Virus record (IMG/VR): IMGVR_UViG_3300032053_000013
Coordinates: 58,286 to 122,285 of that record
DNA: 64,000 bases
Reading direction: 5' to 3' (one strand)
Source: a virus
Both the position numbers and the translations under genes were made by a program. The notes beneath the pieces are model-generated. The model was not told the origin of the DNA. It was given only the letters and a program-made list of their open reading frames with translations, and did not search any database. Below are positions 1-64,000 of this stretch, piece after piece. Within the stretch, counting starts at the first letter, position 1. Each line of letters begins with the position of its first letter.

Positions 1-1
1 C

Positions 2-3000
2 ATGGTGGGAGTGCTCGACGAGACGAACGGCGGCACGGGGCAGTCCGCCCTCGCCACGGGCGACACCCTCTACGCCTCGGCGGCGAACACCTTCTCCAAG
101 CTCGGCATCGGGAACGCGGGGGACGTCCTGACCGTCGCTGGAGGGGTCCCTACGTGGCAGGCCACGGGTGCGGTCACCCTCCAGGGGGCCTACCAGGGGG
201 GGAACACCATCACCGTCACGGCTGCGGAGGGAGTTCCCACCATCTCGAACGCGGCGGACGCCACGAACACCCTCTCGGTAGCCCGCACCTTCGCCGGGGG
301 TGGGACCGGGGTTGATCTCAGCATGGGCGCGGCCACGACCGGGGTCGGGTTCAACGTCCTTGCCGCCGGTTCCGGCGACGCAGCTTTCATCAACAATACG
401 GGCACGGGTTCGGCCTTCACCGTTCAGGACGGCGGTGTGGACGTCGCGGACATCACCGCAGCCGGGGCTGTGACAATCACCCCGACGAGCGGCCAGACCG
501 CCACGATCACTACGGCAGGAGCCGGAACGCTGGACTTCAACTCCGCCGCAGGGATCACGATCGACGGCGTGGGAGTTTCCATCGACAACGCCAACTCTTC
601 CGCGAACTTCTCCAACGCTACGAACGGGGCAGCGCAGGATCTCACGATCGGCCTGACCGGGGCGACGAACTCCAGCATCCTCCTGAACTCGACCGGAACC
701 GGGGTGGACGCCATCGGGCTGACCACTTCGGCGGGAGGACTGGTCGCGAGCGTGAACGGAACCCTCACGGCGGACGCGGCCTCGCTCGACCTCGACGCTA
801 CGACCACGTCCCACTTCACCGTCACGGGGGCGGCTGCGGACGCGACGGTCTCCAGCGTGGGAGGCTCGGTGAACATGACGGCCTCTGAGGCCGCCGCCGA
901 TGCCATCAACATCACCGCTTCGGCAGGGGCGGGCGGAATCACCGCGTCCTCCGGGACAGGAGGCATCACCGAAACCACCACCGGAACGATGGACCTCAAT
1001 TCGGGGCCGTTCACCCTGGACGGTACGACGGGCAGCATCGACTTCACGGACACAGCAAACGTGACCGTCACGGGAGCCAGCAAGGATCTGACCGTCGCCA
1101 GCACCGGTGGGTCGGTGAATGTGACGGCTACCGAAGCCGCTGCCGACGCGATCAACATCACGGCCTCGGCGGGGGCCGGGGGGATCACGGCGTCCTCCGG
1201 GACGGGGGGCATCACCGAAACCACCACCGGAACGATGGACCTCAATTCGGGGCCGTTCACCTTGGACGGATCTACGGTCAGCATCGACGGAACGGATGCT
1301 GTCAACGTCACCGCCACGGGAGCGAGCAAGGACGTGACGGTCAATAGCGCGGGCGGATCGGTCAACATCACCGCGACCGAGAACGCCGTCGATGCCATCA
1401 AGATCCAATCGACGGTCGGGGGAACGGAGATCAACTCCGCTGGTCTGTTGAGCATGGATGCCGGGGCCAGCGCGGACATCGACGTCACCGGAAGCACCAC
1501 GATGACCTCCACCGTGGCGACCACGATCGAGGCGGTGGGGGGGAACCTTACCCTCGACAACCAGTTCGCTACCGGCAAGGTCATCCTCATGACGGGCACG
1601 AACACGGCGGCGACCGCCGTGGAGATCAAGAGCGACAACGGAACGGTTCAGGCCTCAGTCGATGGCACCGGGCAGGCCGACTTCAACGGCAACCTCGACG
1701 CCAACGCGGGTCTTGACGTCTCGGGGGGCAACCTTACCCTCGACAGCAATGACATCATCGTCAATACGAACAAGTTCAAGGTTGATGGGGCCACGGGGGA
1801 CACCTTGGTCGCCGGGAACCTGACGGTGCAGGGAACCATCACCGGCATCCAGACCGTGGACATGATCATCAAGGATAACTTCATCCAGGAGAACGTCGGA
1901 TACACTACGGCAGTAGCCTTGACCGGCGGTCTTGTAACCAACTACCTCCCCACGGCGACGGCCACTACCACGAACGGGGCGTTCATCGCCGGGTACGGGG
2001 GTGGATCCCCCGCCGATGCACAGGTCACGACGACCGGCTCGGGCACGTTCGCCTTGGGCGATATCATCCAGATCTCCGGTTCGACCGACGGCCTCAACGA
2101 CGGCTTCTTCGAGGTGTACTCCCACGGTGGAACCAACCTCTTGATCCGCACTGTTCCGGGAGCCCATGCGACCGTCGAGCCCTTCACGCGCACTCAGTTC
2201 ATCGCGATGCCGGCGCCTTCGCCCGCCGCCTCGATCACCAAGGTCACGGTCTCGGTCATCCGTGCCGGGACGGATGGGATCTGGGAGACCGGAAAGGGTG
2301 CGGTTACAGGGATCACCTACTCCGATCTTGCTACCGGCACCACGGTGACCTTGCAACAGGCGTACGACAACGGGAACACCATTACTCTCACGAACGCCGA
2401 TGGTAACCTGGCGATCACGACGACCTCCGCCGGGGGCGGGGCCGACCTTACGGTGGCCTCTGCGGCGGGAAGCTTCCTCGCAACGAACACGGGAGCCGCC
2501 AAGATGGACCTGGGCGCGGCGGCGAACACGGTGAACCTCAACGGTCCTCTCACGGCCACGGGGAATCAGACCATCAACCTCGGCAGCGGCCAGTTGACTA
2601 CCGCCGGGAACATGGACGTGAGCAACGGGATCGACATGACCGGCGGGGTGGGCCTGACCCTCAGCGGGGCCGGGACGGACCTGTTCGCCGCCGACAGCAC
2701 CGCGATCAAGCTCGGAAACACGGCTGTCGCACCGGATGCGACCATCGGATCCGACGGGACGGACATGGTCACCACGATGGCGGCTACGGCGAACTGCGTG
2801 GTGAAGACGGGCGACGCCGCCGGGGCCAAGTCGTTCATCGTCGCGGACAGCGGGGCGGTTCCGCAGATGACCGTCACCTCGGACGGCGACCTGACGATCA
2901 CGGGGACCGCGACGATTCCCACGGGGGAATCGCTCAAGGTCGGGGACGTCTTCCTGAACGAGTACGGGTCGGGCATGCAGGGGAAGAACACCAGCCTCGT

Positions 3001-3355
3001 GCCCATCGTCGCCGGGGACACGGTGAAGTTCAACGGCTCGGGGAATTTCGAGATCTCGGGAACCCCCGGCCTTACGGGCATGAGCGACATCCCGGTCGGC
3101 GTGGCCGCCGTGAACATCGGGGTCGGGTTGTGGGGCAACGTCTACTTCAGCGGGCCTGCGGTGCCCGTCAAGGACAACAGCGCCGGAGGCTTGCTCGCCG
3201 GTGGGTTCGCAATCTTCGACACGGCGGGAGGCGTCAAGAACATCGCGGCTGGGGCCGCCGCAGGGAAGGAACTCGTCTACGGTGGGGCGTGCTCGAAGAT
3301 CGCCGGGGGAATGGCGTACATCTCCCTCGTCATCCAGAAGATCGCCAAGGTGTAA
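2..3355 (+). CDS. Repeat-rich tail-fibre-like virion protein (5' end outside window)
   Basis: The frame is open to the left edge, so the real start may lie upstream; 1117 residues are visible. The product is dominated by Gly, Ala, Thr, Ser and Asn. It carries the motif GGTGQSALATGDTLYAS near its visible start, a pattern frequent in phage tail fibres. Between about residues 278 and 520 there are three degenerate copies of an 82-residue repeat, each containing GGSVN(M/V/I)TA. No enzyme motif is visible. I infer an extended, probably trimeric beta-structured fibre, from repeat style and from the downstream spike genes. A structural role is fairly sure; whether it is a fibre, a decoration protein or a baseplate part is not. 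Confidence 0.7.
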   Translation: MVGVLDETNGGTGQSALATGDTLYASAANTFSKLGIGNAGDVLTVAGGVPTWQATGAVTLQGAYQGGNTITVTAAEGVPTISNAADATNTLSVARTFAGGGTGVDLSMGAATTGVGFNVLAAGSGDAAFINNTGTGSAFTVQDGGVDVADITAAGAVTITPTSGQTATITTAGAGTLDFNSAAGITIDGVGVSIDNANSSANFSNATNGAAQDLTIGLTGATNSSILLNSTGTGVDAIGLTTSAGGLVASVNGTLTADAASLDLDATTTSHFTVTGAAADATVSSVGGSVNMTASEAAADAINITASAGAGGITASSGTGGITETTTGTMDLNSGPFTLDGTTGSIDFTDTANVTVTGASKDLTVASTGGSVNVTATEAAADAINITASAGAGGITASSGTGGITETTTGTMDLNSGPFTLDGSTVSIDGTDAVNVTATGASKDVTVNSAGGSVNITATENAVDAIKIQSTVGGTEINSAGLLSMDAGASADIDVTGSTTMTSTVATTIEAVGGNLTLDNQFATGKVILMTGTNTAATAVEIKSDNGTVQASVDGTGQADFNGNLDANAGLDVSGGNLTLDSNDIIVNTNKFKVDGATGDTLVAGNLTVQGTITGIQTVDMIIKDNFIQENVGYTTAVALTGGLVTNYLPTATATTTNGAFIAGYGGGSPADAQVTTTGSGTFALGDIIQISGSTDGLNDGFFEVYSHGGTNLLIRTVPGAHATVEPFTRTQFIAMPAPSPAASITKVTVSVIRAGTDGIWETGKGAVTGITYSDLATGTTVTLQQAYDNGNTITLTNADGNLAITTTSAGGGADLTVASAAGSFLATNTGAAKMDLGAAANTVNLNGPLTATGNQTINLGSGQLTTAGNMDVSNGIDMTGGVGLTLSGAGTDLFAADSTAIKLGNTAVAPDATIGSDGTDMVTTMAATANCVVKTGDAAGAKSFIVADSGAVPQMTVTSDGDLTITGTATIPTGESLKVGDVFLNEYGSGMQGKNTSLVPIVAGDTVKFNGSGNFEISGTPGLTGMSDIPVGVAAVNIGVGLWGNVYFSGPAVPVKDNSAGGLLAGGFAIFDTAGGVKNIAAGAAAGKELVYGGACSKIAGGMAYISLVIQKIAKV
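962..1261 (+). repeat. Internal 246-base repeat with two identical 54-base cores
   Basis: Bases 962-1015 and 1208-1261 are identical over 54 bases, 246 bases (82 codons) apart. The sequence just upstream of each core encodes the same protein but differs at many third positions. Confidence 0.85.
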
Positions 3356-3412
3356 CAAGATACGGACCAGAGGCCGGGGGCTCGGTGAGCCCCCCTTTCG
3401 GAGGACGGGTGA

Positions 3413-3946
3413 ATGTCCAAGCACACGAAGATGGCAAGGGCGGCGGTGCCGCCGCCGCAGTCCAGGGGAGTGGGTCCGAGGCTGGTTCCGCCGGGGACGG
3501 CTCCGGTGGCGGTGCGCCAGGAGATCGGGGAGATGGACGCGCTCAAGTACCGGCTCGCGATCCAGAAGGACAACAATCTCAAGGAGAAGCTGAAGAACAT
3601 CGAGGGGCAGAAGGCCCTTCTCGCCAAGGAAGAGGAGAACATCAAGCTGCGGATCGACCTTACCCGGATGGAGAACCGCAGGGACATCGGGCACCTGGAC
3701 ATCGGGCAGGGCGATCAGCTGGCGGACGAGAACGGGAGGTTCTACATCCTCCGCGCCCCGAGGCAGGGGTCGCTCCCCACGATCAAGATCCCGCCCAAGG
3801 CGGGGCCGACAGCGCCGGAGCCTCCTGCCGCGCCCCCGGCGGAGGTGCCCCCGGCGAATCCCGAGGGGGAGGAGGAAGAGGAGGGGGAAGAGGAGGACGG
3901 GGCCACGGAGGGGAGAGGCACGGAAGCCCCCCCGGAGAAAGAGTGA
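3413..3946 (+). CDS. Hypothetical coiled-coil protein with acidic tail
   Basis: This 177-residue protein has a basic, Pro-rich N-terminus. A central charged helical stretch (about residues 40-85, with LKEKLKNIEGQKALLAKEEE) is a likely coiled coil. The tail is Pro/Ala-rich and then runs almost entirely to Glu. There is no signal peptide or membrane segment. It lies between two structural genes and an intrinsic terminator follows it directly, so it is probably co-transcribed with the upstream fibre. A chaperone, linker or minor virion role would fit the position. I recognise no family. Confidence 0.6.
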   Translation: MSKHTKMARAAVPPPQSRGVGPRLVPPGTAPVAVRQEIGEMDALKYRLAIQKDNNLKEKLKNIEGQKALLAKEEENIKLRIDLTRMENRRDIGHLDIGQGDQLADENGRFYILRAPRQGSLPTIKIPPKAGPTAPEPPAAPPAEVPPANPEGEEEEEGEEEDGATEGRGTEAPPEKE

Positions 3947-3958
3947 ACGCGGCAACCA

Positions 3959-4003
3959 GACCGGAGGGCGTTCTCCATTCAGGGGGACGCCCCCGGTCTT
4001 TTT
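3959..4003 (+). terminator. Intrinsic terminator
   Basis: The stem GACCGG + GGGCGT (3959-3971, one bulged A) pairs with ACGCCC + CCGGTC (3987-3998) and is followed at once by five T. It separates the fibre operon from the next spike gene. Confidence 0.85.
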
Positions 4004-4020
4004 CATTCCAGGGGTGACGT

Positions 4021-6237
4021 ATGGGTGTCGCCCTCAGCGCAGGCTACAGCCTTGAACAAAAAGGGAACCTCGCCGGTAACAGGTTCTCAGGCACGGAGTA
4101 TTTCACCAGCCTTGACGCCTCCACCAGCGTGACGGTCGGGACACTCGTTCTTACTAACACCAGGGTCAACCCTGGGGTGCAGGGCACCCTCGACATCGGC
4201 ACGACGAGCGTCATGCCCACGGGGATCGGCGGAAACAGCATCACCATCACTGGGCAATCCGGAGGCCCTTCCGCCAATCCAATCGGGGCGGGCAGGGGCG
4301 GAGGAACCACGCTGAAGGGGGGGACGGGGGGTCTGGGAGATGCGGTACAACTGGGGGGCGATGGAGGTGACGCCTACATAGAGGGTGGAATCGCCGGGGG
4401 GAGCGGAGGAGCGGGGGTGGGGACCAAGGGCAAGGTCTACCTCGGGCAGAACGACACCTTGTCGATCGTCGTGGGGACGGACGTCCTGCCTTCGGGATCC
4501 TCCCTGGACATCGGCAGCTCCGCCAGCCCGTTCGACTATGGCTACTTCAACGACGTGAGGATGACGGGGGCAAGCGGGTCGGATCTCCTTTGGGTCACGA
4601 ACGGGGGAGGTGACATCGGGGCGGCAGGCCCAGCCAACGCTCCGGCCAACATCTACGCCACGACCTTGATGAAGGTCGGAGCGTCCACCGCCCTGAAGTC
4701 CGACCGCCTCTCTATCACCGGGGCGGCGGGAGACCCCGGGTCTCAAGTGGCAGGGGACTTCTGGTACAACACCACATCCAAGAAGCTCAAATACTACGAC
4801 GGGACCACGGCGTATGAGTTGGCGACGTCGTCGGCGGCGTCGAACTCGACCCTCGTGGACCTCGCGACCGCGACCGCCGCCAGCCTCACAACGGCCCTCT
4901 CGAACTACTCCATCGTCTATGTGAAGGGGACCAGCGGTTCGGACATGACGGCGGACGTGACGATCCCCGCCGGGAGATGGATCATAGGGGTCGAGACAGC
5001 CCTCCCCGAGATGAAGTTCGACGCGAGCCATAAGCTGATCGTGAACGGGTACCTCTACAACGTCCAGGTGACGGGTGCCTATAGCTCCAGGAGCCAGCAT
5101 GTCATTACCACGGACGGCGGAGGGATCCTGGAGGACGTCAGGGCCTACACCGCAGGGAACCTGGCGTCGGCGTCCTACTACGGGATCTACGGGGCCTTCC
5201 TGCGGATCAACAACTGCCAGGTTTACAACCTGAACGGCGTGTACCTGTCGAACTATGGGACCTACACCAGGGGAAACCAGAGCATCACGAACGTCTACTG
5301 CAACGGGACGGCTGGGGGATTCTCTACGCAGGGGATCTACCTCGGGGGGTCATACTGCTACGCGGCCAACCTTTACGCGACGAACTACACGACCGGAATC
5401 ACTGCTGCGGGCTCTACCAGCACGTACACCAATCTCAACTCGTACGCATGCAAGTCCGGCGGGGTCGGGGTGAACCTTGGCTGCTCCTACTCCCACGTCT
5501 TCGGGGTCTACAGTAATTCGGACGTCGGGACGTATGGAGTGTACATGGGCGCGTACTCCATGACCGTCAAGGATGTCGTGGTGGTCGGCTGCACGGGGAT
5601 CGGCGTCTACTCGGCGACCTTGTACGAGTGCGTCATCGACGGCATCTCGGTGAAGAACAACACCGGGGTCTCGATCTACTTCACCGGCTCGGGCGGGACC
5701 ATCTACAGGAGCGTGTTCTCCAACTTCACGGTCTACAACGGGACGAACATCGGACTTCTTTACAACGCGATCTACGAATGCAATCTCACGAACGTGAGGG
5801 TCTACTACTGCCGTGGGACGAACATCGACGGGATCGAGTTCGTGGTCTACGGTGGGGCCGTCTCGAACATTGCGGTGTACGACTGCTCCCGTTATGGCAT
5901 GAGAATCAACGGGTGCTCTCAGGTCTCATTCTCCTCGCTGGAGGCCCAGGCGAACGACAACATCGGGGTCTACTTCGTTAGGGGAAACTGCTATTCCGCT
6001 TCCAGCATCATGTCGTACGGGAACGGGGGAGCGGGGGTCTATATCGACGGGACGAGCTGCTACGCGGTGGAGATCGGGGACATCTCTGCGGCTTACAATA
6101 CAGGATATGGGGTCCAGGAGGCGGGCAACGCGACCGACGGATGCCAGATCTGCGGTCTGTCGGGACGCAGCAACACGTCGGGAAGGGATAACGTCCCAGG
6201 GGCTAACTGGGCCATCTCCAATAACACCGGGAGCTGA
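4021..6237 (+). CDS. Tail-spike-like protein with probable right-handed beta-helix
   Basis: 738 residues. The first 250 are Gly/Thr/Ser-rich and resemble the preceding fibre. From about residue 280 on there are many short, regularly spaced strands rich in Asn, Tyr, Cys, Val and Gly (for example NNCQVYNLNGVYLSNYG). This is the usual look of a single-stranded parallel beta-helix in phage spikes and polysaccharide-binding proteins. The start at 4021 is preceded by an AGGGGTG ribosome site and lies just after a terminator. Its job is probably receptor or glycan binding; no catalytic residues can be assigned by eye. Confidence 0.65.
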   Translation: MGVALSAGYSLEQKGNLAGNRFSGTEYFTSLDASTSVTVGTLVLTNTRVNPGVQGTLDIGTTSVMPTGIGGNSITITGQSGGPSANPIGAGRGGGTTLKGGTGGLGDAVQLGGDGGDAYIEGGIAGGSGGAGVGTKGKVYLGQNDTLSIVVGTDVLPSGSSLDIGSSASPFDYGYFNDVRMTGASGSDLLWVTNGGGDIGAAGPANAPANIYATTLMKVGASTALKSDRLSITGAAGDPGSQVAGDFWYNTTSKKLKYYDGTTAYELATSSAASNSTLVDLATATAASLTTALSNYSIVYVKGTSGSDMTADVTIPAGRWIIGVETALPEMKFDASHKLIVNGYLYNVQVTGAYSSRSQHVITTDGGGILEDVRAYTAGNLASASYYGIYGAFLRINNCQVYNLNGVYLSNYGTYTRGNQSITNVYCNGTAGGFSTQGIYLGGSYCYAANLYATNYTTGITAAGSTSTYTNLNSYACKSGGVGVNLGCSYSHVFGVYSNSDVGTYGVYMGAYSMTVKDVVVVGCTGIGVYSATLYECVIDGISVKNNTGVSIYFTGSGGTIYRSVFSNFTVYNGTNIGLLYNAIYECNLTNVRVYYCRGTNIDGIEFVVYGGAVSNIAVYDCSRYGMRINGCSQVSFSSLEAQANDNIGVYFVRGNCYSASSIMSYGNGGAGVYIDGTSCYAVEIGDISAAYNTGYGVQEAGNATDGCQICGLSGRSNTSGRDNVPGANWAISNNTGS

Positions 6238-6719
6238 TGATGAATAGATACCTTGTTGTCTACGACACCACGACGGGGGAGATCCTGCGGGCCAGCCCCA
6301 GGCCGAACACGTTCACGACCGTCGTCTCGGGGAACGGAACCCTGGACGGCGACTCCCTCGTCGGGACGGACTTCTCCGGGGTCGCCACGGGGGATATGGT
6401 GGTCATGCAGACAGCGATCAGAGAAGTCCGCTGCGGCGTGGCCGAGGTCGTCTCGGGAACCGAGCTGCGGCTCGGACGGGTCTTCCAGGACCAGGACGCA
6501 GGCAGCGTATCTTTCACGGTCAAGCGAGTGGGAGATCCGGTGTCAGCTACGAACGAGGAGAAGGCCACGGCCATCAATGATGTAAAGGCCGAGGTCGGTC
6601 ACCAGAACGTGGACGCCATGAAGGTGAAGACGAGGCAGAGCATCTCGGCTAATAGCCATCATGTTGATCTTGGCGATGGGAATAAGGTGAAGAAGGTCGA
6701 AGAAGTGGCATACGAGTAG
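6237..6719 (+). CDS. Small virion-associated hypothetical protein
   Basis: 160 residues starting MMNRYLVVYDTTTGEILR. The stop codon of the spike gene overlaps the first of two adjacent ATG codons; the second (6240) is better spaced from GGGAG. The N-terminal phrase is common in small phage proteins encoded beside fibres. The middle is rich in beta-branched residues and the C-terminal third is Lys/Val-rich. Tight coupling to the spike suggests a spike chaperone or cap, but this is inference from position only. Confidence 0.6.
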   Translation: MMNRYLVVYDTTTGEILRASPRPNTFTTVVSGNGTLDGDSLVGTDFSGVATGDMVVMQTAIREVRCGVAEVVSGTELRLGRVFQDQDAGSVSFTVKRVGDPVSATNEEKATAINDVKAEVGHQNVDAMKVKTRQSISANSHHVDLGDGNKVKKVEEVAYE

Positions 6720-6724
6720 GGAAG

Positions 6725-7342
6725 ATGGAAGATCCGAATTCCAAGCCGAAGTCCGTCGAGGAGCGGACTGCCGAGATCCTCATGGGGCCTCCGAAGGAGG
6801 TCTACGACGCCGCCAAGAACGTGAAGGGGCGGTGGAGGGACATCGTCACCCGCAAGCGGCCCGACGGCACGGAGGAGGTGGTCGAGGAGACGCCCTGGAG
6901 CAGCAACATGATCGTCCAGGGGATGTCGGTCGCCCTCGCCGCCCTGATGAAGGGCGACCCGAACTTCGCCGGGGGGATCAGGTACCACGCGGTCGGGCGC
7001 GGGCTCGCGGCGTGGGACCCCCTCCCGACGCCCCCGACGCCGCTGGCCTCCGACGTCTCCCTGGTGGACGAGTACTTCAGGAAGGCGCCGACCGCCATCT
7101 CCTATCTGGACCCTCTGGGCGTCCCGGTGCCGGGGCCCACGAAGTCCATCCTGGTGCAGACGGTCCTCGACTACACCGAGGCGAACGGGATGGCCGGGGA
7201 GTACATCCGGGAGCAGGGGATCTTCTGCGGGCAGGCGACGGCGGTCCTGAACTCAGGGACCATGGTGAACCTGATATACCACGTCGCGAAGTGGAAGAAC
7301 AACAAGGTCAAGATCACCAGGTACATCAACTTCATCTTCTGA
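6725..7342 (+). CDS. Structural hypothetical protein
   Basis: 205 residues with a charged N-terminus and then SSNMIVQGMSVALAALM, which looks like an amphipathic helix. A mixed alpha/beta body follows, ending in a basic, hydrophobic tail (KWKNNKVKITRYINFIF). It starts five bases after the previous stop, behind a TAGGGAAG site. Proteins of this type occur beside large baseplate or fibre genes in other phages, but I cannot name the family. Confidence 0.55.
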   Translation: MEDPNSKPKSVEERTAEILMGPPKEVYDAAKNVKGRWRDIVTRKRPDGTEEVVEETPWSSNMIVQGMSVALAALMKGDPNFAGGIRYHAVGRGLAAWDPLPTPPTPLASDVSLVDEYFRKAPTAISYLDPLGVPVPGPTKSILVQTVLDYTEANGMAGEYIREQGIFCGQATAVLNSGTMVNLIYHVAKWKNNKVKITRYINFIF

Positions 7343-7345
7343 TTG

Positions 7346-7362
7346 GCGCACACGGTGTGCGC
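7346..7362. repeat. 17-base palindrome, copy 1
   Basis: GCGCACACGGTGTGCGC is an 8-base inverted repeat around one central G. It lies in the short gap before the 854-residue protein gene. Copies 2 and 3 (35648-35664 and 54158-54174) differ by one base pair in each arm, changed on both sides. Confidence 0.8.
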
Positions 7363-7381
7363 GTGAGGGGCGGAGGTTCCG

Positions 7382-9946
7382 ATGGGAGCGAGCACGGCGA
7401 TCATCACGAGACGCATGTTCTCGGAGGTGAAACGCTACGTCCAGACCGTCCTGCAAGCCGGGGTCCCCCTGGTCGACGCGGACTACAACGACCAGATGGA
7501 CTCCAACTTCACCCAGCTCCGCAGGATCATCCAGTCCTGCCTGGGGGACGGGGCGCTCGGCGACGCCTTCCTGGTCAGCCAGAACCTCCCGAACCTGGTG
7601 AACGAGTTCCTGATCAACGGCGGGGACACGCTCGCCTCGGTCGCCCTCACGGTGAAGGCCGACAAGACGGTGGTCCTCCCGCAGCCCGGCCCGGAGGGGA
7701 TGTTCAACAAGGGCCACCACGCGCAGCTCTGGGCGGACGAGACGTTCATGTCCGGCGGCCAGACGGCCCCGGTCTCCACCTCCCTCATCCAGACGGTCCT
7801 CCCGAGCGACACGCTCGTGGACACGGCGGCGAACTTCACCCCCGGAGCGCTGGTGGGCAGGGTCCTGACGCCGGACCTGGCGGTGCCAGCGAACGCATAC
7901 GCGGTCGTCGCCAACGGGGCGAACACGATCCAGGTGGGCGTCTCGATGGTTGCGGCGGCCGGGGCGCAGTACCGGGTCGGCCTGACCACGCCCGGCGCGG
8001 CCAGGAAGGACCTGGTCTACCTCGACTGCTACCTCGACGAGACCAACTCGACGGAGGACGCGGACCTCAAGCACACGATCGACTCGATGACGATCGAGGC
8101 GATGCTGCGCTGGAAGCTGGTCCAGACGGTGAAGGTGGAGGAGGGGGTTGCCCTCCCCTACGCCATGCCCTCCGGGTGGACGGACACGGACGGGAACCCT
8201 CACGTGGTCGTGCCCCTGGCCCTGATCGAGCGCCCGGCGGGGAACCCGACCGTCACGGACGCGATGATAACGGACCTCCGCAGGAAGCTCTTCCGGCTGG
8301 ACGAGATCGACGACCGCTTCGTGAACGTGACCGGGGACACCATGACGGGCGTCCTGGCCATGCAGGCGAACATCACGGTGGCCCTCGGGAGGAAGGTGCT
8401 GGGGACCTGCATCATCGACGCCAACGCCCTCTGCGAGGACACGGTCGCCCAGAGGCACATGAAGCGGAGCTCCCACCTCCTCGACGCGGTGGACAACGTC
8501 CCGACGTGGAGCGAGGTGAACGACCCGGCGGACCCGAACCACTTCAAGGTCCACGACAACCGGTACTACACCAAGTCCATCCTCGACGCCATGCTCGGGG
8601 CGAACCTGATCTCCAACGGGATGTTCATGGACGGGCTGGACGGGTGGGAGAACCTCGCGCCCCTGCCCCTCTACGGGTACCCGCAGCTGGAGGCGTCGAG
8701 GGCGATCGTGGCCATGAGCCTGTGCGGGGCGACCTGCGAGGGCGGGTTCTGCTCCTGCCGGTCCCTCCAGCTCTACGTGCCGCCGTCGAACCGGGCGTGC
8801 GTGATCTGCGTCACGAGGCAGGAGGTGTGCGGGGGGATCACCTGCGGCGGGGAGTTCCTCCTCATCATGACCCTCTGCGTGACCAAGGGCGAGGAGGCGG
8901 TGATCCCCTTCCTGGTGTTCGACCTCTACTCCTCCTGCCAGTACGTGGGGACGAAGAGGTACGCGATGTGGGAGCCCGGGCTGGACGACCCGGAGAAGCC
9001 GGGGATCACGGTGCAGGACGGCTTCATCAGGATGGAGAAGAAGGTCGAGTGGCCGAAGTGCATCGACAACGCGGTGGTGACGGTGTGCTTTGAGATCGTC
9101 CCGCTCCACGAGCTCCCGCCCGTCCCGCCCGAGCCGCCAGCCTGCGACGTGTGCCGCCAGGGGCCCCAGATCACGGAGGGGACGGGGGCGCTGTGGGCCT
9201 GCATCGAGAGCCCGGTGCAGATCACCCCGTTCGCGATGTGCCGGTACTTCCCGGCCCCCGTCCCGGTGGTGGACGCCGTCTCCTTCGACGTGCAGTCCAA
9301 CCGCCCGGGGGCCCTGCTCCGCACGATGCTGATGGACTCGGAAGGGAAGAGGGCGTACCACGACGACGTCCCGACCGGGGGCGTCGACTCCTTCCTCGTC
9401 ACGGCGGCCAGCTTCCAGATCCCGGACGGGTCCTTCAACTGGCAGAGCGTCGTCTCGTGGTGCCTGTACTGGGGGGACCCCCAGCCGTACGACGAGTACG
9501 TCACGGACAACTGGAAGATCGACAACCAGTTGCTCAGAGACCGGATTGACATCCCGAACGTGGGGAGCTGGGACGACCTCGAGTACCTGTTCCTGAACCA
9601 GCTCGCCGGGTGCGGCTACCAGGCCGAGCCCGACGCCCCCCGTGGTATCATGGCCCCGGAGGGGTCGAGGCAGGCGAGGCAGCCGGAGCCCGACCCGAAC
9701 CCCCTGTCCCCGGCGTGCGAGGTTGGGCCGGAGGCCTTCGAGGTCTCGGTCTGCGCGGTGCAGATGCGCCGGATCAGCGGGCCGGAGGGCGAGATCGACC
9801 CCGGCATCGGGTGCAAGACGAACAAGATCCCTGTCATCACCACGGTCGAGTTGGATGGGACGGTGAACTTCACGACCGCCCATAACCAGGTGGCGACCGT
9901 GGTGGAGGTCCTCGAAGAGGAGTGCTCAGAGCCTCCCCCGCAGTGA
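7382..9946 (+). CDS. Large modular baseplate/fibre protein
   Basis: 854 residues. The N-terminus contains VLQAGVPLVDADYNDQ (about residues 23-38), a signature of DUF6519-type proteins found in phage and contractile baseplates. A GDTMTGVL motif near residue 317, common in tail fibres, follows. The second half is Cys-rich. One module runs from CDVC (588) to CGY (744) and recurs in the next protein. It begins after a good GGCGGAGG site. It probably forms part of the tail tip and carries binding domains; no enzymatic motif is seen. Confidence 0.6.
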   Translation: MGASTAIITRRMFSEVKRYVQTVLQAGVPLVDADYNDQMDSNFTQLRRIIQSCLGDGALGDAFLVSQNLPNLVNEFLINGGDTLASVALTVKADKTVVLPQPGPEGMFNKGHHAQLWADETFMSGGQTAPVSTSLIQTVLPSDTLVDTAANFTPGALVGRVLTPDLAVPANAYAVVANGANTIQVGVSMVAAAGAQYRVGLTTPGAARKDLVYLDCYLDETNSTEDADLKHTIDSMTIEAMLRWKLVQTVKVEEGVALPYAMPSGWTDTDGNPHVVVPLALIERPAGNPTVTDAMITDLRRKLFRLDEIDDRFVNVTGDTMTGVLAMQANITVALGRKVLGTCIIDANALCEDTVAQRHMKRSSHLLDAVDNVPTWSEVNDPADPNHFKVHDNRYYTKSILDAMLGANLISNGMFMDGLDGWENLAPLPLYGYPQLEASRAIVAMSLCGATCEGGFCSCRSLQLYVPPSNRACVICVTRQEVCGGITCGGEFLLIMTLCVTKGEEAVIPFLVFDLYSSCQYVGTKRYAMWEPGLDDPEKPGITVQDGFIRMEKKVEWPKCIDNAVVTVCFEIVPLHELPPVPPEPPACDVCRQGPQITEGTGALWACIESPVQITPFAMCRYFPAPVPVVDAVSFDVQSNRPGALLRTMLMDSEGKRAYHDDVPTGGVDSFLVTAASFQIPDGSFNWQSVVSWCLYWGDPQPYDEYVTDNWKIDNQLLRDRIDIPNVGSWDDLEYLFLNQLAGCGYQAEPDAPRGIMAPEGSRQARQPEPDPNPLSPACEVGPEAFEVSVCAVQMRRISGPEGEIDPGIGCKTNKIPVITTVELDGTVNFTTAHNQVATVVEVLEEECSEPPPQ

Positions 9947-9956
9947 GAGGTGGAAG

Positions 9957-12900
9957 GTGACTACCAGGCCGACGGACTTCCCTGGGGTGGTGATCGACCC
10001 CTACAGGCAGTGCGTGGTGAACCAGGTGGAGTGGGGCCGGTTCCCCGTGCGCGTCTGCGAGTGCTTCTCCGAGTGCACGAACCCGGGCTCCCCCCTGCCC
10101 ATGATCGTGGAGTGCTTCATCTACGGGCCGGGGCTCGGCCACGAGGACAGGGGGTGCCCCGAGATCACGGGAGGGGCGCTCGGCGTGACCCTCGGGACGC
10201 TGGAGCCCTCCTTCTTCGTCAAGCTCGACCTGCTCTCCGACAGGGACCTACTGGCCGGGGGGTGGACCACGGCGAACACCGCGCTCCGGTTCAACCTCCA
10301 CATCGGGCAGCCCGTGGCGAACTGCGAGGTCTACCTCGAGGACGGGACGGGCAAGAGGGCCTGGGTCTCCTTCGCCCCGTCGGTGGGCGCGGTCCTCTGG
10401 GTCAGCCTCCCCCTGGACGAGTTCACCATCCTGACGCCCGGGTTCTCCTTCGGCGCCGTGCGGTACATCTACTTCGGGTTCCGCCAGAACTACCAGACGT
10501 CCAACTGCATGATGGCCCTGGACAACGTGCGGGTCTGCCACAACCAGGCGGGGGTCGGGGACATGTCCTTCGAGGCGGACTCCCTCCCCTACGGGTCGAA
10601 CAACCTCGGCGACGACTGCACGATGCTGGAGGAGTTCAGCGACGAGCAGGCCATCGGGAGGGTCGAGTGCGACGCGGACGACCCGCAGGTGGCGCCGACC
10701 CCCGAGTGCGACGTGTGCGTCCTCGGGCCCCCGCTGGTGAGCGAGCGCTTCGCGGTCCACTTCTGCGTCGACGAGCCGGGGCCCTACCCGCCGAGCATCA
10801 GGTACGTCCCCGCCGCCGCGTTCGCCCTGACGGCGAACGTCACCTTCACGGCCTACTCGTGGAGGCCCGGCGTGAACTGCCGTGTGTGGCTGGTGGACGA
10901 CCAGGGGAGGAGGGCGAGGTACGACTTCGTGGCCGTGGGCGGGTCGCAGACCATGACCGTCGCCTGGGCCGACTTCACGCTCCTGGACGCGCTGGTCGAC
11001 TGGGGGAACGTCGCGGCCTGGTGGACGGTATTCGGGACCGCGGGGGTCAACGACACGGACAAGTTCGCCCTCGACAGGCTCCTAACGAACAGCGGGGCCG
11101 TGGTCGTCAACCCGATGGAGACCCTGACGGACATCGAGTGCGGGTACGACGAGGAGCCCCAGGAGCCCATCTTCGCCATCGAGTGCAGCTACATCCAGAG
11201 GCTCTCCATCCTCAACGGGGGGCCGAACCCGGTCAGATTCGACTCCCTTCAGTGGAACAGGGCCCTGTCGGTGGCGACGGTGAGCCAGGTCTGCCTCGAC
11301 CCGCAGGGGTACTGGAACCTCGGGGTGGCGCTGAACAACGGGACGGCCGAGTTCCAGGTCGCGCTCGACTTCCAAGTTGGGCCGAACGCCGGGTCCCTCC
11401 GGGAGATCCGGTTCTCCATGTGGGACGAGGTGGGCCGCCAGTTCGTCGTGGGGATCCGGCCCGAGAACGTCGTCAACCCCGGGGACAACCTCTTCACCAT
11501 CCAGACGGGAGGGGGGAACGTCTCGGAGCCCACGCAGGAGTCGAAGGGCAGTTTCAACTCCGGGAGGGTGGTGTTCTGGCAGATGGAGTTCCTGGGGTCG
11601 ACGCCCCTGGAGACGTACCCCTTCGTGGTGAACGTCGAGGGGTTCCGGTTCAGGGGCGCCCCGGCGAGCCCGTGGGCGTGGACGTTCCTCTTCAACGACT
11701 ACGCCGACGTCCCGGCTTTCCAGGCGGCGGGCGGGCTCGCCTGCTACGACGACTACCGGCTCGTCAACATCTACCCCGACGACACCCCGTTCTCCTTCCT
11801 GGTGGGGGCGGGGGTGACGGCGAACGACGCCGCACCGGGGTACCCCGTGCGGAACGTGGGGGTGGACAGGGGCAGGATGCCGATAGCCGTGGCGGGGCAG
11901 GAGGTCAGGGCGGAGCGGGTCTTCGGGACGCCGTGGAACGTCGGGCCCGACCCCTGGACGTCGGTCGTCCTGTGGTACCGGGCGCGGCCAGACCCAGGGC
12001 CCCCGGCGAGGATGCACCTGGTGCTTCAGGACGACGCGGGGAGGACCGCGACCTACTCTTTCGACAACGGGAGCGGGGCCCTCGACGCCGACGGGGTGAG
12101 GCAGTTCACCACCGCGAGGGGCAGCTTCGACGAGCCCATCGGGAACGTCGGGATCCTCATCCGTCTCGTCCGGCTCGTGAAGGAGGGGGTCGACAACTGG
12201 TCGAGGCCGATCCCCGACGTGGGGTCGAGGGCGAATCAGTACTCCGGGGACGAGGTTGACCTCGTGCGGGTCTTGGCCCTTGGAAGCGGGGGCGTCGCCC
12301 AGAACGGGGCGGCGGGCGGGGCCTCCACCATGGCGAACGTCGTCAACGGGTCCATCGGGGCGATGGGTGGGGACGACCAGCCGTCCCTGTTCGACGGGCA
12401 CGTCCACCACCAGACGGAGCCGGGGGACGACCCGCCGGGGTGGCCCTTCACGCGGGGGCCGGACCTTCCCTACACGCCGGAGTTCGACGGGTACCTGGAG
12501 ATCAACAAGTTGGCCCAGGGGCCGACGGCGAAGTTGTCGGCCCTCCTGGTGGACGCGGGGGTCATCGACATTTCCATCTTCAACGGGGACCCCCTCGCGT
12601 GCGTGTTCGTCCTCCTCGCGGGGACGAACTACGGAAGCGGGGTGCAGCTGCACACCATCCGGGACGTCCGCCTCGACCTCCACGACGACCTCGGAGGGAC
12701 CCTGAGCATCCCGTTGGGGTCCCCGAACTCGGGCCTGATGTTCCAGCCCACCTGGTGGATGGGGTACCCCTTCGCCTGCCTGAACACGTCGGACTTCCAG
12801 GTGCGGGAGCAGCTCACCGCGATGTGCTTCAACCTGGGCGACGGGTCCACGACGGGGTTCGACTGGACGAGGCTCCAGTCCTACGACATCGTCTCGGAGA

Positions 12901-15788
12901 GCGGGTGGAGCACGAGCAAGACGTGGTTCTTCCAGGTCTTCATCGGGGAGTGGGACGGCATCAACCAGTTCAGCTGCAACTGGAACCGCACCTCCTGGAA
13001 GAGGCTCCTCGGGTTCGTGAACCCGTCGAACCAGGTTGACGTGGGCAGGAAGCTCGACCCGAAGATGACGCCCCTGATCGCCCTCAACTGCGACAAGAGC
13101 AGGCCCATCGCCTACTGGGGGATGGCGGAGGGGGCGGTCCGGGCGGCGGAGATCGTCCTGGTCCCCGCCAAGTACAGGGACGACGACATCGTCGGGGTCG
13201 ACGGGAACAGGGGGTACGACGAGTTCGGGGACCCGCTGCCGGGGGTGCTGGAGGCCCTCGCCAGGGACACGCGGGCCTGGTACGGGAACGTCGCCTTCCA
13301 GGCGGCGCCCTTCGCCGGGTGCCGCAACATCTGGATGGACATCTGCTACATCGACGAGGTGGAGTGCCTCGGGACGGACCTGACGAAGGCCCTGTACCAG
13401 TTCTGGGACACGGAGTGTCCGTGCTACGGGACGCCCGAGGAGATTTCCAACCTCGCGACCGACCGCTGGATGGACCGGATCCTGCCCGACGACCAGTTCA
13501 TACTGGAGCCCGGGGGGATGGCGCTGCCCTACGGCTACCCCGAGGCCATCCGGTTCGAGTACTGCGGGGTCCCGGACCTGGACGTGGCGGCGCAGGACGA
13601 CACGGACCCGGCCTTCACCTTCAAGAGGGAGACTCCCTCCTGCGCCAGGCCGGACGACCCGATCAACCTGACGTACGGCCACTACGTCGCGAGGGTCACC
13701 CTCACGGCGAAGCAGGCTCCGATCACGGTCAACTGGGCGGACGTCCTGCCCGCGGGGGAGGCCCTGGTCCAGGGGGCCATGGCCGAGATCATCACGCTCG
13801 TTAACGTCGGGGACGTGGCGGTCAGGGAGTACATGCTGAGGACCGCGCAGCTCCAGGGGGGGAGCGCGGCGATCGCCGGGGCGGCCGTCGTCGCGCCGAG
13901 CCCCGCCGTCACCCTCGCCTCCCCGCCGACCACGATGGACATCAACTGCGACACGCTCTCCTGGCACTCCTTCGGGAGCCAGGACCCGAACGTCTACGGG
14001 GTGGCGTACTGGGCGGGCGGCGGCAGGCCGGACCCGGTGGTCCCGCCGGGGGTCGGCCTGTGGGCGAAGGTGTGGGCGGGGCCGGGGTCCGCGGGGCTGA
14101 GCGTCAGGGAGCAGTACCTCTTCGCGGACGCCACGATCCCCGCGCAGGCCGGGCCGTTCACGGTAGTGTTCAATCTCGGGGGGACCGGGATCGAGGGGTT
14201 CTCCCCGGGCCTCCCGGTGTGGGTCTTCAACACGGACTTCGTGGACAACCCCGTGCGGAGGATCTCGGGACTCGACATCGAGGCGCAGGAGTCGTCCGCC
14301 AACCCGGACGAGGAGGTCACGGGCCTGTACGGGGTCGTCGACTCGATCGACCCCGTGCTCATGACGGTCTCGGTGCGGTTCCCCGACACCCTGGACCAGC
14401 AGGTCCGGTTCACCACGCTGGCGAAGGCCTGCGTCATGGTGGCCCCGGCCCAGTCGAGGGGCTACTACTGGGAGGCGAGCCCAGGGATGGTGGACCTCTG
14501 CAAGATGGAGGTGCCGCCCGTGCACACGGCCATCCGGTGGGGGTACCGCTACTGGAACGCGACGAAGTACCCGGCGCCGGGGACGAGCGGGGCGGCCTAC
14601 GTCTGCGACGGGGACGGGGAGAGCTACCTGTACGAGCTCCACGGGGAGGCGCCGAAGGACATCATCAACCCGGTGGACTGGATGGACCTCCTGTGCAGCC
14701 CCGTGCTGGAGACCAAGCTGCTGAACGACGCCCTGCCAGGGCAGAACGACGTGCGGGTCTGCGACATCTGCCTGTTCGCCCCGTGCGACATCATCCAGAT
14801 CGTGGACCTCGCCTGCACCGGCAGGGAGGGCGGGGGGGCGGGGTACGTCGGGGCGGTGGTGGCCACCGTCTCGGACGACCCGGGGAAGTCGTGCGCCAGC
14901 CTGTACGCGGTCGAGGGGCACGTGCTGATCGTCCCCAAGATCCTGACGTCCGTGGCCGGGTGCGGGACGATCGACGGGTACAAGACCACGCGCAAGGCCA
15001 GGGCGTTCGTGAGGCCCGACGTGGCGCGGTACGCATACAGCCCGACCACGAAGTGCCTGCCGGACGGGAGCCCCGTGGAGGGGCCGAACTTCGTCTGCGT
15101 GGACTTCGAGGGGGGGAAGTTCACCTTCTACCCCCTGGTGGTGGCGAACAACCCGTGCGCCTGCTTCAGGTCCCTCCAGTCCAGCGTCAGGCTGAACGTG
15201 CAGGAGCCGGGGATCTACTTCCTGAAGGGGATCGACAAGAGCGGGTGCCTGAGCCCGCCGAGCAAGCCCATCAAGATCGTCGGGGCGGGGGCGGAGCCGA
15301 ACACCTGCGGCGTGGGCCTCTCCCCCACCCTGCTGACCCACAAGACCTTCGGGGACCCGGGGACGGAGGAGGACTTCGTGGGGCCGCCGCCCGCGTACAT
15401 CGAGATCGCCGGGTCGACCATCACCTTCGCCCTCGCGACCTGGTCGCGGGTGGAGATCAGGGCGTCCCTCTTCGGGTTCGACGTCCTCTTCGGGAGCAAG
15501 GGCGGTCTGGACGCCGCGGGGTGGACCGAGCTCTGGGCCAGGGACATGACCTCCGGCATCTACTACAGGCTCGCGGACCGCATGACGTACGGGTACACCG
15601 CCGACGTACCCGCCGCCCAGACGGACTCCGGGGCCGGGTCCGTGTGCTCCAGGGTCATGGACCTCGCGGCGGGGGCCTACACGTTCAACCTCTACATCAA
15701 GAACGGGAACCCGCCGTCGGCAGCGAGGATCCGGTACCCGGTGGACGTCCAGGCCTGGAGATTCGGGCTCTGCGCCCCTCCGACGTAG
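9957..15788 (+). CDS. Giant (1943-residue) multi-module tail protein
   Basis: This is the longest gene in the window. It starts at GTG, eight bases after AGAGG. The protein is built from many beta-rich domains, with Trp, Tyr and paired Cys throughout. The module from CDVC (251) to CGY (395) matches the C-terminal module of the upstream protein, and other segments look like carbohydrate-binding beta-sandwiches. A late CDICLFAPCD region and a C-terminal jelly-roll-like segment follow. There is no tape-measure-like helical repeat. I infer an exposed adsorption protein or baseplate hub extension. Confidence 0.55.
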   Translation: MTTRPTDFPGVVIDPYRQCVVNQVEWGRFPVRVCECFSECTNPGSPLPMIVECFIYGPGLGHEDRGCPEITGGALGVTLGTLEPSFFVKLDLLSDRDLLAGGWTTANTALRFNLHIGQPVANCEVYLEDGTGKRAWVSFAPSVGAVLWVSLPLDEFTILTPGFSFGAVRYIYFGFRQNYQTSNCMMALDNVRVCHNQAGVGDMSFEADSLPYGSNNLGDDCTMLEEFSDEQAIGRVECDADDPQVAPTPECDVCVLGPPLVSERFAVHFCVDEPGPYPPSIRYVPAAAFALTANVTFTAYSWRPGVNCRVWLVDDQGRRARYDFVAVGGSQTMTVAWADFTLLDALVDWGNVAAWWTVFGTAGVNDTDKFALDRLLTNSGAVVVNPMETLTDIECGYDEEPQEPIFAIECSYIQRLSILNGGPNPVRFDSLQWNRALSVATVSQVCLDPQGYWNLGVALNNGTAEFQVALDFQVGPNAGSLREIRFSMWDEVGRQFVVGIRPENVVNPGDNLFTIQTGGGNVSEPTQESKGSFNSGRVVFWQMEFLGSTPLETYPFVVNVEGFRFRGAPASPWAWTFLFNDYADVPAFQAAGGLACYDDYRLVNIYPDDTPFSFLVGAGVTANDAAPGYPVRNVGVDRGRMPIAVAGQEVRAERVFGTPWNVGPDPWTSVVLWYRARPDPGPPARMHLVLQDDAGRTATYSFDNGSGALDADGVRQFTTARGSFDEPIGNVGILIRLVRLVKEGVDNWSRPIPDVGSRANQYSGDEVDLVRVLALGSGGVAQNGAAGGASTMANVVNGSIGAMGGDDQPSLFDGHVHHQTEPGDDPPGWPFTRGPDLPYTPEFDGYLEINKLAQGPTAKLSALLVDAGVIDISIFNGDPLACVFVLLAGTNYGSGVQLHTIRDVRLDLHDDLGGTLSIPLGSPNSGLMFQPTWWMGYPFACLNTSDFQVREQLTAMCFNLGDGSTTGFDWTRLQSYDIVSESGWSTSKTWFFQVFIGEWDGINQFSCNWNRTSWKRLLGFVNPSNQVDVGRKLDPKMTPLIALNCDKSRPIAYWGMAEGAVRAAEIVLVPAKYRDDDIVGVDGNRGYDEFGDPLPGVLEALARDTRAWYGNVAFQAAPFAGCRNIWMDICYIDEVECLGTDLTKALYQFWDTECPCYGTPEEISNLATDRWMDRILPDDQFILEPGGMALPYGYPEAIRFEYCGVPDLDVAAQDDTDPAFTFKRETPSCARPDDPINLTYGHYVARVTLTAKQAPITVNWADVLPAGEALVQGAMAEIITLVNVGDVAVREYMLRTAQLQGGSAAIAGAAVVAPSPAVTLASPPTTMDINCDTLSWHSFGSQDPNVYGVAYWAGGGRPDPVVPPGVGLWAKVWAGPGSAGLSVREQYLFADATIPAQAGPFTVVFNLGGTGIEGFSPGLPVWVFNTDFVDNPVRRISGLDIEAQESSANPDEEVTGLYGVVDSIDPVLMTVSVRFPDTLDQQVRFTTLAKACVMVAPAQSRGYYWEASPGMVDLCKMEVPPVHTAIRWGYRYWNATKYPAPGTSGAAYVCDGDGESYLYELHGEAPKDIINPVDWMDLLCSPVLETKLLNDALPGQNDVRVCDICLFAPCDIIQIVDLACTGREGGGAGYVGAVVATVSDDPGKSCASLYAVEGHVLIVPKILTSVAGCGTIDGYKTTRKARAFVRPDVARYAYSPTTKCLPDGSPVEGPNFVCVDFEGGKFTFYPLVVANNPCACFRSLQSSVRLNVQEPGIYFLKGIDKSGCLSPPSKPIKIVGAGAEPNTCGVGLSPTLLTHKTFGDPGTEEDFVGPPPAYIEIAGSTITFALATWSRVEIRASLFGFDVLFGSKGGLDAAGWTELWARDMTSGIYYRLADRMTYGYTADVPAAQTDSGAGSVCSRVMDLAAGAYTFNLYIKNGNPPSAARIRYPVDVQAWRFGLCAPPT

Positions 15789-15799
15789 TGAGGTGAAGG

Positions 15800-16027
15800 A
15801 TGGACATGGGGACGAGGGGGGACCGGAGGGAGGTGTGGGTGGTCTACAACCGCCTCTCCGGGTCGGTGCTGGCGGTCCTCCGCGGGGAGCCCGTAAGGGA
15901 CGCGTTCCCCCCGTCGAAGTACGGAGCCGTCAAGGCGTCGCTGAGCGCCGCGGAGATCGGGAAGGCGCACCAGCTCCGGGTCGAGGGGGGGAGGGTGGTC
16001 CACGCACCGTCCCTGGCGGGGATCTGA
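15800..16027 (+). CDS. Small hypothetical protein
   Basis: 75 residues beginning MDMGTRGDRREVWVVYNRL, preceded by AGGTGAAGG. The N-terminal half has alternating hydrophobic residues and the C-terminus is basic. It follows the giant tail gene by 11 bases. No family is recognised. Confidence 0.5.
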   Translation: MDMGTRGDRREVWVVYNRLSGSVLAVLRGEPVRDAFPPSKYGAVKASLSAAEIGKAHQLRVEGGRVVHAPSLAGI

Positions 16028-16053
16028 CGTCTTGCACCCCCCGGGGGCCGGTG

Positions 16054-16070
16054 GTAGGATTGAGTCCTAC
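16054..16070 (+). other. Short hairpin before a small virion gene
   Basis: GTAGGA (16054-16059) pairs with TCCTAC (16065-16070) around a five-base loop. There is no T-run, so it is not a terminator. It could shape the leader of the next gene. Confidence 0.4.
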
Positions 16071-16107
16071 GGGAGAGCAGTGACAGGACGTAGTCAGGAG
16101 GACGCCG

Positions 16108-16347
16108 ATGCCCATTCCCATCATCACCGAGGACATCTCGTTCCAGCACATCTCCAGCCCGCTGGGCAACCCCGGCTCGCCGTTCGACAAGGCGCTGTGC
16201 AACCGGGACTACATCGTCTCGGCGTACATCAAGAAGATCAACCCGAGCTACCCGAAGATCAGCCTCGCGGACGAGGTCATGGCCCAGTGCAAGGCCGTGT
16301 TCCCCGGCTTCGGCGACTTCGGGCCTGGCGGCGGCCCCCTGGCGTAG
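16108..16347 (+). CDS. Small hypothetical protein, possibly virion
   Basis: 79 residues starting MPIPIITEDISFQHISS after a CAGGAGG site. It is hydrophobic-patterned and ends in a Gly/Pro-rich tail (GFGDFGPGGGPLA). It is the last gene before a strong terminator, so it closes the operon of large tail genes. Confidence 0.55.
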   Translation: MPIPIITEDISFQHISSPLGNPGSPFDKALCNRDYIVSAYIKKINPSYPKISLADEVMAQCKAVFPGFGDFGPGGGPLA

Positions 16348-16380
16348 GGAACGCGCTGAGCGTGCATCCGATAAGGGAGT

Positions 16381-16407
16381 GGGCGGAGGATGGTCTCCGC
16401 CCATTTT
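16381..16407 (+). terminator. Intrinsic terminator
   Basis: GGGCGGAG (16381-16388) pairs perfectly with CTCCGCCC (16395-16402) around a six-base loop and is followed by ATTTT. It ends the large tail operon immediately upstream of the metacaspase-like gene. Confidence 0.85.
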
Positions 16408-16423
16408 CCTATGGGGATGGGCC

Positions 16424-17356
16424 ATGAAACGCGCACTTTTGGTCGGCATCAATAGGTATCCAGGTGCCCCCTTACGCGGGGCGCTGAACGACGTCGAGGA
16501 CTGGCACGGGGTCCTCGCGGCGCGAGGGGGGTACTCCCCGGACAACATCAGGGCGGTGTGCGACGAGCGGGCCACGACGCAGGGCATACGGGACCGCATG
16601 GCGTGGCTCAGGGAGGGGCTGAAGGGGCCCGGCGACGAGGTCTTCTTCGCCTTCTCGGGACACGGCTCCCAGGTCCGCGACAGGGGCGTCCTCGACGAGC
16701 TCGCGGACAACCTGGACGAGATCCTCGTGCCCGTGGACATCGACTGGAACACCAGGGTCATCACGGACGACGACGTCGGGGACTGGCTCAAGACCTTCCC
16801 GGCGGGGGCCAAGATCACGGTGGTCTTGGATTGCTGCAACAGCGGATCCGGGACCAGGGGGCTCAGGCCCCCCCAGGAGAACCCGCACTACAAGGCAGAC
16901 CGATACCTCCCGCCGCCCCTGGACATCGCCCTCAGGGCCGGTGGGCTCGCCACGCGGAGGGGCGTGGAGGTCGGCGTCAGGATAGGGTGCGGGCACGGGA
17001 AGAGGAACGGCTGGAGGGAGGCCAAGGCGAACGGCAAGAAGAAGAGCCTGTTCTGGTGGAGGAATCCGAGCCCGAGGCCCAAGCCCGCCCCGATTTCCAC
17101 CCCTGCCCCGGCGCTGAGCCACGTCCTCATCTCCGGCTGCCGGAGCGACCAGACCAGCGCGGACGCGCTCATCAACGGGAGGTACAACGGAGCCCTGTCG
17201 CGCTTCCTCATCGACGCGGTCAGGATGTCCCCGAAGGGGACGCCGATGGCGGCCGTCCAGGCCGAGGCGAGGAAGGCGATCATCCTGGCCGGGTACACCC
17301 AGGAGTCGCAGATCGAGGGGCCGGAGTTCCTGCTCAAGGCCCCGTTCTTCATGTAG
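16424..17356 (+). CDS. Metacaspase-like (peptidase C14, caspase-fold) protein
   Basis: 310 residues starting MKRALLVGINRYPG, the standard first strand of a caspase p20 domain. The probable catalytic His is in FSGHGSQ (about residue 80). The Cys is in LDCCNSGSG (about residue 135), with acidic loops between them as in type I metacaspases. A basic, Pro-rich insert (about 190-225) separates p20 from a p10-like end carrying SQIEGPEF. An upstream in-frame start would fall inside the terminator, so 16424 is chosen. Family knowledge predicts a Cys protease cutting after Arg or Lys. The position among tail genes suggests virion maturation or delivery into the host, but a host-targeted role is equally possible. 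Confidence 0.8.
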   Translation: MKRALLVGINRYPGAPLRGALNDVEDWHGVLAARGGYSPDNIRAVCDERATTQGIRDRMAWLREGLKGPGDEVFFAFSGHGSQVRDRGVLDELADNLDEILVPVDIDWNTRVITDDDVGDWLKTFPAGAKITVVLDCCNSGSGTRGLRPPQENPHYKADRYLPPPLDIALRAGGLATRRGVEVGVRIGCGHGKRNGWREAKANGKKKSLFWWRNPSPRPKPAPISTPAPALSHVLISGCRSDQTSADALINGRYNGALSRFLIDAVRMSPKGTPMAAVQAEARKAIILAGYTQESQIEGPEFLLKAPFFM

Positions 17357-17365
17357 GAGGCGCAC

Positions 17366-18232
17366 ATGACGGTTCCGTACTTCACCCCCGAGGACAAGAG
17401 CATCTACGGCACGTTCGCCGATGAGTACCAGAGGCTCCTCGACAACATCGCGAGCGGCTTCGCCAACGTGGGGTCCGAGGAGAAGATGATGGACGCTGGC
17501 GGGGCCGGGGTGGGCTACGTCCACTTCCTTTCGCAGCCCGACGCCGAGGACGCCATCATGATCGACGGGCAGATCTACCGCTACTTCCAGGGGTCGCCCC
17601 CGAGGCCCCCGCGCCCGCCGTGGCGTCCGCCGTGGAGGCCGATACCCCGCCCCCGCGAGCCCTTCCTCCCGAGGGAGATCCTCCCGAGGGAGATCCCGTC
17701 CGGCGAGTTCGACGTGGGGATCATCATCGGGAACGACGTCGAGCAGACCATCGACCGCACCGCCGCCGCGATCGAGGGCAACATCTACACGGGCGTCCGG
17801 GGCATCCGGGCGGTCAACGGGGCCGGGCCGGTCCTCCTCCTGGCGGCCAGGTGGGCGGGGGCCGACTCCAACTTCCCGATCGAGGAGAGCACGGGCGGTG
17901 TCCGCATGGTGGTGGGCGAGGGCGAGGCGCGGAGCGCCGCGACCCCCCGCCAGAGGAAGGTCGTGACCTGCAACTACGCCATGAACGGGCGCGACATCGC
18001 GGCCCTGGCGGCGCCGTGCGAGATACCGATCATGTGCTGCATCGCCAGCACCTCCCCGCAGTTCGGGGGGGCGATCCTTTTGCGGGGGATGGGCCTCAAC
18101 GTGGTCCCCTTCACGACGGACGTCGGCTTCGGCGTCCGGCAGATCGGGGACGAGCTCTGGATCATCACGATTCACGACCTGGGCGGGGTCATCCAGGAAG
18201 GCGACGCCATGCTCGTGACCGCGTGGACGTAA
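17366..18232 (+). CDS. Virion protein with shared N-terminal anchor motif (member 1)
   Basis: 288 residues. The start, MTVPYFTPEDKSIYG, is followed by a helical stretch (DEYQRLLDNIASGFANV). The same pattern opens the next two genes. A Pro/Arg-rich linker (about 78-110) leads to a globular C-terminal domain. That domain has GIIIGNDVEQTIDRTAAAIE and several beta strands ending ITIHDLGGVIQEGDAM. It starts ten bases after the metacaspase stop. I infer an N-terminal docking segment joined to an exposed head domain. Confidence 0.6.
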   Translation: MTVPYFTPEDKSIYGTFADEYQRLLDNIASGFANVGSEEKMMDAGGAGVGYVHFLSQPDAEDAIMIDGQIYRYFQGSPPRPPRPPWRPPWRPIPRPREPFLPREILPREIPSGEFDVGIIIGNDVEQTIDRTAAAIEGNIYTGVRGIRAVNGAGPVLLLAARWAGADSNFPIEESTGGVRMVVGEGEARSAATPRQRKVVTCNYAMNGRDIAALAAPCEIPIMCCIASTSPQFGGAILLRGMGLNVVPFTTDVGFGVRQIGDELWIITIHDLGGVIQEGDAMLVTAWT

Positions 18233-18265
18233 CCCGCCGAAGGCGGAGAGAAGAAGGAGGACAAG

Positions 18266-18706
18266 ATGGGAGCCTACGTAAGACCTGACAAGGCGATCCG
18301 GGAGAACATCATCGTCAAGATGGAGGAGGACCGCGACGCGATCCAGGCCGCCTTCTCCTCCAGCCTCGTCGAGACCTCGGTGGACTTCATCAACGACGCC
18401 CCCCCGGTGGGCGGCGACGTGCGGATCAGGATGGCGCTGGGCACGATGACACCCGTGTCGGGGTTCTGCTGCTGCATGCCGGGGACCGGACCCGGGGCGA
18501 CCATGGACATCAAGATCGGCACCCCCGGAGGCCCCTCGATCCTGACGGCCCCGGCCCCGATCGCCTCGACCCCCGGCGTCCCGGTGCCGCTGTCGTTCGT
18601 CCCCGGAGTGTCGATCCCGGCGGGCACCCCGATCTGCTACGTCCTGACGGACATCGGCGCGCCGGTGATCTTCCCGACGGCGAACGTGCAGTGGCTCGTG
18701 AGCTGA
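18266..18706 (+). CDS. Virion protein with shared N-terminal anchor motif (member 2)
   Basis: 146 residues. The first 35 (MGAYVRPDKAIRENIIV...) are a diverged version of the anchor seen in the flanking genes. The remainder is a small beta-rich, Pro/Gly-rich domain with a CCCM cluster. An AAGGAGGAC site precedes the ATG. It is probably a minor spike or cap protein attached in the same way as its neighbours. Confidence 0.55.
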   Translation: MGAYVRPDKAIRENIIVKMEEDRDAIQAAFSSSLVETSVDFINDAPPVGGDVRIRMALGTMTPVSGFCCCMPGTGPGATMDIKIGTPGGPSILTAPAPIASTPGVPVPLSFVPGVSIPAGTPICYVLTDIGAPVIFPTANVQWLVS

Positions 18707-18778
18707 CGCATTCGATGCCGTAGCAGGATTCCCAAAGGAACCAGCCAGCGGGTCGCGGGAGCCGGAATATAAGCCCGG

Positions 18779-18793
18779 CCCCTGAATTAGGGG
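18779..18793 (+). other. Hairpin just before the AT-richer spike gene
   Basis: CCCCT (18779-18783) pairs with AGGGG (18789-18793). Just upstream, GCCGG and CCGGC form another possible stem around AATATAAG. This 98-base gap marks the left edge of the compositionally different cassette. Confidence 0.35.
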
Positions 18794-18803
18794 GAGAAGA
18801 CCA

Positions 18804-20315
18804 ATGAGAAGGCAGACTTATTACACCCCAGGGGATAAATCTATATATGGGAACATCATTGACGAACTGGAAAGTGAGCGCGGCAGACTTGAGGCCGGAT
18901 TTCAGACTGTCTTCTCCTCCGTAGAGCAGCTGATTCCTTCAGAGAACCTGAATTTTTACATCGACCCAACCAACGGGAATGACGCAACCGCCGATGGAGC
19001 GATAATCACCCCGTTTAAGACCTGGAAGGCTTTTTGGGAATCGAACGTCCTCCCGAAGGCCACAAGGAAATCCATCAACGTCAAGATCTTTCCAGGTGTT
19101 CTCGACTGGGTGTACCTGTCGGGGATAAACGTCTACCAACCCGGATCCCTCAACATCTATGCGGACATGAAGCCTGCCGTCATCACGGGAATGAACCAAG
19201 GGACGGCTTCCGGTGGAACGACATACTCCCTCCAGAAAGCGGGAGCCGGGTGGGCACCAAACCAACTTGCCGGGAAGTCGTGGCGGATCACGGCTGGAAC
19301 TCACATGTGGTACAGCGGGAAGATCGTTACCAACACGGCAACGGAGTTCTTCATCGCCCCTTTGATGGGGACGCCTATCGACGCCACGGACGTGTTCATC
19401 ATCGAGGAATCAACGGTTCTGGTGAACCCCCCCCTGATGTATAACCATCCCAATCCCTTGACGGTGTACGATAGCAGAGGAAACATCAACATCCAAAACC
19501 TGGACTTCCAGGCCAACGAGCACCGCTACCAGTATTACGCGGGAAGAATAACCAGGAGTGGCGACGGAATCATCTTCTTTAACTGCATGTTCAGGGGATC
19601 GAGTCCGGCGTCTCTCGCAGCATTGAAAGATCCTCTGTGGACATCTCGGGCACACGACTCGACGTTTTTTCTTTGCTCGTTCATCTCTCAGGAAGGAGTT
19701 ACGACGGAGTCCATCATTCAACACGACGGACCCACCAGTAAGATGGATTACTACGGATGCGCCTTTAACGATTGCATCCATGTCTACTACGGCATGGACC
19801 ACCTCTCCATACAGAACTGCCACCGCATACAGCGGGCAGGGAGCACAGGGAGCGACGTCCTCCGGACGGTCAACTACTTCCAGCCCATCAACAGTAGGAT
19901 CGACTTCAATCTAACCGGGGCGGGCATACGATTCGATGGCCCGTCCTGCATGGACGCCCGCTACACGCAATTCCTTCGGTCCAGCGGAAAGGGTCTGTGG
20001 ACATACGGCTACTACGGCGATGGTGTCCGCCTGTCTTTCATTGGGGGAGAAGTAGGGGGTTGCGTCGGGGATGGGATTGATGTGGGACCATGCTCTTCCG
20101 TGGCCATGGTTTCTCTTCTCACGAACCCAGCCGCCATCAACGGCGGGTGGGGGCTCAAACTCCGAAATGGAGCGAAGGCCGCATACGCCGGAGTCAGCTC
20201 TCTCAAGGGGGCATTGGGGGATGTGAACCTTGGAGACGGGGTAACCAATGTCCCGATAAATACGACAGCGACCGACACGACGCACCTAACTCGGATAGCG
20301 CCTTTCGGAGGGTAG
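18804..20315 (+). CDS. Beta-helix tail spike with shared anchor (member 3), AT-richer
   Basis: 503 residues. The N-terminus YYTPGDKSIYGNIIDEL closely matches member 1. It is followed by YIDPTNGNDATADG (about 51-64), a phrase typical of the entry to pectate-lyase-type beta-helix spikes, and then about 400 residues of short strands. Codon choice (AAA, ATA, TAT, GAA) is clearly different from neighbouring genes. I infer a receptor-binding spike or depolymerase acquired recently and attached through the common anchor. Catalytic residues cannot be placed by eye. Confidence 0.7.
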   Translation: MRRQTYYTPGDKSIYGNIIDELESERGRLEAGFQTVFSSVEQLIPSENLNFYIDPTNGNDATADGAIITPFKTWKAFWESNVLPKATRKSINVKIFPGVLDWVYLSGINVYQPGSLNIYADMKPAVITGMNQGTASGGTTYSLQKAGAGWAPNQLAGKSWRITAGTHMWYSGKIVTNTATEFFIAPLMGTPIDATDVFIIEESTVLVNPPLMYNHPNPLTVYDSRGNINIQNLDFQANEHRYQYYAGRITRSGDGIIFFNCMFRGSSPASLAALKDPLWTSRAHDSTFFLCSFISQEGVTTESIIQHDGPTSKMDYYGCAFNDCIHVYYGMDHLSIQNCHRIQRAGSTGSDVLRTVNYFQPINSRIDFNLTGAGIRFDGPSCMDARYTQFLRSSGKGLWTYGYYGDGVRLSFIGGEVGGCVGDGIDVGPCSSVAMVSLLTNPAAINGGWGLKLRNGAKAAYAGVSSLKGALGDVNLGDGVTNVPINTTATDTTHLTRIAPFGG

Positions 20316-20319
20316 GACT

Positions 20320-20547
20320 GTGATCATTGAAGATCAAGTGAAGACGTTGCTGCTGGCGGCGGAGAAAGCCGATCTGGCGGACAGGGATTCCTTGCTTTTT
20401 GGGGGTTTCTACCGGGAGCCGAATTCTTTCATGGAACGTCAAGTTAGAGTAAGGCTCTACGGAATTATCAGGGAGAACCATCTCGCGGAGGATGCACTTG
20501 ATTCTTTGTGGGATCTACTCGGGCTGGAAAGACATCCTCCTGAATAA
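20320..20547 (+). CDS. Small helical hypothetical protein
   Basis: 75 residues, GTG start four bases after the spike stop with GGAGGG upstream. It is predicted mostly helical and acidic. It shares the AT-richer composition of the spike, so it probably travels with it, perhaps as its chaperone. Confidence 0.55.
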   Translation: MIIEDQVKTLLLAAEKADLADRDSLLFGGFYREPNSFMERQVRVRLYGIIRENHLAEDALDSLWDLLGLERHPPE

Positions 20548-20589
20548 GGGGATTTCAATAGGAACCTCGGTCCCTCTTTCTTTCCTGAT

Positions 20590-20623
20590 CCGCCGGGGGT
20601 TCGCGCCTCCGGCGGGTTTTTTT
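20590..20623 (+). terminator. Intrinsic terminator at the end of the virion region
   Basis: CCGCCGG (20590-20596) pairs with CCGGCGG (20609-20615) and is followed by G and seven T. It closes the virion block immediately before the first consensus promoter. Confidence 0.9.
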
Positions 20624-20634
20624 CGCCCAGGCTG

Positions 20635-20662
20635 TTGACGACTTGGGGAAAAGGGGTATAAT
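20635..20662 (+). promoter_or_regulatory. Sigma-70-like promoter P1
   Basis: TTGACG (20635-20640), 16-base spacer, TATAAT (20657-20662). The spacer contains GGGGAAAA. It drives the SWIM-protein gene. Confidence 0.85.
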
Positions 20663-20690
20663 AAAGGAGTCAAGTGCAGGAGGGGACGAG

Positions 20691-21041
20691 ATGATGGCGA
20701 CGGCGAGCAGGTCGGAGAGGGACGCCAGGCGGGCGAAGGTCCGCGAGGCCCTCAAGGCCATGATGGTGTTCTCGGACGACGACCCCGAGGTCGCGAAGTT
20801 CTCCGAGAAGGTCGCGGAGCTCCGGCACGAGTACCGGGAGGGGAGGCTCTTCGTGGGGAAGGACAGCCCCCCGAAGCACGAGATCCGCCGGTCGAAGACG
20901 GGCAACGTCTACTGCCGGTGCCCCGACTTCGCCTTCCGCCAGCGGGAGGGCCGGGCCGGGGGGACGGGGGTCTGCAAGCACGTAGCTTTTGCCTTGTGCA
21001 TGGACCTGGAGATCCCGGCGACGGGGGAGGGCGGGCTGTAG
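20691..21041 (+). CDS. SWIM-type zinc-finger protein
   Basis: 116 residues from an ATG preceded by AGGAGGGG; longer in-frame starts would fall inside the promoter. The C-terminal half holds CRC at about residues 76-78 and CKH at about 98-100. This is the CxC...CxH ligand set of a SWIM domain, found in DNA-, RNA- or protein-binding factors. The N-terminus is a basic helix. It is first in its transcription unit. A second SWIM-type protein is encoded at 56214-56696. Confidence 0.7.
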   Translation: MMATASRSERDARRAKVREALKAMMVFSDDDPEVAKFSEKVAELRHEYREGRLFVGKDSPPKHEIRRSKTGNVYCRCPDFAFRQREGRAGGTGVCKHVAFALCMDLEIPATGEGGL

Positions 21042-21055
21042 GAGCCCCTTTTTTT
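21033..21055 (+). terminator. Weak intrinsic terminator overlapping a stop codon
   Basis: GGGCT (21033-21037) pairs with AGCCC (21043-21047), with seven T at 21049-21055. The TAG stop lies in and beside the loop. Confidence 0.6.
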
Positions 21056-21067
21056 CGCGGAATCTTG

Positions 21068-21095
21068 TTGACGAAAGCAGGAAAGCCCGTATAAT
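21068..21095 (+). promoter_or_regulatory. Sigma-70-like promoter P2
   Basis: TTGACG (21068-21073), 16-base spacer, TATAAT (21090-21095). The spacer is nearly the same as in P3 and P4, with GGAAA in the middle. It serves the MoxR-type ATPase gene. Confidence 0.9.
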
Positions 21096-21138
21096 AGAGG
21101 CGTGAGGTAGAGGTAGTCGAGAAGGAAGGAGACGGGCC

Positions 21139-22230
21139 ATGCGGATCGGAGAGGTCGCGAACGTGATACGGGCTCACGAGGCCGCGGGGAACGCGGTCAT
21201 GCTGTGGGCCCCCCCGGGCGTGGGGAAGTCGGCCCTGGTCCGACAGATGTGCGAGGAGGACGGGATCGAGTGCATCGACATCCGCCTCTCCCTCCTGAAC
21301 CCGGTCGACCTCCGCGGGATCCCGGTGGTGCGCGGGGACAAGGTCGAGTGGGTGCCCCCCGTGTTCCTGGTCAAGCGCGGCCCCTGCCGGTTCTTCCTCG
21401 ACGAGATCAACTGCGCGCCCCCGGCCACCCAGGCGGCGGCGTATCAGTGGATCCTCGACGGGCGGATCGGCGAGTGGTCCATGGACAAGACGGTCGAGAA
21501 CGGCCGCCCCCGGCAGACGATCATCGCGGCCGGGAACAGGGCCTCGGACCAGGCGGTCGTCCACCAGATGCCCGCCCCCCTGCGCAACCGCATGGCCCAC
21601 GTGGAGGTGGAGCCCCACCTCGACGACTGGCGCGAGTGGGCGTGGGCGCACGGGGTCGACTCCGGCGTCATCAACTTCCTCGCCTTCACCTCGCGGATCG
21701 GGGTGGGGATCAACGAGAAGTCGGCCTGGGGCCTGCTCTTCTTCTTCGACCCGAAGGTCCATGCCTCCGGGTCCTTCCCGACCCCCCGGTCGTGGGAGCA
21801 GGTGAGCAGGTTCATCACGGCGAACCCGAAGCTCCGGACGAACACCGAGGCGGTCGCCGGGATGGTCGGGGCGGCGGTGGCGCAGAAGTTCACGGCCTTC
21901 ATGAAGGTGGCGGACAAGCTCCCGAGCGCGGACCGGGTCCTCGACGGGGACATGGGGCTGGCGCCCCCGGCCGAGCCCTCCGCCCTGTACGCCTTCTGCG
22001 GCGCCCTGTCGGCGGCCCTGATCCGCCGGGACAAGGCGACGCGGGGGAAGGCCATGGAGAACGTCGCCTCCTACTGCGCGAAGCACTGGTCGGGCGACGC
22101 TGAGTTCGCGATCCTCACGATGCGCGACTTCGGGCGGACGGCGGAGTTCCGGGAGGTCTACCGCGGCGTCCTGACCTCGAAGGGCTGGAAGGACTTCTCG
22201 AAGGTCTTCGGGAACCTGCTCCAGGAGTGA
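21139..22230 (+). CDS. MoxR-type AAA+ ATPase
   Basis: 363 residues. Walker A is PPGVGKS (about 25-31) and Walker B is FFLDEIN (about 85-91). The sensor-like IIAAGNRASD and the domain order fit the MoxR/RavA group. These ATPases act as remodelling chaperones, usually with a VWA-domain partner, and such a partner is encoded two genes downstream. The C-terminal 60 residues (HWSGDAEF...FGRTAEFREVY) recur in the next gene. Its target in this phage is unknown. Confidence 0.8.
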   Translation: MRIGEVANVIRAHEAAGNAVMLWAPPGVGKSALVRQMCEEDGIECIDIRLSLLNPVDLRGIPVVRGDKVEWVPPVFLVKRGPCRFFLDEINCAPPATQAAAYQWILDGRIGEWSMDKTVENGRPRQTIIAAGNRASDQAVVHQMPAPLRNRMAHVEVEPHLDDWREWAWAHGVDSGVINFLAFTSRIGVGINEKSAWGLLFFFDPKVHASGSFPTPRSWEQVSRFITANPKLRTNTEAVAGMVGAAVAQKFTAFMKVADKLPSADRVLDGDMGLAPPAEPSALYAFCGALSAALIRRDKATRGKAMENVASYCAKHWSGDAEFAILTMRDFGRTAEFREVYRGVLTSKGWKDFSKVFGNLLQE

Positions 22231-22237
22231 GCGGGAG

Positions 22238-22585
22238 ATGGGGGGGAAGATGGACGCGGCGAAGGAAGCAAAGGGGATCCTCGGCGGGACGTCGAAGAGC
22301 GGGGCCCCGAAGGGGAGGGCCGAGGCGGAGGCGCTCCGGTGCTCCCTGGTGGCGGCCCTGGTGGGGATGCCGAAGGCGGAGCGGGCCGAGGCCACGAAGG
22401 CCCTCGCCCTCCACCTCGCCCGGCACTGGTCGGGGAAGGGCGACCGGAGGGCGGCTCTCGAGGTCGTGGCGGCCTTCGGCAGGACCCCGGAGTACCGGGA
22501 GGTCTACAAGAGCCTCCTCACCTCCGTGGCCTGGGTGGAGTTCTCCAGGCAGTTCTCGGGGGACATCGCCGAGATCCTCGCTTGA
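22238..22585 (+). CDS. Stand-alone paralogue of the ATPase C-terminal domain
   Basis: 115 residues. HWSGKGD and AFGRTPEYREVYKSLLTS closely match the last 60 residues of the upstream ATPase. There is no Walker motif, so this is a free copy of the accessory domain. The start is 22238 or 22250, each behind a purine-rich site. Its stop codon lies within the -35 box of the next promoter. I infer an adaptor or regulator of the ATPase-VWA pair, created by partial duplication. Confidence 0.65.
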   Translation: MGGKMDAAKEAKGILGGTSKSGAPKGRAEAEALRCSLVAALVGMPKAERAEATKALALHLARHWSGKGDRRAALEVVAAFGRTPEYREVYKSLLTSVAWVEFSRQFSGDIAEILA

Positions 22586-22609
22586 CGAAAGCAGGAAAGC
22601 CTGTATAAT
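22582..22609 (+). promoter_or_regulatory. Sigma-70-like promoter P3
   Basis: TTGACG (22582-22587), 16-base spacer, TATAAT (22604-22609). The -35 box overlaps the preceding stop codon. It serves the DUF2201 gene. Confidence 0.9.
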
Positions 22610-22636
22610 AGTGGTGTCTTGTGAGGAGGCAGGGAC

Positions 22637-24226
22637 ATGGCAGAGGAGAGAGGTCCGCTGGTCAAGGCGGGGGTCCAGCTCGTCCTGAACCACCCCTTCT
22701 TCGGGGTGCTCTTCTGCCACCTGCGGAAGGTGCCGCTGTCCGCCAGCCGCATGGTCGCCATCTGCGGGATGCCGACGGCGGCGGTCGACGGCAAGACGAT
22801 CTTCTACAACGAGGAGTGGGTCGGGAAGCTGCCGGAGAAGGCCCGCATGGGCCTCCTGGCGCACGAGGTCCTCCACCCCGCCCTCGGCCACCTCTGGCGC
22901 CGGGGCAACAGGCACCTCGAGCTGTGGAACTGCGCGGTGGACTTCGCGGCGAACGACATCATCAAGCGCATGATCCCGAACGTGGAGCTGCCGGACGGCG
23001 GGCTCTACGACTCCCGCTTCCAGGGGATGGCGGCCGAGCAGATCTACTCGATCCTGGAGAAGGAGGCGAGGAAGATCACGCGGCCCGGAGGGGGCGACGG
23101 CCACCTGGAGAAGACCGTGCGGGACGGGCAGGACCCGAAGGGCGGGAAGGGGAGGCAGAAGGCCGGCGGCAAGCCGGAGGAGAAGAAGGGGAAGGGCGCG
23201 GGGAAGGGGGAGGAGAAGGGGAAGAAGGGGAAGGGCGCCGGGGGGAAGAAGGCGAAGGAGGAGAAGGGGGACGAGGATGGCGAGGGGGACGCCGACCCCG
23301 AGGACGGGAAGTCCGACAGCCTAACGGAGGCGGAGAGCAAGGCCGAGGGGCAGAAGGGCAAGGGGAAGGACGGGCAGGAGGGGGAAGACGGGGAGGGGTC
23401 GGAGGAGGACGGGGAGGGGGAGGGCAAGGGCGGGAAGGGCAAGGGCGAGGGCAAGGGCGAGGGCGAGGGCCAGGCACCGGCCGAGCAGCAGGAGGGGGAG
23501 GGCGGGGGCGAGGAGAGCGACACGGGGGAGATGGAGGACGGGCCCGAGGAGAGCATGGAGCAGCACTGGAGGGACGTGCTGGTCCAGGCCGCGATGGTCG
23601 CGAAGCAGAAGGGCAACCTCCCGGCCCAGCTCGCCCGCCTGGTCGAGGACGTCACGGCCCCGAAGGTCCCGTGGCAGGCGATCATCGAGCAGTTCCTCAC
23701 GGAGGTCCTGCGCGACGACTACGACATGATGAAGCAGGACCGCCGGTTCATCGAGCAGGGGATCTACTTCCCCGACCTCCAGTCGAACGCGACGAGCGTG
23801 GCGGTGGCGGTGGACACGAGCGGCTCGATCGGCAAGAGGGAGCTGGTCGCCTTCGTGAGCGAGATGACGGGCCTCCTCCGGTGCAGGGGGATCGCGAGCA
23901 TGAGGGTCATGGCGTGCGACGCGGAGGTCACCCTGGACGAGACGCTCGGCCCGACGGACCCCCTGCCGGAGAACTACCCCGGAGGCGGCGGGACCGACTT
24001 CCGCCCGGTCTTCAAGCGGCTGCGGGACGGGATGCAGTCGGGGGAGCGCCCCGCCCTCCTGGTCTACCTCACGGACGGGTGCGGGACCTACCCGGAGAGG
24101 GACGAGCTGGGGATCCCGGTCATCTGGATGATGACGACCGACGCCTACCGCAAGGAGGAGAGCCTTCCGGAGCCGCCGTTCGGGGTGCGGATCCCCTACG
24201 AGATCGGGGGGAGGGACGACGAGTGA
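22637..24226 (+). CDS. DUF2201-type metallopeptidase/VWA-like protein
   Basis: 529 residues in three parts. The N-terminal domain has HEVLH at about residue 76, a zinc-metallopeptidase HExxH motif. A Lys/Glu/Gly low-complexity linker spans about 155-308. The C-terminal VWA-like domain has DTSGS (about 393-397) and a later TDG, matching metal-ion-dependent adhesion sites. Family knowledge: DUF2201 proteins pair genetically with MoxR-type ATPases, as here. The linker is unusually long. The substrate is unknown. Confidence 0.8.
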   Translation: MAEERGPLVKAGVQLVLNHPFFGVLFCHLRKVPLSASRMVAICGMPTAAVDGKTIFYNEEWVGKLPEKARMGLLAHEVLHPALGHLWRRGNRHLELWNCAVDFAANDIIKRMIPNVELPDGGLYDSRFQGMAAEQIYSILEKEARKITRPGGGDGHLEKTVRDGQDPKGGKGRQKAGGKPEEKKGKGAGKGEEKGKKGKGAGGKKAKEEKGDEDGEGDADPEDGKSDSLTEAESKAEGQKGKGKDGQEGEDGEGSEEDGEGEGKGGKGKGEGKGEGEGQAPAEQQEGEGGGEESDTGEMEDGPEESMEQHWRDVLVQAAMVAKQKGNLPAQLARLVEDVTAPKVPWQAIIEQFLTEVLRDDYDMMKQDRRFIEQGIYFPDLQSNATSVAVAVDTSGSIGKRELVAFVSEMTGLLRCRGIASMRVMACDAEVTLDETLGPTDPLPENYPGGGGTDFRPVFKRLRDGMQSGERPALLVYLTDGCGTYPERDELGIPVIWMMTTDAYRKEESLPEPPFGVRIPYEIGGRDDE

Positions 24227-24960
24227 GTGGCGAGGAGGAGGCGGTCGGCGAGGGCGGGGACGAGGGCGTCTTCGTCCCGTACACGGAGGTGAGGAGGGAG
24301 GCCCTCGGCTTCCTGGCCTCGTCCGGGTACCGGCTGGAGGCCGACGCGATGGACGCGTCGTGGGGGAGCACGGCGGACGGGAACTGGGAGAGGAAGGTAG
24401 CCGAGCGGGACGTCGAGCCGGGCGTCCTGATCCACGTGACGGAGAGGCCGCCGAACCCGGAGATCCGGGTCTACCTGGTCCGGGTGCTCGGGGGGATTTC
24501 CAAGCCCATCAGCAGGCCCAGGAAGATGTCGTACCGGAACCCCGAGCGGGTGCGGGCGTACCTGCCGAGGGTGGAGGCGGATCTGCTGGAGGGGCTGCGG
24601 ACGCGGTGCCCCCACTGCGGGGGCCCGATGGCGGAGAGGAAGGTCAAGAACCCGGAGTCGAAGAACGCGGGGAAGACCTTCCTGGGGTGCCTCCGGTACC
24701 CCGAGTGCCGGGGCGCGGTCGCGGAGTGGATCCCGAGGGCGGCCTCCGACGACGGGAAGATGGTCGGGGCGGCCTGCCCGGACTGCGGGTCCCCCCTGGT
24801 CGTCCGGTACGTGAAGAGGGAGGACCTGCCGCACCGGGGCCAGTCGTTCATCGGGTGCTCCGGCTACCCCAAGTGCAGGAGGATCGTCACGCGGGAGGAG
24901 CTCATGGCGCTGAGGTTCATGGCGCCGAGGGAGGAGGGGGAGGGCGAGCCGGCCTTTTGA
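24223..24960 (+). CDS. Protein with two topoisomerase-type C4 zinc fingers
   Basis: 245 residues from a GTG overlapping the previous stop. The C-terminal half contains two fingers, from CPHC (about 129) and from CPDC (about 186). Each has a second pair in a GC..YP.C pattern, the form found at the C-terminus of bacterial topoisomerase I. No topoisomerase catalytic domain is present. The N-terminal 120 residues are unrecognised. A nucleic-acid-binding role is likely. Translational coupling to the DUF2201 gene suggests joint function. Confidence 0.7.
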   Translation: MSGEEEAVGEGGDEGVFVPYTEVRREALGFLASSGYRLEADAMDASWGSTADGNWERKVAERDVEPGVLIHVTERPPNPEIRVYLVRVLGGISKPISRPRKMSYRNPERVRAYLPRVEADLLEGLRTRCPHCGGPMAERKVKNPESKNAGKTFLGCLRYPECRGAVAEWIPRAASDDGKMVGAACPDCGSPLVVRYVKREDLPHRGQSFIGCSGYPKCRRIVTREELMALRFMAPREEGEGEPAF

Positions 24961-24984
24961 CGAAACGAGGAAAGCCCGTATAAT
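24957..24984 (+). promoter_or_regulatory. Sigma-70-like promoter P4
   Basis: TTGACG (24957-24962), 16-base spacer with GGAAA, TATAAT (24979-24984). The -35 box overlaps the preceding stop codon. Confidence 0.9.
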
Positions 24985-25035
24985 AAAGGTGCGAGCGGGT
25001 TGCGGAGGACGTGGGGCCAAGAGAAGGAGGGGACC

Positions 25036-25629
25036 ATGAGCGGGCTGAGCGAGATTGGGATCCTGCACTACGACATCCCCGGAGGGCTGAACTGCTTCTG
25101 GTACCGGCTCCAGCGCGTCCTGCGGTCGGGCCGGGCTCTCCAGGCGTCCAAGTCGGTGTACCTGGTCAACTGGGCGGACGTGCCGAAGGTCCAGGAGCTG
25201 ATCGACGGGGCCAAGAAGGCCTTCGCGGAGAAGTACCCCGAGCGCGTGGGCGGGCTCTGGGGCCTCAGGATGTCCTTCCTCAAGTTCGACGACGCGACTG
25301 CCGAGGAGGCGCGGGCGATGGCCGTGGACGGCCTGTCACGCCTCATCTCCGAGATCGGGGCCGCACTCAAGGCCCGGATCGAGAAGATGAGGGAGTACGG
25401 CGAGGAGGACCTGCCCCAGCGCGTGAAGCGGTCCTTCGCCCAGCGCGTCCAGGAGTGCGAGGGCCTGGCGGTCGCCTTCCGCCTCATGGAGGAGGTCGAG
25501 GTCGCCCTCGACGCGGTCAAGAAGGTCGTGGTCGCCGAGGTCGGCGCCGATGTCTACGCCACGGTGGCGGACGGGAAGCGGATGAAGCCCCGCCGGGCGA
25601 AGAAGGAGCCGTGCGGGTCGGCGGCGTGA
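25036..25629 (+). CDS. Hypothetical helical protein
   Basis: 197 residues from an ATG behind AAGGAGGGG. It begins with a short beta region (GILHYDIPGGLNCFWYRL), then long amphipathic helices (about 95-165), and ends basic. It is first in the P4 transcript. No domain is recognised. Confidence 0.6.
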   Translation: MSGLSEIGILHYDIPGGLNCFWYRLQRVLRSGRALQASKSVYLVNWADVPKVQELIDGAKKAFAEKYPERVGGLWGLRMSFLKFDDATAEEARAMAVDGLSRLISEIGAALKARIEKMREYGEEDLPQRVKRSFAQRVQECEGLAVAFRLMEEVEVALDAVKKVVVAEVGADVYATVADGKRMKPRRAKKEPCGSAA

Positions 25630-25681
25630 ACGAGGACGCGGCGGGAGCCGCGGGGCCCCGCCGCCGTTTCGGGTGAGGGAG

Positions 25682-26446
25682 ATGATCGACAGGAGCCTTC
25701 TCGGACGCGGGTGGAAGCCGTACAGGGGGTGCTGCCTGCTCGGCTTGATTGAGCCCCGCCTCGTCGACCGGGTCGGGTACGAGGTCGACTTCGAGGGGGC
25801 GTGCCGGATCGTGGCGAGGGAGGCCGTTTCTTCCCTTCCGGGGGAGGCATCGACCGACTGGGACGATGTACGGCAGGACAAGGAGTTTGACGCCAAGATC
25901 GTCTCGACTCACCCCAAGCTGTGGCGGTACTGGGACGACCGGGGAAACATCCGTAAGCACCTGGAGGACGTCCTGGGCGAGGCCCTCGGGGGCGGGGAGG
26001 TCGGGGGACTTCTCCGGCACGCCAACGTCTCCTCCATTCTGGAGGTGCTGGACCACGCCGTAGTGAGGACCATGGCCCTGGACCGCCTGCGGGCGAGGAT
26101 CCGCGACGGGGAGGAGCGCAAGATCTGGTTCACCAAGCCGCCGGAGACGATGATGCTTCCAGACGCCCATGAAATCTGGCGGGGGCCGTGGAAGGTCCTG
26201 GGCTGGAGGAGGGCGTACACGGGGGTCTACTACCCGTCATCGGGGGACGGGGAGGGCTTCGATCCCGCTGGTCTCGCCAGGACCAAGGCCCACACGATCC
26301 TGAAGATCACCTACGTCGGGGAATGGGCCGGGTGGGGCGAGCATGTCGCCCTGAAGGAGGACACCTACCCGTGGAACAGCGAGGAGGTGGCCATGCGTAT
26401 GATGGAGGAGCCCGCCGAGTCGGGCGCCGGGACGGATGGAAATTAG
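25682..26446 (+). CDS. Hypothetical protein
   Basis: 254 residues. The ATG at 25682 is preceded by GTGAGGGAG; a GTG at 25673 is possible. The protein is mixed alpha/beta with a Trp-rich C-terminal half (WRGPWKVLGWRR) and an acidic end. The 52 bases before it hold no clear regulatory signal. The function is unknown. Confidence 0.55.
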   Translation: MIDRSLLGRGWKPYRGCCLLGLIEPRLVDRVGYEVDFEGACRIVAREAVSSLPGEASTDWDDVRQDKEFDAKIVSTHPKLWRYWDDRGNIRKHLEDVLGEALGGGEVGGLLRHANVSSILEVLDHAVVRTMALDRLRARIRDGEERKIWFTKPPETMMLPDAHEIWRGPWKVLGWRRAYTGVYYPSSGDGEGFDPAGLARTKAHTILKITYVGEWAGWGEHVALKEDTYPWNSEEVAMRMMEEPAESGAGTDGN

Positions 26447-26461
26447 GTGGGGAGGTGCTGC

Positions 26462-26632
26462 ATGCCGGAGGTGAAGTGCCCCCGGTGCGGGGAGGAGATG
26501 AGGGACGGGAAGTGCCGGGCCTGCGGGGCCTGGATGGACTCCTACGGGATCGTCCACGCCGAGGGCTGCCAGGGCGGGTTCCACGAGGAGTGCCCGGGGG
26601 AGCCGAGGGGCAAGCCCAGGAAAAGGTCTTGA
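26462..26632 (+). CDS. Small zinc-ribbon protein
   Basis: 56 residues. CPRCG and CRACG at the N-terminus form a four-Cys ribbon; a further CQGG...HEEC set follows. The ATG follows GGGGAGGTG. It is probably a small nucleic-acid- or protein-binding zinc protein. P5 begins close to its stop. Confidence 0.6.
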   Translation: MPEVKCPRCGEEMRDGKCRACGAWMDSYGIVHAEGCQGGFHEECPGEPRGKPRKRS

Positions 26633-26656
26633 CGAAAGTCGGATCGGGGATATAAT
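26629..26656 (+). promoter_or_regulatory. Sigma-70-like promoter P5, possibly giving a leaderless mRNA
   Basis: TTGACG (26629-26634), 16-base spacer, TATAAT (26651-26656). The next ATG begins at 26663, seven bases after the -10 box, about where transcription should start. Confidence 0.85.
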
Positions 26657-26662
26657 AATCGC

Positions 26663-27457
26663 ATGGTGGACGGCGCTCATCTCGTGGACGTAAGCCTCTC
26701 CGCCCCCATGTTCGGGGCGACGAGGGCGGAGGACTTCGCCAGGATGAAGGTGGCGGGGTTCCTCCTGAGGGACTACCTGTACATCAAGATCCTCTTCAAG
26801 GAGCGGAAGGCCCCGTTCGTGCGGTACAGGTTGGAGAAGGGGATGGGGTGGGCCGAGTGCCGCGTGTCGATGCGGGTGGTCGGGTTCCCCCACGAGGACA
26901 AGTTCAACGTCAGGTCCGTGCAGGTGAGGGACCCGCTCGACCGGGCGCTTGTCGGGATGGACTGGTTCTACGAGACCGAGGCGGTGCGCTTCAGGGACGC
27001 GGAGGAGGAGGCGGTGTTCGGGTTCGCGGTGGGGGCCTTCGTGGTCCTAAGGAAGGCCGGGGCCATCCCAGGCAGGCTCACGAAGACGGGGTTCGCGAGG
27101 AAGGCGATCGAGTGGCTCGGCCAGTTCAGGGCGTGGAGGGACGCCGGGTTCCCCGAGGGGGCCGTGGCACCTGAGCCGAAGAAGGAGGGGCCGGATGCCG
27201 GAGATCACGGTGATCCTGGACGGGAAGGACTTCCGGAGGCTGGTGGCGGGGAGGGCGGTGGAGACGGAGGTCAGGGTCAGGGACGTACAGTGCTGGATCA
27301 GGATCGGGATGGGGGAGCTCGACTTCAAGGCGATGGTCGAGGCGATCAGGGACGCGATGGACGGGCTGGGACATGCACCTCCAGACGGCGAAAAACAGGA
27401 GCAAGAACCGCCTCAAGGAGCAGCTCCTCGAAGCGAGGAACCGCGTCGCGGAGATGA
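26663..27457 (+). CDS. Hypothetical protein with long out-of-frame 3' overlap
   Basis: 264 residues as the frame stands. Residues 1-175 look like a normal mixed alpha/beta protein. The last 85 or so are Gly/Arg/Asp-rich and look like run-through into the next gene's sequence. If 26663 is the start, the transcript from P5 has almost no leader. An internal ATG at about 26744, after GGAGG, is an alternative. Function unknown. Confidence 0.5.
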   Translation: MVDGAHLVDVSLSAPMFGATRAEDFARMKVAGFLLRDYLYIKILFKERKAPFVRYRLEKGMGWAECRVSMRVVGFPHEDKFNVRSVQVRDPLDRALVGMDWFYETEAVRFRDAEEEAVFGFAVGAFVVLRKAGAIPGRLTKTGFARKAIEWLGQFRAWRDAGFPEGAVAPEPKKEGPDAGDHGDPGREGLPEAGGGEGGGDGGQGQGRTVLDQDRDGGARLQGDGRGDQGRDGRAGTCTSRRRKTGARTASRSSSSKRGTASRR

Positions 27458-27566
27458 CGGAGGAGATGTCGCTCCTCACGACGCTGCTGGGGATAGGGGG
27501 CCAGTTCGAGAGGACGGGAAGCAGGATCGTGGTCCGGTTCCCCGTCCCCGCGGGGTGGTCCGCTGA
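27195..27566 (+). CDS. Hypothetical protein, paralogue of the gene at 27636
   Basis: 123 residues from an ATG with a strong AAGGAGGGG site. The N-terminus ITVILDGKDFRRLVAGRAVE aligns with the gene at 27636 (EGEDLVRFMAGEAVE). The last 60 residues overlap the next gene out of frame and look non-native. The functional part is probably the first 60 residues. Confidence 0.5.
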   Translation: MPEITVILDGKDFRRLVAGRAVETEVRVRDVQCWIRIGMGELDFKAMVEAIRDAMDGLGHAPPDGEKQEQEPPQGAAPRSEEPRRGDDGGDVAPHDAAGDRGPVREDGKQDRGPVPRPRGVVR

Positions 27567-27639
27567 GGACTGGGGAAGGGACACGAGGGAGATACTGATC
27601 AGGTTCAGGAAGGTCGTCCGTTCAGGAGAGACGGCATGA
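27373..27639 (+). CDS. Hypothetical coiled-coil protein
   Basis: 88 residues starting MHLQTAKNRSKNRLKEQ. A charged helix is followed by a small beta segment with RIVVRFPVPAGW. The upstream ribosome site is weak and the gene overlaps its predecessor by 194 bases. Its codon pattern supports it over the overlapping frame. Confidence 0.5.
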   Translation: MHLQTAKNRSKNRLKEQLLEARNRVAEMTEEMSLLTTLLGIGGQFERTGSRIVVRFPVPAGWSAEDWGRDTREILIRFRKVVRSGETA

Positions 27640-28133
27640 GGCGGATCGCGTTCAGGATCGAGGGGGAGGACCTGGTGAGGTTCATGGCGGGGGAGGCCGT
27701 CGAGGCCAGGGGCGTCGACAGCGTGGGGGCCCGGTGGTCCCTGTCCCTGCGGAGCGCCCCGGCCGAGCCGGGGGAGGCGCCGAGGGTCGTGGACGTCGCG
27801 GTCGAGGAGGCCCCGACCTGGGCCGTCCTCATCGGGGGCCACGTGATCGGGCACGAGACGCACGAGGAGCCCGGGGAGGCCGTCCGGGAGGCGTTCTCCG
27901 CGGCCGGGCTGTCCTCGCTGCCGGAGGCCGTAGAGGTCGTGGCCAGGCGGGACGACACCGGCGAGTCGTGGGTGGTCTTCACCCTGGACGGCGAGGCCTA
28001 CTGCGTCCCGTTCGCCGAGTTCGCCGCCGACGTCCTCAAGTCCGACCGGTGGACGGGGGCGCAGAGGACGAAGCGGACCGAGATCGACGCGCTCATGGCC
28101 GAGATCAGGTCCCTGGCGGGCAAGGCCCGGTAG
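27636..28133 (+). CDS. Hypothetical protein
   Basis: 165 residues, ATG overlapping the previous stop. EGEDLVRFMAGEAVEARG matches the start of the protein at 27195. The middle has regular beta strands and a C-terminal helix is basic. I infer a small duplicated domain of unknown role. Confidence 0.55.
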   Translation: MRRIAFRIEGEDLVRFMAGEAVEARGVDSVGARWSLSLRSAPAEPGEAPRVVDVAVEEAPTWAVLIGGHVIGHETHEEPGEAVREAFSAAGLSSLPEAVEVVARRDDTGESWVVFTLDGEAYCVPFAEFAADVLKSDRWTGAQRTKRTEIDALMAEIRSLAGKAR

Positions 28134-28141
28134 GGGGGGAG

Positions 28142-28411
28142 ATGCCCCTCGGGTGGGTCCCGGTCCGCGGGGAGAGGGTGCGCTACCGGTCCAGGCCGGT
28201 GGTGGTCCTGTCGGTGCGCGTCTACTCGCCGACGAGCGGGAGGGACGCGGCCTGGGCCGAGGTGAGGGAGTCCCCGGACAAGCCGCCGAGGCGGCGGGCC
28301 CGCAGGCGCACCCGCGAGGAGCGGGTGGCCGACGTCATCATGGGGAGGGAGAAGGATGCCCCCGCTGCCCATTCCCGACTCGTCCCTATTCTTCATCTGT
28401 CGCCACTGTGA
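28142..28411 (+). CDS. Small basic hypothetical protein
   Basis: 89 residues from an ATG after AGGGGGGAG. It starts with a beta-rich segment (GERVRYRSRPVVVLSVRVY) and continues with a very basic stretch (RRRARRRTREER). The final 19 residues overlap the next gene. Nucleic-acid binding is plausible from charge alone. Confidence 0.45.
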   Translation: MPLGWVPVRGERVRYRSRPVVVLSVRVYSPTSGRDAAWAEVRESPDKPPRRRARRRTREERVADVIMGREKDAPAAHSRLVPILHLSPL

Positions 28412-28742
28412 GGCCATGGCGGCGGCGTGGGACGGGGGGCGGAAGACGTGCGGCGCCGACTGCGGCGGCCCGCTGAAGGGCAGGATGTACCCGCGCTACC
28501 GCGGCCCGCTCACGCCGGGCGTCGTCGCCACCAGGTGCTTCGTCTGCGGAGAGGGGGCGGCGGACCACGTCTCCGACGAGAGGATGTCGAGGATCCTCGG
28601 GGTCTGCGGGAAGCATTCCCACTGCGTCAGGCGGACCGACATGTCCAAGGTCAGGCCGGAGGACCGGGGGATAGTGACCACGAGGAAGGTCGAGGTCCCG
28701 CCGGAGGAGCTGTTCGGGCTGCCAGAGAAGGAGCGCGGATGA
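28356..28742 (+). CDS. Cys-rich putative zinc-binding protein
   Basis: 128 residues. CRHC, a CGADCGG motif, CFVCGEG and CGKHSHC provide up to eight metal ligands. The ATG follows GGGAGAAGG. The protein is probably zinc-stabilised; its role is unknown. Confidence 0.55.
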   Translation: MPPLPIPDSSLFFICRHCEAMAAAWDGGRKTCGADCGGPLKGRMYPRYRGPLTPGVVATRCFVCGEGAADHVSDERMSRILGVCGKHSHCVRRTDMSKVRPEDRGIVTTRKVEVPPEELFGLPEKERG

Positions 28743-29074
28743 CACTCTCGAAGAGGATGGAGGAGGGGTTCTGGGCCACCATCGGGCTCGCCCTCCCCCC
28801 TGAAGTCAAAGTGATGGTCTCCAAGGAGGAGAGATTGCCTGGCCTGTTCCTGGACGTGATGGGCCACACCGCCCAAGTGGTTCCCCCCGACGAGCCCTGT
28901 CACCTCATCTTCGTGGACCTGCAACCGGAGGCGAACTGGGCGCATGAATGCCTCTACGTCTACGTCGTTTCGGACGGGAGCCTGTTCGCGGTGAAGCACG
29001 ATTGGCCGCCGAACGAGAAACATGAGATGACCCCGATGGAGCGTCCCCGGGAAGGAGCCCCGTCGATTTCGTAA
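28739..29074 (+). CDS. Hypothetical protein
   Basis: 111 residues. The ATG overlaps the previous stop (ATGA), indicating translational coupling. The sequence is compact and mixed alpha/beta, with VVPPDEPCHLIFVDLQPEAN in the middle. Composition is slightly AT-richer than its neighbours. No family recognised. Confidence 0.5.
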   Translation: MTLSKRMEEGFWATIGLALPPEVKVMVSKEERLPGLFLDVMGHTAQVVPPDEPCHLIFVDLQPEANWAHECLYVYVVSDGSLFAVKHDWPPNEKHEMTPMERPREGAPSIS

Positions 29075-29086
29075 TACAGGAGACCC

Positions 29087-29419
29087 ATGGACGCGAAGCA
29101 ACTTAAATCGCTGGAGAAGAGGCTCCTGGAGAAACGGGAGCAACTCTTCAACGACATCGGGCGCATGAAGGCCGATGAGGCGATAAGGATTCCCAGCAAG
29201 AATTCAGAAGAGTTCGACTACGAGGTCGAGATCACGCGGGGCCTGATCGAGACGGAAGAGAGGGAGATCCGCGAGATCGACATGGCCCTGGGGAGGATCG
29301 AGGGCAAAACCTTCGGGATCTGCGAGTCCTGCGGGAAGGAGATCAAACCCTCCCGGCTCAAGGCACTTCCGAACGCCCGGCAGTGCCTTCCTTGCAAGAT
29401 AAAAGAGGAGGAGGCGTGA
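29087..29419 (+). CDS. DksA/TraR-family zinc-finger protein
   Basis: 110 residues. An N-terminal coiled coil (KSLEKRLLEKREQLFNDIG) leads to CESCG and then CLPCK with KPSRLKALP between them. This is the C4 finger of the DksA/TraR family. Family members enter the RNA polymerase secondary channel and alter promoter choice. The phage has many sigma-70-like promoters, so a role in switching host polymerase is plausible but inferred. Confidence 0.8.
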   Translation: MDAKQLKSLEKRLLEKREQLFNDIGRMKADEAIRIPSKNSEEFDYEVEITRGLIETEEREIREIDMALGRIEGKTFGICESCGKEIKPSRLKALPNARQCLPCKIKEEEA

Positions 29420-29997
29420 AGATCGGGGATGTAGTCATCCTGAAGGGGAAGGTGGTAGAGAAGGAATGTGGCTCCATCTCATCGAAGGGGGATCACCTCA
29501 CCCTCATCGAGGGGAAGGCCGACATCGGAGGATGCGTACTGGCGAAGGACTGGCGGGGGGAGGTTCACTGCATCAATCCGGACCTTTTCGAGGTGGTATG
29601 GACCCGCGAGGAGGAAGTCGCCAGGAAGATGATGGATCCGGAGCCCGTGCAGTTCAAGCCGGTGAGCCTCCCGGAGATCGAGCAACGGCTCCTACAGTCC
29701 ATGGCCCAGATGGTGTCTGTCAATCTCGACAAGGAGATCACCGCCGACTGGAAGTGGGTGGAGGGAAAGATGAACGCGAGCAGGCATGAGCCGCCGCCGA
29801 GGCCGGGGGAGAAGAGGGTCCTCGACCTCGTCCTCGCCGACCTCAGGGCGCGGGCGGAGGCGGGGAAGATCAAGTACGGGACGTACCTCATGACGCGGAA
29901 CGGGAGGGACGCCCTGATGGACGCGTACCAGGAGGCGCTGGACCTTGTCATGTACCTCCGCCAGGAGCTCGAGGAGAAGGAGGAGAGGCGTGGGTGA
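29416..29997 (+). CDS. Phage protein with MazG-like C-terminal helix motif
   Basis: 193 residues from a GTG overlapping the previous stop. The N-terminal 65 residues form a small beta domain (KIGDVVILKGKVVEKECG). The C-terminal 60 carry KIKYGTYL, NGRDAL and DAYQEALDLVMYLRQ, a conserved pattern in many phage proteins that resembles all-alpha NTP pyrophosphatases. That assignment is tentative. Confidence 0.5.
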   Translation: MKIGDVVILKGKVVEKECGSISSKGDHLTLIEGKADIGGCVLAKDWRGEVHCINPDLFEVVWTREEEVARKMMDPEPVQFKPVSLPEIEQRLLQSMAQMVSVNLDKEITADWKWVEGKMNASRHEPPPRPGEKRVLDLVLADLRARAEAGKIKYGTYLMTRNGRDALMDAYQEALDLVMYLRQELEEKEERRG

Positions 29998-30229
29998 GAA
30001 GAAGGTCTGCCCGAGGTGCGGGAAGGAGTTTGTCGAGGGGCGCGAGGAGTACATGGACCCGACGAAGCACGGGTGGCCGGTGCCGACGGGCCAGAAGAGC
30101 GCGGACGGCTTCGACGTCTGGAGGGTCCTCCTCTGCGCCGACGCGACGCCGGAGCAGGTCGCGGAGTACAGGGCCGTCAAGACGGACCAGTCCCTGGGGA
30201 TCAGGTCCGTGGGATTCGGGAAGAACTGA
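29990..30229 (+). CDS. Small zinc-ribbon-like protein
   Basis: 79 residues, GTG start behind AAGGAGGAG, overlapping its predecessor by eight bases. An N-terminal CPRCGKEF gives one Cys pair. The rest is acidic and aromatic (SADGFDVWRVLLCADATPE). Unknown function. Confidence 0.5.
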   Translation: MGEKKVCPRCGKEFVEGREEYMDPTKHGWPVPTGQKSADGFDVWRVLLCADATPEQVAEYRAVKTDQSLGIRSVGFGKN

Positions 30230-30441
30230 TGGTGGAAATGATCAGAAGGCGGACAACCATCGACCTCGCCATCTACACGTTCCAGGAGACGGAGGGGTCG
30301 TTCTGCCCCTGCGGGGGGAAGGCGCACCTCCTGGCGCCGAGGGAGCCGGACCGCGACGCGCCCATCTTCTACCTCTGCGCGAAGTGCGGACGGATCGCCC
30401 AGGCGGGCGTCGGAGAGGTGTCGCCTCAGGAGGATCGATGA
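30229..30441 (+). CDS. Small Cys-rich hypothetical protein
   Basis: 70 residues, ATG overlapping the previous stop. CPCGGK and CAKCG form a four-Cys zinc ribbon. Its stop overlaps the start of the methyltransferase gene, so it may be translated together with it. Confidence 0.5.
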   Translation: MVEMIRRRTTIDLAIYTFQETEGSFCPCGGKAHLLAPREPDRDAPIFYLCAKCGRIAQAGVGEVSPQEDR

Positions 30442-32609
30442 TGGAGACGGAGTACGTCAGGTCGCTGCGGGTGGACTGGAAGGCGGAGCCGCCGGTCGGA
30501 TCCCCGACGGTCGTGAGCACCTTCGCCGGGTGCGGGGGGAGCTCGCTCGGGTACCGGATGGCCGGGTTCCGGGAGCTGCTCGCCGTCGACTTCGAGGAGA
30601 ACGCCGTGGCGACGTTCGCCAGGAACTTCCCGGGGGTCCCGGTCTGGCAGCGGGACATCACGAAGGTCACGGCGGAGGAGGTCCTGTCCTTCTGCAAGAT
30701 CGGGAAGGGGGACCTGGACGTGTTCGACGGCAGCCCGCCGTGCTTCCCGGCCGGGACGGATGTGTGGACGGCGCGTGGGAAGGTGCCGATAGAAGGGGTT
30801 GAGATAGGGGATCTTGTGCTTACGCATAGGGGTCGGTACAGGAGGGTGGTCGGGAGGACGAAGAGGATAGCGGGAGGGCTGAGAAGGCTGGTAATCAAGT
30901 ATGGTCGGGAGGATATTGTTTGCACCGAGGGGCACCCTTTGTATGTGAGGAGGAGGGCGGGTCCGAGAGTGAGGAGTTACTCCGCGCCCGAGTGGGCCGC
31001 GGCGAAGGAGATTAGGCCGGGCGATGTTGTTCTGGAGCCGCATGTCGCGGAGGTCCCCGATCTGGTCGTGCCGGATGTGGTAACAAGGCAGAGGATCAAC
31101 GTGGAGGGGCAGAGCGGGTCCGACCGGAGCGAGATGCGGCTGCTGTCGAGGCCGTGTTCCTTGGATTGGAAATCCTCTGAGTTTGCATGGGTTCTGGGGT
31201 TCTACGTGGCCGAGGGGCATCGCCGGGGCCGAGAGCCGACGTTTGTTGATGGGGGGCCATATCGGCGCGAGGTGGTGTTCTCGGTTGCGGATAAGGAAGC
31301 GGCTCCGCTTTCCGTGAGGCTGTCGGGGATGGGCCTCCATGCCTGCGTCCAGAGGCACAGCCAGGGATCGTCGAGGGTGTCGGTGAGCGACCTGGACCTG
31401 TGGTCTCTTGTGGGGGTTGTGGGGGAGGGCGCGGGGGGCAAGAGGATACCGGCGGCGTTCCATGCCCAGCCGGAGGAGTGGCAGAAGGCTTTCCTGGACG
31501 GGTACTTCGAGGGGGATGGGTGCCTGAAAAGGAACGGGAAGGCAGGGGTCGTCAGGAAGGCGACCACGGTGTCGAGGGACCTCGCGGAGGGCGTGGCCAG
31601 GATGGTCGCCAGGGCGTTCGGAGTGGTGGCGTCGATTGATGTTCTTTATCCCGCGGGTGTAGGTAGCATCCAAGGCAGAAGTGTGATGGTAAGGGAGGCG
31701 TATTCGGTCGGCTATAGCCTTCCGGGATCGAGGAAGCCGAGGCCAGGGTTTGTCGATGAGGCTGGGGCGTGGCTGCCCGTCGTGAGTAATGAGGAAGAGG
31801 ATCGGGCTGCGGAGGACGTCTACAACCTGGAGGTGGAGGAGGACGAGTCGTACGTGGCTGGAGGACTGGCGGTCCATAACTGCCAGGGCTTCTCGATGAG
31901 CGGGTCGAGGAAGGTGAGCGACCCGAGGAACAGCCTGTTCATGGAGTTCGCGCGGCTCATCGAGGGGCTGGGGCCGAGGGTCTTCCTCATGGAGAACGTG
32001 GCCGGGCAGGTGCGCGGCAAGATGCGGGGGGCCTTCATCGAGATCATGAGGGTGCTGAAGGGGACGGGGTACGCGGTGAAGTGCGCGCTGCTCAACGCGG
32101 CGCACTACGGGGTTCCGCAGCACAGGGAGAGGATGATCTACATCGGGGTGAGGCCCGACGTCGGGGCGGAGCCGTCGTTCCCCAGGCCGTCGGCGAGGGT
32201 GGTGACGTGCGGCGAGGCCATCGGGGACCTGGAGGGGTTCGACGACGGGGTGAAGATGCCGGGGTTCTCGAAGAGCCCGAGGGCGAGCAGGATGCTTAGC
32301 CAGATCCGGGAGGGGCAGCATGGGCTGGACGCCGACGCCAAGGGCGGGTACTTCAACACCGCGAGGATCGACAGGCTGAGGGTCGCTCCCACCATCCTCA
32401 AGACGAGCAGCCCCGCGTCGGGCCTGGTCCACTACGACGGGAGCAGGTGGCTCACCATCGCGGAGGCGAAGAGGATCGCGTCCTTCCCCGACGACTTCGA
32501 GCTCATCGGGAGCTACCAGCACAGGTGGGCGAGGATCGGGAACGCGGTCATGCCCATGTTCATGCGGGCGCTGGCGTCCCACGTCAGGAAGGAGATCCTG
32601 GGGAGATGA
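30438..32609 (+). CDS. C5-cytosine DNA methyltransferase interrupted by an intein
   Basis: 723 residues before splicing. The extein has motif I (FAGCGGSSLGY, near residue 30), then DGSPP | CQGFS for motif IV, then MENVAG (motif VI) and QHRERMIYIG (motif VIII). The motif IV Cys is the catalytic nucleophile of Dcm-type enzymes. An intein of 380 residues (102-481) sits directly before that Cys; removal leaves about 343 residues, a normal size. The enzyme should methylate C5 of cytosine in a specific site, probably to evade host restriction. The start is the first of two tandem ATGs. A Vsr-type gene downstream supports the assignment. Confidence 0.9.
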   Translation: MMETEYVRSLRVDWKAEPPVGSPTVVSTFAGCGGSSLGYRMAGFRELLAVDFEENAVATFARNFPGVPVWQRDITKVTAEEVLSFCKIGKGDLDVFDGSPPCFPAGTDVWTARGKVPIEGVEIGDLVLTHRGRYRRVVGRTKRIAGGLRRLVIKYGREDIVCTEGHPLYVRRRAGPRVRSYSAPEWAAAKEIRPGDVVLEPHVAEVPDLVVPDVVTRQRINVEGQSGSDRSEMRLLSRPCSLDWKSSEFAWVLGFYVAEGHRRGREPTFVDGGPYRREVVFSVADKEAAPLSVRLSGMGLHACVQRHSQGSSRVSVSDLDLWSLVGVVGEGAGGKRIPAAFHAQPEEWQKAFLDGYFEGDGCLKRNGKAGVVRKATTVSRDLAEGVARMVARAFGVVASIDVLYPAGVGSIQGRSVMVREAYSVGYSLPGSRKPRPGFVDEAGAWLPVVSNEEEDRAAEDVYNLEVEEDESYVAGGLAVHNCQGFSMSGSRKVSDPRNSLFMEFARLIEGLGPRVFLMENVAGQVRGKMRGAFIEIMRVLKGTGYAVKCALLNAAHYGVPQHRERMIYIGVRPDVGAEPSFPRPSARVVTCGEAIGDLEGFDDGVKMPGFSKSPRASRMLSQIREGQHGLDADAKGGYFNTARIDRLRVAPTILKTSSPASGLVHYDGSRWLTIAEAKRIASFPDDFELIGSYQHRWARIGNAVMPMFMRALASHVRKEILGR
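30741..31880 (+). mobile_element. Intein with LAGLIDADG homing endonuclease
   Basis: The element codes 380 residues. It starts with CFPAGTDVWTARGKVPIEGV (intein block A) and ends GLAVHN before Cys, as splicing requires (His-Asn, +1 Cys). LGFYVAEGH (intein residue about 150) and LDGYFEGDGCLKR (about 251) are the paired LAGLIDADG-type motifs. Its codons (GAT, TAT, GTT, AGG, ATA) are AT-richer than the flanking extein, which suggests recent arrival. Confidence 0.9.
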
Positions 32610-33091
32610 GCAAGGCGAAGCTGGAGGTCGTCTACGTCGACGCGTCGGCCCTGAGGCCGAACGGGTGGAACCCGAACGAGATGGACGCCGGGATGCTCGA
32701 CAGGCTCATGCGCGAGGTCGAGCGGGTCGGGTTCGTCCAGCCCGTGGCGGCGATGAGGGACGGCACGATCATCGACGGGGAGCATCGCTGGGTGCTCGCC
32801 AGGGACAAGGGGTGGAAGGTGCCCGTCGTGTACCTGGACGTCGACGAGAGGACGGCGAAGACCCTCTGCGTGAACATGAACGCGATCCGCGGGGAGAACG
32901 ACCCGGCCAGGCTCGTCGCCCTGGTGGAGTCGCTCGGGATGCCGGGGAGGGAGATGGAGAGGGTCCTCGGGATCACGTCGGGGGACATGGACGCGCTGCG
33001 GGCCGCCCTGGAGGCGCCCGACATCAGGGAGTTCGACGAGAACATCGAGACGAGGCACGCGTGCCCGAGGTGCGGATATAAATGGTCATGA
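32606..33091 (+). CDS. ParB/Srx-like domain protein 1
   Basis: 161 residues, ATG overlapping the methyltransferase stop. GTIIDGEHRW (about residues 52-61) is the ParB box-I type motif, and LRPNGWNPNEM is the usual opening of the fold. A C-terminal CPRCG could bind metal. Such domains occur as CTP-binding DNA partition proteins or as nucleases; here the setting suggests DNA modification or protection. The next gene is a paralogue. Confidence 0.7.
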   Translation: MSKAKLEVVYVDASALRPNGWNPNEMDAGMLDRLMREVERVGFVQPVAAMRDGTIIDGEHRWVLARDKGWKVPVVYLDVDERTAKTLCVNMNAIRGENDPARLVALVESLGMPGREMERVLGITSGDMDALRAALEAPDIREFDENIETRHACPRCGYKWS

Positions 33092-33693
33092 CGCCTGGCG
33101 GAAAGATCGAGATCGAGGTGGTCCCGATAGGGAGCGTGAGGCCGAACGAGTGGAACCCCAACGTCCTCCCGTCGAGGAGGTACGCCCACCTCCGAAAGGA
33201 GCTGGTCCGCGTCGGGTTCGCGGCGCCGCTCGTGGTGTCGCGGGACGGGACCATCATCAACGGCGAGCACAGGTGGAGGGCGGCCGGGGAGGAGGGGTTC
33301 TCCGAGGTCCCGGTCGTCAGGCTCGACGTCGACGAGGCCACGGCGAAGACGATCTCCCTCAACCTCAACTCGATCCACGGGGAGTTCGACAAGGCCAGGC
33401 TGGCGATGCTCGTGGCCGGGCTGGAGATCGACATCCCGAAGGACGATCTGCTGGAGATCCTCGACTACACGGACAGGGAGATGGCGGCCCTCATGGACCC
33501 TCCCCCGCCGAAGGACAAGGCCGGGGGCGGGGGGGCGGGCGAGGAGTGCGAGTGCCCGAGGTGCGGGCACCGGTTCGTCGAGGGGCAGGACTCGGGCGTG
33601 GACATCGACGGGGGAGGCGGGGATGGACACGGTGGCGCCGGAGGTGCGGTCGAGGATCATGGCCCGAATCAGGGGGAGGGGCACGGGGCCTGA
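33082..33693 (+). CDS. ParB/Srx-like domain protein 2
   Basis: 203 residues. VRPNEWNPNVLP and GTIINGEHRW match the upstream protein, as do TAKTISLNLNSIHGEFDKARL and a C-terminal CPRCGH. It is a tandem duplicate with a Gly/Asp-rich tail that overlaps the Vsr gene. The ATG at 33082 is used; 33088 is possible. Two adjacent ParB-like proteins may form a heteromer. Confidence 0.7.
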   Translation: MVMTPGGKIEIEVVPIGSVRPNEWNPNVLPSRRYAHLRKELVRVGFAAPLVVSRDGTIINGEHRWRAAGEEGFSEVPVVRLDVDEATAKTISLNLNSIHGEFDKARLAMLVAGLEIDIPKDDLLEILDYTDREMAALMDPPPPKDKAGGGGAGEECECPRCGHRFVEGQDSGVDIDGGGGDGHGGAGGAVEDHGPNQGEGHGA

Positions 33694-34033
33694 GAGGGCC
33701 CTGGCCGCCGCGCTGGGCGGGTCGGGCCTGGAGTTCACGGCGAACGACGGGTCGCTCCCCGGCAGCCCCGACCTGGCCTTCGCCGGGGCGAGGCTCGCCG
33801 TGTTCGTCAACGGGTGCTTCTGGCACGGGTGCCCGAGGCACTACCGTCTGCCTAAGTCCAACGTCGAGTTCTGGGAGAGGAAGGTCCGGGGGAACCGGAG
33901 GAGGGACGCGAGGGCGAGGCGGGCCCTCAACCGGGCGGGGTGGTCGGTCATGGTCGTGTGGGAGCACGACGTGAGGTCGGACCCGGAGCGGGCGGCCGCG
34001 AGGGTCGCCGGGAGGGCGGCGCGGTGCGCGTGA
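33623..34033 (+). CDS. vsr: Vsr-type (very short patch repair) endonuclease
   Basis: 136 residues. RSRIMARIRGRGTGPE, the PDLAF metal-site Asp, VNGCFWHGC, PKSN..FW and VVWEHD are all Vsr signatures. Vsr nicks at T:G mismatches produced by deamination of 5-methylcytosine and is commonly linked to Dcm-type enzymes, such as the one three genes upstream. It overlaps the ParB-like gene by 71 bases. Confidence 0.9.
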   Translation: MDTVAPEVRSRIMARIRGRGTGPERALAAALGGSGLEFTANDGSLPGSPDLAFAGARLAVFVNGCFWHGCPRHYRLPKSNVEFWERKVRGNRRRDARARRALNRAGWSVMVVWEHDVRSDPERAAARVAGRAARCA

Positions 34034-34377
34034 GGATCGGCAAGGCGCTGGACGCGGAGATCAGGGGGGAGATCGCGAGGGCCGTGGAGGCCGCCGCGCA
34101 GTCCTTCCTGTTCGAGCCGGGGACGGAGGCTCTCTCCGAGGTCGTCAAGGATTCCGCCGTCGAGGAGGCGGCCGGGGTCGTCGAGGAGTACGGCGTCAGG
34201 ATCCCGTGGCAGCCGGAGTGTAGGAGGTCGGACGCGAGGAGGCTGGTGGCGGACCGGATCTCCGTGAGCTGCGAGGATGGCGCGGTGCAAATCGACATCC
34301 GGGTCTCGCTGGAGGGGCTGACCTGCGACATCTCGGAGGAGAGGTTCGTGGCGCTCAGGATGCTGCCCGAGGGGTAG
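34024..34377 (+). CDS. Hypothetical protein
   Basis: 117 residues from GTG at 34024, eight bases after GGAGG; GTG at 34030 overlapping the Vsr stop is the alternative. The protein is acidic with two likely helices and a C-terminal beta segment (RISVSCEDGAVQIDIRVSLE). It ends the modification island. Function unknown. Confidence 0.5.
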   Translation: MRVRIGKALDAEIRGEIARAVEAAAQSFLFEPGTEALSEVVKDSAVEEAAGVVEEYGVRIPWQPECRRSDARRLVADRISVSCEDGAVQIDIRVSLEGLTCDISEERFVALRMLPEG

Positions 34378-34380
34378 GAC

Positions 34381-34482
34381 GGAGGGAAACACACAATGAA
34401 TTGTGGTCTGAGGGTGGAAATGGCCGACAGACGGTAGTCCTTGTAAATACTTGTAAATAATGGATTTACGACATTTTAGCCG
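34381..34482. promoter_or_regulatory. AT-rich control region with dyads and tandem repeat
   Basis: CACAAT-GA-ATTGTG (34392-34405) is a perfect dyad. TTGTAAATAC / TTGTAAATAA (34441-34460) is a 10-base tandem repeat, and GTAAAT (34453-34458) also pairs with ATTTAC (34464-34469). These lie just upstream of P6 and are probably operator sites. Confidence 0.65.
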
Positions 34483-34510
34483 TTGACCCGAATGGCGGGC
34501 GGCGTATAAT
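34483..34510 (+). promoter_or_regulatory. Sigma-70-like promoter P6 (replication operon)
   Basis: TTGACC (34483-34488), 16-base spacer, TATAAT (34505-34510). Unlike the other promoters its spacer lacks a GGAAA-like block, and it alone is preceded by AT-rich repeats. This fits separate regulation. Confidence 0.85.
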
Positions 34511-34516
34511 TATCGT

Positions 34517-34815
34517 GTTCACCTATTGCCCCGATGGGGCCGACGCCCCATAATATAGATGTCATGGCCGCTGGCAACGGCCCAGAGCAGGGGGAAAGGA
34601 ACAGGGAAGTGGGGACGAGGAAGACCAGCACCGAAAAACCGGTGTCGGATTGCCACCCGATTCCGGGGGGGCGAAGCGGGGAACTTCCCCACTACCCGCC
34701 CTGCGTAGCCCCCGAAACAAACAACCAGGCCGCGACTCGAAAGAGGGCGCGGCCTGTTCTATCTGCTGGAAGTGCCAAGAAGAGCCGTCGGCGCATGGGC
34801 GTCGGCGGCTTTTTC
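34517..34815 (+). ncRNA. Structured leader RNA upstream of the replication initiator
   Basis: About 300 bases between P6 and a terminator hold no convincing gene but many stems. GCCCC (34528-34532) can pair with GGGGC (34536-34540), which can instead pair with GCCCC (34545-34549). GGCCG pairs with CGGCC (34566-34582). CACCG pairs with CGGTG (34629-34644). CAGGCCGCG pairs with CGCGGCCTG (34726-34756). An attenuating leader or a small regulatory RNA would fit. Confidence 0.5.
34783..34815 (+). terminator. Intrinsic terminator / attenuator in the leader
   Basis: A 12-pair stem with two G-U pairs (34783-34794 with 34799-34810) closes an ATGG loop and is followed by five T. It lies between P6 and the initiator gene, so the initiator needs read-through or antitermination. 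Confidence 0.8.
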
Positions 34816-34924
34816 GTTTCTCCGCCCCAACCGAGTGACGGGGAGGGGATGGAGCGTGACGGCGTGGGGGAATTGCCGGTCCGTTTCCCTGGAGCGAGTC
34901 AGGGGGACGGGGAGGGACTTTTCT

Positions 34925-36226
34925 ATGGCGCCGAGGTGTGACGTTGGCGAGAACAACCTCGCCATGAAGCGACGGCTCCTGGAGATGGGGTGGGACCAGA
35001 TCCCGCGGTTCCTGATGCGGATGAGGGAGATCGGGCCGTCGGACAAGCTGGTCTTCGCCTTCATCCTGAACCGGATCCGAGACTTCGGCAACGGGAGGGC
35101 GTTCCCGTCCATCATGACGATAGCCATGAACAACGCGCTGTCGATCCCGACGGTGAAGAGGAGCACGGCGGCGCTCGTCAAGATCGGGCTCCTGGTCAGG
35201 CACAGGAGGGGGCTCGGCAAGACGAACGAGTACGGGCTGCCGGACGAGATCCCCCCGTGGATCCTGGAGGCGTACGGCGGAGACCTCCGGTCCCAGAGAG
35301 ATCAAAAAGACACCTCTGATAGATCAAAAAGATCTCCCGTGGGGGTCAAATTGAACCGTAGAAAGAGAGTGGTGGAAGTAGAGGGGGATGAAGGAGACCC
35401 TACGGGGGCGGGCTGCCGCCCGCCAGACGGTTCCGGGGCTCAACCGGGAAGGAAGACGGGTGAGTGGAAGGGTGCCAAGGCTGATGCACATGGCGGCGAG
35501 CCCAGGAGCCCCCAGGACGATTCCGGGGGAGGGGGCGCCCTTCCGCCTGCTGAGGAGGGTAAACGCGCCCAGGAGGGCTGGGCAGGGGCCTCCCCGTTCG
35601 TCCTGGACGGACCTCTCCCGGATGGGGGGGGAGGCGGGGTCCCGCCCGCGCATACGGTATGCGCCGGGGGGAGCCGGAAGGTGATGCCGTGGGAGAGGGA
35701 GGAGGATGCGGCGGGAGGGGGGAAGAGGAAGAAGCCGAGGAAGAAGGGGATGTACGACCCGGAAAAGCCGGTCTCGGAGTGGACCGGGAACGACCTGGTC
35801 GGGTACTTCCGGGAGATGTTCAAGCGGGCCTGGCCGGGGGAGGGGGCCCCGGACGTCAGAATCGAGGACCTGGGGGCGGCGAAGCGCCGGATCGTCTGGA
35901 TGAGGGACGAGGGCATGGACATCGGGCTGGCGAAGAGGGCGGTGGACCACCTCTTCGCGAACTGGGGGGACGGGCTCCCCGGCAGGCTCCGGTGGAAGGG
36001 GTCGAGGCCCGGCATCGCCATCGTCGAGAACGCGAGGCTCTTCGAGATGCTGGTCAGGGAGGCCCAGAACGGGGTGGCCACCGGGAAGACGGCGGACGAG
36101 TGGAAGGGGGACAGCGCCGAGGTCGAGAGGTACCAGAGGCGCGAGGAGATAAGGGCGAGGATGATCGATGAGGGTAGCACGCTGGAGCAGGCGGACCGTG
36201 AGTCCCGCCGACTGGCAGGCCTCTAA
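34925..36226 (+). CDS. Replication initiator (lambda O-like, winged-helix)
   Basis: 433 residues from the ATG after GGAGGGAC, downstream of the attenuator. Residues about 35-105 (FAFILNRIRDFGNGRAFPS...VGLLVRHRR type) form a winged helix as in phage O-type initiators. A long low-complexity linker (about 120-285) is encoded partly by AT-rich repeats. The C-terminal domain (about 290-420) probably contacts the helicase loader encoded next. Family knowledge: such proteins bind iterons located inside their own gene. Confidence 0.7.
   Translation: MAPRCDVGENNLAMKRRLLEMGWDQIPRFLMRMREIGPSDKLVFAFILNRIRDFGNGRAFPSIMTIAMNNALSIPTVKRSTAALVKIGLLVRHRRGLGKTNEYGLPDEIPPWILEAYGGDLRSQRDQKDTSDRSKRSPVGVKLNRRKRVVEVEGDEGDPTGAGCRPPDGSGAQPGRKTGEWKGAKADAHGGEPRSPQDDSGGGGALPPAEEGKRAQEGWAGASPFVLDGPLPDGGGGGVPPAHTVCAGGSRKVMPWEREEDAAGGGKRKKPRKKGMYDPEKPVSEWTGNDLVGYFREMFKRAWPGEGAPDVRIEDLGAAKRRIVWMRDEGMDIGLAKRAVDHLFANWGDGLPGRLRWKGSRPGIAIVENARLFEMLVREAQNGVATGKTADEWKGDSAEVERYQRREEIRARMIDEGSTLEQADRESRRLAGL
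35299..35335. repeat. Iteron-like 12-base direct repeats (candidate origin)
   Basis: AGATCAAAAAGA occurs at 35299-35310 and 35321-35332, 22 bases apart. The second copy extends into the inverted repeat AGATC-AAAAA-GATCT (35321-35335). They form an AT-rich island in the linker-coding part of the initiator gene. Confidence 0.6.
35648..35664. repeat. 17-base palindrome, copy 2
   Basis: GCGCATACGGTATGCGC lies inside the initiator gene, in its low-complexity part, about 310 bases after the candidate iterons. It is identical to copy 3. Confidence 0.8.
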
Positions 36227-36755
36227 CGTCCCCGAGGGGAAGTGGGGCGTGGGCCTGGACGCCATCCCGCAGGGCCTGCCGTTCGTCGGCAGGGTCCGGG
36301 CGTACGTCGAGGGGCTGCGGGCCAACATCGAGGCAGGGATGGGCCTCATCCTCTGGGGGCCGTACCGGGGCGGGAAGTCCTGCGTCGCCGCGGCGGCGGT
36401 GGGGGAGGCCATGGCGCACGGGCTCGAGCCCTACTGGATCGACGCGTTCGACGTGGCCGACGCCTCGATCAGCCGGTCGTGCTGGCGCAGGGACAACATG
36501 CGCGGAGCCCCGCTCCTCGTCCTCGACGACCTGGGGATGGAGTCGCAGGACGAGAGGAGGGGGGAGTTCCCGAGGGAGAAGATCAGGGCCCTGCTGAAGT
36601 ACCGGCTGGAGCGGCTGAGGCCCGTGGTCATCACGACGAACATGAGCCTGGCCGAGGTCAGGAAGGTCTACGGCGACAAGACGTGGGCGCTCCTCCAGGA
36701 GTACACGGACGACGTCCTCGTGAAGGGGGCCGAGGACCACTGGAGGCGGAAGTGA
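36168..36755 (+). CDS. DnaC/IstB-like helicase loader ATPase
   Basis: 195 residues. Walker A is GPYRGGKS (about 64-71) and Walker B is LLVLDDLG (about 114-121); ITTNMS is a sensor-like motif. This is the DnaC/IstB-type AAA+ core. It follows an O-like initiator with a 59-base overlap, the usual phage initiator-loader order. It should load the DnaB-type helicase encoded at 41196. GTG at 36198 is an alternative start. Confidence 0.8.
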   Translation: MRVARWSRRTVSPADWQASNVPEGKWGVGLDAIPQGLPFVGRVRAYVEGLRANIEAGMGLILWGPYRGGKSCVAAAAVGEAMAHGLEPYWIDAFDVADASISRSCWRRDNMRGAPLLVLDDLGMESQDERRGEFPREKIRALLKYRLERLRPVVITTNMSLAEVRKVYGDKTWALLQEYTDDVLVKGAEDHWRRK

Positions 36756-37012
36756 TGGGCAAGTCAACGCTGGACGCGAGGCAGGCGACGACGGACGAGG
36801 TCAGCGTGAGCGGACTCGTGGCGGGGGACGGGGGGAAGATCCTGAGCGAGTGGATGGTGGAGGTCGAGGCGAAGGTCGACGCCATCCTTGAGGCGATCGG
36901 GCTGAACCACCAGAGGGGGCCGGACGGGAAGTGCGTGGAGGGATGCTGGTCCTGCCGGGTCATCGAGACGATGGACGGGATCAGGGTCTCCAGGAGGATA
37001 CAGGGCAGGTGA
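36755..37012 (+). CDS. Small HxRGxDGKC protein 1
   Basis: 85 residues, ATG overlapping the loader stop. The C-terminal part contains NHQRGPDGKCVEGCWSC, whose spacing recurs in the protein at 37382 (SHDRGGDGKCRARCPGC). The three Cys and the His could bind zinc. The N-terminal half is helical. Unknown function, perhaps a replication accessory protein. Confidence 0.55.
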   Translation: MGKSTLDARQATTDEVSVSGLVAGDGGKILSEWMVEVEAKVDAILEAIGLNHQRGPDGKCVEGCWSCRVIETMDGIRVSRRIQGR

Positions 37013-37040
37013 CGGCCGGAGCGGCCGGTTCGGAGAGGAG

Positions 37041-37421
37041 ATGGCGAGGGGGCCGACGGATGGGGCGCCGTTCGGCCAGAGGTTGCTGCGCCTCCGCAAC
37101 GAGGTGGAGGCGAGGGTCAGGGTCATGTGCCCGCACCCCATCGGTAGCCGGGCGGAGAAGGCCTGGGTGGCCTGGGCCAAGGGGGTGGTGTTCGGGTGCG
37201 TGGTCGCGCAGGGGGGCGACGCTGGCCCGGGGGGCGACCTCGGGACCGAGGTGTGCCTGGAGAAGTTCCGGTCGTCGGGGCCGAAGAGGGGCGGCACGCC
37301 GATATGCAGGGATCCCACGGATTGCCACGGCTCCCGGGGACAGATGGCGGACATGAGGCAGAGGTTCTCGGAGGGAGGGAAATGGCAGGGGAAGGGGCGG
37401 GGACGAGATGGGAAAGGCTGA
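37041..37421 (+). CDS. Hypothetical protein
   Basis: 126 residues from an ATG after GGAGAGGAG. The N-terminal helix (QRLLRLRNEVEARVRVM) precedes a short hydrophobic stretch (AWVAWAKGVVFGCVVA), too short and broken for a clear membrane span. The tail is Gly/Arg/Lys-rich and overlaps the next gene. Function unknown. Confidence 0.5.
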   Translation: MARGPTDGAPFGQRLLRLRNEVEARVRVMCPHPIGSRAEKAWVAWAKGVVFGCVVAQGGDAGPGGDLGTEVCLEKFRSSGPKRGGTPICRDPTDCHGSRGQMADMRQRFSEGGKWQGKGRGRDGKG

Positions 37422-37726
37422 AGTCGCTGACCGGGCAGCCCGGGAGCCCGGTCGACGGGGACATGTTCTACAACCAGGTCATGGACGAGATATTCATCTA
37501 CGACCAGGCGGAGTGGGTCGCGATGTACAACGTCGCGTCCTCCGTGGCGGAGGAGTCCGTCAAGAGGAAGGTGAGGGCGCTGGCCGACGCCGTCGACGTG
37601 GCCATGGAGGCGATCGAGATGAGCCACGACAGGGGCGGGGACGGGAAGTGCAGGGCGAGGTGCCCGGGCTGCGCGGTGAGGGAGAGGATCGTGTCCCTGG
37701 CGACCGCGCGAAGGCTGATGGAGTGA
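37382..37726 (+). CDS. Small HxRGxDGKC protein 2
   Basis: 114 residues. A central helical region (FIYDQAEWVAMYNVASSVAE) is followed by the HDRGGDGKC...C..C motif shared with the protein at 36755. The ATG follows GGAGGGAA. Its place immediately before the ribonucleotide reductase suggests co-expression, nothing more. Confidence 0.55.
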   Translation: MAGEGAGTRWERLKSLTGQPGSPVDGDMFYNQVMDEIFIYDQAEWVAMYNVASSVAEESVKRKVRALADAVDVAMEAIEMSHDRGGDGKCRARCPGCAVRERIVSLATARRLME

Positions 37727-37753
37727 CGGAGGATGGTGGTTAGGAGAACGGGG

Positions 37754-40408
37754 ATGGGCCGCAAAGGAATCAGCGTCTCCCGGCTGTTCTGCCAGGGGGG
37801 CGATCCGTACTCGGGGTTCAAGTGGTCGAGGAGGAGCGTCGGGGTCCCCGACAAGGACGGGAAGACCGTGTCGTCCCAGGAGGGGGTGGAGGCGCCCGAC
37901 TTCTGGAGCGACAACGCGCGTTTCATCCTCGCGGACAAGTACTTCAGGGCGGCGCACGGGTCCGCCCCGAGGGAGACGTCCCTCAGGCAGGTCATCGACC
38001 GGGTGGTCGGCGAGGTGGTCAAGTATGGGGCGGCGAACGGCTACTTCGATAGGGCCAACGGGGAGTTCTTCGGGAACGAGCTCAAGGTGATGATCGCGTC
38101 CCAGAGGTTCTCGTTCAACTCCCCGGTCTACTTCAACGTGGGCTGCGTGGAGAAGCCGCAGTGCAGCGCGTGCTTCATCCTCACCGTGCTCGACGACCTG
38201 GGCAGCATCTCCGGGATCGTTCCGGTCATCGTCCGGCTGTTCTCGCAGGGGTCCGGGTGCGGGTACAACCTGTCCATGCTCCGGGAGTCCGGGGCGCCGC
38301 TGTCGAGGGGGGGAGTGGCGTCCGGGCCGCCGTCCTTCCTCAAGGGGTTCAACGCCTTCGCCGGGATCATCAAGTCTGGCGGGATCCAGCGCAGGGCGGC
38401 CATGCTGGCGCGGCTGGACGACGGGCACCCCGACGTCCTCGCCTTCATCGAGATGAAGAGCGCGGAGGAGAGGAAGGCGCGCGCCCTCGTGAGGAAGGGG
38501 TACTCGGTCGAGGAGGCCTACCAGACCGTCGCCTTCCAGAACGTGAACCTCTCGGTCGGGGTGTCGGACGCCCTGATGCGGGCCGCGATGGAGGGGAGGG
38601 ACTGGGCCCTCAAGTCTGTCCATAGCGGGAAGACCGTGAGGACAGTCAAGGCGATGGACATCCTCGACCTGGTCGCCCACGGGGCGCACTTCTGCGGGGA
38701 CCCGGGCGTCCAGTTCGACGACGCCATGAACCGGGCCAACCCGCTGGCGAAGGTGGGCAGGATCGTGTCCACGAACCCCTGCGCGGAGTTCGCCTGCATA
38801 CCGGAAACGGCCTGCAACCTCGGGAGCCTCAATCTCGCGGCGTTCTACCAGGGAGGGAAGTTCCAGGACGAGGAGTTCAGGCAGGCGGCCAGGGTGGCCG
38901 TCGTGGCGCAGGACATCATCGTCGGGATGAGCGGGTACCCGACGCCGGAGATCGAGAAGAACTCGAACGGATTCCGCCCGCTCGGACTCGGGTTCACCAA
39001 CCTGGGCGGGCTCTTCGTGGCCATGGGGATCCCCTACGACGGGGACCAGGCGCGGTCGATCGCGTCGGCCATCTCGGCGGCGATGACGGCGGAGGCGTAC
39101 CAGACGTCGGTGGACCTCGCCAAGGCGCTCGGCCCGTTCGACGGGTTCGAGAACAACCGGAAGGCGATGCTCGCGGTCCTGAAGACGCACAAGAACCGGG
39201 TCAACTCGTTCGCGGACGCCCACGGGGGGGCGTTCGAGCAGATCGCGGAGGACTGGGAGAGGGTCTGCCAGGAGGCGGCAAAGCACGGGGTCAGGAACTG
39301 CCAGGTCACGCTCGTCCCCCCGGCGGGGACGATCTCGAACATCCTGGACTGCACGACGGCCGGGATCGAGCCCATCCTCTTCAACGTGACCAAGAGGAGG
39401 CTGGACCAGGGCGGCGAGCTGATCGTCCCGTCGTTCGAGGTGGACAGGGGGCTGGAGACCCTCGGGTACACCAAGGACGAGAGGGCGGTGATAACGGAGT
39501 ACATCAAGGCGAACGGGACCCTCACAGGGGTGCCGGTGATAAAGCCGCAGCACCTCCCCGTCTTCGACCCCGTGTACCCCCTCAAGGTGGGGGACAGGAG
39601 GCTGTCGGCCATGGCGCAGATCGCGATGATGGGGGCGGTCCAGCCCTTCATCAGCGGGTCGATCTCGAAGACGATCGGCCTGCCGGAGACGGCCACGGTC
39701 GAGGAGGTCAAGGAGGTGATCGTCCAGGCGTGGAAGATCGGCCTGAAGGCGGTCTCCTTCTACCGCAGCAACTCGAAGATGTCCCAGCCGCTCGTGAACG
39801 CGGTCATGGAGGCGGAGAAGGCGGAGGAGGACGGGGGGCCGCCCAGGAGGAGGATGCCGGAGGAGGCGAAGGCGCACATCCACCGGGTGACGATCGCGCC
39901 GTTCACGCCGTCCGAGACGAAGATCTACATCACGCCGGGGGAGTGGGAGAACGGGGAGATGGGGGAGGCCTTCGTCACCCTCGCGAAGGAGGGTTCGGCC
40001 ATGCGGGGGCTGGTGGACGCCCTCATGACCTCGGTCTCCATCGGGAGGCAGTACGGGGTCCCGCTGGAGATCTACTGCAAGAAGTTCATCGGGACCAAGT
40101 TCGAGCCCTCGGGCAGGACGAGCTCGGCCGCGATCAGGTTCACGACGTCCATCGTGGACTACATCTTCAAGTACCTCGGGTCGAGGTACCTCGGGATGCT
40201 GTTCCGCAACGATGAGCCCGCGGAGGAGACGGGGAAGGACCCAAAGGCTGACGCCCCGGCGGCGAAGGCGGTCGCCAGGCCGGTCAGGCCGACGCAGTAC
40301 AACACCTTCGACTTCTGCGAGTGCGGGGGGACCCTCTACATGAGCGGGAACTGCAAGCGGTGCACGACCAAGGGGTGCAAGAGGAACACGCAGGGGGCGT
40401 GCGGGTAG
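37754..40408 (+). CDS. nrdJ: Class II (adenosylcobalamin-dependent) ribonucleotide reductase
   Basis: 884 residues. The order of motifs is FSFNSPVYFNVG, SGCGYNLS, NPCAEF (Cys at about 343, active-site region), and LVPPAGTISNILDCTTAGIEP. A C-terminal Cys-rich tail (CECGG...CKRC...C) gives the redox Cys. There is no separate small subunit gene, which fits a class II enzyme using vitamin B12. It supplies dNTPs for phage replication. The ATG at 37754, after AGGAGA, is better than 37733, which touches its own ribosome site. Confidence 0.85.
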   Translation: MGRKGISVSRLFCQGGDPYSGFKWSRRSVGVPDKDGKTVSSQEGVEAPDFWSDNARFILADKYFRAAHGSAPRETSLRQVIDRVVGEVVKYGAANGYFDRANGEFFGNELKVMIASQRFSFNSPVYFNVGCVEKPQCSACFILTVLDDLGSISGIVPVIVRLFSQGSGCGYNLSMLRESGAPLSRGGVASGPPSFLKGFNAFAGIIKSGGIQRRAAMLARLDDGHPDVLAFIEMKSAEERKARALVRKGYSVEEAYQTVAFQNVNLSVGVSDALMRAAMEGRDWALKSVHSGKTVRTVKAMDILDLVAHGAHFCGDPGVQFDDAMNRANPLAKVGRIVSTNPCAEFACIPETACNLGSLNLAAFYQGGKFQDEEFRQAARVAVVAQDIIVGMSGYPTPEIEKNSNGFRPLGLGFTNLGGLFVAMGIPYDGDQARSIASAISAAMTAEAYQTSVDLAKALGPFDGFENNRKAMLAVLKTHKNRVNSFADAHGGAFEQIAEDWERVCQEAAKHGVRNCQVTLVPPAGTISNILDCTTAGIEPILFNVTKRRLDQGGELIVPSFEVDRGLETLGYTKDERAVITEYIKANGTLTGVPVIKPQHLPVFDPVYPLKVGDRRLSAMAQIAMMGAVQPFISGSISKTIGLPETATVEEVKEVIVQAWKIGLKAVSFYRSNSKMSQPLVNAVMEAEKAEEDGGPPRRRMPEEAKAHIHRVTIAPFTPSETKIYITPGEWENGEMGEAFVTLAKEGSAMRGLVDALMTSVSIGRQYGVPLEIYCKKFIGTKFEPSGRTSSAAIRFTTSIVDYIFKYLGSRYLGMLFRNDEPAEETGKDPKADAPAAKAVARPVRPTQYNTFDFCECGGTLYMSGNCKRCTTKGCKRNTQGACG

Positions 40409-40409
40409 C

Positions 40410-40437
40410 GTGACGAAAACTGGAACCTGGGTATAAG
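40410..40437 (+). promoter_or_regulatory. Sigma-70-like promoter P7, possibly giving a leaderless mRNA
   Basis: GTGACG (40410-40415), 16-base spacer with GGAA, TATAAG (40432-40437). An ATG begins at 40444, seven bases after the -10 box, as at P5. Confidence 0.65.
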
Positions 40438-40443
40438 GTGCGT

Positions 40444-41049
40444 ATGAGGAAGAAGACGAGGGTCGCCGTCATGATGGTCGTCCACGGAAAGCCCCTGCCC
40501 CAGGCGGTCGAGGCGGGCACGATCAGGACGACAAAGGGGCAGGCGTTCATCCTCCCTCCCCCGAAGGGGAAGTGCCAGGAGTGCGCGGTCGACCACAGGC
40601 CGGATGAGCCCCACAACAGGGACAGCCTCTACTACCAGATGGCGTTCCGGCAGAAGCACGGGCGATGGCCGACGTGGGCCGACGCGATCGCCCACTGCTC
40701 GGAGGACGGGAAGAAGGCCATCAGGGAACTCCTGGAGGCGCAGGGGGTGTGGTCGGAGCCGGTGGAGAACCTGACGGAGGAGGATAGGACGGCGCGGACG
40801 CTCGGCGGCATGCCCACGCACTCCCAGGGGCCGGACGGCGGGGCGGTGTTCGGGGACGTGATCGAGGTAGAGATCGACCATGGCAAGAAAAGGGCCAAGC
40901 GTGGCGCTCATCCGAAGGATGGGCGAGATGAACCCGGGAAGGCTCGCCGACGACGTGGTGGCGCTGAGGAAAGAGGTAGAGAACCTCAGGGTCGCCCTCG
41001 GGGTGAAGGTGGCCACGTACGTCAGGACCCTCGGGCTCGCGAGGGGTGA
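40444..41049 (+). CDS. Conserved phage protein with CxxC and HCxxD motifs
   Basis: 201 residues from 40444; ATG at 40471 after GAGGG is an alternative. CQECAVDHRPDEPHN, SLYYQMAFRQKHGRWPTW and DAIAHC make a pattern I recognise from hypothetical proteins near replication genes in many phages. The last 57 residues overlap the next gene out of frame and look non-native. Role unknown. Confidence 0.6.
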   Translation: MRKKTRVAVMMVVHGKPLPQAVEAGTIRTTKGQAFILPPPKGKCQECAVDHRPDEPHNRDSLYYQMAFRQKHGRWPTWADAIAHCSEDGKKAIRELLEAQGVWSEPVENLTEEDRTARTLGGMPTHSQGPDGGAVFGDVIEVEIDHGKKRAKRGAHPKDGRDEPGKARRRRGGAEERGREPQGRPRGEGGHVRQDPRAREG

Positions 41050-41209
41050 TGTCCTGGTGGTCACGCCCCCGAAGGGGGTTTCCATCCCGCCGGAGGCCCT
41101 CGAGCACACGGCGAAGATGCTGCGCGACCGGCTCGGGTGGGACGTCCCGGTGCTGGTAGAGGGGCAGGCGACGGTCGGGAAGGCCGGAGGTACAGATGCC
41201 AAGTCTTGA
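40880..41209 (+). CDS. Hypothetical protein
   Basis: 109 residues. A central coiled-coil-like helix (DDVVALRKEVENLRVALGVK) is followed by an alpha/beta region ending VPVLVEGQA. It overlaps the preceding gene by 170 bases and the helicase gene by 14. No family recognised. Confidence 0.5.
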   Translation: MARKGPSVALIRRMGEMNPGRLADDVVALRKEVENLRVALGVKVATYVRTLGLARGDVLVVTPPKGVSIPPEALEHTAKMLRDRLGWDVPVLVEGQATVGKAGGTDAKS

Positions 41210-42503
41210 CATGTGCCTGATGGCGCACGTGGTCCACGGGGGCCGGATAGGGGTCGTGGCCGACAGCGGGGTGCTCAGGGAGCACCTCTTCGACGAGGCC
41301 CAGCGGGTGTACGACCACGTGGTCGCCCACTACGCGAAGTACGGCAAGGTCCCGGACGCGGCGACGGTCGAGGGGGACACGAAGGTCGTGGTCCCGCCGC
41401 TATCCGACGTGAAGGAGCCGGTCGGATACTACGTGGACAAGGTGAAGGAGCGGGCCAGGGACAACCTCACCAAGGAGGGGGTCAAGAGCCAGCTCCGGGC
41501 GATGGAGGCCGGGAGGACGCAGGAGGCCATAGACGCAGCCTCGAAGCTCGCGGAGGACGTCACCCGCCTCAACCTCCAGTCGGACCCGGTCGACGACTGG
41601 ACGAAGCGGGCGGACGAGATGGAGGAGGAGTACGCCAAGGCGAAGGCAGCCGGTACCGGGATCCTCGGGGTGGAGACGCCGTGGCCCGGCCTCAACGATC
41701 TGACGCAGGGGGTGGCGGAGGGGGACTTCTGGGTCATGGTGGGAAGGCCCGGGGAGGGGAAGACCTGGTTCCTCGTGAAGATGGCGGTCCACGCGTGGAA
41801 GAGCGGGAAGGTCCCCCTGTTCATCTCGATGGAGATGGGCAAGAAGAAGATCAACCGCAGGATGGTCGCGGTCCACATGAAGCTCAACTACCACGACCTC
41901 CGGCGGGGGAAGCTCGGGATCGGGATCGAGGACGAGTACCACAAGGGGCTGAGGGAGCTGAAGGACTCCGCGAACCCGCTCTACGTCGCGTCGGCCAGGA
42001 ACGTGCGGAGGATCGGGGACATCGCGGTCCTCGTGCGGCTGTTCAAGCCGGACGTCGTCTTCCTCGACGGGCTCTACAAGATCAAGCCCCCGAACATCGG
42101 GGTGTCGAGCTACTGGGAGCGCATCCAGGCGATAGCCAACGACCTCCAGCTCCTCGTTGGGGACATCAATACGCCTATGGTGGCGACGACCCAGCTCCGG
42201 CGCGAGGGAGGGAAGAACATGAAGCGGAAGCGCGGGGCGTCTGTGGACATCGGGCTGGAGGACATCGCGTTCGCGGACGCCATAGGGCAGAACGCCGACG
42301 TGGTGATCGGGCTCGGGTCGACGAAGAGGATGAAGGAGGACCGCGAGGCCGTCCTCATGGTCGTGAAGAACAGGGAGGACGAGCGGGGGGCGTGGTCGGT
42401 GAAGTTCGACCCTTCGTTGGGGGACTTCGAGGAGATAGGGACCTACGAGCCGTCGTCTGGGCCGGACGAGGAGGGCGACGACTCCGGTGTGGAGAAGTAC
42501 TGA
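41196..42503 (+). CDS. DnaB-type replicative helicase
   Basis: 435 residues. The N-terminal region (to about 150) is helical. The RecA-like core has Walker A GRPGEGKT (about 183-190), FISMEMG (motif H1a), DVVFLDGLYKI (Walker B region) and TTQLRREGG (motif H3/H4 type). This is the order found in DnaB-family hexameric helicases. It sits immediately before the primase and should unwind the fork with help from the DnaC-like loader. The start follows CGGAGG. Confidence 0.85.
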   Translation: MPSLDMCLMAHVVHGGRIGVVADSGVLREHLFDEAQRVYDHVVAHYAKYGKVPDAATVEGDTKVVVPPLSDVKEPVGYYVDKVKERARDNLTKEGVKSQLRAMEAGRTQEAIDAASKLAEDVTRLNLQSDPVDDWTKRADEMEEEYAKAKAAGTGILGVETPWPGLNDLTQGVAEGDFWVMVGRPGEGKTWFLVKMAVHAWKSGKVPLFISMEMGKKKINRRMVAVHMKLNYHDLRRGKLGIGIEDEYHKGLRELKDSANPLYVASARNVRRIGDIAVLVRLFKPDVVFLDGLYKIKPPNIGVSSYWERIQAIANDLQLLVGDINTPMVATTQLRREGGKNMKRKRGASVDIGLEDIAFADAIGQNADVVIGLGSTKRMKEDREAVLMVVKNREDERGAWSVKFDPSLGDFEEIGTYEPSSGPDEEGDDSGVEKY

Positions 42504-43489
42504 TGAGAGCGGAGGCCGTGGTGAGGCTGGCCGAGCTGCTCGGCGTGAGGGCGGGGCCCCCGAGGGCCACCTACGTGCTGATGGAGTGCCCCCTCGCGCC
42601 GGTGACCCACGCGAAGGGGACGGACAACACGCCGAGCCTGTCCGTGCTCGTCAAGGATGGGGACAGGTCCGGGTGGATATGCCACTCCTGCGGGGCCAAG
42701 GGCACGCTGCCAGGCCTCGTCGTGCAGTGGGCGACCTACTTCGCCAAGGACCCGGGCCCGGCGCTCGACCTGATCGAGAAGGAGGAGAACTCCGTCGAGG
42801 CGATCTGCGGGAGGGTGGACCGGAAGTGGGACGAGAAGTGGAAGGAGCGGGACGCGGCGGCCGTCGCCTCCGTGGACTTCGAGGTGTTCTCCGAGGAGGA
42901 GATCGCGCCGTTCCTGGGTAGGGTGCCGCGCTACATCATAGACCGGGGGTTCGCCCTTCCGACGTGCAAGGCCTGGCAGCTCGGGTACGACAAGGAGTGG
43001 AGGGACCCCGACGGTTTCCCGCGGCCGCGCCTGACGATCCCGGTGCGGAGGAAGGACGGGAAGCTGGTGGGGATGGTGGGCCGGGCCCTGGACGACGAGA
43101 AGAAGGAGAAGTACTGGAACTACTGGAACTTCCACAAGTCGCGCCACCTGTTCGGGCATGACAAGACGGAGCAGGACAAGAAGATCGTGGCGGTCGTCGA
43201 GGGCTACTTCGACGTCATCAGGTGGTGGGAGTACGGGGTCAACGCGGTGGGGGTCATGGGGTCTCACCCGAGCGAGCAGCAGTACGCCCACCTCCTGTGC
43301 TACGAGGACGTCTTCCTCGCGCTCGACAAGGACGACTCCGGGTTCAGGGGGCGGGACGAGATTTCCAAGAGGCTCGTTGGCCGGGTCGGGGTGTACGACA
43401 CCGAGTTCCCCGGGGGGAAGACGGACCCGAAGCAGCTGACCAGGGAGGAGACCGAGTTCTGCCTACTGCACGCGAGGAAAATGATGTGA
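42503..43489 (+). CDS. DnaG-type primase
   Basis: 328 residues, ATG overlapping the helicase stop. An N-terminal zinc site is visible (CPLAPVTH, then WICHSCGAKG). The TOPRIM domain has VVEGYFD (Glu at about 233) and ALDKDDSG, the acidic metal-binding pair. It is smaller than bacterial DnaG and ends soon after TOPRIM, without a clear helicase-interaction domain. It should make RNA primers. Confidence 0.85.
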   Translation: MRAEAVVRLAELLGVRAGPPRATYVLMECPLAPVTHAKGTDNTPSLSVLVKDGDRSGWICHSCGAKGTLPGLVVQWATYFAKDPGPALDLIEKEENSVEAICGRVDRKWDEKWKERDAAAVASVDFEVFSEEEIAPFLGRVPRYIIDRGFALPTCKAWQLGYDKEWRDPDGFPRPRLTIPVRRKDGKLVGMVGRALDDEKKEKYWNYWNFHKSRHLFGHDKTEQDKKIVAVVEGYFDVIRWWEYGVNAVGVMGSHPSEQQYAHLLCYEDVFLALDKDDSGFRGRDEISKRLVGRVGVYDTEFPGGKTDPKQLTREETEFCLLHARKMM

Positions 43490-43495
43490 GGGCGC

Positions 43496-43523
43496 GTGAC
43501 TAACAGCGGAAAACGGGTATAAT
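43496..43523 (+). promoter_or_regulatory. Sigma-70-like promoter P8
   Basis: GTGACT (43496-43501), 16-base spacer with GGAAAA, TATAAT (43518-43523). It precedes the SSB gene with a leader of about 120 bases. Confidence 0.75.
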
Positions 43524-43529
43524 AAGGCG

Positions 43530-43650
43530 AGTGCTGCGGCGCGCGGTCGCCAGGAAGGAGGTGCCCAGGCAGGACGCGTATCGAGTAGGTGCCACGAGGC
43601 ACGGACGAGATGTGAGACGATTGTGGTGAGAGACGAAAAGGAGCATGAGC
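43530..43650 (+). promoter_or_regulatory. Untranslated leader of the SSB gene with hairpin
   Basis: GTGCC (43589-43593) pairs with GGCAC (43598-43602) around ACGA. No gene is visible. SSB leaders in other phages are sites of autoregulation, so this is a candidate for similar control. Confidence 0.4.
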
Positions 43651-44466
43651 ATGGGTAACGCATGGTTTGACACGGGAAAGGCCGCGGTGGACCGCGCCAA
43701 CCAGAAGTCCGGGACGGGCAAGGTCTCCCAGCGGTTCTACCTCAAGTCCGGCTCCGAGGCGACGATCATCTTCGTCGACGGCGACAACACCACCGAGGAG
43801 CCGATCGGGAACTTCAAGGAGCACACCTACGAGGCCTCCGACGGCAAGTTCCCCAACTTCTGCACCTGCGTCGGGCCCGCGAAGTGCCCGGTGTGCAAGG
43901 AGGGCCTGCGGCCCTACGACGCCTGGCCGATGACCATCGTCCAGCTCCGGCCAGGGTGGACGGGGCGGGACGGCAAGGAGCACAAGTTCGAGCGCAAGCT
44001 CCTGATCGCGAAGAAGGAGGCGATGCAGCGCATCCTCCGCCACGCCGCCCAGCGCAAGGGGCTGGTGGGCACGGTCTGGAACATCTTCCGCACGGGCGAC
44101 CGGGCCTACACCGTCGGCGACGACTGGCAGTTCGTCCAGAAGGTCGGGGGCGATGGCGTCCTCCTCCCCGCGCAGCGGCGCGCCGAGATGGGGAAGCCGT
44201 TCCACGTCTCCGTGATCGGGTCGGACGGCAAGGCGATCGAGATCGACGCCGAGATCCCGCGGGAGAACCTGGAGCCGTTCAACTACCGCGAGCTGCTCAA
44301 GCCCCGGACCTACGAGGAGCTGATGTCCGACGGCATCGACTTCGACGGGACGAAGCGGCGGGCGGCGTCCTGGGCGGACAAGGACAAGGACGGGGCCGGG
44401 GGGAGGGGGCGGAGGGGAGCGGCGCCGAGGTCCTCGGGGGACGCGGGCGAGGAGGTCCCCTACTAA
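43651..44466 (+). CDS. Single-stranded DNA-binding protein
   Basis: 271 residues from an ATG eight bases after AAAAGGAG; ATG at 43645 is too close. The body is beta-rich, with zinc ligands CTC...CPVC at about 71-82 as in gp32-type proteins. The C-terminus ends in a disordered, finally acidic tail (SSGDAGEEVPY), the usual protein-interaction tail of SSBs. It lies between primase and polymerase genes under its own promoter. Confidence 0.75.
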   Translation: MGNAWFDTGKAAVDRANQKSGTGKVSQRFYLKSGSEATIIFVDGDNTTEEPIGNFKEHTYEASDGKFPNFCTCVGPAKCPVCKEGLRPYDAWPMTIVQLRPGWTGRDGKEHKFERKLLIAKKEAMQRILRHAAQRKGLVGTVWNIFRTGDRAYTVGDDWQFVQKVGGDGVLLPAQRRAEMGKPFHVSVIGSDGKAIEIDAEIPRENLEPFNYRELLKPRTYEELMSDGIDFDGTKRRAASWADKDKDGAGGRGRRGAAPRSSGDAGEEVPY

Positions 44467-44486
44467 CGGCCGCGTGGTCGGTACCG

Positions 44487-44554
44487 CCGCCGGACGGGGG
44501 CCCTGAAGGCGTTCTTCAGAAGTCCCTACGCACAAACCCCTGTCCGGCGGTTTT
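44487..44554 (+). terminator. Long hairpin terminator after SSB
   Basis: CCGCCGGAC (44487-44495) pairs with GTCCGGCGG (44542-44550), extended by GGGG/CCCC. CTGAAG/CTTCAG forms an inner hairpin. TTTT follows (44551-44554), and the first tRNA-like gene begins at the next base. Confidence 0.75.
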
Positions 44555-44681
44555 GTCGCCGTAGCTCAAGGCAGAGCCCCGGCCCGAGACCAAGGTGCTC
44601 GTCACCGATGGTTCATCTCCGGCTTGACCGGAGAATTACACGGGCCGGGAGATGGGGGCTCAAGACCCCCCGGCGACTCCA
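44555..44681 (+). tRNA. tRNA-like gene with about 53-base insertion in the anticodon loop
   Basis: The acceptor stem is GTCGCCG (44555-44561) with CGGCGAC (44671-44677), followed by T and encoded CCA. The D arm is GCTC-AAGGCA-GAGC with GG in the loop. The T arm is GGGGG-CTCAAGA-CCCCC, and the variable loop GAGAT is of normal size. The anticodon stem CCGGC/GCCGG is present, even extended to CCCGGCCC/GGGCCGGG, but it encloses 60 bases instead of 7. The insert folds into two stems: ACCA-GGTG with CACC-TGGT, and CTCCGG with CCGGAG. No anticodon can be assigned. An intron or a tRNA scaffold carrying another RNA would fit. Confidence 0.6.
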
Positions 44682-44684
44682 GAT

Positions 44685-44754
44685 GGGCTGGTAGGCGGGG
44701 TGGAGATAACGGAGGCCGCTCATTCGAGGTATCCCGACTCGAGCCAGCCCACCA
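44685..44754 (+). ncRNA. 70-base tRNA-like element with acceptor stem and CCA
   Basis: GGGCTGG (44685-44691) pairs with CCAGCCC (44744-44750), followed by A and CCA. The interior makes only two hairpins (GGCGG with CCGCT; TCGAG with CTCGA) and no canonical D, anticodon and T arms. It lies between the two other tRNA-like genes with three- and one-base gaps. Confidence 0.4.
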
Positions 44755-44755
44755 T

Positions 44756-44832
44756 GCGCCCGTAGCTCAGCAGGATAGAGCGCCGGTTTCCTAAACCGGA
44801 GGCCGCGCGTCCGAGTCGCGCCGGGCGTGCCA
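44756..44832 (+). tRNA. tRNA-Arg (anticodon CCT)
   Basis: A full cloverleaf is visible. The acceptor is GCGCCCG / CGGGCGT with a terminal G-U pair, and the D arm is GCTC...GAGC. The anticodon arm is CCGGT-TTCCTAA-ACCGG with anticodon CCT. The T arm is GCGCG-TCCGAGT-CGCGC and the 3' end is an encoded G-CCA. It reads AGG, an Arg codon used heavily throughout this window. The next base starts the polymerase ATG. Confidence 0.95.
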
Positions 44833-47040
44833 ATGCCAGAGGACCGGAAGGTAGGCGACGCCAAGGGGAGGCTCCTCACCCTCCTGCGTAAGGGGGGCGG
44901 CGACGAGGGCCTCCGCTCGCTCCTGGAGTCGGACCCGTCCGCGGTCGAGGCCGCGGCCAGGCGAGACGAGGCGAGGAGGAAGAAGATGACCAGCATCGAC
45001 GACGCGGTGTCGGCGCTCAGGAAGGCGGAGTTCTTCTCGCTCGACCTGGAGACGGACGGGCCGTCGAAGGCCGAGGCCACGGACCCCCTCCGGGGGAGGA
45101 TCGTGGGGGTCTCGTTCGCGGCCGGGTTCGAGCCGGGGAAGTCGTGGTGGTTCCCGTTCGACGGGGGGGCGTCCGCTGGGGAGCAGGTCTTTTCCATGGT
45201 CGAGGTGTTCCGGGCGGTCCAGCCCGTCCTGCTCGACCCCGCCAAGACCCTCATCGGGTCCAACTGCAAGTTCGACATCATGTTCCTGAAGGCCAACGGG
45301 GTCGAGGTCCGCAACAGGCTGTTCGACACCGTGGTGGCCGACTGGATGATGGACGAGAACAACAAGAGGCACGGCCTGAAGGAGATCGTCAAGAGGGAGT
45401 TCGACGTCGACCTGGAGAAGTTCACGACGGCGTGGGCGTCGAGGGACCTCGTCCAGGGCAGCCGGTTCGCGGAGTACGCGGTGAACGACGCGAGGTACGC
45501 CTTCCGGGTGTGGGAGAGGGTCCACGCGCCGTTCCTGAACAAGGAGAGCAAGAGGGGGAAGGACGGGGGGGTGACCACCCCGGGGCACGAGAAGATCAGG
45601 AAGCTCTTCACCGAGGTCGAGATGGAGATCGTCAGGATCTTCATGGAGGCCGAGATGGAGGGCGTCTGCCTCGACCTGAAGTACATCGCGGCCCTCAAGG
45701 AGAGGATGGAGAAGGCGAAGGAGGAGGCGGCCCAGAGGGCCTTCGCGGCGGTCGGGCGCTCCTTCAAGATCAGCTCCCCCGAGGAGGTGAGCGTCATCCT
45801 CTTCGGGGCGCCGTCGGAGGACGCGCTCCGCGCCGCCATGGCGTCGAGGGACAAGAGGAAGCCCAAGGCGGCGAAGAGGGACCTGGTCGCGAAGTTCAAC
45901 ACCAAGGGCCTGTTCGAGGCCCCGAAGGGGCTCCTGCCGGTCCCGCTCGGACGGGACGGGCACCAGGCCATACCGGGGGACAACGGGTTCTACTCCACCG
46001 ACGACTCGATCCTGGCCGGGTACGACCACCCGTTCGTCAAGGCGCTGCTCGACTACCGGGCCGCGAGCCAGACGCTCAAGTTCTTCGTGTACGCCTACGT
46101 CGGCGGTGACCCGGAGAACGACAAGAAGATGGGGGTGGCCCGCGACGGGAGGGTGCACCCCGATTTCCATCAGGCCGGGACGATCGCCGGGCGGTTCACC
46201 TGCTCCGAGCCCAACCTCCAGCAGATCGACACCGAGAAGGGCCTGGTCAAGCCCATGTTCGTCCCTCCCCCCGGGCACAAGTTCGTGTGCGGAGACTTCA
46301 ACCAGCTCCAGTTCCGGCTGGCCGGGCACTACGCGAAGAGCTGGTTCGGGAAGTCGAACATCGCGGACGCCTACGCCCTGGGGTCCGACCTCCACGACAG
46401 GACGATGAGGGACCTCGGGTTCGACAAGACGATCCCGGACAAGAAGGCGGCCCGGAAGGAGGCCAAGGGGGTGAACTTCGCGTTCATCTTCGGGAGGGGG
46501 GCCAAGTCGTTCGCCGAGGCGAAGAGGCGCCCACCGGCCGAGGCCAACAAGTTCTACAACGGGTTCCACAAGTCGTACCCCGAGATCCGGTGGTGCTCGG
46601 ACAAGTGCCGCAGGGACCTCTGCGAGAAGGGCTACGTGGAGTCGATCCTCGGCAGGCGGCGCAACTACCCGCAGCACAAGGGCAAGGACCCCGACGCGTA
46701 CGAGAAGAAGGAGTCGGACGGCGGCCCCAGGAGCAACCTCTGGTGGGACGGGTGGGTGGCGTGGAACGCGGTGGTCCAGGGCGCTGAGTCCGACCTGGTG
46801 CGACTCGTCATGAGGAACATCTACCGCGAGATCCTGGAGCGGCGGAAGGCGGACCCGAGGTGGGACACGGTCAAGATGCTCATCCAGGTCCACGACGAGA
46901 TCGTCTACCAGGCACCCGACGAGATCGCCAAGGACGTGGCGGAACTGATGCGCGACAAGGCGGCGAACTCCCTGGCGCTGAAGGTACCCATGATCCTCGA
47001 CATCGGCATCGGGAGCACGTGGGAGGAGGCCAAGCAGTGA
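44833..47040 (+). CDS. Family A DNA polymerase
   Basis: 735 residues. The N-terminal domain has DLETDG (about 72) and matches a DnaQ-like 3'-5' exonuclease. Polymerase motifs follow: AGRFTCSEPNLQQID, motif A GDFNQLQFRL (about 488), motif B RKEAKGVNFAFIFGRG, and motif C VHDEIV (about 687). No 5'-3' nuclease domain is present. The ATG at 44833 directly abuts the tRNA CCA. An ATG at 44986 has a good GGAGG site, but the intervening 51 codons look coding. Confidence 0.9.
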   Translation: MPEDRKVGDAKGRLLTLLRKGGGDEGLRSLLESDPSAVEAAARRDEARRKKMTSIDDAVSALRKAEFFSLDLETDGPSKAEATDPLRGRIVGVSFAAGFEPGKSWWFPFDGGASAGEQVFSMVEVFRAVQPVLLDPAKTLIGSNCKFDIMFLKANGVEVRNRLFDTVVADWMMDENNKRHGLKEIVKREFDVDLEKFTTAWASRDLVQGSRFAEYAVNDARYAFRVWERVHAPFLNKESKRGKDGGVTTPGHEKIRKLFTEVEMEIVRIFMEAEMEGVCLDLKYIAALKERMEKAKEEAAQRAFAAVGRSFKISSPEEVSVILFGAPSEDALRAAMASRDKRKPKAAKRDLVAKFNTKGLFEAPKGLLPVPLGRDGHQAIPGDNGFYSTDDSILAGYDHPFVKALLDYRAASQTLKFFVYAYVGGDPENDKKMGVARDGRVHPDFHQAGTIAGRFTCSEPNLQQIDTEKGLVKPMFVPPPGHKFVCGDFNQLQFRLAGHYAKSWFGKSNIADAYALGSDLHDRTMRDLGFDKTIPDKKAARKEAKGVNFAFIFGRGAKSFAEAKRRPPAEANKFYNGFHKSYPEIRWCSDKCRRDLCEKGYVESILGRRRNYPQHKGKDPDAYEKKESDGGPRSNLWWDGWVAWNAVVQGAESDLVRLVMRNIYREILERRKADPRWDTVKMLIQVHDEIVYQAPDEIAKDVAELMRDKAANSLALKVPMILDIGIGSTWEEAKQ

Positions 47041-47489
47041 GACTCTACGAGATCATAAATCCGAGCGACCCGTACTTCCTGGAGGCCGAGGACTTCAAGG
47101 AGGCGGCCGTCGCGGTGCTGATGCTGAGCCCGAGGCTCGGGCTGGAGGAGGTGGGGGAGGGCGGCGCGAGCATGCCGGTGTTCATCTTCGGCGGGATGGA
47201 GAAGTGGCTGGATGCCAACGTCTGCCCGGTGAAGGACATCGACAGGTTCATGGAGGGCCACGCCGGGGGGATCGCGGCTGCCCTGGAGAGCGTTCTCATC
47301 GGGAAGCCGGGGGAGCGGAAGGTGTTCGAGGCCGCGATGGGGGCGATCGACGACCCGAAGAAGCGCGAGGACTTCCGCCTGAAGTGGCACGAGGGGAAGC
47401 GATCGAGCCTGAACAACATCGGGGCGGAGGCCTGGGACCTGGCGAGGCGCATCAGGGCGAAGATGCAGAAGGTGGGGAGTGGACAGTAA
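47037..47489 (+). CDS. Hypothetical protein
   Basis: 150 residues, GTG overlapping the polymerase stop. It is a helical protein starting MRLYEIINPSDPYFLEAED, with MPVFIFGGMEKWLDANV in the middle. I recognise this type from phage operons next to polymerases but not its function. Confidence 0.55.
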   Translation: MRLYEIINPSDPYFLEAEDFKEAAVAVLMLSPRLGLEEVGEGGASMPVFIFGGMEKWLDANVCPVKDIDRFMEGHAGGIAAALESVLIGKPGERKVFEAAMGAIDDPKKREDFRLKWHEGKRSSLNNIGAEAWDLARRIRAKMQKVGSGQ

Positions 47490-47991
47490 GCCTGACGATC
47501 CGGTCCTCGTGGCGTCGAGGATGGGAATGCTACAGGAGCCGTCGGAGGAGTTCCTCGATGCCTTCAGGGAGGGCAGCTCGGGGATGGTCGTCGACTGCGA
47601 GTTCTGCGGGCGGGTGTACTTCGCCACGCGGGATTGCGGGGACTACGACGAGGGGGAGCTGGAGGACCTCCGGGCGCGCGCCGCTAAGGAGCCCGACAAG
47701 TACATCGAGGTGGACTACTTCACCACGCGGGTCTCGGTCGACGGGAAGGGCTACGCCGATGGTTGCAGGTGCAACATGGTCCGGCGGTACGAGGACTGGA
47801 TCTGGGCGAACCGCAGGGGGATCCTCGCGTACCTCCAGTCCAGGACGGAGCGGAGGCTCAAGGAGGCGACGGAGGAGGCCGACTCGATGCGGGCCGTCAT
47901 GGCCGTGGTGAAGGGATCGGAAACGGAGGAGGAGGCGGAGAGGAAGGTGCTCCGCGACCTCCTGAGGAAGTACCCGAGGGAGGGGGGTTAG
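47479..47991 (+). CDS. Conserved phage protein with CEFCGR zinc motif
   Basis: 170 residues from a GTG behind GGTGGGGA; ATG at 47521 is an alternative. DCEFCGRVYFAT and a later GCRCNM provide four Cys. The rest is helical and acidic, with WIWANRRGILAYLQSR. Proteins with this CEFCGR pattern are common in large phages near replication genes. Role unknown. Confidence 0.6.
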   Translation: MDSKPDDPVLVASRMGMLQEPSEEFLDAFREGSSGMVVDCEFCGRVYFATRDCGDYDEGELEDLRARAAKEPDKYIEVDYFTTRVSVDGKGYADGCRCNMVRRYEDWIWANRRGILAYLQSRTERRLKEATEEADSMRAVMAVVKGSETEEEAERKVLRDLLRKYPREGG

Positions 47992-47993
47992 GG

Positions 47994-49382
47994 ATGAGGA
48001 AGGTCGGTGCGTCGTACACGACGGACGAGGTTGGCGCGGCGGACCGCCTCGTCAAGAAGGACCTCGTCCTGAAGCAGCGGGGCGGCGAGGACTACGGGTT
48101 CGCCCCCGGCCAGAGGATCGTCCTCTACCGCGAGGGCCTGTTCGGCGTCGAGGTGCCGAGGGCCTACGGCCGGAGGGAGTTCGGGCCGCCGACCGTGGAC
48201 GAGACCGTCCAGGCGCCGATCCAGCCCTTCGCCTTCACCAGGGGGCTCCGGCCCGAGCAGCCGCCCCTCGTCGACGGATTCCTGGGCAGGGTCAGGGCGG
48301 GGAGGGGCACCGACGCCTACGGGGGGATCTTCAACGCCCCGTGCGGGACGGGCAAGACGGTCATGGCGGTCAAGATGCTGTCCGAGCTGGGGCAGGCCGC
48401 CGTCGTCCTCGTCCACACCGGGGCCCTGATGAAGCAGTGGCAGGACGAGCTCCTGAAGTTCACGGACCTGAGGCCGGACCAGGTCGGGCGCGTCCAGCAG
48501 GACGAGTGCGACTGGCGGGGGAAGTCCGTGGTGGTGGCGATGATCGAGTCCCTCTCACGCCGGGAGTACGAGCCGGACATGTACCGGGCGTTCGGCGTGG
48601 CGGTGTTCGACGAGGTCCACCGGCACGCGGCGGCGACCTGGCACAAGGTGATTTCCATGTTCCCCGCGAGGGTGCGGATCGGCCTGTCGGCTACCCCCCG
48701 CCGGTCGGACGGGCTGTGGAAGATCATCAAGATGCACGTGGGGGAGGTGCTGGCGGAGGGGAGCGTGGGGGGGACCGCGAGGGTCTTCCGGGTCATGACG
48801 GGCGTCGGCGTCCCGTCGGGCCGGTACATCTGGGGCGGGACGACCTACCTCGGGGCCCTCCTCAAGGCCCTCACCAAGGTCCCGGCGAGGAACGAGATGA
48901 TCGTGGGCGAGGTGGTCAAGGCCTTGGGCGCCGGGAGGCGGGTGCTGGTCCTCTCCGACCGCCTGGCGCACCTCGACGAGATCGAGCGCCTTTATAAGGA
49001 GAGGCTCCCCAAGGAGGAGAGGATGGCCGCGGAGATGTCGGGCGACACATCCGTCCTCGGCATCGGGCGGTACGTCGGGGGGACCTCCGACGCGGGCCTG
49101 GAGAGCGCCAGGAGGTGCAGGCTCCTGCTCGGGACGTTCCAGTACGCGAAGGAGGGCCTGGACGACCCCGGCCTCGACACCCTCATGCTCACGGTCCCCA
49201 AGGGCGACGTGGAGCAGCCGATAGGCCGGATCCTGCGCCAGGTGGAGGGGAAGAGGGAGCCCATCGTGATCGACTTCGTGGACGACAAGACCGAGCTGTG
49301 CGCCCAGTTCGCCGAGAAGAGGCTGCGGCAGTACGGGAGGCTCGGGTACGACGTCTCCGAGATCGCGGGGAAAACCCGTTGA
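47994..49382 (+). CDS. SF2 DNA helicase (UvsW/XPB-like)
   Basis: 462 residues. Motif I is APCGTGKT (about 115-122), motif II DEVH (about 206-209), motif III SATPRR and motif VI QPIGRILRQ. The order and spacing fit the DEAD/DEAH-type SF2 group used in phage recombination and fork repair. It follows three bases after its neighbour's stop, behind GTTAGGG. Confidence 0.85.
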   Translation: MRKVGASYTTDEVGAADRLVKKDLVLKQRGGEDYGFAPGQRIVLYREGLFGVEVPRAYGRREFGPPTVDETVQAPIQPFAFTRGLRPEQPPLVDGFLGRVRAGRGTDAYGGIFNAPCGTGKTVMAVKMLSELGQAAVVLVHTGALMKQWQDELLKFTDLRPDQVGRVQQDECDWRGKSVVVAMIESLSRREYEPDMYRAFGVAVFDEVHRHAAATWHKVISMFPARVRIGLSATPRRSDGLWKIIKMHVGEVLAEGSVGGTARVFRVMTGVGVPSGRYIWGGTTYLGALLKALTKVPARNEMIVGEVVKALGAGRRVLVLSDRLAHLDEIERLYKERLPKEERMAAEMSGDTSVLGIGRYVGGTSDAGLESARRCRLLLGTFQYAKEGLDDPGLDTLMLTVPKGDVEQPIGRILRQVEGKREPIVIDFVDDKTELCAQFAEKRLRQYGRLGYDVSEIAGKTR

Positions 49383-49406
49383 CGAAGGGCAGAAAAGACA
49401 TATAAT
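49379..49406 (+). promoter_or_regulatory. Sigma-70-like promoter P9
   Basis: TTGACG (49379-49384), 16-base spacer with AGAAAA, TATAAT (49401-49406). The -35 box overlaps the helicase stop. It serves the DNA-binding protein and the recombination genes. Confidence 0.9.
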
Positions 49407-49435
49407 AATGGCGTAGGATATTGGAGGTGGGTCCT

Positions 49436-49906
49436 ATGCCAGAGGACATGGTGCGGGAGTACCAGAGGAAGTATTACGTGGAGCACCGGGGGGAGATCAG
49501 CCAGCGGAAGCGGGACCGGTACGCCGGGGACCCGTCCGTGCGGGAGACCGCGCGGAAGAAGGCGATGGAGAGGTACCTCGAGGGCCGAGTGCCCGGGGAG
49601 AGGAAGGTCCGCAAGTACAACCACCCCCGCGTGGTCCTCGTGGGCGGGAAGACCGTGCTCTACTACTGCGTCGGGGAGTTCGCCGACGGTGTCGGGCGGA
49701 ACGTCCAGACCATCACGCAGTGGGAGGACAAGAAGGTGATCCCGGCCCCCACGATGGTGGACCGGGTGGGCAGGCGGTGGTACTCCGAGGTGCACATGGA
49801 CGCCGTCGCCGACGCGGTGGAGAAGTACGACAAGGGGGGGAGGCGGAGCCTCTCCGTCCTGAAGCAGATCGTGGGGGAGGAGTTCGAGAGACAGGTGAGA
49901 GTCTGA
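49436..49906 (+). CDS. Putative DNA-binding protein (MerR/excisionase-like helix-turn-helix)
   Basis: 156 residues from an ATG after GGAGGTGGG. The first 55 residues are very basic (YQRKYYVEHRGEISQRKRDR). The region about 80-125 (EFADGVGRNVQTITQWEDK... VGRRWYSEV) has the shape of a MerR or excisionase winged helix. It is the first gene from P9 and may regulate the recombination operon. Confidence 0.55.
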   Translation: MPEDMVREYQRKYYVEHRGEISQRKRDRYAGDPSVRETARKKAMERYLEGRVPGERKVRKYNHPRVVLVGGKTVLYYCVGEFADGVGRNVQTITQWEDKKVIPAPTMVDRVGRRWYSEVHMDAVADAVEKYDKGGRRSLSVLKQIVGEEFERQVRV

Positions 49907-49935
49907 GAAGGGGGAGGTTCCCCGAAGGAGGACAG

Positions 49936-50340
49936 GTGAAGCCGAGCGGACACGAGCGGAAGGTCGCGGAGGCGGAGGCCAAGGCGGTGGCGGAGGGGTC
50001 GGACGACGGGTTCGAGTGGGTGGTCAGCACCAAGGACCGAATCCTGGGGCGCGGCGAGAAGGAGACCGTCTCCGAGAAGACCGAGGAGCGGCTCATCAAG
50101 GTCGGCCTCTTCAAGACGGCCACGGCCCAGGTCATCCAGAAGAAGGGGCTCACGATCAACCTGGGCAACTTCGAGAGCGCCCGCGTGGACGTGGGGTACG
50201 CCATGCCCTGCTACGTCGAGGAGGTCAAGGAGATCGAGGGGCTGGTCAACGACATGATCGAGGAGAGGCTCCAGAAGGAGGTCGTCGAGGTCCGCGGCAA
50301 GGACATCAGGCCCGGCTTCGAGGAGAAGCGCAAGCCGTAG
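49936..50340 (+). CDS. Conserved hypothetical protein upstream of recA
   Basis: 134 residues, GTG start after AAGGAGG. The core GLTINLGNFESARVDVGYAM is a pattern seen in phage proteins of unknown function near single-strand DNA-binding and annealing genes. Charged helices follow. A role in recombination is inferred only from position. Confidence 0.55.
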   Translation: MKPSGHERKVAEAEAKAVAEGSDDGFEWVVSTKDRILGRGEKETVSEKTEERLIKVGLFKTATAQVIQKKGLTINLGNFESARVDVGYAMPCYVEEVKEIEGLVNDMIEERLQKEVVEVRGKDIRPGFEEKRKP

Positions 50341-50362
50341 CCGAGGCATGGGCGAGAGCGGG

Positions 50363-50383
50363 CCCCCGCCTGTCCGGCGGGGG
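50363..50383 (+). other. Strong hairpin upstream of recA
   Basis: CCCCCGCC (50363-50370) pairs with GGCGGGGG (50376-50383). The following tract is T-containing but not a clean T-run, so it may be a weak terminator or a translational control element. Confidence 0.5.
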
Positions 50384-50404
50384 TCCTGTCTTTGGAGGTG
50401 GACC

Positions 50405-51664
50405 ATGAGCCAGCTCAACGAGCTGTTCGACCGCATCAGGAAGAAGCACGGGAAGATGAGCGTCGGCATCGCGTCCGACCTCGTGGACGACATCCCCCGC
50501 ATCCCCACCGGGATCTTCTGGCTCGACGCGGACACCGGGGGAGGGATTCCCATCGGCAGGACCACCGAGGTCGTCGGGCTCAAGTCGTCGGGGAAGTCCT
50601 CCCTCATGGCGAAGGTGGTGGCGAGCGCCCAGCGCCTCTGCCGCAGGTGCTTCGGGCCGATCACGGAGTGGGAGGAGGAGAAGCGCGAGCGGAAGGTGAC
50701 CAGGGTCGACCCCCAGACCGGGGAGATCACCAAGGTCAAGGAGACCTACACGGCGAGGGTCGCGAAGGACTGCGCCAGCAAGTGCCGGGACGCCGCCAAT
50801 AAGAAGGTCCATCCCGGCCGGATGGTCGTCCTGTGGGTGGACAGTGAGGGCACGTTCACGCCCGACTTCTACACGCACTTCGGGGTGGACTGCGACGACC
50901 TGCACCTGTCGAGGCCGGAGACGGGCGAGGAGGCCGTGGACCTCGTGGACGCGGCCATCAGGACCGCCGAGGTCGACCTGATCGTCGTGGACTCGATCGC
51001 GGCCATGACCCCGAGCGTCGAGCGCGAGGCGTCGGCCAACGACCTCCAGGTCGGGCTACAGGCCCGGATGGTGAACAAGGGCCTCCGGGTGTGGACGGCG
51101 AGCCTCAACGAGAGGGACGCCCACGGGGAGACCAACTGCACCATCCTGCTTGTGAACCAGCTCAGGATGAAGATCGCCGCCTTCTACACCGGGTACACGA
51201 AGCCGGGCGGAGTCGGGCAGGAGTTCGCCACCAGCGTCGAGGTCACGCTCAAGCAGAAGGACTACCAGTACGACCAGAAGGGCGCCCCGATCTGGGAGGA
51301 GATCGAGTACTTCGTCGAGAAGAACAAGGTCGGGCGGCCGAAGCAGGGCGGGAAGTACCAGATGTGCCTCACGAGGCACCCGGCCTTCCCCGGGGTCCCC
51401 GAGGTGTGGAGGGAGCCGGGCGACGTCTGGGACGACGCGACCGTCGTCGGCGTCGGGACGGACCACGGGTTCATCCAGGAGGAGAAGGACGGGGTCGTCC
51501 TCTTCGGGCAGAAGTTCCCGAGCGCGGCGGCGCTCCAGATGGAGATGTTCAAGAGGGGCGACCTGTACTGGCGGGCGAGGAACGCCCTGATCCAGACGAT
51601 CATCAACGCCCCGAGCGACGGGAAGCTCAAGGAGAAGAAGGCGAAGAAGGACAAGGAGGAGTGA
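50405..51664 (+). CDS. RecA/UvsX-like recombinase with Cys-bearing insertion
   Basis: 419 residues from an ATG after GGAGGTG. Walker A is GLKSSGKSS (about 57-65), LIVVDSIAAMTP is Walker B, and LLVNQLRMK matches the RecA L2-flanking strand. An insert of about 55 residues after the Walker A helix carries CRRC and CASKC, a likely zinc-binding arm absent from standard RecA. It should catalyse strand exchange. The C-terminus is Lys/Glu-rich. Confidence 0.85.
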   Translation: MSQLNELFDRIRKKHGKMSVGIASDLVDDIPRIPTGIFWLDADTGGGIPIGRTTEVVGLKSSGKSSLMAKVVASAQRLCRRCFGPITEWEEEKRERKVTRVDPQTGEITKVKETYTARVAKDCASKCRDAANKKVHPGRMVVLWVDSEGTFTPDFYTHFGVDCDDLHLSRPETGEEAVDLVDAAIRTAEVDLIVVDSIAAMTPSVEREASANDLQVGLQARMVNKGLRVWTASLNERDAHGETNCTILLVNQLRMKIAAFYTGYTKPGGVGQEFATSVEVTLKQKDYQYDQKGAPIWEEIEYFVEKNKVGRPKQGGKYQMCLTRHPAFPGVPEVWREPGDVWDDATVVGVGTDHGFIQEEKDGVVLFGQKFPSAAALQMEMFKRGDLYWRARNALIQTIINAPSDGKLKEKKAKKDKEE

Positions 51665-51667
51665 CCG

Positions 51668-52000
51668 GTGGCGAGGTCGCGGGGGTCGGTCCAGAGGCTG
51701 AAGGACCGGGCCAAGGTCCTCGCGGCAAGGGTCAGGATCCTGGAGGAGGAGAACTCCGCCCTGAGGGTCATGGCGGAGATGGTCGGCGCCGGGGTAAAGG
51801 GGCAGTCGGTGTCGAGGAGGCCGCGACCGAGGCGCCCCCTCGACGGGATGGTGGACTGCCTGGTGGGGAGGGTCGACTTCCCGCTCCCGAGGGGGTGGGT
51901 CGTGGAGAACAACGGGGTCATGGCCGCGTACACCGTCGAGAGGCACGGGCAGAAGTACGCGGAGGTGAAGGTCGTCAGAATGGAGGAGGACAATGCCTGA
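51668..52000 (+). CDS. Hypothetical protein with N-terminal coiled coil
   Basis: 110 residues from a GTG three bases after the recA stop. RLKDRAKVLAARVRILEEEN is a leucine-zipper-like helix. The C-terminal half is a small beta domain (GWVVENNGVMAAYTVERHGQ). It could be a dimeric accessory of recombination; no family recognised. Confidence 0.5.
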   Translation: MARSRGSVQRLKDRAKVLAARVRILEEENSALRVMAEMVGAGVKGQSVSRRPRPRRPLDGMVDCLVGRVDFPLPRGWVVENNGVMAAYTVERHGQKYAEVKVVRMEEDNA

Positions 52001-52229
52001 CAAGAGAGTGTCCACGGAGGACGTCGAGCGGTACAAGCGGTGGGCCATGATCCGGTTCCGGGCCATGCTCCGGGGCAGGCGGGTCACGGAGCAGGTCGAG
52101 CGGTGGCTGGCCGGGGAGCTGGGGCCAGAGTACCGGTTCCAGATCGAGTTCTCCTTCAACGAGGACGCGGCCAGCTTCGTGTCCAACCCGGCGAACGCCG
52201 AGAAGCTGGCCAAGGAGAATCTCACGTAG
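51993..52229 (+). CDS. Small hypothetical protein
   Basis: 78 residues, overlapping the previous gene by eight bases, with AGGAGGAC upstream. It is a basic helical protein (VERYKRWAMIRFRAMLRGRR) with an acidic end. Unknown. Confidence 0.5.
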   Translation: MPDKRVSTEDVERYKRWAMIRFRAMLRGRRVTEQVERWLAGELGPEYRFQIEFSFNEDAASFVSNPANAEKLAKENLT

Positions 52230-52238
52230 GGGGTTCCC

Positions 52239-52748
52239 ATGCCGCCGAAGCCGCCCGAGAAGACGGACGCGAGGGTCGTGGTCTGGTTCGACCACCCGAG
52301 GGACTGCCTGTGCTTCGCCACGAGGGTGGGGCTGGAGATGGGGGAGGAGATCCCGCCAGACAGGGTCGTGAGGATCCCGCTGAAGCTCGGGGAGGGCTTC
52401 CTCGACGCCGTCATGAACGCCGCCGTGAGCGCGGCCATCATGGGGGAGGGGGATAACGACTACAACAAGGTGCTCTACGGGGTCCAGAAGCTCCTCGACT
52501 CGCGGATGATCCAGGCCATCGACCTCGCCGAGACACTGCGGGAGCAGCGGAGGAAGTCCTCCGGGGGCGGGGTGGTGGACAGGATCAACGAGATGGTGGC
52601 GGTGCCCGCGTCGGAGTTCGTGAGGCTGGAGCGGCTGAGGGAGGCGGTGGTCGGGAGGGTAAAGTCCGTGGAGACCGACGGGGACGAGATGGGGATCGTG
52701 AGGGATCTGGACGGGTGGCTGGAGGAGAACGGCTTCTATGAATCCTGA
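52239..52748 (+). CDS. Hypothetical protein
   Basis: 169 residues. The N-terminal half is alpha/beta (ARVVVWFDHPRDCLCFATRV). The rest is long charged helices with a central GGGVVDRI break. It overlaps the resolvase-like gene by 11 bases, so the two are likely translated together. Confidence 0.5.
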   Translation: MPPKPPEKTDARVVVWFDHPRDCLCFATRVGLEMGEEIPPDRVVRIPLKLGEGFLDAVMNAAVSAAIMGEGDNDYNKVLYGVQKLLDSRMIQAIDLAETLREQRRKSSGGGVVDRINEMVAVPASEFVRLERLREAVVGRVKSVETDGDEMGIVRDLDGWLEENGFYES

Positions 52749-53217
52749 CCGCTACGGCAGCGAGAAGGCGGAGCCGGGGTTCGGCAAGAGGCGGCGCAGG
52801 CGCCGGTCGGCCCCGAGGGAGAAGTTCTCCGCCCCGATCCCGCAGGACGTGAGCTCCGAGCAGGAGGAGAGGGTCGCCAGGAGGGTGGGAGGGGAGCGCG
52901 TCGCGGCGAGCGGGGCCGGGCGCATCCCCCCGAGCGCCGGGCCCTGCATTCCGGGCAGGAGGTCCGGGGGGAAGGGCGACGTGTCGCACGACCTGGCCCT
53001 GGTCGAGTGCAAGACCACCCTGAAGGCCTCGATTTCCATCAAGAGGGACTACCTCGTGAAGATCTCCAGGGAGGCGTCCGACGTCCACAAGACGCCCGCC
53101 CTGGTGGTGTCCTTCACGGGGATGCCCCGCGGGGTGGAGCGGGACTGGGCGGTCGTCCCGCTGCCGGTGGCGAAGTCCATGCTCGGGCTGGGCGGCGATG
53201 ACGAAACGGTGAAATGA
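52738..53217 (+). CDS. Hjc-like PD-(D/E)XK nuclease (putative Holliday-junction resolvase)
   Basis: 159 residues. A basic N-terminal tail is followed by GDVSHDLALVECKTT (about 80-94). Its Asp and Glu-x-Lys match the metal site of PD-(D/E)XK resolvases such as Hjc; a second strand is PALVVSF. The position after RecA supports junction cleavage, although RecU-type or repair nuclease roles are possible. Confidence 0.6.
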   Translation: MNPDRYGSEKAEPGFGKRRRRRRSAPREKFSAPIPQDVSSEQEERVARRVGGERVAASGAGRIPPSAGPCIPGRRSGGKGDVSHDLALVECKTTLKASISIKRDYLVKISREASDVHKTPALVVSFTGMPRGVERDWAVVPLPVAKSMLGLGGDDETVK

Positions 53218-53225
53218 CGTATAAC
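53198..53225 (+). promoter_or_regulatory. Sigma-70-like promoter P10
   Basis: ATGACG (53198-53203), 16-base spacer with TGAAA, TATAAC (53220-53225). It is weaker than the consensus but keeps the same geometry. It spans the preceding stop codon. Confidence 0.6.
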
Positions 53226-53240
53226 AAGGTGGAGGACCGG

Positions 53241-54194
53241 ATGGGACTGAAGGACATCTTGGCGGCGGCCAGGAAGGCGCCGAGCGCGGTTCCCGAGTGG
53301 AGCCTCGGGGAGGTGCTGTGGGGCTACCTGGCCTCGCTGAGCGACGCGGAGGACGAGGGCCGGGAGCAGGGGTTCCACCCCTCCCAGCTCTTCGACTTCT
53401 GCCCGCGGCAGAGGGTCCTCGCCCACTTCTTCCCGAAGCCGGGCGAGGGCTACTTCTCGCCCGAGACGCGGACGCGGTTCGACTGGGGGACGGCGTGGCA
53501 CTGGTTCGTCCAGAACCACTACTTCGGCCCGATGGGGCTCCTGTGGGGGGACTGGCGGTGCAACCGGTGCGGGAAGGTGTGGAGGGACTCCCTCATGCCC
53601 CCGCCCGACATCGACTGCACCCCCAGCGCGGGCCCCCGCCGCGAGGACGAGGCCGTCCGCATCGTGCAGGCGGAGAGGGAGATCGAGGCGGGCAAGAGGC
53701 CCCGGCGCGGCGGGTACTGGACGTACCTGGAGAGGAGGGTCCGCACGGACGAGGGGATCGTCGGGCATGTCGACGGGATCCTCCAGATGCCGTGGGGCGA
53801 GAGGGCCCTCCTGGAGGTCAAGACGATGGACGGGAGGTGGTTCAAGACACTGTCCTCGCCCGACCCCAAGTACATGTTCCAGATCAGCGTGTACCTGTGG
53901 GCGACCGGCCTGGACCGATGCCTCCTGGCCTACTTCTCGAAGGACGCGGACCCGCAGAGGCCCAAGACCTTCTGGGTCAAGCGGGACGACGGGGTGGTCG
54001 AGGCCGTCAAGAGCAGGATCGCCCTCTACAAGAGGTCCTGGCCGGAGAAGCGGCTGTGCGTGGGAAACTGCGGGAGGGACACCGAGCGGGCCGCCGAGAA
54101 GTGCCCGCACCGCCTGGAGTGCTTCAGGCCCGACATCGAGGAGGCCGTCGAGAGGGAGCGCATACGGTATGCGCAGGAGGCGAAGAATTCCTGA
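53241..54194 (+). CDS. Cas4/AddB-like PD-(D/E)XK nuclease with probable Fe-S cluster
   Basis: 317 residues from an ATG after GGAGG; an earlier ATG lies inside the promoter. FCPRQR (Cys about 54) and a late CVGNC...CPHRLEC set form the 1+3 Cys pattern of Cas4/AddB iron-sulphur nucleases. GHVDGIL and LEVKT supply the metal-binding Asp, Glu and Lys. An extra CNRCG ribbon is inserted at about 113. It is probably an exonuclease for recombination. Confidence 0.75.
   Translation: MGLKDILAAARKAPSAVPEWSLGEVLWGYLASLSDAEDEGREQGFHPSQLFDFCPRQRVLAHFFPKPGEGYFSPETRTRFDWGTAWHWFVQNHYFGPMGLLWGDWRCNRCGKVWRDSLMPPPDIDCTPSAGPRREDEAVRIVQAEREIEAGKRPRRGGYWTYLERRVRTDEGIVGHVDGILQMPWGERALLEVKTMDGRWFKTLSSPDPKYMFQISVYLWATGLDRCLLAYFSKDADPQRPKTFWVKRDDGVVEAVKSRIALYKRSWPEKRLCVGNCGRDTERAAEKCPHRLECFRPDIEEAVERERIRYAQEAKNS
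54158..54174. repeat. 17-base palindrome, copy 3, over a start codon
   Basis: GCGCATACGGTATGCGC contains the ATG (54169) of the next gene. A protein binding here, or the RNA hairpin itself, would block that start. Confidence 0.8.
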
Positions 54195-54843
54195 CAGCGG
54201 ATGGAAGAAGTGGGAGCGCCACGTCGCCACCCTCTTCAGCCGTTGGCTGGCGCAGGGGGGGACGGGCGTGGAGTCCGAGAGGATCCTCTCCCGGCAGGCC
54301 CTGATGGGGAGGATGGTGGAGCGGACCTACGGGGACCTCACCGTCCACCCCAAGTGCGCCGAGCGGTTCCTCCCGGCGGCGAGGTGGTTCATGGGGCGCG
54401 TCCAGGCGGACGCGAAGAACAGGAAGGCGTTCAGGCTCCCGGGGCTCCTGACGGCCCCTGCGCACCCCTTCTGGGGCTGGTGGGACAAGCTGTCGGAGGA
54501 GACCCCGCGGTACCGGAGGGAGATGATCCCCCCTGCGGAGGGGGAGGCCAAGTGGCGGACCAACGAGTGGGGCAAGGTCAGGATGATGGTTGTCATGAAC
54601 GCCCCCTCGAAGGAGCACCTCCTGGTGCTGGGGTTCGGGGACATGGACTTCTTCGAGAGCGCCATGGGGGGGATGGGGAAGGAGATCCCGACGATGGAGA
54701 TCCGTCGGGTCCACACGGAGGACGCGGTCAAGATAGTGGTCCTGGAGGACTTCCTGGAGTGGGCGGACCCGGTGTCGCTGGGGTGCCCGAAGGTGGAGGT
54801 AGGGGATGTTTCTGGAGAAGCTGGAGAGGTTCGCCAAGGGTAG
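54169..54843 (+). CDS. Putative PD-(D/E)XK-type phage endonuclease
   Basis: 224 residues beginning MRRRRRIPDSGWKKWER. A YGDLTVHP segment and then DAKNRKAFRLPGLL resemble the GD... and (E/D)xK parts of a phage PDDEXK family, with LLGWW-like FWGWWDK after it. The usual Glu is Asp here, so the assignment is moderate. It overlaps the Cas4-like gene by 26 bases. Confidence 0.5.
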   Translation: MRRRRRIPDSGWKKWERHVATLFSRWLAQGGTGVESERILSRQALMGRMVERTYGDLTVHPKCAERFLPAARWFMGRVQADAKNRKAFRLPGLLTAPAHPFWGWWDKLSEETPRYRREMIPPAEGEAKWRTNEWGKVRMMVVMNAPSKEHLLVLGFGDMDFFESAMGGMGKEIPTMEIRRVHTEDAVKIVVLEDFLEWADPVSLGCPKVEVGDVSGEAGEVRQG

Positions 54844-55186
54844 CGGGATGGGCCTGGAGAGCGCGCTGAGGGAGCTGTGCGAGCGCAGGCGGATCCCGGT
54901 AGGGCAGGTCGCGAGGGACCTGAAGTCGCCCAAGAGGGAGGTCTTCTTCTGGGCCGACGCGTTCGGCATTTCCATCGAGGACCTGCCGCCCAAGGCGATC
55001 GCGTCGGCGAGGAGGAGGAAGGTGTCCCTGCGGGACTACTTCCTCAAGAACTTCGGGCAGGGCGTGGGGTGGATGGCTGAGGACCTGGGTGTGGCATTCA
55101 CGACCGTCGAGGAATACTACGCCGTCTTCTCTGGCGGCGAGGCGTGGAGGATGGAGCATGACGGACGCCGTGGCCGTAAGGCCTGA
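54806..55186 (+). CDS. Putative helix-turn-helix regulator
   Basis: 126 residues. IPVGQVARDLKSPKREVFFW (about 31-50) and, later, GVGWMAEDLGVAFTTVEEYY each look like a helix-turn-helix, suggesting an internal duplication. The N-terminus overlaps its neighbour by 38 bases. It would suit a repressor for one of the nearby operators, which is inference. Confidence 0.5.
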   Translation: MFLEKLERFAKGSGMGLESALRELCERRRIPVGQVARDLKSPKREVFFWADAFGISIEDLPPKAIASARRRKVSLRDYFLKNFGQGVGWMAEDLGVAFTTVEEYYAVFSGGEAWRMEHDGRRGRKA

Positions 55187-55967
55187 CAGGGGGAACGTCG
55201 CGGAGTGCAAGTGGACCCTCAAGAGGGTCGACGAGCTGGTCAAGATCGTGAACCAGTCCTACTTGGAGCTGTGCGAGCTTCTCTACAAGGTCAAGGAGAA
55301 CGAGTGGTTTCGGGCGCTGGAGGGGAAGGACAAAGAGCTGTACGCCACCTTCGAGGAGTACGTGGCCGACCGGCTGGGGTGGAAGAAGCGGAAGGGCCAG
55401 TATTTCGTCCGCATCCAGAAGGAGCTCATGGTGGAGGCGGGCCTCAAGCGGGAGGACCTGGCAGGGGTCGAGTACTCGAAGGCAGAGGTGCTGACGGGGC
55501 TGCCGCCCTCCGAGAAGACGCCGGGGAGGATCGGGGGGTGGATCGACCGGGCGAGGTCGTCCCAGGTCGACGACCTCCGCGCCTCGGTGAACAAGGTCAG
55601 GAACGAGGTCGAGAAGGGGAAGGTCCTCAAGACCGAAGTCGACAGGACCGAGACGTTCTACGTCACGGCGGACCAGCAGACGAACATCGACCTGGCCCTG
55701 TCGGTCGCGAAGAAGATCGCCGGGCCGAACGTGGGGAGGGGGTACGCCCTCGACATGATCTGCACCGAGTTCCTCTCGGGGAGGATCGAGGAGGGCAGGA
55801 TCATGGCGAGTCGGATCCTAAAGAGGGTCGAGCAGGTCTTCAACATCCAGGTGATCGCGTTCGAGGAGAGGGGCGAGGAGATGGAGATTGTCTACGGCGA
55901 CAAGATCGCCAAGAAGTTCGGGATCGAGGTCGAGCACAAGAAGAAGGGTCTGGATATCCCGAGATGA
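55158..55967 (+). CDS. Hypothetical helical protein
   Basis: 269 residues from an ATG eight bases after GGAGG. It is mostly helical: an N-terminal part with WTLKRVDELVKIVNQSYLEL, a central GWIDRARSSQVDDLRASVNK stretch, and a C-terminal half with IDLALSVAKKIAGPNVGRG. The last region resembles conserved parts of other phage hypotheticals. No enzymatic motif is visible. Confidence 0.55.
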   Translation: MTDAVAVRPDRGNVAECKWTLKRVDELVKIVNQSYLELCELLYKVKENEWFRALEGKDKELYATFEEYVADRLGWKKRKGQYFVRIQKELMVEAGLKREDLAGVEYSKAEVLTGLPPSEKTPGRIGGWIDRARSSQVDDLRASVNKVRNEVEKGKVLKTEVDRTETFYVTADQQTNIDLALSVAKKIAGPNVGRGYALDMICTEFLSGRIEEGRIMASRILKRVEQVFNIQVIAFEERGEEMEIVYGDKIAKKFGIEVEHKKKGLDIPR

Positions 55968-56308
55968 CCGAGAAGCACGACAGGCTGTTCCAGTTCCAGG
56001 ACGCGGTCGCCGCCTCCCTCTTCGTGGGGTGGCTGGATGAGGCGAATGTCCACGACCGCGTGTGGACCGGACCCTTCGTGCGCGTGGCGGCGGACGAGGA
56101 GAGGATGGGGAAGGTGGAGAGCGAGGCGAGGACCAGAGGCGGGAGGCCCGTCGGAGAGCGGAAGTGCCCTGTCCCGTCGGTCGAGAGGTTGCTTGCGGGA
56201 ATGGAGGGATGGCGTGAGATCTACGGAGGAGTCCCCGAGGACGAAGACGGAGCACGCGTACCTGGTGGAGCAGAGGGGCCCGAGCGAGTGGATCGTCAGG
56301 AAGGTTGA
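55964..56308 (+). CDS. Small hypothetical protein
   Basis: 114 residues, ATG overlapping the previous stop. The first 75 residues form a plausible small domain (FQFQDAVAASLFVGWLDEAN). The last 30, overlapping the SWIM gene, are Gly/Glu/Pro-rich and may be non-native extension. Confidence 0.45.
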   Translation: MTEKHDRLFQFQDAVAASLFVGWLDEANVHDRVWTGPFVRVAADEERMGKVESEARTRGGRPVGERKCPVPSVERLLAGMEGWREIYGGVPEDEDGARVPGGAEGPERVDRQEG

Positions 56309-56696
56309 CCTGGCCGTCCCCGACGCCGTTCTCGCCGAGCACAGGATCCTGGCCGGGCGGTGCGACTGCGAGGGGTTCTCCCGGTCGGACGGCCTGCGGT
56401 GCAGGCACACCGACATGGTCCTCACCAACCCCACGATCACGGACCACCGGATCGCCCGCAGGGCGGCCTCCGAGGTCATCTCCATGTGGTCCCCCGTCTT
56501 CGACAGGATAGTCTTCGACGAGTACGTGGAGTTCGGGCCGGGGGAGGGCGACGTGTTCGCGGCCCCGGGGGAGGAGGCGGGGGTCAGGGCGGTGCGGCTC
56601 GCGGCCAGGGGGAGCCCCGTCAAGAGCAATGGAAAGGAGTACCGGCGGGCGTTCTGCGTCCGGCGGAAGGTGCAGGTCATCTTGGACATCTCATGA
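56214..56696 (+). CDS. SWIM-type zinc-finger protein 2
   Basis: 160 residues from a GTG after GGAGGG. GRCDCEGF and LRCRHTDMV (about 48-66) supply the CxC...CxH ligands of a SWIM domain. The rest is alpha/beta with DEYVEFGPGEGD. It is a second SWIM protein, not closely similar in sequence to that at 20691 apart from the ligands. Confidence 0.6.
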   Translation: MRSTEESPRTKTEHAYLVEQRGPSEWIVRKVDLAVPDAVLAEHRILAGRCDCEGFSRSDGLRCRHTDMVLTNPTITDHRIARRAASEVISMWSPVFDRIVFDEYVEFGPGEGDVFAAPGEEAGVRAVRLAARGSPVKSNGKEYRRAFCVRRKVQVILDIS

Positions 56697-56704
56697 GGTG
56701 AAGC

Positions 56705-57100
56705 ATGGCGAAGAAGAAGCGCGGCGGTGCCGCACGGGCCCCGTCCAACAGGCTGACGGCGGCGAGGTGGGTGTCGGAGGCGTACGGCGAGAAGGGGCTG
56801 CGGGCGCTCCGGGCCATGGGTCCGGAGTTCTCCAGGTGCCTTCAGGACGAGATCCTTCACGTCCGCAGGCGCAACGAGCTGCTCGACCGGAAGGCGCGGC
56901 TGGAGAAGGCCATCTCGGACCTGAACGAGAGGCTCGTGGACATCGGGGAGTGGAAGTCCGACATGGGGTCGTGCTTCCCCAGGCTGGAGATGATCGTCAA
57001 GGCCCTTCCCGATATCGCCAGGGAGAAGCCGACGGCGGACGAGCCCAAGGAGAAGGCTCCGGAGGGCGAGCCCGTCGAGGCCAGCACGACCCAGGGGTAG
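56705..57100 (+). CDS. Hypothetical coiled-coil protein
   Basis: 131 residues from an ATG after AGGTGA. A basic N-terminus precedes a coiled coil (LLDRKARLEKAISDLNERLV). The C-terminal tail is rich in Pro, Glu and Lys and probably disordered. Unknown role. Confidence 0.5.
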   Translation: MAKKKRGGAARAPSNRLTAARWVSEAYGEKGLRALRAMGPEFSRCLQDEILHVRRRNELLDRKARLEKAISDLNERLVDIGEWKSDMGSCFPRLEMIVKALPDIAREKPTADEPKEKAPEGEPVEASTTQG

Positions 57101-57133
57101 ACCCTCTGGCGATGCGTGGGACGCTGGGCCCCT

Positions 57134-57202
57134 GTCTGCGCCCGCAGACGCTGTTGCAAGACGGCTGCCGAGGACCGGGCGCGGGGGGCCCGCACCATTT
57201 TT
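57134..57202 (+). terminator. Structured gap ending in a terminator-like hairpin
   Basis: GTCTGC (57134-57139) pairs with GCAGAC (57144-57149). GCGGG (57181-57185) pairs with CCCGC (57189-57193) and is followed by ACCATTTTT. The 112-base gap holds no gene. Confidence 0.5.
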
Positions 57203-57212
57203 GAGGTGAGGC

Positions 57213-57590
57213 ATGGGAGAGGAGAATCCGGTCCAGCAGAAGCCACCGGCGGAGGAGAACCTCGCGCTCTACGGGGCGGTGTGCTCCATCTTCTACTTCA
57301 TCGACGGGGACCCCAACGTCGTCCTCGGGCTGGAGATCCCGAAGCTGGACGCCTTCTACCGCCAGCGGGTCGGCGTCCCGATCCACCTCGGGACGTGGCC
57401 GGAGATAGAGAGGACCGTCCTCGCCCGCCTGAACGAGGTGAAGCCGCTCCTGAAGAAGAAGGGGAAGCCCATCCAGGTCAGGATCATAGGGCCGGTCCAG
57501 GCCTGGCTCGGGATGCGGCTCTACAAGCTCGTCTATCCGCACGCCGACCAGGTGTTCTACACCGAGGGCGAGGCGATCGTCGATATATGA
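57213..57590 (+). CDS. Hypothetical protein, faintly Csx3-like
   Basis: 125 residues from an ATG after TGAGGTGAGG. The C-terminal part, RIIGPVQAWLGMRLYKLVY followed by PHADQVFY and a terminal VDI strand, has the GP..WL...H..V.Y layout of Csx3-type ring nucleases. The usual YDPR sequence is absent. The N-terminal half is unrecognised. Treat the resemblance as weak; plain hypothetical protein is the safe label. Confidence 0.5.
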   Translation: MGEENPVQQKPPAEENLALYGAVCSIFYFIDGDPNVVLGLEIPKLDAFYRQRVGVPIHLGTWPEIERTVLARLNEVKPLLKKKGKPIQVRIIGPVQAWLGMRLYKLVYPHADQVFYTEGEAIVDI

Positions 57591-57940
57591 GCCGGGTCTT
57601 CCCAGACGACTGCTACCTATCGAGGAGGGAGAGGCTCATCTTCCTCGACACGATGCTGGAGGGGGAGATCCCGTGCTTCGGGTGCCCGGTGCCAGCGTGT
57701 CAGGCGAAGGCGGACCTGATGGCGGCCATCACGCTGTCCGGGGGGGGCGTGTCGGATTTCCAATCCGTCAAGTGCCCCCGGTGCGGGGGGAGGGTGCGCG
57801 AGTGGCGGGTGGACGGGATGTCGAGGGTGTGGCGGTGCAGGAACCCCGTGGAGGTGGACACCATGGGCATGGGGAAGTCCTGGATGGAGTGCGGGGGAAC
57901 CTACTCCGTGATGGGCGGGCTCGTCCTGACCAAAAGTTGA
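57587..57940 (+). CDS. Zinc-ribbon-like hypothetical protein
   Basis: 117 residues, ATG overlapping the previous stop. CFGCPVPAC, CPRCGG and later CRN...CGG give at least six Cys. The middle third is a classic CPRCGG ribbon half. P11 overlaps its 3' end. Function unknown. Confidence 0.55.
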   Translation: MSRVFPDDCYLSRRERLIFLDTMLEGEIPCFGCPVPACQAKADLMAAITLSGGGVSDFQSVKCPRCGGRVREWRVDGMSRVWRCRNPVEVDTMGMGKSWMECGGTYSVMGGLVLTKS

Positions 57941-57953
57941 AACGGGGTATAAT
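57926..57953 (+). promoter_or_regulatory. Sigma-70-like promoter P11
   Basis: CTGACC (57926-57931), 16-base spacer with TGAAA, TATAAT (57948-57953). It drives the last long series of small genes. Confidence 0.7.
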
Positions 57954-58000
57954 AGGGGCGTGGATCTGTGGCACTCGGGAGTCCGGTGGAGGTGGACGGG

Positions 58001-58366
58001 ATGAAGGCTGCGGCGGACATGGCGGCGGGAAACGACGAGAAGGCGGCGCTGGCGAAGGAGCTGGAGAAGGTCGCCATGGACATCAAGGGGCTGGAGAAGG
58101 AGCGCGACCGGCTGAAGCGGAAGCTCCTCCCCCTCATGTCCCTGGGCGAGCGGATCGGCCTCGTCGAGAAGGGCCAGCGGGAGACGCTGGACGTCTCCGA
58201 CGAGCTGCTCTCCGCGCTGGAGAGGGACCTGGGGCCCGAGGCGGTGCGCCGGGAGGTCAACACCCCCTGGCTCCGCGAGAGGATGAGGGAGGACGCGGCC
58301 CTCGACGCCCGCATCCCGCGGAAGGCGGGGGACCCCTTCCTCACCGTGGGGGAGAAGCGGTCGTGA
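58001..58366 (+). CDS. Hypothetical protein with coiled coil
   Basis: 121 residues from an ATG eight bases after GGAGG. ALAKELEKVAMDIKGLEKER is a coiled-coil segment, and the C-terminal half is a compact acidic domain. It is first in the P11 transcript. No recognised family. Confidence 0.5.
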   Translation: MKAAADMAAGNDEKAALAKELEKVAMDIKGLEKERDRLKRKLLPLMSLGERIGLVEKGQRETLDVSDELLSALERDLGPEAVRREVNTPWLRERMREDAALDARIPRKAGDPFLTVGEKRS

Positions 58367-58806
58367 TCTGCGAGGTCTACCTCCTGGTTAACCTGAGCGG
58401 GACGAAGACCAGGCAGTGGGTCCTCGTCGCCGCTGGTAGGGCCTTCCCCGAGGTCTTCACCAGACTCGGGCTGGCGAAGGCGGTGGCGTGGTGCATCTCC
58501 AAGGAGACCACCATGCAGGCGGACCTGTCCGAGAGGGACCGGGGCAAGGTGCTGGAAAGGGTGAAGGCCAAGATCCTCAAGGAGATCGAGGGGACGATCT
58601 CCGTCGAGAGGGGGAGGTGCCCCCAGGGCCGGATGAGTCTTGGGGCCTTCGACCTGGGGTTCGAGGCCTGCCTGAAGTGCCCCCATCTCCGGGTGGGCGA
58701 GGCCAGGCCGGGTCCGGCGGGGAAGCCGTCCGTCCGAGACGGCTTGTGGGAGTGCGGGGCGATCCTCCAGCAGGTCATAGTTGCGAGAAGGCTCGCCGAT
58801 CGGTAG
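58363..58806 (+). CDS. Hypothetical protein
   Basis: 147 residues, GTG overlapping the previous stop. It starts with a beta-rich segment (ICEVYLLVNLSGTKTRQWV), then a helical part, then CPQG...CLKC...CGA Cys residues that may bind metal. Unknown. Confidence 0.5.
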   Translation: MICEVYLLVNLSGTKTRQWVLVAAGRAFPEVFTRLGLAKAVAWCISKETTMQADLSERDRGKVLERVKAKILKEIEGTISVERGRCPQGRMSLGAFDLGFEACLKCPHLRVGEARPGPAGKPSVRDGLWECGAILQQVIVARRLADR

Positions 58807-58809
58807 CGC

Positions 58810-59169
58810 ATGGCGAAGAACGGGTGGTACCGGACGGGCAAGATGCCCGAGGAAGACCCGATCACCGAGAAGCAGCTCTGGTTCGTCCGGAAGCACTCCG
58901 CCGACGTGCTGGACGTGCTGGAGCCGAGGGAGCGGTGCGCCGTCGATCTCATGGGGTACGAGGAGTGGTCGGCGGGGCTGACGAAGAGGGAGGCGAGCGA
59001 GATCATCGGGGTCCTGAAGGGGGAGGCCGTCGCCCGCGAGGTCTCCCGCAGGACCGAGGTGGGGGCGAGGGCGGTCGCGCTGTCGGTCGACCGGCGCCCC
59101 AAGAGGAAGTGGTACGACACGCAGTTCGGAGGCGCGAGGAATGACAAAGAGGCTGATCAAGGACGCTGA
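58810..59169 (+). CDS. Hypothetical protein
   Basis: 119 residues starting MAKNGWYRTGKMPEED. ITEKQLWFVRKHSADVLD and LTKREASEIIGVLKG suggest a helical DNA-binding-like segment repeated in many phage proteins (TxxQxxFIxxL...LTKxEAS). The tail is basic. Function unknown. Confidence 0.5.
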   Translation: MAKNGWYRTGKMPEEDPITEKQLWFVRKHSADVLDVLEPRERCAVDLMGYEEWSAGLTKREASEIIGVLKGEAVAREVSRRTEVGARAVALSVDRRPKRKWYDTQFGGARNDKEADQGR

Positions 59170-59584
59170 GGTGGCGGAGTTCCTGGAGGCGTTCAAGGGC
59201 CGGACCCAGGAGGAGCAGGAGCGGTCGCCCGTGTGGCAGTCGCTCATCGGCTTCCCCGGGTGGGGCATGGCGAGGTTCAAGCTGGAGGAGGTGCGGATCC
59301 CGGTCATCCCGTCGGCGGAGCTGCCCGACCCGAGGTCGACGCCGCTGGAGAAGGCCGAGTTCACCCGCAGGCAGGAAGGCGTGGCGGTCACGGACGAGGG
59401 CAAGGGGAGGCCGACGCCGGGCGCGATGACCTCGATCTCCATGCCGGGCCAGGACAACCCGTGGTCCGACGTGCGGACGCCGACCGAGGGCGGGCCGGTG
59501 TTCCTGGCGATCAAGACCGAGGTGCCGCCGCCGTTCCCCGGGGCGTGGGAGAGGCGCGAGGGAGGGTGGTTCCGCAAGGAGTAG
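59141..59584 (+). CDS. Hypothetical protein
   Basis: 147 residues, overlapping the previous gene by 29 bases. A helical start (RLIKDAEVAEFLEAFKG) is followed by a Pro-rich, beta-poor body ending GAWERREGGWFRKE. No domain recognised. Confidence 0.45.
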   Translation: MTKRLIKDAEVAEFLEAFKGRTQEEQERSPVWQSLIGFPGWGMARFKLEEVRIPVIPSAELPDPRSTPLEKAEFTRRQEGVAVTDEGKGRPTPGAMTSISMPGQDNPWSDVRTPTEGGPVFLAIKTEVPPPFPGAWERREGGWFRKE

Positions 59585-59587
59585 GCC

Positions 59588-59758
59588 ATGCCCGGCAGGG
59601 AAGACCTGATCGACGCCAAGCGGAGTCTGTATTCCGAGCTCCTCAAGATTCCCCCGGGCCAGTTGACGGACTCCGACCTGGACGTGATGTCGGCCCTTAT
59701 GAAGGACGCGGACATCCAGCGGATCCTCGACAGGCACCTGAAGGCGGAGAGGGCGTGA
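59588..59758 (+). CDS. Very small helical protein
   Basis: 56 residues (MPGREDLIDAKRSLYSEL...) three bases after the preceding stop and three before the next start. It is predicted wholly helical and its codon use matches neighbours. The tight fit between genes supports it. Confidence 0.5.
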   Translation: MPGREDLIDAKRSLYSELLKIPPGQLTDSDLDVMSALMKDADIQRILDRHLKAERA

Positions 59759-59761
59759 CAG

Positions 59762-60202
59762 ATGCCTCACATGCCGATGAGCGAGCACTGCCGCAAGACG
59801 GGCGAGCAGAACTGCCACCTCTGCGAGAACGCGGACTGCAACGACAACATGACCCCGTCCATCCTCAGGCTGAAGGTGTGCCTGGCGGAAGCGACGAGGG
59901 AGCGCGAGGAGATCATCCGGGCCGCGAGAGGTCAGACGACGGACCCGGAAGTTGCGAAGGCCAACTCGGTGATCAGGAGCCTGACGCAGGAGGCCAAGGT
60001 CGTCAGGGAGCAGCTGCGGCGGGCGGAGAAGCAGAAGGACGAGATCGCGGACGAGTGCCGGGGGTTCGGCGCGAAGCTCGACAGCCTGGAGAAGGTGGTG
60101 GTCGAGGCCCTCGTCACGTTCGGGGGCAGGACGGTCCCCCTCAAGGAGATGGTGGACGCGGTGAGGACGGCCAGGGTCATTGGGGGTAGCGATGGGGGAT
60201 AG
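59762..60202 (+). CDS. Hypothetical coiled-coil protein with N-terminal Cys cluster
   Basis: 146 residues. The N-terminus has H..HC and CHLCENADC, a possible zinc site. A long coiled coil follows (about 45-110, VREQLRRAEKQKDEIADEC). It could be a scaffold or regulator; nothing more specific is visible. Confidence 0.5.
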   Translation: MPHMPMSEHCRKTGEQNCHLCENADCNDNMTPSILRLKVCLAEATREREEIIRAARGQTTDPEVAKANSVIRSLTQEAKVVREQLRRAEKQKDEIADECRGFGAKLDSLEKVVVEALVTFGGRTVPLKEMVDAVRTARVIGGSDGG

Positions 60203-60548
60203 AGAGACAGGCAGGGTGTCGAGGCTGCATGGCGTCTGCAAGGTGTGCAGGGTGTCGCAGCCACGCGGGCTGATTCGCCCCCTTCCCGCCAGCATCGAGA
60301 TGCGGGTGGCGGACGCCCTGTCCGACGAGGGCGACATGGGTCGAAGGCCCGCGTACGTCTACGTCTGCCGGGAGTGCTGGCTGAAGTTCATCTCCAAGAT
60401 GAGCAAGGGGGAGATGATCGCTGTCCTTGAGGCGGTCTCCTGCGACCTCCAGGAGGTCCACAGAGTCCTGTGCGAGAAGATGGGTAGTAGGGTTGATAAC
60501 ATCCCTGGAGACGGGCTCATTCCCGATGCCGTCGACATCCCGTTTTAG
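60192..60548 (+). CDS. Zinc-binding hypothetical protein
   Basis: 118 residues from an ATG inside the 3' end of its neighbour. CKVC (about 16-19) and CREC (about 59-62) form a four-Cys ribbon, with a helical C-terminus (GEMIAVLEAVSCDLQEVHRV). Unknown role. Confidence 0.5.
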   Translation: MGDRETGRVSRLHGVCKVCRVSQPRGLIRPLPASIEMRVADALSDEGDMGRRPAYVYVCRECWLKFISKMSKGEMIAVLEAVSCDLQEVHRVLCEKMGSRVDNIPGDGLIPDAVDIPF

Positions 60549-60601
60549 AGGGCACCCGTGAAGATCCTGACAGGCGGTGGGCGACAGGATGGGGGAGAAA
60601 G

Positions 60602-60922
60602 ATGCGAAAGCCGGGCGATAGGGCCGGGGTGAAGGCCAGGGAGCCGTCGGTCCACGTCTGCCGGGCCGTGAGGCCGAAGTGCTACGCCGTCCTGTGGTCC
60701 TACGGGGAGATCTGCGTCGGGTGCGGGTGCTGCGCCAAGGACCTGGAGGCGCGGCGGAAGGCGCGGCTCAAGTACCACCGGGAGCTGCTCAAGGAGTGCA
60801 GGGCGTTCAAGTTCGACGAGGACGAGGAGATCCGCAAGATCCAGAGGAAGAACAACGCGTCGTGGGTTCGCTGGCACGAGAGGCGGATCAGGGAGCTGAC
60901 GAGGGCGAAGCGAGGGACCTGA
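60602..60922 (+). CDS. Small Cys-rich hypothetical protein
   Basis: 106 residues. CYAV...CVGCGCC supplies several metal ligands. The C-terminal half is a basic, charged helix (RRKARLKYHRELLKEC). It resembles small phage proteins that follow a zinc knuckle with a helix; function unknown. Confidence 0.5.
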   Translation: MRKPGDRAGVKAREPSVHVCRAVRPKCYAVLWSYGEICVGCGCCAKDLEARRKARLKYHRELLKECRAFKFDEDEEIRKIQRKNNASWVRWHERRIRELTRAKRGT

Positions 60923-60924
60923 CC

Positions 60925-61410
60925 ATGGACAGCACCGGGGACACGACGAGGCATATCGGGAGGGTGCGGGAGATACTCTCGGCCGTGGCGGAGAGGCTGG
61001 AGAACCGGGGGCTGGGCCACGACCGCTCCAAGCTGGAGGAGCCGGAGAAGTCGGCCTTCGACGAGTTCACCCCGAAGCTTCGTGGCAGCACTTACGGGAG
61101 CATGGAGTATCAGGGGTTTCTGGCTGACATGAAGCCTGCGCTGGATCACCACTACGAGGCGAACCGTCATCACCCCGAGCATTTCTCAGCCGGGATCTCC
61201 GGCATGACCCTGATCGACCTGGTGGAGATGCTGGCGGACTGGAAGGCCGCGTCGGAAAGGCATTCGGCGGGGGACGTGCTCAAGAGCATCGAGATCAACG
61301 CGAGGCGGTTCGAGATTGTGAACCAGCTCCGGGAGATCCTGACGAACACGGCGAAGGCCCTCTGGCCGCCGGAGACGACGAAGAATGGAAAAGCCAAGGA
61401 CGGTAGTTGA
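60925..61410 (+). CDS. DUF5662-family protein
   Basis: 161 residues. LGHDRSKLEEPEK, YGSMEYQGFL, ALDHHYEANRHHPEHF and LVEMLADWKAASERH form the His/Asp-rich pattern of DUF5662, widespread in phages. The many conserved His and Asp residues suggest a metal-dependent, HD-like helical fold. The reaction is not known. It starts two bases after the previous stop. Confidence 0.8.
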   Translation: MDSTGDTTRHIGRVREILSAVAERLENRGLGHDRSKLEEPEKSAFDEFTPKLRGSTYGSMEYQGFLADMKPALDHHYEANRHHPEHFSAGISGMTLIDLVEMLADWKAASERHSAGDVLKSIEINARRFEIVNQLREILTNTAKALWPPETTKNGKAKDGS

Positions 61411-61579
61411 CGCGGCCACCCAGACCATGCGATGCGACGTGTGCAAGGACGAGGTGCCGATCCCCCTCGGGAGCCTGGGATGGGTAGCGGCGGTGTGCGA
61501 GGCCTTCGACAGGGCGCACAGGGGCTGCCGCGGGGTCCCCGGCGCCACGACGTTCTCGGTCCCGGTCAAGAGGGCCTGA
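61385..61579 (+). CDS. Small zinc-binding hypothetical protein
   Basis: 64 residues. CDVC near residue 17 and two later Cys could bind metal. It overlaps the DUF5662 gene by 26 bases and the next gene starts two bases after its stop. Confidence 0.45.
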   Translation: MEKPRTVVDAATQTMRCDVCKDEVPIPLGSLGWVAAVCEAFDRAHRGCRGVPGATTFSVPVKRA

Positions 61580-61580
61580 C

Positions 61581-61898
61581 ATGGACATCTTCGAGACGAA
61601 GAGGGCGGGCGAGGTGGACCTCGACGACCCGACGATCTACAGGAGCGGGGACTGGGACGAGCACAAGACGGTGGACCAGCTTCGCATCTGGGCATGGTCC
61701 CTGCTCGGCCAGTCGCTCGTCTACATGGACTTCCTCCACCCCGACGCGGACTGGGGCGAGCAGAGGGAGAGGGTCCGCAAGTTCTGCAAGGCGTTCGCCG
61801 GCGCCTTCTGGCTGTTCCCGCGGGACACGAAGGAGGGCCGAGCCTGGTGGCGCAAGCTCATCTGGAAGTTCCGGGACGAGGTGGAGAACCAGTGTTGA
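61581..61898 (+). CDS. Hypothetical protein
   Basis: 105 residues, Trp-rich (LRIWAWSLLGQSL, FWLF, WWRKLIWKF). Its start is tightly spaced after the previous gene. It is the last gene with the GC-rich codon style of the main genome. Unknown. Confidence 0.5.
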   Translation: MDIFETKRAGEVDLDDPTIYRSGDWDEHKTVDQLRIWAWSLLGQSLVYMDFLHPDADWGEQRERVRKFCKAFAGAFWLFPRDTKEGRAWWRKLIWKFRDEVENQC

Positions 61899-61931
61899 GC
61901 AGACCGACAGATTTGAACAGGGAGGGCAGAA

Positions 61932-62174
61932 ATGAAGTTCAAGCCGTTCGATGAAGATCAGGCCAGAAAGGACATAGCCGCGCTAAAAGCCGAAATCGCC
62001 GAGTTGGAGACGCGATTGGCCGAGGCGCACCTTACACTTCGAGACCAATATGCCGGGCAGGCGATGCAGGCCGAGGCCGTTCGCCTTCCAGAAGGATCTC
62101 CAGAGATGATCGCAGAGCAGGCGTTTCGTCTTGCCAACGCGATGATGGATCGAAGAGGCAAGAAGCGAGAATAA
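61932..62174 (+). CDS. Small coiled-coil protein, AT-richer
   Basis: 80 residues from an ATG after GGGAGGG. IAALKAEIAELETRLAEAHL is a clear heptad pattern. Codons such as AAA, GAA and ATA mark a change from the preceding genes. It may be a small scaffold or antitoxin-like protein, but nothing decides this. Confidence 0.5.
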   Translation: MKFKPFDEDQARKDIAALKAEIAELETRLAEAHLTLRDQYAGQAMQAEAVRLPEGSPEMIAEQAFRLANAMMDRRGKKRE

Positions 62175-62203
62175 TACAGATCGGCTAATTTGTGAGGTAC
62201 GAG

Positions 62204-62470
62204 ATGCCCACTTGCAAAGAGGGATACGTTTCAAAAGCAGTTGCCAAGATCATGAAATGGGAAGAGGGTGGAAGTTGCGTCCTCGACTTCGCCCAGGCTG
62301 TCGCGTCTGGTGCCAGGGGAGCGTCCGATCCGTTGTCTCCCTCAGCTTTCAAGAACGCCATGAAGGTGCTACGGTTCTACCGGGATCATTGGGTGCCCAG
62401 CAAGGACGCCTACGATGCGGCGGTGTTCTGCATCATCGAAAGAGCGATCCAGTTGGGAGAGCGGCGTTAA
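62204..62470 (+). CDS. Small hypothetical protein
   Basis: 88 residues; the ATG at 62204 is preceded by GTGAGGT, better than GTG at 62192. The sequence is helical (KNAMKVLRFYRDHWVPSKDA) with three Cys. Unknown. Confidence 0.5.
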   Translation: MPTCKEGYVSKAVAKIMKWEEGGSCVLDFAQAVASGARGASDPLSPSAFKNAMKVLRFYRDHWVPSKDAYDAAVFCIIERAIQLGERR

Positions 62471-62498
62471 CTGATCCGAAGATAAGTGAAGGTGAAAC

Positions 62499-62687
62499 AT
62501 GACAACCGATAAGCAACAGGCAATCGGGCTATTGAAGAGCATACGGTCTACGCTGGACCGGATCGAGATAGCCTTCGACAAAGACGAGGTGATGGCTGCC
62601 GTGAAGGTTCAGTATCTGTCCGAAGATGTGAATACACTTGTCTACCTCATAGGGCTTAAGAACGGAAGAGTATTAGGTAAAGAGTAA
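62499..62687 (+). CDS. Small hypothetical protein
   Basis: 62 residues after AAGGTGAAAC. Two helices (QAIGLLKSIRSTLDRIEIAF) with alternating charge. Shares the AT-richer style and ribosome-site pattern of its neighbours. Confidence 0.5.
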   Translation: MTTDKQQAIGLLKSIRSTLDRIEIAFDKDEVMAAVKVQYLSEDVNTLVYLIGLKNGRVLGKE

Positions 62688-62719
62688 GACAGTTTCCGAA
62701 TTGTGAACAGGAGGACAAG

Positions 62720-63073
62720 ATGAAAGTCGAACTGGAAATCAAGGACGACAAGGAACTCCGCGCCGTCATCAAGGACATGATTCGTGGGCAGGTGACGAGC
62801 ATCGTCCGCGAGGAAATCAAGAATCTCGTGGCTAAGGAAGTGGAAAAGAAGACCGACCCCAAGGTGCTCTCCACGGAGATCCAGCGGTTTTTCCGCGATA
62901 GCAGGATGACCACGAGCCTGGAAGGCAAGGTCAACGACGCGGTTCACGCCCTCGTGACAGAAGAGATCAAGGAAAGCATCGAACGTCGCGTACGAGAATC
63001 GAATAGCATGACTGCGGACTTCGTAGATGCGCGGGTTCGCAGGGTGCTCCGCGAGTTGAAGGTTACACTCTGA
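62720..63073 (+). CDS. Hypothetical helical protein
   Basis: 117 residues starting MKVELEIKDDKELRAVIKD after CAGGAGGAC. Residues up to about 95 are charged helices with no Cys. A coiled-coil oligomer is likely. Unknown function. Confidence 0.5.
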   Translation: MKVELEIKDDKELRAVIKDMIRGQVTSIVREEIKNLVAKEVEKKTDPKVLSTEIQRFFRDSRMTTSLEGKVNDAVHALVTEEIKESIERRVRESNSMTADFVDARVRRVLRELKVTL

Positions 63074-63092
63074 GAAATCTGCAAGGTGAAGC

Positions 63093-63302
63093 ATGACCAA
63101 AGAAGAAATAAAAGAGGTTCGCAAGGCGTTGGCGATGGCGATGCTCTGCCTTGGTGGTCTTGAAACGGTGGCTCAGGAAGGGTTGGGGTTCCTGCTGACG
63201 AAAGAATCGGATGCTCACAAATCGTTCGCCAGAGGAATGGAAGAACTGCGCGAAGCGTGCAAGTTGCTTGGAATGGACAAGGCGTTTACCAATACACCCT
63301 GA
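63093..63302 (+). CDS. Small hypothetical protein
   Basis: 69 residues after AAGGTGAAGC. Helical, starting MTKEEIKEVRKALAMAML. Unknown. Confidence 0.5.
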   Translation: MTKEEIKEVRKALAMAMLCLGGLETVAQEGLGFLLTKESDAHKSFARGMEELREACKLLGMDKAFTNTP

Positions 63303-63324
63303 GAAGAATGTATAGAGGTGAAAC

Positions 63325-63549
63325 ATGGATAAAGTGTTCGACCCTGACTTGATCCAGAAACAGATCGACAGCATCAGCGCAGCAGACCTTGGGTTCTTGC
63401 TGGCGGAAGTGATTAGCGATCACCCGTCAAGCAGCAACTGGATGCTCGTCGGTTGGGCCATCGAAAAGGAGACGGGATGGGAACCGGAGCACGATCAAAT
63501 CCAAGCATTGATCGCTCGCATAAGCGGACGCAAGGCTGATGCAGTTTGA
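63325..63549 (+). CDS. Small acidic hypothetical protein
   Basis: 74 residues after GAGGTGAAAC. Acidic helical protein with GFLLAEVISDHPSSSNWMLV. The stop is followed by a 106-base gap containing a strong hairpin. Confidence 0.5.
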   Translation: MDKVFDPDLIQKQIDSISAADLGFLLAEVISDHPSSSNWMLVGWAIEKETGWEPEHDQIQALIARISGRKADAV

Positions 63550-63584
63550 ATGCTAAGTTAAACCCAACACTCGCAGGGGCGAAC

Positions 63585-63605
63585 GCCCGGCCTTGTCGGC
63601 CGGGC
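63585..63605 (+). other. Strong GC hairpin in a gap
   Basis: GCCCGGCC (63585-63592) pairs with GGCCGGGC (63598-63605) around TTGTC. AAACAAACG follows, not a T-run, so it is more likely a processing or stability hairpin than a terminator. Confidence 0.5.
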
Positions 63606-63655
63606 AAACAAACGACGGCGCGAGCCGAGGCGATACAAATCAGGGGAAGTGAACG

Positions 63656-63871
63656 ATGGAATCGAAAGGCAAGTGGTTCTGGAAGCAGGAATGGTATTCC
63701 GTTTGCTCGGCTCATTCTATTCGTGATCCTTCTTGCGACTGCTGTAATGTAGGATCTTGGCACTATGCTGTTGCGACGAAGATCGAACATCTTGTGTTTA
63801 GATTATTCCCGAACCTGTGGAGATGGATTGCGCATCATCGACAGCCGAGGTGGGAACACTGGAAGAAGTAA
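63656..63871 (+). CDS. Small aromatic hypothetical protein
   Basis: 71 residues after GGGGAAG. CSAHSIRDPSCDCCNVGSWHY offers several Cys and His ligands. Trp-rich C-terminus (LWRWIAHHRQPRWEHWKK). Unknown, possibly zinc-binding. Confidence 0.45.
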   Translation: MESKGKWFWKQEWYSVCSAHSIRDPSCDCCNVGSWHYAVATKIEHLVFRLFPNLWRWIAHHRQPRWEHWKK

Positions 63872-63890
63872 GACAGAAGAGACGAGGTGA

Positions 63891-64000
63891 ATGATGATAG
63901 CGATGATCGAAGAGCTGCAAGATGTCGGGGACATGACGATTGAGTATGACAAGATCACCAACTCTTGGGAGCTAACCGTTGCCGAATGCGGCCTCAGAAA
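63891..64000 (+). CDS. Start of a gene cut by the right edge
   Basis: The frame is open from ATG 63891 (or 63894) after GAGGTGA to the end of the window, giving 36 residues (MMIAMIEELQDVGDMTIEYD...). Too little is visible to assign a role. Confidence 0.45.
   Translation, partial: MMIAMIEELQDVGDMTIEYDKITNSWELTVAECGLR

Follow-up and report, generated by a model that had tools for sequence, protein, structure and literature searches.

Over-long phage tRNA genes that carry an insert were reported in the Lak megaphages (Devoto et al., 2019; PMC6784885), whose tRNA introns were called enigmatic; one of these introns possibly encodes a tRNA itself. Removal of such an insert can leave a recognised tRNA, and alleles lacking the intron also occur (PMC6784885). 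tmRNA has a tRNA-like CCA end and an anticodon arm replaced by a long helix that leads to other structure, and the mascRNA/menRNA and bacterial YrlA modules are tRNA-like RNAs that do not decode. In engineered tRNA scaffolds, which are used to express RNA in bacteria, a foreign structured RNA replaces the anticodon loop and the tRNA core is kept for processing and stability.

The window analysed here, a stretch of 64,000 nt belonging to a 122-kb virus record, holds a tRNA-like element whose anatomy and surroundings are as follows:

43645–44466 (+): upstream gene, phrog_17226, a T4 gp32-like DNA-binding protein (SSB)
44489–44551 (+): long hairpin 3' of the SSB gene, then TTTT immediately 5' of the element; possible terminator
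44555–44681 (+): the tRNA-like element, a full cloverleaf with a branched insert replacing the anticodon loop (from the fold and the core test)
44555–44561 (+): 5' strand of the acceptor stem, GTCGCCG, 7/7 paired with 44671–44677
44564–44577 (+): D arm GCTC-AAGGCA-GAGC, 4-bp stem and 6-nt D loop (fold)
44578–44586 (+): 5' strand of the anticodon stem, CCCGGCCCG, 9 bp with 44641–44649
44588–44613 (+): insert hairpin 1, GACCA-A-GGTG-CTCGT-CACC-GA-TGGTT (fold)
44616–44634 (+): insert hairpin 2, TCTCCGG-CTTGA-CCGGAGA (fold)
44641–44649 (+): 3' strand of the anticodon stem, CGGGCCGGG, followed by the variable loop AGAT (44650–44653)
44654–44670 (+): T arm GGGGG-CTCAAGA-CCCCC, with C54 in place of T54 (fold)
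44679–44681 (+): encoded CCA of the element, preceded by U73 at 44678
44685–44754 (+): second odd unit, with a 7-bp acceptor GGGCTGG/CCAGCCC, A73 and CCA, beginning 3 nt past the CCA of the element
44756–44832 (+): ordinary tRNA-Arg(CCU), 1 nt past the CCA of the second unit
44833–47040 (+): family A DNA polymerase (polA), its ATG abutting the CCA of tRNA-Arg

A preliminary description had placed the acceptor, D arm, variable loop, T arm and CCA in canonical positions, and this layout proved exact down to the coordinates, but the D loop is just 6 nt long and position 54 is a C. The acceptor (7/7), D stem (4/4) and T stem (5/5) are fully paired, and U8, A9, A14, GG, A21, U55, C56, R57, A58 and CCA are all present. 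The compact D arm is also seen in ordinary phage tRNAs; C54 is rare, occurring in 11 of the 1226 phage tRNAs compared. In that same set, 142 of the 181 tRNAs with U73 are Thr, Gly or Cys tRNAs, so the ancestor of the element was probably a tRNA of one of these isotypes. As first described, exactly 60 bases lie inside the canonical 5-bp anticodon stem; the helix is in fact an uninterrupted Watson-Crick stem of 9 bp which opens into a three-way junction with two hairpins. Both hairpins had been called perfect, which holds for the 7-bp stem of hairpin 2 but not for hairpin 1, where an A/GA internal loop splits the stem into 5+4 bp and one of the pairs is G-U. The statement that T33 and a readable anticodon are missing was borne out: position 33 is a C, and a 5-bp stem closing a 7-nt loop with U33 is absent. 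With the decoding loop replaced by a rigid branched stem, the element probably cannot read codons.

When 44555–44681 was folded without constraints, the cloverleaf was both the MFE and the centroid structure (−68.6 kcal/mol, z −5.0), and 0 of 200 shuffles folded as well. The middle region is likewise far better folded than its shuffles (z −5.0), with the insert alone at z −2.8. Default ARAGORN misses the element; with introns allowed, it becomes the only intron-bearing tRNA in the 64 kb, and calls of this type are rare by chance, 2.56 Mb of Markov-1 sequence yielding just 2. The isotypes called by this program, tRNA-Cys(ACA) and tRNA-Leu(GAG), are artefacts of insert placement. A strict core test, demanding all 7+4+5 pairs together with U8, A9, A14, GG, A21, U55, C56, R57 and A58, returned exactly one site in the window, namely the element with its 9-bp anticodon stem and CCA, and no site on either strand of 300 simulated 64-kb windows. 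The GC content of the element is 66%, and such DNA folds readily; however, the core alone failed to arise in any simulated window before a 9-bp stem, a CCA or a tRNA neighbour was required. A spurious fold in GC-rich DNA is therefore refuted on statistical grounds, and we give it a negligible probability. A chimera of two tRNA halves was rejected as well, because the acceptor pairs 7/7. The element is a genuine tRNA-derived gene.

Among covariance models, that of Rfam for tRNA leaves the element below its gathering score, and the mascRNA model gives a weak match of 22.6 bits; scores against the mascRNA/menRNA and YrlA modules stay below gathering and do not establish homology. ARAGORN and Rfam find no tmRNA at the element, which, unlike tmRNA, has a D stem and lacks a tag reading frame. 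Phages, plasmids, IMG/VR patterns and bacterial genomes were searched with the D arm, an insert hairpin, the flanking proteins and the whole element as queries, and none of these searches uncovered a homologue of the insert.

The element opens a tight array between the SSB gene and polA, in which gaps of 3 nt and 1 nt separate it from the second odd unit and the latter from tRNA-Arg(CCU). Since the phage prefers AGG (28.3 per thousand) over all other Arg codons, this tRNA-Arg has a plain use. In the second unit, neither a T arm nor an anticodon arm is recognisable; the stretch GCGGGGTGGAG within it is similar to the 5' end of initiator tRNA. No promoter or terminator was picked up when the intergenic region was scanned, the hairpin at 44489–44551 not being called by this simple scan. 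The start of polA abuts the CCA of the last tRNA in the window (44830–44835) and lies 1 nt after it in the relative L219 (5008–5014), so that a polA mRNA released by tRNA 3' processing would be leaderless. Elsewhere in the window (29994–32609), a DNA cytosine methylase gene is split by an intein-like stretch with Hint and LAGLIDADG matches.

The two nearest relatives also carry tRNAs at this locus, with no clear orthologue of the element in either. In L002/G001, whose SSB gene has 84% amino acid identity, these are tRNA-Met and tRNA-Ile; between them (L002, 4940–6040) lie two stretches, each followed by a truncated tRNA with a CCA end, which, by reading rather than by domain search, seem to carry minus-strand HNH-type genes. 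L219 (SSB gene 54% identical) holds seven ordinary tRNAs; its ~400 nt between tRNA-Asn and tRNA-Val (3886–4290) include a hairpin, CCCCGGTAGTACGAGAGGAGCCCGGGG, that resembles the sarcin-ricin loop of 23S rRNA, and no rRNA match to this stretch was found in Rfam. The window phage has a single ordinary tRNA, against 11 in a relative. The truncated tRNA remnants in the neighbouring unit and at the relative's locus indicate that decay happens here.

As in the Lak-type phage tRNA introns, the insert sits within the anticodon arm, but no strict excision restores a canonical, decodable arm, and no intron-less allele is known. If ~52 nt are taken out in a relaxed excision, the anticodon stem left has 8 bp and carries the loop (A/G)UUACAC, which is Val(UAC)-like and includes U33 and A37; this excision is matched by 7.8% of shuffles, and by strict count it needs a 3-nt spacer and a 7-nt variable loop. 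The motifs CAGCAA, CTGCAA and TTACTT are absent from the element, as is a nested CCA minihelix, that is, an own 7-bp acceptor with N-CCA at the excision point. A group I or II intron was rejected, the insert being 60 nt and having no Rfam match, and so was an archaeal/eukaryotic BHB intron, as the fold shows an uninterrupted 9-bp stem instead of two 3-nt bulges flanking a 4-bp helix. The phage record gave no match to T4 RNA ligase 1 or RNA ligase 2 (PF09511, PF09414) or to RtcB (PF01139).

Two pattern scans of IMG/VR revealed dozens of phage tRNAs with inserts of 40–80 nt among the matches listed, a sample rather than a census, which includes near-duplicates (e.g., L059/L095) and some false positives. 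The first scan used a gapped pattern with the D and T arms ~40–75 nt too far apart and was evaluated on the matches listed only; it gave a set of 77 elements, the window's included, with paired outer arms, an insert and no arm shared with a normal tRNA. Among these listed matches, a single excision leads to a 5-bp stem and a 7-nt loop with U33 and purine 37 in 35 of the 77, where shuffles give 0.7. Those inserts that lie around positions 27–29, often after CG or ACG, frequently carry CAGCAA (12 inserts among the matches listed versus 1.3 expected) or TTACTT (10 versus 1.5). In one family of ~42–53-nt inserts at these positions (L056, L079, L088, L105 at 10683, L110, L125 and others), CAGCAA or a close variant comes after a hairpin, and a separate family has TTACTT near the 3' end of the insert. 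In five elements among the matches listed, the insert is itself a mini-tRNA, with a 7-bp acceptor, a T arm and N-CCA, placed in the anticodon loop:

L059, 13478 (−): mini-tRNA-insert element
L095, 7447 (−): mini-tRNA-insert element
L105, 8073 (+): mini-tRNA-insert element
L112, 4219 (+): mini-tRNA-insert element
L141, 3741 (−): mini-tRNA-insert element

An exact cut at the mini-tRNA ends gives canonical Ile(UAU), Asn(GUU) or Lys(UUU) loops, with 0.0 in shuffles. This regularity suggests that such inserts are removed by RNase P and 3' tRNA processing: RNase P would cut the 5' border, 3' tRNA processing would cut after the CCA, and an RNA ligase would join the 3'-OH to the 5'-P. No clear association of RNA ligase genes with insert-bearing tRNAs was seen, many of the records being fragments. 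Neither the grouping by motif nor the regularity of the CCA-ended mini-tRNAs was found in the literature searched.

In the second scan, whose pattern was aimed at GC-rich stems, 21 elements had paired outer arms, two of them shared with the first set; these GC-rich tRNAs among the matches listed carry structured inserts too, and a strict excision was found in 0 of 21. Extended anticodon arms like that of the window element occur in L181 and L194 (second scan) and L014 (first scan). When 86 insert-bearing phage tRNAs among the matches listed were compared, the window element had the longest anticodon stem. A further family (L187, L199, L201, L213, L216 and L217, from several phage or prophage records) has a multi-hairpin variable region and is also present in Cronobacter phage JK004 and in a P1-like plasmid of E. 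coli CH468, its genes being annotated as tRNA-Met or not at all. Like the window element it is a phage-borne tRNA fold with a multi-hairpin insert; unlike it, the insert lies in the variable region, differs in sequence and is conserved, the stems, inserted ones included, being kept through compensatory changes (9 of 36 pairs). Such compensation suggests that phages can maintain tRNA-like RNAs with inserts. A separate tRNA-like unit, in L016 (1678–1740), has acceptor, D and T arms, no anticodon arm and an amber-suppressor-like tRNA beside it.

These results can be read in several ways. We favour, at close to even chances, that the element is a tRNA-derived, non-decoding structured RNA which is matured like a tRNA and retains its insert. 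The fully paired outer stems, the 9-bp anticodon stem and the two hairpins speak for this reading, as do the record length of that stem among the matches listed, the superiority of the fold over shuffles and the failure of strict excision. So do the gaps between each CCA and the next unit, which are like those of co-processed tRNA arrays, the ordinary arrays at the same place in relatives, and the isotypes of U73 phage tRNAs, mostly Thr, Gly and Cys. The 21 of 21 GC-rich phage tRNAs among the matches listed with structured inserts and no strict excision, the compensated stems of the variable-region family, and the phage record without an RNA ligase or RtcB match point the same way. Against it stand the lack of an insert homologue and hence of covariation for the element, the missing call by the Rfam tRNA model, the rare C54 and the signs of local decay. 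The last two observations are what a recent relic would explain, in which an insertion or rearrangement struck an unneeded tRNA that remains paired because it is young and would itself be without function, unless it serves as a processing mark in the array. The lost T arm of the adjoining unit, the truncated tRNAs of the relative and the single ordinary tRNA left in this phage agree with such decay. However, all 16 outer pairs, the 9 pairs of the anticodon stem and both hairpins are intact, and a random insertion is not expected to add four perfect stem pairs and to fold at z −5; we consider a relic unlikely.

The preliminary description had also offered a spliced tRNA, an option weakened by the failure of strict excision to restore a canonical arm. 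A small removable intron, another among phage tRNA introns, with for example the Val(UAC)-like product of the relaxed excision, would fit the size and place of the insert, which fall within the range of the excisable ones (35/77 among the matches listed), and the existence of tRNA introns in Lak phages; moreover, the array of a relative includes a tRNA-Val(UAC). Yet the relaxed cut is common enough in shuffles and needs either the longer stem or the 3-nt spacer and 7-nt variable loop, the motifs and nested minihelix seen in other inserts are lacking, exon and insert would be held together by the 9-bp GC stem, no RNA ligase match came from the phage record, and GUA is a rare codon in this phage (2.1 per thousand). 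We regard an intron as rather improbable.

If the element is indeed a retained, non-decoding RNA, its origin and use might be as follows. A tRNA of the array with a U73 isotype would have kept the acceptor, D arm, T arm and CCA, the parts used for processing and stability, and its anticodon arm would have been swapped for the 9-bp helix ending in the three-way junction with two hairpins. We infer that the element is co-transcribed with the tRNA array, that host RNase P cuts its 5' end, that its 3' end is trimmed to the encoded CCA, and that it persists as a stable 127-nt RNA. It would then probably act on tRNA-binding proteins, as a decoy or sponge, or present its hairpins on the tRNA scaffold (the decoy, platform and regulatory-RNA roles named in the preliminary description fit these data alike), and in being tRNA-like and non-decoding it would parallel mascRNA/menRNA and YrlA. 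In a more tentative form of the proposal, which we consider possible, the element is a natural phage tRNA scaffold: tRNA maturation would produce a stable platform with a branched helix, its target in trans would be a host factor that binds or cleaves tRNA, and the element would represent a wider GC-rich group (L181, L194 and L014). What sets it apart from the engineered scaffolds is its natural origin. The scaffold layout first proposed for it thus stands in so far as the anticodon arm is replaced on a tRNA core, while its displaying role is plausible but unproven.

The earlier view that the element belongs to no known class was too strong: since Lak tRNA introns have been reported (PMC6784885) and insert-bearing phage tRNAs are widespread, its kind is known, though barely described. 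Because standard callers overlook such tRNA genes or assign them a wrong type, a whole layer of phage RNA is left unannotated. Judged from their sequences, the survey suggests that insert-bearing phage tRNAs fall into distinct groups: (i) inserts around positions 27–29 with CAGCAA or TTACTT, (ii) CCA-ended mini-tRNAs, (iii) compensated variable-region inserts, and (iv) GC-rich arms such as the present one, which no excision turns into a decodable tRNA. For the mini-tRNA group, splicing can be put as a concrete and testable hypothesis; the element of the window stands in contrast to it, its insert being probably kept.
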